Source of the DNA: a virus
Length of the DNA stretch: 24,257 nt
Direction: 5' to 3' (one strand)
IMG/VR virus record: IMGVR_UViG_3300023178_000262
Coordinates: 1-24,257 of that record
The notes under the pieces were generated by a model. That model searched no databases and had not been told where the DNA came from. It worked only from the letters and a program-made list of their open reading frames with translations. This document shows positions 1 to 24,257 of this stretch, one piece after another. A program made the position numbers and the translations under genes. Position 1 is the first letter of the stretch. The number at the start of each line of letters is the position of its first letter.

Positions 1-270
1 GCGTGTACTTGCTGTACTCTGTAGACCAGCACGTCCTGGTAAACTGTATTCCATTTGTATTAAATCTGTGCCTAAAATATCAGCAATAGATTCTTCATTA
101 TGATTTTCAATAGCAGTGTCTAAACGTAGTACATCACTAAGTGAAAGTTTATCTGTCATTTTACGGGCTTCGTCTTCTGTTACATCAACGTTAAACAGTT
201 CTTTTAACATTGCCTGTAATGCACGATGCATTTCATGTCCGTATTCTTCTAGTCCTTCTAGTAATCTCAT
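1..270 (-). CDS. Partial conserved hypothetical protein, runs off the left edge
   Basis: An open frame of 90 codons starts with ATG at 270 and is still open at base 1, so only the N-terminal part is visible. The start is supported by an ATGA overlap with the stop of the basic 92-residue gene upstream, which implies translational coupling. The visible protein is mildly acidic and mostly helical, beginning MRLLEGLEEYGHEMHRAL, with no signal peptide or membrane segment and no motif that I recognise. Its place at the end of the late operon suggests a late function, possibly virion-related. That is inference only. Confidence 0.7.
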   Translation of the reverse strand, partial: MRLLEGLEEYGHEMHRALQAMLKELFNVDVTEDEARKMTDKLSLSDVLRLDTAIENHNEESIADILGTDLIQMEYSLPGRAGLQSTASTR

Positions 271-545
271 TTGTTTAGCTGCCTTACCATTCTACTAGCT
301 GCTGAAAACTTTTTAGTTCTCTTGGCTTTACGTGCCATTTTAGCACCGTGCCTAGCTTTTGTTCTTTTTAAGGTGTAACGTTTTTTCAAATCAACAGGCG
401 CAAAACACTGACTAGGGTTACTAACTACTCTACCTTTACGATTGCCAACTGTGCAACGAAATTTACGAGCAATTTGTTTGCCTTTGCGAGCCCAGACCAT
501 CTTAGCCTCGGTTACTGCGCTTTCAAAAAGTTCTGTTAAATGCAT
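267..545 (-). CDS. Small very basic protein, possible packaged or DNA-binding protein
   Basis: The product is 92 residues, with Lys and Arg dominating from about residue 15 to the end. It has two cysteines, in RKFRCTVGNRKGRVV and NPSQCFAPVD. It resembles a small conserved protein of marine T4-like phages that I know only as hypothetical. The N-terminus (MHLTELFESAVTE then A) has the amphipathic-helix-plus-Glu look of T4 capsid-targeting sequences, which the head protease cuts after Leu/Ile-X-Glu; here the residue before the cut would be in VTE, so the fit is imperfect. The start is supported by AAGGAG seven bases upstream and a late promoter-like octamer at 571-564. A basic internal head protein or nucleic-acid binder is plausible but unproven. 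Confidence 0.75.
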   Translation of the reverse strand: MHLTELFESAVTEAKMVWARKGKQIARKFRCTVGNRKGRVVSNPSQCFAPVDLKKRYTLKRTKARHGAKMARKAKRTKKFSAASRMVRQLNK

Positions 546-563
546 AGAAAAACTCCTTAACGA

Positions 564-571
564 TATTTATC
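564..571 (-). promoter_or_regulatory. T4-like late promoter octamer before the basic 92-residue gene
   Basis: The minus strand reads GATAAATA, seven of eight matches to the T4 late promoter TATAAATA recognised by the phage sigma factor gp55. It lies about 18 bases upstream of the start codon, and a good AAGGAG ribosome site lies between. This is the ordinary, leadered arrangement, unlike several other late genes here. Confidence 0.55.
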
Positions 572-594
572 TTATTGATAAATTCTTCAAGGAG

Positions 595-843
595 TTAGGA
601 TAGTGCCAGTAGTACTGTCACTATTGTGCCAAGCAACCCACTGATAACAGTTCCAGCGGTTACGATAAGCATTTTATTTGTACTCTGATGCTGCTTGATA
701 TTTTCTTCTCTCATATCTCGCATATCGCCTGCTAGACGATCTAGACCATCAGAAAGTCTGTTTACTTTTTCTTCCAAAACTCTATACCTCTCTTGACAGA
801 GATCAACATGAGCTTCTAGGTTTGTTCTTTCCAGTTCGGACAT
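595..843 (-). CDS. Small coiled-coil protein with C-terminal membrane anchor (XhlA-like)
   Basis: The product is 82 residues. Residues about 3-57 form a charged, heptad-patterned helix (LEEKVNRLSDGLDRLAGDMRD), and residues about 58-81 form one hydrophobic membrane segment (MLIVTAGTVISGLLGTIVTV). This layout matches the XhlA/haemolysin-type phage accessory family, which acts beside holins in some phages. The match is by architecture only. No strong ribosome site precedes the ATG (AACGAGAA). The nearest clear promoter is the perfect TATAAATA about 118 bases upstream, which would give an unusually long leader. It could also be a virion or envelope-associated protein. Confidence 0.7.
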   Translation of the reverse strand: MSELERTNLEAHVDLCQERYRVLEEKVNRLSDGLDRLAGDMRDMREENIKQHQSTNKMLIVTAGTVISGLLGTIVTVLLALS

Positions 844-997
844 TTCTCGTTACCTACTTTTCCATCTCCGATCGTGAGATGCGTTAATAGTGAGTGTTGA
901 GCCTGTGTTTTGTGCCTAGTTAATGTTGCCTATTAAAAGGAATCAATCCTTCTACGTTAATATTTATATACTATATCGTGTAGATAATAAGACTACT
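844..997 (-). other. Intergenic late leader region
   Basis: This 154-base gap between the 141-residue and 82-residue genes holds a late promoter (968-961) and then about 110 bases of untranslated leader. The leader contains a short inverted repeat (AAGGA near 939, TCCTT near 949) and an abortive three-codon ATG frame (ATG GAA AAG TAG) just before the real start. No gene was found in it. Confidence 0.4.
961..968 (-). promoter_or_regulatory. T4-like late promoter, perfect TATAAATA
   Basis: The minus strand carries an exact TATAAATA preceded by TA. It is the only recognisable promoter for the 82-residue membrane protein gene. Its predicted start near 955 gives a leader of about 110 bases. Confidence 0.6.
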
Positions 998-1423
998 TTA
1001 TAATTTTACACTAGTGGTAAAGTAAAGATTGTCATTTAGTGCAAATGTCTTGCTTTTCATATCAGCAGTTTCTGTTAAGCCAGTACTAACTGCTACACCA
1101 TTACAATCTTGCTCTAAATGATGTGTCAAGTTTCCATTTGCTGCCCAAGCATTTGCATACTCAGTTTTAAACACCAATTTCCAAACTGTGTGCTTGCCAG
1201 TGTGATTAAATTTATAATCGCCCAGATCCTGATCTTCATACTTGCTGATGCCCAATACAATAGGCTGTGCTCTTAATCCAATCAACTGTAACAATACATT
1301 TAAGTTTTGTGCTTGATTATATCCTAACTTGTCAGGACTTCTTGGATCTGTGTTTTTACTGTCAGTGATATCAACAAGTGTGTATGCTGTATAATACACC
1401 AACCCATCTTCATCTTGTGTCAT
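998..1423 (-). CDS. Hypothetical protein, 141 residues
   Basis: The product begins MTQDEDGLVYYTAYTLVDITDS and is mainly beta-rich and soluble, with no transmembrane segment or catalytic motif that I recognise. It starts six bases after the stop of the 264-residue gene, without a ribosome site (AATAAAAA before ATG), so translation is probably coupled to the upstream gene. Its place in a late operon and its beta-rich, aromatic sequence (YNQAQNLNVLLQLIGLRAQPIVLG) would fit a virion component. That is inference. Confidence 0.75.
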   Translation of the reverse strand: MTQDEDGLVYYTAYTLVDITDSKNTDPRSPDKLGYNQAQNLNVLLQLIGLRAQPIVLGISKYEDQDLGDYKFNHTGKHTVWKLVFKTEYANAWAANGNLTHHLEQDCNGVAVSTGLTETADMKSKTFALNDNLYFTTSVKL

Positions 1424-1429
1424 TTTTTA

Positions 1430-2224
1430 TTATACTAATTTACGACCAATTGATCTACCAATTTGGAACCCAGCATAGCCTGCTGCGCCCAGTGCGGCTG
1501 CTTTTGCTATTGTTGCTGTTGTTTTACTTTTTGGTTGTTCTGCGTTGTTTGCGTTTCTAATTTCTAATTTTTTACTACGTGCTAGGTCAGATAAGAATCC
1601 AAATAGTTCACTTCTTCTAGCGTGTGTTCTATAAAACTGAAGTATACGTGTAACTACTAGTGCACGTTGTGTTTCATTTAGTTTTGGCCAGTCTTGTGCC
1701 AATCTTCTTACACTACGGTAACTACTATTTGTTACATATAACTTGCGTTCCATTTCTTGTAAAAACTGTCTTGCTTGACCTTGTGATAATTGATTGTATT
1801 TCATTTGGTTAAGATAGTTTTTAAGTCTTGTTTCTGGTACATTAATACGCTGTAGTAATGTATTGTCTGCACCGCCGCCTTTGATAGCGTCTGCGTCTTT
1901 GTTTGTAATAAAGTGCAGTGTCATATACAAGTCTGTACCGCTTTGTCTATAATTACGGAAGCCACCGTACATCATTGTTTTTGCAGCATACTTGATACTG
2001 ATTGGTGCATAATCAAATTCATTATAAAGTATCCAAAGTGTCATTAGATCAATAAATGCATGATCCGCAAGTTCTCTAGCACTAACGCCATATACATTTT
2101 GGCGAGTACGATATTGGCTACTTTCATTTAAGTCTTTAACGAAGCTGAACTTGTTGGAAGATTCTGGTACAGTGTGACCACCTTCCATCATTGCCCATTC
2201 CGTTGCTGTATATTTCTTGTCCAT
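1430..2224 (-). CDS. Hypothetical late protein with C-terminal hydrophobic helix, 264 residues
   Basis: The product is rich in Tyr, Gln and Arg over residues 1-215 and ends in an Ala/Gly-rich hydrophobic stretch (about 239-257, TIAKAAALGAAGYAGFQIG) followed by a basic tail. That could be a membrane anchor or a glycine-zipper helix. I do not recognise the family. The start ATG is preceded directly by an AATAAATA late-promoter-like octamer with five bases between and no Shine-Dalgarno sequence, so the mRNA is predicted to be leaderless. The octamer overlaps the stop codon of the ligase-like gene upstream. Confidence 0.75.
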   Translation of the reverse strand: MDKKYTATEWAMMEGGHTVPESSNKFSFVKDLNESSQYRTRQNVYGVSARELADHAFIDLMTLWILYNEFDYAPISIKYAAKTMMYGGFRNYRQSGTDLYMTLHFITNKDADAIKGGGADNTLLQRINVPETRLKNYLNQMKYNQLSQGQARQFLQEMERKLYVTNSSYRSVRRLAQDWPKLNETQRALVVTRILQFYRTHARRSELFGFLSDLARSKKLEIRNANNAEQPKSKTTATIAKAAALGAAGYAGFQIGRSIGRKLV

Positions 2225-2229
2225 ATTGA

Positions 2230-2237
2230 TATTTATT
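2230..2237 (-). promoter_or_regulatory. T4-like late promoter, leaderless arrangement
   Basis: The minus strand reads AATAAATA then TCAAT then ATG. In T4 the octamer spans -13 to -6, which puts +1 at the A of this start codon. Seven of eight bases match TATAAATA. Confidence 0.55.
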
Positions 2238-3366
2238 ACTTTACTTTATTAAGGTTTGCTGCACTAAAACCACTACGGTTAACTAGTTTAGCATCGCCTG
2301 TACCAATAACGTAGCCTTCGCCGCCACGCTCGCCGTCTGTATATGCTTCTACATCTGCTTCTTGACTGTCTAATTGTTTAATTACATCGTTCTTTGCTTG
2401 CATGATACTTGTAACAAGTGCAAACAAATTTTGGAATGCAACTGGATCACTACTAATATGTTCTTTAATACGTTCCTGTTTAACGCCACTTACTTTACTA
2501 CCAGTTAACCAGTCAACAAATTCATTTGCCAAGTTATCAAGGCTGCGTGTCTTTACTTTGTGGTTAACATAACTATAAAGAACATTTTTTAAATCTGTAA
2601 TTTTAAGTGCTCTTAGTGTATTGTCATCCAATAGTTTGTCAATACTGTTGCCACTTTTGTTTAGTAGCGACTCTGCTTTAGCAAAAATATTTTTGTCTAC
2701 TACTGGCGGCTGTTGTGCTGTAACTGGAGGCATTACAAGTAGTGCACCTTCATTTAGTGCATTTGCATCAGCTCTAGACTTGTTACCTTCTAAATCAAGA
2801 TACATGTGGATAACAACACCAGCTTTACTACGTGCAATACGCTTACCAATATCACTATCTGCTTTTACACGATATACTACTAGGTTAGGTTTAAAAACAA
2901 AGTCACCATCTTCTACTTGTGGTGTATCATAGTAAAGCAAATCGCCCCACATATAACCACGGAAGTCTTTTGGCACACTGCTTTCAAAAACACTCCAACT
3001 GTTGGCCATGTTTGCTGCAAATGCTTTACGGCTATCATCTGGTGCTTCTTTACCACGGCTTAATAACATATTTTGTAATGCTTTGGCACTTTTTACCTTA
3101 CCGTCATAACCCTTGGCACCAAAGCCACTTTTATCTGTAAGAATAAAATCACCACGTTCGTCTCTACCAAAAATAACTGCTGGTGAGCCGTCCCACTTTA
3201 CAGTGATTGCTTTGGGATTGGATTGAATGTTTTCCAGTGTGTCCAGTGCCTTACGTGCACCTGCACTGCCACTAAACAACACCATATCCTCCAAGTGTTG
3301 GATACGTGCTTCAGCCTTTTCCATTATGGGCTTTTTGTTTTCAGTAATTAACTCACGAAATTTCAT
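2236..3366 (-). CDS. Ligase-like covalent nucleotidyltransferase with capsid-targeting-like N-terminus
   Basis: The 376-residue product carries a set of signatures in the order expected of the DNA/RNA ligase and mRNA-capping superfamily: KWDG at 57-60 (motif I, Lys57 as candidate AMP- or GMP-accepting residue), WGDLL at 140-144 (motif III-like, Asp for the usual Glu), EGYV at 350-353 (motif IV) and Lys360 (motif V-like). About 200 residues, partly helical, are inserted between motifs III and IV. The N-terminus MKFRELITE then N resembles the T4 IPIII capsid-targeting sequence (MKTYQEFIAE then A) with a Leu/Ile-X-Glu head-protease site. I recall the family in T4-like phages as a domain of unknown function. 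The gene overlaps the nucleotidyltransferase gene upstream by 14 bases. Ligase activity is inferred; a degenerate binder of nucleotide or DNA remains possible. Confidence 0.75.
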   Translation of the reverse strand: MKFRELITENKKPIMEKAEARIQHLEDMVLFSGSAGARKALDTLENIQSNPKAITVKWDGSPAVIFGRDERGDFILTDKSGFGAKGYDGKVKSAKALQNMLLSRGKEAPDDSRKAFAANMANSWSVFESSVPKDFRGYMWGDLLYYDTPQVEDGDFVFKPNLVVYRVKADSDIGKRIARSKAGVVIHMYLDLEGNKSRADANALNEGALLVMPPVTAQQPPVVDKNIFAKAESLLNKSGNSIDKLLDDNTLRALKITDLKNVLYSYVNHKVKTRSLDNLANEFVDWLTGSKVSGVKQERIKEHISSDPVAFQNLFALVTSIMQAKNDVIKQLDSQEADVEAYTDGERGGEGYVIGTGDAKLVNRSGFSAANLNKVK

Positions 3367-4264
3367 CTGGCATACCCATGTCTATTACTTGTTTGTTGTT
3401 TTTAAAATCATTAATAATTGCAGACGCTAGTTCTTTACTGTAATTTTTCTTAACAGCGGCCAGTAATGTTTCAAAACTGTACATATCCGCAGGACTGTCC
3501 AATTTTAGTTTTTTGGCAATTTCTGCATCATCATAAAATGGTCCATCAATTACTTCGTTTTTGTTTTGCTTTGTATAACCTTCGCCATTCTTTTTAGGAA
3601 CAGGTGTACGTTTAACACGCACTAAACCATTTGAACTCCACATCCAACGTTCCATTTCCATTGGGCGTCCATCTTCAGTTTTCTCATCACTTGCAACTAC
3701 ATTTAATCTACCAGCAATGCTGGCAATCATAATGTTACGGAATGTACCTTTGTACTTGCTGTCTTTTTCATGTGGTGAGTGGTAATATGTTTTCATCCAC
3801 TTAGGGTTACCAGGCATAAAGTCTACTTGAACGAACCCAGTACGTCCTTCAGGAACACCACGGTTTTCGCCAGTACGTGGATCAATCATCTCACGGTCAG
3901 GATCATAATTTTGAATTTTAATTTTTGTAATAAACACGCTTGTTTTTGAATAGTAAGAAATTAGTGGATGATTTTTTAATTTTTCGCCAAACTCTTCAAG
4001 TTTCTCTGGCGGAATATCAATTGCAACATCAATATCGCCACTAAATTGCTTCTTGCCAACACTACCTAGTGCTTGGCTATATAAGTCAACACCTAAATCT
4101 TTTGATAATGGTTCTAGTGTAGGTTTAATTTCGTCAATATGAATTGGACCTACACCTGGTGCACTTCCGCCTTCACGAAGATCGCGGCCACGATGACGTG
4201 GCTTGCGTTGTCCTCTATATTTTTTGTTAAGGGGATTAGTTCCCAGAATGTCCTTTACTTTCAT
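3353..4264 (-). CDS. Pol-beta-like (MNT-type) nucleotidyltransferase
   Basis: The 303-residue product shows the pattern of the polymerase-beta nucleotidyltransferase fold: GS at 67-68, then SGDIDVAID with Asp77 and Asp79 as the metal-binding pair, and VQVDFM with Asp148 as the third acidic residue. Residues 10-33 are a basic tail (KKYRGQRKPRHRGRD), suited to nucleic-acid contact. Members of this fold add nucleotides to RNA, proteins or drugs; the substrate here is unknown. The start lies within the end of the 87-residue gene (29-base overlap), and the stop overlaps the ligase-like gene, so all three are probably made together. The pairing with a ligase-like protein suggests end repair or modification of nucleic acid, which is inference. 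Confidence 0.75.
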   Translation of the reverse strand: MKVKDILGTNPLNKKYRGQRKPRHRGRDLREGGSAPGVGPIHIDEIKPTLEPLSKDLGVDLYSQALGSVGKKQFSGDIDVAIDIPPEKLEEFGEKLKNHPLISYYSKTSVFITKIKIQNYDPDREMIDPRTGENRGVPEGRTGFVQVDFMPGNPKWMKTYYHSPHEKDSKYKGTFRNIMIASIAGRLNVVASDEKTEDGRPMEMERWMWSSNGLVRVKRTPVPKKNGEGYTKQNKNEVIDGPFYDDAEIAKKLKLDSPADMYSFETLLAAVKKNYSKELASAIINDFKNNKQVIDMGMPDEIS

Positions 4265-4499
4265 TCGCTTTTTTAATGCCTCTTTTAAACTTCATTTCAT
4301 CCTGGGTTCTGATACTGTTAATTAAACGTTTGACAAGGTCCTGACTGGTTTGCTCATCATACGTTTCCGTAATAAGTTTAATCAAGTTACTTGCACTGGT
4401 AATGACATTACTAGCGGTGTTTTCAACAATATATTTACGATCATGAGTGTCGCCAATGCTGTTGATCTCTTCAAGAATAGATCTAGTACGTCTTTTCAT
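4236..4499 (-). CDS. Small helical protein, first gene of the nucleotidyltransferase operon
   Basis: The product is 87 residues, beginning MKRRTRSILEEINSIGDTHD and ending in a basic tail. It is predicted to be almost wholly helical, with regular hydrophobic spacing (ASNLIKLITETYDEQTSQDLVKRLI split across two helices). I recognise it as a type of small conserved protein seen in marine T4-like phages but know no function. An AAGGG ribosome site lies about nine bases upstream, and a late-promoter-like GCTAAATA lies at 4532-4525. It overlaps the nucleotidyltransferase gene by 29 bases and may be a partner of it. Confidence 0.7.
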   Translation of the reverse strand: MKRRTRSILEEINSIGDTHDRKYIVENTASNVITSASNLIKLITETYDEQTSQDLVKRLINSIRTQDEMKFKRGIKKANESKGHSGN

Positions 4500-4524
4500 A
4501 GCATATCAACCCTTTTGTTAGTAG

Positions 4525-4532
4525 TATTTAGC
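4525..4532 (-). promoter_or_regulatory. Possible late promoter of the nucleotidyltransferase operon
   Basis: The minus strand reads GCTAAATA followed by CTAC, six of eight matches to TATAAATA. It sits about 25 bases before the start codon, with an AAGGG ribosome site between. It is weaker than the other late octamers. Confidence 0.35.
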
Positions 4533-4589
4533 GAATTTAGATAATTATTAGTGAAGGGGAATAAAACTGCAAAAAATAAAAAACTGTAC

Positions 4590-4661
4590 ATTATTGATAG
4601 ACCCTGTGATGGATAAGAAGTGACGTTGACACAGGAGCACTGTGTAAGTGTAGACAATAAT
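4590..4661 (-). ncRNA. Structured 3' UTR of the helicase operon with alternative hairpins
   Basis: Seen from the minus strand, an outer stem of seven pairs joins ATTATTG (4661-4655) to CAATAAT (4596-4590). Inside it, CTGTG (4634-4630) can pair either with CACAG (4644-4640), closing a five-base loop, or with CACAG (4608-4604), closing a 21-base loop; the two pairings exclude each other. U-rich DNA (TTTTTTATTTTTT) follows at 4583-4571. It may be a terminator or attenuator between the early helicase operon and the late operon. The sequence inside shares a 19-base motif with the 3' UTR at 13433-13451. Confidence 0.4.
4619..4637. repeat. Copy 1 of a 19-base dispersed motif
   Basis: The plus strand reads AGTGACGTTGACACAGGAG and matches the sequence at 13433-13451 in 17 of 19 positions. 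Both copies lie just downstream of the stop codon of a minus-strand gene, inside an inverted repeat. Confidence 0.6.
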
Positions 4662-4709
4662 TACTATATAGCATGTTTTAATCCTGTAGTAAAGAGTGAT
4701 GAAGAAATC

Positions 4710-6101
4710 TTATTCTGCACGTTTAAGAATACTTCGTAGCTTATCAGTGTTATTGACGGCCGTCTCAACCACACTGTTTGTCTGAGATACAATTCCAGCT
4801 TGGCTGGATTCACTTTGTTTCTTGAGCTTGTCATAAATGGCACTAGTTCCGCTATTCATATCCTCTAATTCATCATCATCCAAATCAGTAATACGCAAAC
4901 TTTCAATATTAAATGCCAAGTCTAGTTTTTGGCCAACACCGCTACTACTACGTGTTTTCATAAACTGTATTTGCGCTCTACCACGTTCACGCATTGCACG
5001 ACTTGTAAAGATACCTACAACATTATCAGCAGTGTTAATCTTACTAATACCACCACTGATATGACTGTGATCAAATTCTACTTCATCAACACTAGCACGG
5101 TTCAACTGCGATGCTGTAACAAACAAAATATTCTGCTCAATTGCAAAGTTGCGTAGTTCTTCACTTACATATTTGTCTTTAATAAACAAGTCGCTTGCAC
5201 TGATCTTTTTACCTGCTGGAGACATCAAGTCCAAGTAGTCCACGCACATTGCATCAACTGTTACACCATGTTGGATCTGATACTCTTTTAAATATGCTTT
5301 CAAGTCATTTACGTTACATCCATTTGGCAATTGTACAACTTGTAGTTTACCTGCTTTTTTACTTGTCATACGCAGTTTAAGATCTACATCTTCCATATTC
5401 TTAAACAAGTCGCGAGTACTATATCCTGTTAGCATACTGTCCATACGCATACTACACAGCTCTTCACTAAGCTCGAGACTTACATAAACTACGTTCATAC
5501 CAGCCAGTACCCAGTTTAGTGCGATGTTCTGCATAAACAAACTTTTACCAGATCCACTACCACCTGCAAAGATGTTTAGTTCGCCACGGTTAAATCCGCC
5601 ATACAAAAACTTGTCAAAGGTTGTCCAACCAGTGCTAGTACCGCCTTTTTGCTCTTTAATAATTTGTAGTCTTGCTGCTGGATCACTCCAGTAGTCTGTA
5701 CCCAAGTCTTTCGCAAGTCCAATTTGTACAGCATCTTTAATCATCTTTTCAACACTGCCAAACTCGCCTTTTTCCAGTTTGTCAGTACTTGCTAAGATTG
5801 CTTTTTCTAAACCCTTGTGTCTACAAAACTTTTCAAACTCATCTAAAAACCAATCTTGATGTGCTTGTGTGTTGTCACGCAAATCCTGTAGCTCTACATT
5901 ACCCTTGACTTTCATCTGTTCAAGTGTAGGCATGTCGCCATATTTTTCAACATGCTCTTGCATAAACCGCACTGCATTACGTAGACTGCGATCAAAATAA
6001 TCTGCATTTAAGATAGCGTTGCAGCGAACAAACAATTCTCTATCCGCTTGCAAAAACTCCAGATACAGTTTTTGTAATTCTTCGTTATAATCTTCTGCCA
6101 T
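4710..6101 (-). CDS. 41: Replicative DNA helicase, T4 gp41-like (DnaB family)
   Basis: The 463-residue product is the hexameric 5'-3' helicase that unwinds DNA at the phage fork together with the gp61 primase. Residues 1-130 form the helical N-terminal region. The RecA-like core follows, with Walker A AGGSGSGKS at 179-187, Walker B MCVDYLDLM with Asp288, and a TASQLNRAS motif near 333 that matches the DnaB-type sensor segment. The length is close to that of T4 gp41 (475). The start overlaps the stop of the 95-residue gene in TAATG, so translation is coupled within a primase-small protein-helicase operon. The Gln/Ser-rich C-terminal tail is typical of the family in being variable. Confidence 0.92.
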   Translation of the reverse strand: MAEDYNEELQKLYLEFLQADRELFVRCNAILNADYFDRSLRNAVRFMQEHVEKYGDMPTLEQMKVKGNVELQDLRDNTQAHQDWFLDEFEKFCRHKGLEKAILASTDKLEKGEFGSVEKMIKDAVQIGLAKDLGTDYWSDPAARLQIIKEQKGGTSTGWTTFDKFLYGGFNRGELNIFAGGSGSGKSLFMQNIALNWVLAGMNVVYVSLELSEELCSMRMDSMLTGYSTRDLFKNMEDVDLKLRMTSKKAGKLQVVQLPNGCNVNDLKAYLKEYQIQHGVTVDAMCVDYLDLMSPAGKKISASDLFIKDKYVSEELRNFAIEQNILFVTASQLNRASVDEVEFDHSHISGGISKINTADNVVGIFTSRAMRERGRAQIQFMKTRSSSGVGQKLDLAFNIESLRITDLDDDELEDMNSGTSAIYDKLKKQSESSQAGIVSQTNSVVETAVNNTDKLRSILKRAE

Positions 6102-6388
6102 TAAATGACTTCACCTTTTAATTTTGCTTCTATATATTCATCATTTGTGTAATATTTTTCACCTAAAAAGCGTTCCGTTGTTGCTAAATCAACATATGTA
6201 TATTCTATTATATACGATTTTAGCCAAACAATCGAGCCACTTTTCATCTTTGTTGGTACCCAAGCAAATTTATTTTCCAAACGTTTCTTTATTTCTGCAT
6301 GTGCTGATATGTGCCTCAAATATTCTACCTCAAATAATGCTTCTTTTGCGGCGTGTGCATCATACCGTGGTGTATAACTTCTTCTCAT
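6101..6388 (-). CDS. Hypothetical protein between primase and helicase, 95 residues
   Basis: The product begins MRRSYTPRYDAHAAKEALFE and is basic at the N-terminus, with mixed helix and strand; no membrane segment or catalytic motif is visible. It overlaps the primase stop by four bases (ATGA) and the helicase start by one (TAATG), so the three are made as a unit. A role linked to the primosome would fit the position, but T4 gp59-like helicase-loader features are not visible and the protein is much shorter than gp59. Function unknown. Confidence 0.75.
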   Translation of the reverse strand: MRRSYTPRYDAHAAKEALFEVEYLRHISAHAEIKKRLENKFAWVPTKMKSGSIVWLKSYIIEYTYVDLATTERFLGEKYYTNDEYIEAKLKGEVI

Positions 6389-7398
6389 TTACAGTAACCT
6401 TTTGCCATAACTTCTGCCTTGGTATTATTATCCACTGCAAACTTAATTATACTTTTTATAGTAAACAGTTTTCCATATGCTTGTACTGCATCATTTGCAT
6501 CTTTAACCCCATCGTCCCAGGGCGGAAAACTAACCATCCAGTTACGTTTAATAGCCTGCCTAACCAAACGCATACTGGCTTTATCTGCATCAGGCAATAG
6601 TATAATACGCTTGCCTAATTTTTCAATAATTTTAGATTGGTCTAAACTCATGCTATTACTGCCAATAGCAACTCCACCAATACTTAGCGCATCTAACTGT
6701 CCTTCTGTCACAATAACAAAACGGTTTTCAGCATGTTGGTTATCTAATCCATAAACAAAGTTTTTAGGTTGTTGTACATAGTACTTGGGTGTTTCTTTAT
6801 TTGGCACATCGCCAATCCAACGTGCAGTATACCCTACAACTTTTCCTTTGTAATAAAACGGAAGTATAACACGACTTTTAAAATGACTAAATGTACTGTA
6901 TTTCCAGTCTGGATAATCCAGTAAACTTCTATCACTTAAAAACTCACATGCACTGACAAACTTGGGCAGTTCTTTTTCACTAAGTTCAGCAGTGTGTAAA
7001 TCTTGTGTTTGAGCTGGCAGTGGTATTTCTGGCCAGTCAATTTTAACTTCTTTATCTTCCGTTTTCTTTTTAATAAGCAGTTCAGCAGTATCTCGCTCAC
7101 GCATAAGTTCAATCTGCAAACGATGTATTTCACTACTATCTGCACCAAACACACCGTACAAACGCTTTAAACGCCCGCTGAGTTGCTTGCCTTCACTCCA
7201 GCCTGTACTATAGCCACAGTTAAAGCAGTTGTATCTGAACTTGTCTTCTTCAAAATAAAAACCACCACGCTTTTTTGTATCTGGTCTGCTTTGTCCATTC
7301 TGTACACACATAGGACAATTACCACTGGTCCAGCCTGTGCCAGTAGTTTTCCAATTAACGGGGATCAGATTTTTAGTGAACTCAAGGACCAAATGCAT
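6385..7398 (-). CDS. 61: DNA primase, T4 gp61-like
   Basis: The 337-residue product makes RNA primers for lagging-strand synthesis in complex with the gp41 helicase. A zinc-binding N-terminal region has CPMC (Cys28, Cys31) and CFNC (Cys58, Cys61). The TOPRIM catalytic domain shows VTEGQLDAL with Glu232 and LLPDADKAS with Asp270 and Asp272. The length matches T4 gp61 (342). The start codon follows a consensus early promoter so closely that the mRNA is predicted to be leaderless; GGTGTT lies before the ATG but is too close to act as a usual ribosome site. The promoter overlaps the stop codon of the upstream structural gene. Confidence 0.92.
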   Translation of the reverse strand: MHLVLEFTKNLIPVNWKTTGTGWTSGNCPMCVQNGQSRPDTKKRGGFYFEEDKFRYNCFNCGYSTGWSEGKQLSGRLKRLYGVFGADSSEIHRLQIELMRERDTAELLIKKKTEDKEVKIDWPEIPLPAQTQDLHTAELSEKELPKFVSACEFLSDRSLLDYPDWKYSTFSHFKSRVILPFYYKGKVVGYTARWIGDVPNKETPKYYVQQPKNFVYGLDNQHAENRFVIVTEGQLDALSIGGVAIGSNSMSLDQSKIIEKLGKRIILLPDADKASMRLVRQAIKRNWMVSFPPWDDGVKDANDAVQAYGKLFTIKSIIKFAVDNNTKAEVMAKGYCK

Positions 7399-7404
7399 AA
7401 CACC

Positions 7405-7433
7405 ATATTAACGTCTATAGTGTATTTTGTCAA
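7405..7433 (-). promoter_or_regulatory. Early sigma70-type promoter of the primase-helicase operon, leaderless
   Basis: The minus strand has TTGACA (7433-7428), a 17-base spacer and TAATAT (7410-7405), then exactly six bases before the ATG at 7398. With a -10 box at -12 to -7, +1 is the A of the start codon. The promoter lies within the last codons and stop of the structural gene. Confidence 0.75.
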
Positions 7434-14499: not shown

Positions 14500-14527
14500 A
14501 AGATAGCACATCTAGAAGATAAGTCAA
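14500..14527 (-). promoter_or_regulatory. Probable early promoter of the AAA+ ATPase gene
   Basis: The minus strand has TTGACT (14527-14522), a 16-base spacer and TATCTT (14505-14500). It is weaker than the TTGACA promoters nearby. It gives an ordinary leader of about 30 bases with CAGGAG before the ATG. Confidence 0.5.
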
Positions 14528-14536
14528 CCTTTTTTT

Positions 14537-15235
14537 TCACTTTTTTTCTATTTTTACACGATTTAATACAGTTTCTTTACAGTTGCTAAACTTGCTGATG
14601 CTTTGCTCTTTTACAAAACCAGTAACACGCATGCTTTTGCCTACAATAAGATTACTGATATCTGGATCCTTGCTCCAGAAGAACTTAATCAAGTTCTGAT
14701 CAGATTCAACAGCCGTTACCAAATGGATGCCGTATTTTGCGATATATTTCACATCTTTAATAAACAATGAGAACGCACCACGGCTACCTACTTTACCAAC
14801 ATACTCGCTAGACTGTCGCATGTCTTCATAAAAGTCATCCATGTCGTCACGCTGTTTCTGAATACGCATACTGTTAGGCAAACTCGCCAGTACGCTAATG
14901 CCGTAGTTGTCTACTTCTGTTTTATTAAGAATATTACCCACTGTATCTTCAAAACCATTAAAGTTGCCAGTGAGCTTTTTCATAACAATAACACTGTCAA
15001 AATATGTTTTAAGCTCTTCAGCCTTTTCCATATGTTTGCTAGTTACTGTAACATCAATGTCTTCTGCCTCTTTAACATCATTAATAATGTAACGGATAGC
15101 AGTCTTGTTATCAAAGACATTGCATTTATTTTCATAATCGTAAAACCCATGGCCGCTTTTGATAAAGCCCTGAGCCTCGTCTACTGCAATCGATGTTGCT
15201 AGTACTTCCATAATTTCATATGATTTACGTGCCAT
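14537..15235 (-). CDS. Hypothetical protein with probable C-terminal OB fold
   Basis: The 232-residue product has a mixed N-terminal part and a C-terminal segment (about 165-231) that reads like an OB-fold strand series: YGIHLVTAVESD, LIKFFWSKD, GKSMRVTGFVKEQ and CKETVLNRVKI. The pattern 'G..VRVTGxVK...K.T.LNRVK' recurs in phage proteins that bind single-stranded nucleic acid. FSLFIKDVKYIAKYG precedes it. The gene has its own consensus promoter, whose -10 box overlaps the stop of the 49-residue gene, and a GAGGA ribosome site. A role in DNA replication or repair is inferred from fold and location; I cannot name the family. Confidence 0.78.
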   Translation of the reverse strand: MARKSYEIMEVLATSIAVDEAQGFIKSGHGFYDYENKCNVFDNKTAIRYIINDVKEAEDIDVTVTSKHMEKAEELKTYFDSVIVMKKLTGNFNGFEDTVGNILNKTEVDNYGISVLASLPNSMRIQKQRDDMDDFYEDMRQSSEYVGKVGSRGAFSLFIKDVKYIAKYGIHLVTAVESDQNLIKFFWSKDPDISNLIVGKSMRVTGFVKEQSISKFSNCKETVLNRVKIEKK

Positions 15236-15262
15236 GGTGTCCTCTGTGTCTGTTACAATGTT

Positions 15263-15291
15263 ATATTACGATTTATCTGAATCTTTGTCAA
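15263..15291 (-). promoter_or_regulatory. Early sigma70-type promoter of the OB-fold gene
   Basis: The minus strand has TTGACA (15291-15286), a 17-base spacer and TAATAT (15268-15263). It lies inside the last codons of the 49-residue gene, as the primase promoter lies inside the end of its upstream gene. The leader is about 20 bases and has GAGGA before the ATG. Confidence 0.72.
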
Positions 15292-15415
15292 TGGCTTTTG
15301 TTGTGATAAAGTAAGTTTTTTTATCAGCGATTGCACTGTGTGCCAAGCCGTCAGCATCACGTTTATGAGTGCATACTGCTACAATAGACTTATTTTCATC
15401 ATATACATAATACAT
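15266..15415 (-). CDS. Very small protein, 49 residues
   Basis: The frame starts with ATG directly after the TAA of the 35-residue gene and ends in TAA at 15268-15266. The protein begins MYYVYDENKSIVAVCTHKRD and has the strand-helix-strand look of tiny conserved phage proteins; ADGLAHSAI and KKTYFITTKAI are its middle and end. It is supported by tight packing and coding-like codon choice. The function is unknown. Confidence 0.6.
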   Translation of the reverse strand: MYYVYDENKSIVAVCTHKRDADGLAHSAIADKKTYFITTKAIDKDSDKS

Positions 15416-15523
15416 TTATCCACGTCCTTTCAACAGTGCATGAATAAGTTTTGCTTCTTTGCCGCTAATAGGCTTGCGGCTAGTTGCGATTGCACGATTA
15501 ACCGATTCTTTATTGTAAGCCAT
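15416..15523 (-). CDS. Very small basic protein, 35 residues
   Basis: The frame starts in a TAATG overlap with the 63-residue gene. The protein, MAYNKESVNRAIATSRKPIS followed by a KEAKLIHALLKGRG tail, looks like a short helix-turn-helix-like basic peptide that I recall as recurring in phages and plasmids next to proteins like its neighbours. It is supported by the perfect coupling on both sides (TAATG, then TAAATG). Function unknown. Confidence 0.62.
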   Translation of the reverse strand: MAYNKESVNRAIATSRKPISGKEAKLIHALLKGRG

Positions 15524-15714
15524 TAGTAAAGTGCCTCCTGTATAGCATCGTAAAGAAAGTCAAAGTTTTCATTGATAGCATCAAGTTCTGTATCAGTAGC
15601 AGGAACTCCATCAATATCTGCGGATCCGATATACGCATCACAGAATTTAGGATAATCGTTCATGTCAATACCTTCAACGATTACATTTTCAATTTTAGTA
15701 AAGTCTATATTCAT
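15523..15714 (-). CDS. Small acidic protein, 63 residues
   Basis: I place the start at 15714, where the ATG overlaps the TAA of the upstream gene in TAATG; an upstream in-frame start at 15762 would lie deep inside that gene. The protein is strongly acidic (MNIDFTKIENVIVEGIDMND to DAIQEALY) and carries YPKFCDAYIGSADIDG, a segment that I recall from a small conserved family found in phages and mobile elements, with no known function. It may be an antirestriction-like or partner-binding acidic protein, but nothing in the sequence proves it. Confidence 0.72.
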   Translation of the reverse strand: MNIDFTKIENVIVEGIDMNDYPKFCDAYIGSADIDGVPATDTELDAINENFDFLYDAIQEALY

Positions 15715-16139
15715 TACACAGTCTCCATTTCTTTTGCTGTACATACATAGGGCTTGTTCCACTGACCAACATTGATATCCAAGTAGTAAGCAATATCAAA
15801 GTAGTCAATCTGTGCGTCTGTGTTGTTATACCAACCAGTGCCTTTCATTGCAGCAATAAGTTCTTCCAAAAACTCTTTTGCTTCACCGTAATGCTCAGGA
15901 TAATAAGTGTTAACTTGAACGTATCCTTCACTTGGATAATAAGGATGATTGCGGCGTTCTGCAATCTCACGATTCTTTTCGTTTGCCATACCAATAAAAT
16001 CAGCAACACCTTCTTTGATGTTAACAACAAGAGTACTGTGATTATTAACTGCAATTGAACCTTTATAGCCGTACTTTTTTAGCACTGCTTTGATACCTGG
16101 TGCTAGTGCTTTTTTCTTTTCTTGATTCATGAAAGCCAT
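15714..16139 (-). CDS. Conserved hypothetical protein of phages and mobile elements, 141 residues
   Basis: The product begins MAFMNQEKKKALAPGIKAVL, followed by a KKYGYKGSIAVNNHSTLVVN strand pair, an acidic middle and an aromatic C-terminal part (TDAQIDYFDIAYYLDINVG). I recognise this as a widespread phage and plasmid family with no proven function, possibly one of the domains named as associated with large polyvalent proteins. It has its own consensus promoter with a palindromic operator-like spacer and a CAGGAG ribosome site, and it leads a run of four tiny coupled genes. That suggests strong, regulated early expression, perhaps for host takeover. Confidence 0.75.
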   Translation of the reverse strand: MAFMNQEKKKALAPGIKAVLKKYGYKGSIAVNNHSTLVVNIKEGVADFIGMANEKNREIAERRNHPYYPSEGYVQVNTYYPEHYGEAKEFLEELIAAMKGTGWYNNTDAQIDYFDIAYYLDINVGQWNKPYVCTAKEMETV

Positions 16140-16172
16140 TTTGTAACTCCTGTTTTCTTAACTTACTCTTAT

Positions 16173-16201
16173 AATATAAAGTAAAACGTTTTACTTGTCA
16201 A
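16173..16201 (-). promoter_or_regulatory. Early sigma70-type promoter of the 141-residue gene
   Basis: The minus strand has TTGACA (16201-16196), a 17-base spacer and TATATT (16178-16173). An ordinary leader follows with CAGGAG before the ATG. Confidence 0.75.
16179..16196. promoter_or_regulatory. Perfect palindrome filling the promoter spacer, possible operator
   Basis: AAGTAAAACGTTTTACTT is an 18-base perfect palindrome occupying the spacer between the -35 and -10 boxes. A repressor bound there would block RNA polymerase. The duplicated promoter at 16769-16786 keeps only the AAGTAAAACGT half. Confidence 0.5.
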
Positions 16202-16231
16202 CAAAAATGCGGAAAAAGGTTTCCTTTAAAA

Positions 16232-16606
16232 TCAAACACTTGTAAATTTTTTCCACATTTTTTCTTGTTCAGCATATGCTTCAATCTCCCAAGGGCGATC
16301 AAAGTAAGGAATTTCACTAGGCTCAAACATAGGAAACTCTTTACGTACATCTTGTTTGATATGAACAAACTCATGAAACACTGCTGTTACTAAATCTTCG
16401 TAACTCAGTCCTTTACGAATACGTATTTCATATTCACGGTCGTCACAGCCTTCAAAACAGTCTGCTTCTGCTTCTAACCCTGGGGCAATTTCTACATCAA
16501 CAACCAGTTTACGGTGACGTGGCAGCCAGTATTCTTTGGCAAACCAAAGTGCTTCAGTAACTGCTTCACGTTCTTTCTTGGTACCGCCAATAATACTATA
16601 AAGCAT
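16232..16606 (-). CDS. Small zincin metallopeptidase-like protein
   Basis: The 124-residue product carries HEFVH (His78, Glu79, His82), the HExxH zinc and catalytic motif, followed about 25 residues later by PWEIEAYAEQ, where Glu107 or Glu109 could be the third zinc ligand. This layout is that of small gluzincins. The N-terminal part (1-65) is short and strand-rich. Substrates are unknown; phage-encoded zincins of this size may cut host proteins or act in proteolytic switches. The start overlaps the stop of the 42-residue gene (TAATG), so the two are co-made from the duplicated promoter. A weak hairpin (AAAGG/CCTTT) follows the stop. Confidence 0.8.
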   Translation of the reverse strand: MLYSIIGGTKKEREAVTEALWFAKEYWLPRHRKLVVDVEIAPGLEAEADCFEGCDDREYEIRIRKGLSYEDLVTAVFHEFVHIKQDVRKEFPMFEPSEIPYFDRPWEIEAYAEQEKMWKKFTSV

Positions 16607-16734
16607 TACATATCCTCTTTAAGAGCATTAAACAAAGATTCTGGAATAACACTGAGACCGACTTCACGTCGTGATGCACAATACTCAGCATATGTATCAT
16701 ATTCAACTGCTTCTTTTAAATTTATCATGGACAT
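16606..16734 (-). CDS. Very small protein, 42 residues, coupled to the zincin gene
   Basis: The frame runs from ATG at 16734 to TAA at 16608-16606, with AGGAG six bases before the start and a TAATG overlap with the zincin gene. The protein is MSMINLKEAVEYDTYAEYCA followed by SRREVGLSVIPESLFNALKE and DM. It is acidic with Tyr clusters. It could be a partner, inhibitor or substrate-adaptor of the peptidase. No family is recognised. Confidence 0.62.
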   Translation of the reverse strand: MSMINLKEAVEYDTYAEYCASRREVGLSVIPESLFNALKEDM

Positions 16735-16744
16735 CAGTGTCTCC

Positions 16745-16799
16745 TTCTTAACTTACCCTTATACTTTAAAGTAAAACGTCTTGGTTGTCAACAAAAATG
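16745..16799 (-). repeat. Copy B of a duplicated promoter cassette
   Basis: It matches 16155-16209 in 49 of 55 positions at an exact offset of 590 bases. It drives the 42-residue/zincin operon. Confidence 0.75.
16763..16791 (-). promoter_or_regulatory. Early promoter of the 42-residue/zincin operon
   Basis: The minus strand has TTGACA (16791-16786), a 17-base spacer and TAAAGT (16768-16763). The -10 box is weaker than in the sister copy and the palindrome in the spacer is broken. A good AGGAG ribosome site follows. Confidence 0.6.
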
Positions 16800-16875
16800 T
16801 AACAGATAGTTTCCTTATTAATCAATAGGTTGTAATTTTTTTGAAAAAACATGTTTTTATGATAAGTACTAGTGC

Positions 16876-16895
16876 ATAAGCGGATTTCCGCTTAT
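16876..16895 (+). promoter_or_regulatory. 5' leader hairpin of the plus-strand membrane protein gene
   Basis: ATAAGCGG and CCGCTTAT form a perfect eight-pair stem with an ATTT loop. It lies 28 bases before the ATG, ahead of a strong GGGAGG ribosome site. A TATGAT box upstream (16858-16863) may be the -10 of the promoter; no clear -35 is seen. The hairpin may protect the 5' end of the mRNA. Confidence 0.5.
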
Positions 16896-16923
16896 AGCAA
16901 GCCAAGAAGAAGGGAGGTATATC

Positions 16924-17154
16924 ATGGATATGCTAAACAAAGTAAAAGGATGGGCAGGAGCTCTAGCAGAATTAGGTGTCAGCATTGCTGCTCTAATGAT
17001 CGTAGTCGAAGTGCTAGGCTTAGGCAATATTCCATTCTTTCCAGAAGTAAGTGTTGTGAGCAACGTTAGTAACATGCTCAGTACACTCGGCGCAGAAGGC
17101 CTTATGGGTTTAATTGCTATCTGGGTGCTATATGCAATATGGCAACGTAAGTAA
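16924..17154 (+). CDS. Small two-span membrane protein, possibly holin-like
   Basis: The 76-residue product has an amphipathic N-terminus (MDMLNKVKGWAGALAELG), a first hydrophobic span (about 19-34, SIAALMIVVEVLGLG), a linker and a second span (about 59-73, GLMGLIAIWVLYAIW) with a basic QRK end. Size and layout fit small phage membrane proteins such as holins, but a role in lysis is only a guess. It is one of two plus-strand genes in the window, with its own structured leader, a very strong ribosome site and a terminator, so it is a self-contained unit. I recall similar small proteins in marine phages as hypothetical. Confidence 0.8.
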   Translation: MDMLNKVKGWAGALAELGVSIAALMIVVEVLGLGNIPFFPEVSVVSNVSNMLSTLGAEGLMGLIAIWVLYAIWQRK

Positions 17155-17178
17155 ACCCTAGGGTTACTTTACTTCTTC

Positions 17179-17221
17179 AAGGCTGAAATATCCTACACTA
17201 TGGAAAATTCAGCCTTTTTTT
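17179..17221 (+). terminator. Intrinsic terminator of the plus-strand membrane protein gene
   Basis: AAGGCTGAA (17179-17187) pairs perfectly with TTCAGCCTT (17208-17216), and the T run that ends the stem continues to 17221. The loop is 20 bases and can itself pair weakly. Confidence 0.75.
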
Positions 17222-17250
17222 ATGATTTATTGGGTTTTATTATAAGTATT

Positions 17251-17345
17251 TTTGTAACGGAGAGGTTTTGCAGACAACAAAATCAACATTATGCAACGTA
17301 AGTTAGCTATTTAATTCTAGGCCTGGCCACACCCTCCGTTACAAA
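17251..17345. repeat. 12-base inverted repeat enclosing 71 bases at the end of the uvsY-like gene
   Basis: TTTGTAACGGAG (17251-17262) is exactly complementary to CTCCGTTACAAA (17334-17345). The right arm contains the stop codon of the uvsY-like gene. The enclosed 71 bases have no convincing gene. A stem with a long loop at the 3' end of the uvsX-uvsY transcript could stabilise or terminate it. It was examined for tRNA and tmRNA features; none were convincing. Confidence 0.5.
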
Positions 17346-17797
17346 CTTACATCTTCAAGTCCAGCAGCTCTTAACTTTACGATGTTATTCAGCTGAAACT
17401 GTTTGGTATCCAGTGCTTTGGTAATACCAATAAATTTATTTCTTAACAGTGCAAACTCATTAATAAGGTGCTGTTGGTCCACAACATCAGGATCACCGTC
17501 TACATATTTTTCTGCATCACGGCTACTTAATGCTTTGTTGTAGTTTTCAAGAAACTTGCGAAACTTGGCGCTTCTAATCTTGCGCATTTCAATATTAAGG
17601 TATTCTAAAATACTCTCAATTTCCTGCAACTGGCTAAATCTGTTCTCAACTACGCCTGGCATATCTCTACTATGTTTCTCAATATTACCACGTAGTGAAA
17701 TATCCTTACGTGCTTCAGTTAATTCAGTTTCATAGTAGTCAATGGCTGGTACGATGTTGGCTAAATCTTGTTTAATGCGAGTTAACCAATTAGTCAT
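17339..17797 (-). CDS. uvsY: UvsY-like recombination mediator
   Basis: I place the start at the ATG at 17797 (152 residues), six bases after the upstream stop; a TTG at 17809 would overlap that gene and has no better ribosome site. The protein is helical with coiled-coil character, and its C-terminal third (YVDGDPDVVDQQHLINEF, then GITKALDTKQFQLNNIVKLR) follows the pattern of T4 UvsY, where an acidic YxDxD segment precedes a helix ending 'aLxxRxFxIKxIxxxR'. UvsY helps UvsX displace gp32 from single-stranded DNA. The uvsX-80aa-uvsY order supports the call. The N-terminal part is too divergent to be decisive. Confidence 0.6.
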   Translation of the reverse strand: MTNWLTRIKQDLANIVPAIDYYETELTEARKDISLRGNIEKHSRDMPGVVENRFSQLQEIESILEYLNIEMRKIRSAKFRKFLENYNKALSSRDAEKYVDGDPDVVDQQHLINEFALLRNKFIGITKALDTKQFQLNNIVKLRAAGLEDVSL

Positions 17798-17802
17798 AGA
17801 TT

Positions 17803-18045
17803 TTACCAATCCTCGTGTTCAAGTTCTTCATACTCATCTTCAGGAACATATTCTTTAAGAGCACGATCCAGTGTTTCGCAAATACCAAACAGTTCAAGTG
17901 CGTTTTGCTCTAAATCGCAAAGTGCGTTTTGATCTATTGTACTTAAAAAATGTTCTGCTGCCTGTAAACGTTCTTTTTGTGGAATATAATTTTTTAGGCT
18001 AGTCCAAATCTCCACCAGACTAGCCGCTTCTTGTGTACTTGACAT
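17803..18045 (-). CDS. Small acidic protein between uvsX and uvsY-like gene
   Basis: The 80-residue product begins MSSTQEAASLVEIWTSLKNY, contains YIPQKERLQAAEHFLSTI (about 20-37) and ends in a strongly acidic tail (EYVPEDEYEELEHEDW). It lies six bases after the uvsX stop and six before the uvsY-like start. Size and acidity would be compatible with a T4 gp33-like late-transcription coactivator, but I see no decisive gp33 motif, so I leave the function open. GGAG at the end of uvsX is about ten bases upstream of its start. Confidence 0.72.
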   Translation of the reverse strand: MSSTQEAASLVEIWTSLKNYIPQKERLQAAEHFLSTIDQNALCDLEQNALELFGICETLDRALKEYVPEDEYEELEHEDW

Positions 18046-18051
18046 ATAAAT

Positions 18052-19164
18052 CTATTCTCCGTTAGGTATTAAATTTTCATCAAGGTTATTTAGTTCTTCA
18101 GTGTCATTTTCCTCAATTACACTATCAGCTTCAGTATCGTCCCACTGATCCATAATTAAGTCAAGACATCCGCCTTCATTACGTTCCCATGCTTTACGGA
18201 ATTGGATTAGTTCTTCTCCAGTTTCCTTGTTTAGGTAACGCAAACGGTTGCCAGTTTTGGTTAGGATGCCTTTACCTTCTGCCAAGTCTACCAAACCACT
18301 GTATGGCGACATACCTGTCTCATAAGGGATTTCTACCTGTACACTTTCGAAAGGTTTTGCGTAACGTGTTTTCATAACTTTACACGCTGCACGGATACCA
18401 TGTACTTCGCTTGTTTTGTTGCCATCTGCGTCTACTTTTAGTTTTAGTTTACGCATCGCAACAACAATACTTGAAGCATAGATAAAGCCTTGTCCGCCAC
18501 TAATTTTATCATCTGGATCAAACATATCTTGTGACGCATAAGTGTGGTTAGTTGCTACTAGTCCAACGTTATAATCACCAAACATGTTAACACAGTTACG
18601 AACAAGTGCTGTAAGTGCTTTAGGCTTACGTCCCAAGTCACCTTTCAAGTCGCCTTTTTCAAACTGGTTAATGTCTGTTGGTGTTAGCATCATACCTAGC
18701 GAGTCAATTACAAATAATACTTTAGGACGATCTGTGTCTTCTTTATCAGCATATTGTGATTTATAGTCTTTCATAAACTCGTTAATAAGTTTAGCAACAT
18801 CATCAATCATTGCTACGTTAAGTTTAAGAAGTTTTTCTTCACTAGTGTCAACATCTAGTGCATGTAGCCAGGCTTCATCAAGTGCGTTTTCAGTATCAAT
18901 TAGCACAACAAAAATGTCTTGTTTTTGTGCTTCACGTACCAAGTTGCCACTACAGATAAACGATTTACCTGCACCACTTTCACCTGCAAATACTGAAACT
19001 TTACCTAGTGGTACACCTTTACGAAAGTCTCCACTTAGCAGTTTGTTTAGTGTATAATTGCCTGTTGAAATCCAAGTGTCAGGATCTCTAAACCCAGTAC
19101 TAAGCCCAGGCACACTCTTCGTAATACTTTTACGGAATTTACTTACATCAAATGGTCTTGCCAT
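18052..19164 (-). CDS. uvsX: UvsX recombinase (RecA/Rad51 family)
   Basis: The 370-residue product forms the presynaptic filament for strand exchange and recombination-dependent replication. Walker A GESGAGKS at 61-68, Walker B VLFVIDSLGMM with Asp154, the LVATNHTYASQ loop with DDKISGGQG, and the C-terminal acidic tail (EENDTEELNNLDENL) are all present. T4 UvsX is 391 residues. The TAGGAG ribosome site lies directly after the gp32 terminator and no separate promoter is visible. uvsX expression therefore probably depends on read-through from gp32, giving more gp32 than UvsX. Confidence 0.94.
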   Translation of the reverse strand: MARPFDVSKFRKSITKSVPGLSTGFRDPDTWISTGNYTLNKLLSGDFRKGVPLGKVSVFAGESGAGKSFICSGNLVREAQKQDIFVVLIDTENALDEAWLHALDVDTSEEKLLKLNVAMIDDVAKLINEFMKDYKSQYADKEDTDRPKVLFVIDSLGMMLTPTDINQFEKGDLKGDLGRKPKALTALVRNCVNMFGDYNVGLVATNHTYASQDMFDPDDKISGGQGFIYASSIVVAMRKLKLKVDADGNKTSEVHGIRAACKVMKTRYAKPFESVQVEIPYETGMSPYSGLVDLAEGKGILTKTGNRLRYLNKETGEELIQFRKAWERNEGGCLDLIMDQWDDTEADSVIEENDTEELNNLDENLIPNGE

Positions 19165-19181
19165 ATTATTCTCCTATTATG

Positions 19182-19210
19182 AAAAAGTAGGGGGAAATAA
19201 ATCCCCCTAC
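19182..19210 (-). terminator. Intrinsic terminator between gp32 and uvsX
   Basis: On the minus strand GTAGGGGGA (19210-19202) pairs perfectly with TCCCCCTAC (19195-19187), with a six-base loop, followed by TTTTT (19186-19182). Partial read-through would set the gp32 to UvsX ratio, as no uvsX promoter was found downstream. Confidence 0.8.
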
Positions 19211-19217
19211 AGCCGGA

Positions 19218-20216
19218 TTAGCCTTTACGGGCTCTGATTGCAGCAAGAATATCTTGTGCACTTGCTTTGCCTTCATCAGCAGCCGGAGCAGGAGTAGGCT
19301 CTGGTGTTGCTGCTGGTGCTGGATCTTGCCATCCAGTATCACTCACTGTTTCTGCTACTGGAGCAGGTGCAGGTTGCGGTGCTGGTGCTGCAACTGGTGC
19401 TGGTGCGCTTGCATTCATATCAATTTGTACACCAGCTGGGCGATAAAAATTACCCCAGCGTGAAGGATCATATAGTTGACCGTCTACACTAGCTTCAAAC
19501 ATTTCAAAGATTGCATTAATCTCCTCTGCGCCTGGTTTCTTGGGCATAAAGTCTTCCAAGTTAAACAAGCCATGTTCTGCTACTGCATTACGCTCTGCTT
19601 CACCTAAACTACGCTCACGACGTGCCCAGTTTGATGTAGAGTAGTCTGCATATTGACCTTTTTGTGTCTTTGTAAGACGGAAGTCAGTACCTTGATCATA
19701 ATCAGTTGGCAGCTCTGGAAAGTCTGGATCCATAAGTGCTGCTTTGATAATGTTAAAGATACTTGGATTAATAATAAATCTGCGGATTGGATTTTCTGGT
19801 GTTGAGTCCTCTTGGATTGGACTATCAACTACAAATCCTTGGAACAAATAACTACGCTTTTTCCAATACTTGCGAGCCATATCTTCCATACTTGGGTCTT
19901 TAAACCAAGGACGGATCTCTGCATGAATTGGACAGGTTTCGTTCCACATTTCCATACAAGGCACTGTTACTGTACATGCTTTGTGTTCATCTCCACCAGC
20001 TACGCCACTGAAAGGAATACGAATCATTTGACGCTCACGCCAAAAGTAAGTATTAGTGTCATCGCCATCTGGGAGGAATCTTAGTGTGGCTGACTGTCCT
20101 TCTGGAATATTCCAAAATGCATAAATGCCATTGTCACCACCACCTTGTTGTGATCTGTTGTTACCACGGTTTTCTTGTTCAAGAAGTTTTGCTCTGATTT
20201 CTGCTAAAGTTGCCAT
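19218..20216 (-). CDS. 32: Single-stranded DNA-binding protein, T4 gp32-like
   Basis: The 332-residue product coats single-stranded DNA at replication and recombination sites. The core (about 25-230) carries the expected pattern: RFLPDGDDTNTYFWRERQ, a His/Cys cluster (DEHKACTVTVPCMEMW, NETCPI) that can hold the structural zinc, and EIRPWFKDPS. A long Pro/Ala-rich linker (about 270-315) follows. The C-terminus ends QDILAAIRARKG, basic rather than acidic as in T4, and resembles the N-terminal MATLAEIRAKLLEQ helix. The start has GGAG seven bases upstream. It has its own strong promoter and terminator. Confidence 0.92.
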   Translation of the reverse strand: MATLAEIRAKLLEQENRGNNRSQQGGGDNGIYAFWNIPEGQSATLRFLPDGDDTNTYFWRERQMIRIPFSGVAGGDEHKACTVTVPCMEMWNETCPIHAEIRPWFKDPSMEDMARKYWKKRSYLFQGFVVDSPIQEDSTPENPIRRFIINPSIFNIIKAALMDPDFPELPTDYDQGTDFRLTKTQKGQYADYSTSNWARRERSLGEAERNAVAEHGLFNLEDFMPKKPGAEEINAIFEMFEASVDGQLYDPSRWGNFYRPAGVQIDMNASAPAPVAAPAPQPAPAPVAETVSDTGWQDPAPAATPEPTPAPAADEGKASAQDILAAIRARKG

Positions 20217-20263
20217 AATTTTTCTCCATATTAGCCTTTGTTTGTTTGCCTAAGTTTTTGCCT

Positions 20264-20300
20264 AGTGTGTGCGATATCAACTTATGCAATATCACACACT
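20264..20300. repeat. Inverted repeat at the gp32 promoter start
   Basis: AGTGTGTG-CG-ATAT (20264-20277) faces ATAT-CACACACT (20289-20300) around an 11-base centre, giving twelve pairs with a two-base bulge. One arm overlaps the -10 box and +1 region. It therefore fits a DNA operator better than a leader hairpin, since most of one arm would not be transcribed. Confidence 0.5.
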
Positions 20301-20326
20301 ATATAAGAAGTTTTGAATAATGTCAA
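20298..20326 (-). promoter_or_regulatory. Early sigma70-type promoter of gene 32
   Basis: The minus strand has TTGACA (20326-20321), a 17-base spacer and TATAGT (20303-20298). The leader is about 75 bases and contains repeated AGGCAAA-type units before GGAG and the ATG. Confidence 0.78.
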
Positions 20327-20330
20327 GTGT

Positions 20331-24257: not shown

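Follow-up and report, generated by a model that had tools for sequence, protein, structure and literature searches.

A capsid-targeting-like leader on the ligase-like protein of a marine T4-related phage and its polymerase-like neighbour

The ligase-like protein encoded in the stretch of viral DNA analysed here (the window, 24,257 nucleotides) starts with a short peptide of the kind that directs phage T4 proteins into the head, and we think it probable that the protein is packaged by way of this propeptide and cut by the phage's protease. Directly upstream lies the gene for a polymerase-like protein with a leader of its own. What the pair does is a more tentative matter; gap repair of incoming phage DNA is quite possibly its job. 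The phage is marine and T4-related, and it may carry this leader-bearing pair of repair enzymes to its next host cell.

Positions 2236..3366, minus strand: DUF6267 protein, 376 aa, ATP-dependent-ligase-like (Pfam PF19782, E 5.6e-36, residues 22-375).
Positions 3337..3366, minus strand: its predicted capsid-targeting leader, MKFRELITE plus Asn10, the first ten codons of the ORF, with the cut expected after Glu9.

The 376-aa ORF (3366..2236, minus strand) begins MKFRELITENKKPI, and its longer N-terminal stretch reads MKFRELITENKKPIMEKAEARIQHLED. The sequence-only reading had likened MKFRELITE/N (slashes mark known or predicted cuts) to the T4 IPIII leader. That comparison was correct, since in the T4 record MKTYQEFIAEA opens both IPIII and IPII. 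When the IPIII leader was dissected, targeting was traced mainly to residues 4 and 7 and processing to residues 8 and 10, and gp21 cleaves after L/I-x-E (as reported in the accessible part of PMC9026906). With a one-residue gap, F3, L6, I7 and E9 of the window's leader occupy these determinant positions: F3 and L6 are the hydrophobic residues at T4 positions 4 and 7 and match the strict motif given below, and ITE9/N is the L/I-x-E that closes the peptide ahead of the mature part. In relatives with 71-78% identity the leader is retained as M[KR]FRELITE[NT]KKP. In the AlphaFold model residues 1-20 have a pLDDT below 50, with the predicted cut after residue 9 inside this disordered stretch, and the body is confident (mean pLDDT 88). 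A disordered leader on a confident body, as in our AlphaFold models, favours a detachable leader.

For counting, we used a strict motif derived from T4, M.{1,4}[FYLIVM]..[FYLIM][IL].E, and compared N-termini with the internal methionines of the same ORFs. Within the window it occurs at 2 of 35 ORF starts (the ligase-like protein and a 162-aa protein) and at 1 of 140 internal methionines (Fisher p 0.10), an excess that is not beyond chance and cannot prove a signal in the window alone. T4 has it at 9 of 257 N-termini, including those of ipII, ipIII, gene 2 and gene 24, against 3 of 863 internal methionines; the gene 24 product is a gp21 substrate. The counts were 11 of 545 against 7 of 1901 in marine isolates (Melnitz, S-SZBM1 and parts of S-CREM2; p 4.1e-4) and 8 of 494 against 4 of 2296 in four window-related IMG/VR contigs (p 2.3e-4), where three of the eight matches (two neck-protein-like, one 123-aa) are probably accidental. 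The strict motif picks out few proteins and is enriched at N-termini. Since the statistics of the window alone reached p 0.10, we shifted the argument to protein families.

The best 80 of 580 IMG/VR matches to DUF6267 gave 58 unique leaders, nine of them shorter than 10 aa and 49 of at least 10 aa, which were grouped to 27 clusters. Among these best 80 relatives, [LI]xE falls in the last 16 residues before the conserved core in 25 of the 27 leader clusters. Shuffled leaders averaged 4.3 such clusters and never exceeded 11, so that 0 of 5000 shuffles reached 25. This result overstates the certainty, because the boundary windows were picked after inspection and related phages do not count as independent cases. 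Leaders run from 5 to more than 40 residues and the [LI]xE site stays whatever the length. Short ones include MKFTEFLKE/G, MKSFRTHLNE/S, MLSFKKYLSE/A, MTTSFTSFITE/S and MINYQDYLTE/S; the long basic ones are exemplified by MKVTDIVGSHKRKPRNLRNIRLKHKGLYTPTAQDLNE/N; and the DUF6267 protein of Methylophilales phage Melnitz bears MLTLINFSKYITE/D. Leaderless homologues begin at the core (MAKNTHLEHLED).

Two clusters are exceptions: MFSFKGFITK, with Lys for Glu, and L099, with hydrophobic-x-E only. MFSFKGFITK and close variants that keep the hydrophobic positions without the Glu were seen in L077, L081, L088, L090, L092, L098 and L100. A T4 protein with Asp at leader position 10 is packaged and left uncut, according to the accessible part of PMC9026906, and by analogy proteins of the MFSFKGFITK type may be packaged without cutting. 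In five sources (L034, L035, G023, G027 and G030) the polymerase-like protein is absent and the ligase-like protein has a polymerase-type basic leader, so the leader seems to outlive the enzyme, being retained or exchanged as a module, a second observation in favour of a detachable leader.

Could the leader be an ordinary N-terminal segment, kept by the overlap with the upstream gene or for folding or translation? The first 14 nt of the ligase-like gene do overlap the end of the upstream gene, and the leaderless homologues and the non-significant excess within the window also fit such a reading. However, codons 5-9 (ELITE) lie outside the overlap except for two bases, and across six sequences they show synonymous changes only, with four of the five codons varying. 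Leaders differ greatly in length and sequence yet retain [LI]xE, AlphaFold models the leader as disordered, and unrelated neighbours show the same design. We therefore regard an ordinary segment as unlikely and continue with a capsid-targeting propeptide.

The neighbouring genes concerned are as follows.

Positions 3353..4264, minus strand: 303-aa polymerase-like protein of the family X (Pol beta/lambda) kind, whose gene lies immediately upstream of the ligase-like gene and overlaps it by 14 nt (model pLDDT 86.9).
Positions 4172..4264, minus strand: predicted leader of this polymerase-like protein, long and basic, covering residues 1-31 and ending DLRE/GG (residues 1-32 at pLDDT below 50).
Positions 1430..2224, minus strand: 264-aa protein, function not assigned, with a predicted leader at residues 1-34 (2123-2224) ending VKDLNE/S.
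Positions 267..545, minus strand: basic 92-aa protein, with the leader MHLTELFESAVTE/A (507-545), hydrophobic-x-E and not strict [LI]xE.
Positions 23288..23776, minus strand: 162-aa protein, adjoining the large terminase gene, with the leader MYRNIKDYLTE/S (23744-23776), a strict motif match.
Positions 4236..4499, minus strand: 87-aa neighbour, phrog_11854 "virion structural protein", with the conserved N-terminus MKKRTRSIL[ED]E.

The sequence-only reading had overlooked the polymerase-like neighbour, which bears a separate leader and in some relatives forms a fusion with the ligase-like protein. Its predicted cut, after residue 31, falls within the low-confidence residues of the model. Relatives end their leaders, again of 5 to more than 40 residues, in LKE/GG, LNE/GG, IKE/GG, ITE/GG, INE/GG or LFE/GG. 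The 264-aa protein has relatives with the short leader MDFIKDLHE/A. [LI]xE is present in 9 of 10 leader clusters of the 303-aa family (shuffle mean 0.56) and in 13 of 13 of the 264-aa family (shuffle mean 1.1), and 0 of 5000 shuffles reach either count, although the reservations about the shuffles made above apply here too, and in both families the leader sites adjoin conserved sequence, which structural constraint might equally explain.

Looser versions of the leader had been proposed for the 92-aa and 162-aa proteins. The description suits the 92-aa protein, whose leader fits only as hydrophobic-x-E; in its family that pattern is found in 8 of 8 clusters and strict [LI]xE in 3 of 8, a count reached by 160 of 5000 shuffles. 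It does not suit the 162-aa protein, which satisfies the strict motif (I5, Y8, L9, E11). Homologues of the latter begin MYRKLSDILNE/S, MKKFTEYLKE/A, MKRFTEYLNE/G and MSKTFKDYLQE/A, and many partial-match homologues have different N-termini. We rejected the 87-aa protein as a leader protein, since the N-terminal sequence is itself conserved and either D or E stands at P1. Seven other conserved families of the region have few or no such N-termini, with [LI]xE in 1 of 12 clusters for p141, 0 of 8 for p82, 2 of 19 for gp41, 0 of 10 for UvsX, 0 of 5 for UvsW, 1 of 1 for gp32 and 0 of 1 for p166.

Similar N-termini were seen outside the window. A small family near the terminase (G023 27017-27529, G027 41130-41627, G030 42592-43080, G006 70563-71180) has the strict leader MKSFTEYLTE/S and variants, eight of them unique in 21 records. 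A family of 105-110 aa (G001 17249-17581, G023 1754-2071) begins MRFKQLVE/S or MRFSEIVVE/D.

A leader of this type would need a protease, and the window's own contig, which stops short of the head genes, has neither an S77 protease nor a capsid gene. We tried G006, a more distant contig of 152 kb, as a source of head genes and rejected it, as it gave no match to S77, gp23, portal or HK97-type capsid. Relatives of the terminase were used instead, and they led to 17 larger contigs of the same clade.

Positions 21680..23233, minus strand: large terminase, used to find clade relatives with head genes.

DUF6267 is present in 11 of the 17, among them every one of the ten that are 49.7 kb or longer. 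Three have an S77 (gp21-type) protease (G023, E 2.9e-27; G027, 6.5e-26; G033, 1.4e-27). The major capsid protein of G023 and G027 is 387 aa long and carries KNYLTE/S (G023) or KSYLSE/A (G027) at residue 41, a site that aligns with the T4 gp23 cut site FLTE65/A. The same capsid site reads FLSE/A in Melnitz, ILTE/A in S-SZBM1 and LLTE/A in S-CREM2. The YLTE/S of the clade capsid is the same sequence type as the KDYLTE/S on the window's 162-aa protein. The leader, its conserved cut-site pattern and the clade's protease and capsid site are all read from sequence, and the enzyme folds described below from models. We also noted that G001, an IMG/VR contig of 36 kb, shares 99.96% identity with window positions 1-15474 and extends 20.8 kb past window position 1.

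Of the proposal that the ligase-like protein carries a capsid-targeting peptide and is packaged, the first part holds up well, through the conservation of the leader and its cut-site pattern; for packaging, the support comes by analogy with leader-bearing neighbours. Of the three checks suggested with the sequence-only reading, two came out in its favour to the extent that sequence allows: the alignment of homologous N-termini and the comparison with cleavage sites of head proteins.

The ligase-like protein is a member of phrog_455 (unknown function), and PF19782 is a family without an assigned function; we found no literature naming DUF6267. At the similarity used in the search, the family was present in 158 phage records. 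Among 39 aligned DUF6267 sequences, K57-W-D59-G60, E350-G351-x-V353, K360 and R364 are invariant. The ATP-dependent nucleic acid ligase superfamily has motif I, KxDG, together with motifs IV and V, and we take the invariant residues to follow the order of these three. The PDB sequence search detected no similarity of the ligase-like protein to solved ligases. With the ligase profile it returned only eS8 ribosomal proteins (E 0.001, profile positions 255-377), a likely compositional match that we disregarded. In a fold search with the DUF6267 model, RNA ligases lead (Z 6.3) and DNA ligase IV follows at 5.4-5.7, tied within 1; the first Foldseek matches are tRNA ligases at a weak E of 0.023. Taken from these fold matches, the ligase assignment is a prediction, suggestive and not firm.

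By its model, the 303-aa protein folds like a family X DNA polymerase. Foldseek matches it to Pol beta (E 4.5e-4, prob 1.00), and VIA scores the match to Pol beta at Z 10.1 (rmsd 4.5 over 181) and that to Pol lambda at Z 10.0 (rmsd 3.3 over 165). G76-D77-I-D79 and D148 are conserved in the family, and D77, D79 and D148, catalytic acidic residues that we assigned by motif and not by superposition, are invariant in 15 sequences. The Pfam search found no family for the window's protein and a weak Polbeta match (E 0.082) in one of the 15 members, and the PDB sequence search gave no match. Polymerase-like and DUF6267 proteins share a locus in 19 of the 88 sources with a DUF6267 ORF, a count in which one contig appears twice (G006 is also L073). 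They are fused in L031, L032, L033, L045 and L073, and in L031-L033 the linker holds LSE or LGE plus LRE sites.

For the substrate, the main rival to DNA is RNA, because Pol-beta-type RlaP enzymes accompany phage RNA ligases (as described in the accessible part of PMC7824862). The proteins would still be packaged and cleaved, with the pair repairing RNA such as tRNA cut by host defence nucleases, a task that has been proposed for RlaP, and the lead of RNA ligases and tRNA ligases among the structural matches of DUF6267 points the same way. Against this, the top rows for the polymerase model are all filled by DNA polymerases beta and lambda and PolX of bacteria, and comparison with the nucleotidyltransferase T4 nrdC.11 by hhalign, run against the single T4 sequence, gave no match, so we set nrdC.11 aside as a relative. 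We consider RNA repair a somewhat unlikely job for the pair. As a separate observation, the window encodes an AAA-type protein at 13463-14464, and the G006 homologue is 34.6% identical to the product of T4 54343-55332 (nrdC.10).

With DNA as the preferred substrate, we infer packaging, cutting, injection and substrate as follows. The nine-residue leader would bring the ligase-like protein to the prohead core, where the gp21-type S77 protease would cut after Glu9 and free the enzyme inside the head, and the freed enzyme would leave with the DNA at infection. The polymerase-like protein would enter with its own leader and be cut after Glu31; since it carries this leader, the two enzymes would travel together. 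Some relatives encode both as a single chain whose linker holds [LI]xE sites. Most probably the pair would serve to fill and seal gaps and nicks of the incoming phage DNA before phage genes are expressed. It is possible, and we offer it as speculation, that these phage heads hold a finished polymerase for gap filling together with its ligase, to restore the genome before transcription, in some lineages as one chain that the prohead protease trims and separates, so that head maturation would double as enzyme activation. If true, nicks, gaps and sunlight damage in the incoming genome would be mended before it is transcribed.

Once packaged, the enzymes might instead act within the head or belong to the scaffold, perhaps sealing nicks in DNA during packaging, with no role after injection. 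Core proteins of the T4 head such as gp22 and gp67 undergo cleavage and for the most part disappear (PMC9026906), which fits such a fate, but the catalytic motifs are invariant in both enzymes, and we think a head-only role very unlikely.

Enzymes with similar leaders are found in virions of cyanophages. In S-CREM2, the non-structural proteins detected by mass spectrometry include a SAM hydrolase, a kinase, a 78-aa protein and a cytidylyltransferase (accessible part of PMC10665884), with the N-termini MKDFDSFLEE, MKRFDAFLTE, MKDLHSFLTE and MKNFSSFLTE/A, respectively. Our test took in 148 S-CREM2 proteins, covering 24 of the 52 detected, and found the strict motif in 4 of these 24 and in 2 of the 124 others (p 0.0066). 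In the same part of PMC10665884, the authors thought carry-over also possible for enzymes in cyanophage virions. A Cas9-like protein reported in S-CREM2 virions (gp12; L109 7704-10313, minus strand) has the capsid-targeting-like stretch LRFASFMAE/A at about residues 17-25 and not at the very N-terminus.

In S-SZBM1, the virion proteins listed in the accessible part of PMC9146016 include the cytidylyltransferase S-SZBM1_140, whose leader is MRFRQFIIE/A. Motif and detection were unassociated among the S-SZBM1 proteins covered there (1 of 30 detected against 3 of 188 others, p 0.45). The leaderless DUF6267 protein of this phage, S-SZBM1_141, is absent from those 30 proteins. Two adjacent small proteins near the terminase, S-SZBM1_191 and S-SZBM1_192, begin MKSFKSFLSE/S and MKTFKQYITE/A, and the available list does not include them. 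For S-SM1, the authors state that the virion contains the cytidylyltransferase T4-GC190 (accessible part of PMC3037559), and its gene reads MKKFSAFLNE/A. A leader-bearing cytidylyltransferase is therefore published, in the parts of these sources available, as detected by mass spectrometry in virions of three phages, S-SM1, S-SZBM1 and S-CREM2. The gene adjoins DUF6267 in S-SM1 and S-SZBM1; the DUF6267 homologues of S-SM1 and S-PM2 are leaderless, that of S-PM2 being fused to a cytidylyltransferase-type domain. A kindred cytidylyltransferase-like protein (GRFQPMHSGH) is encoded at G023 85949-86557, with the leader MRISDIITE/S. Neither DUF6267 nor a polymerase-like protein of the 303-aa type is among the proteins in the available parts of the published virion proteomes that we compared. 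When the literature was searched for leaders of the capsid-targeting kind in marine T4-like phages, cyanophages included, the papers returned were on T4 or other phages and none reported such leaders.

DUF6267 would in this way gain a proposed function and a delivery route. A simple N-terminal signature would allow virion-delivered enzymes of marine T4-like phages to be listed from genomes, and the leader offers an explanation for the enzymes reported in cyanophage virions.

Among the closest known systems is that of T4 IPI-IPIII and Alt, whose targeting sequences are cut by gp21. There too we find a short N-terminal propeptide with the same hydrophobic register and an L/I-x-E site, and the window's clade has an S77 protease and a gp23-family capsid protein. 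The T4 cargo is small basic proteins or an ADP-ribosyltransferase, whereas here it would be a polymerase and ligase pair, sometimes fused, with leaders of very variable length, some strongly basic, and known from sequence alone. The cyanophage cytidylyltransferase T4-GC190 is likewise leader-bearing and a neighbour of DUF6267, but it is a different enzyme, and DUF6267 in those phages is leaderless or, in S-PM2, fused without a leader. Compared with PF19782 as it was known, the leader and the ligase motifs are newly described here. Repair pairs of a family X polymerase and an ATP-dependent ligase, such as Pol beta or lambda with a ligase, show the same pairing, including fusion, and the folds predicted here for each partner (for the ligase-like protein tentatively so), and African swine fever virus encodes PolX and a ligase. 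The phage pair differs from these in its predicted head-entry leaders and in that its activity is predicted, with no sequence similarity to solved polymerases or ligases detected. What would be new is the cargo, together with its fused form and the range of leader lengths, whereas T4 already provides the precedent for the route of delivery.
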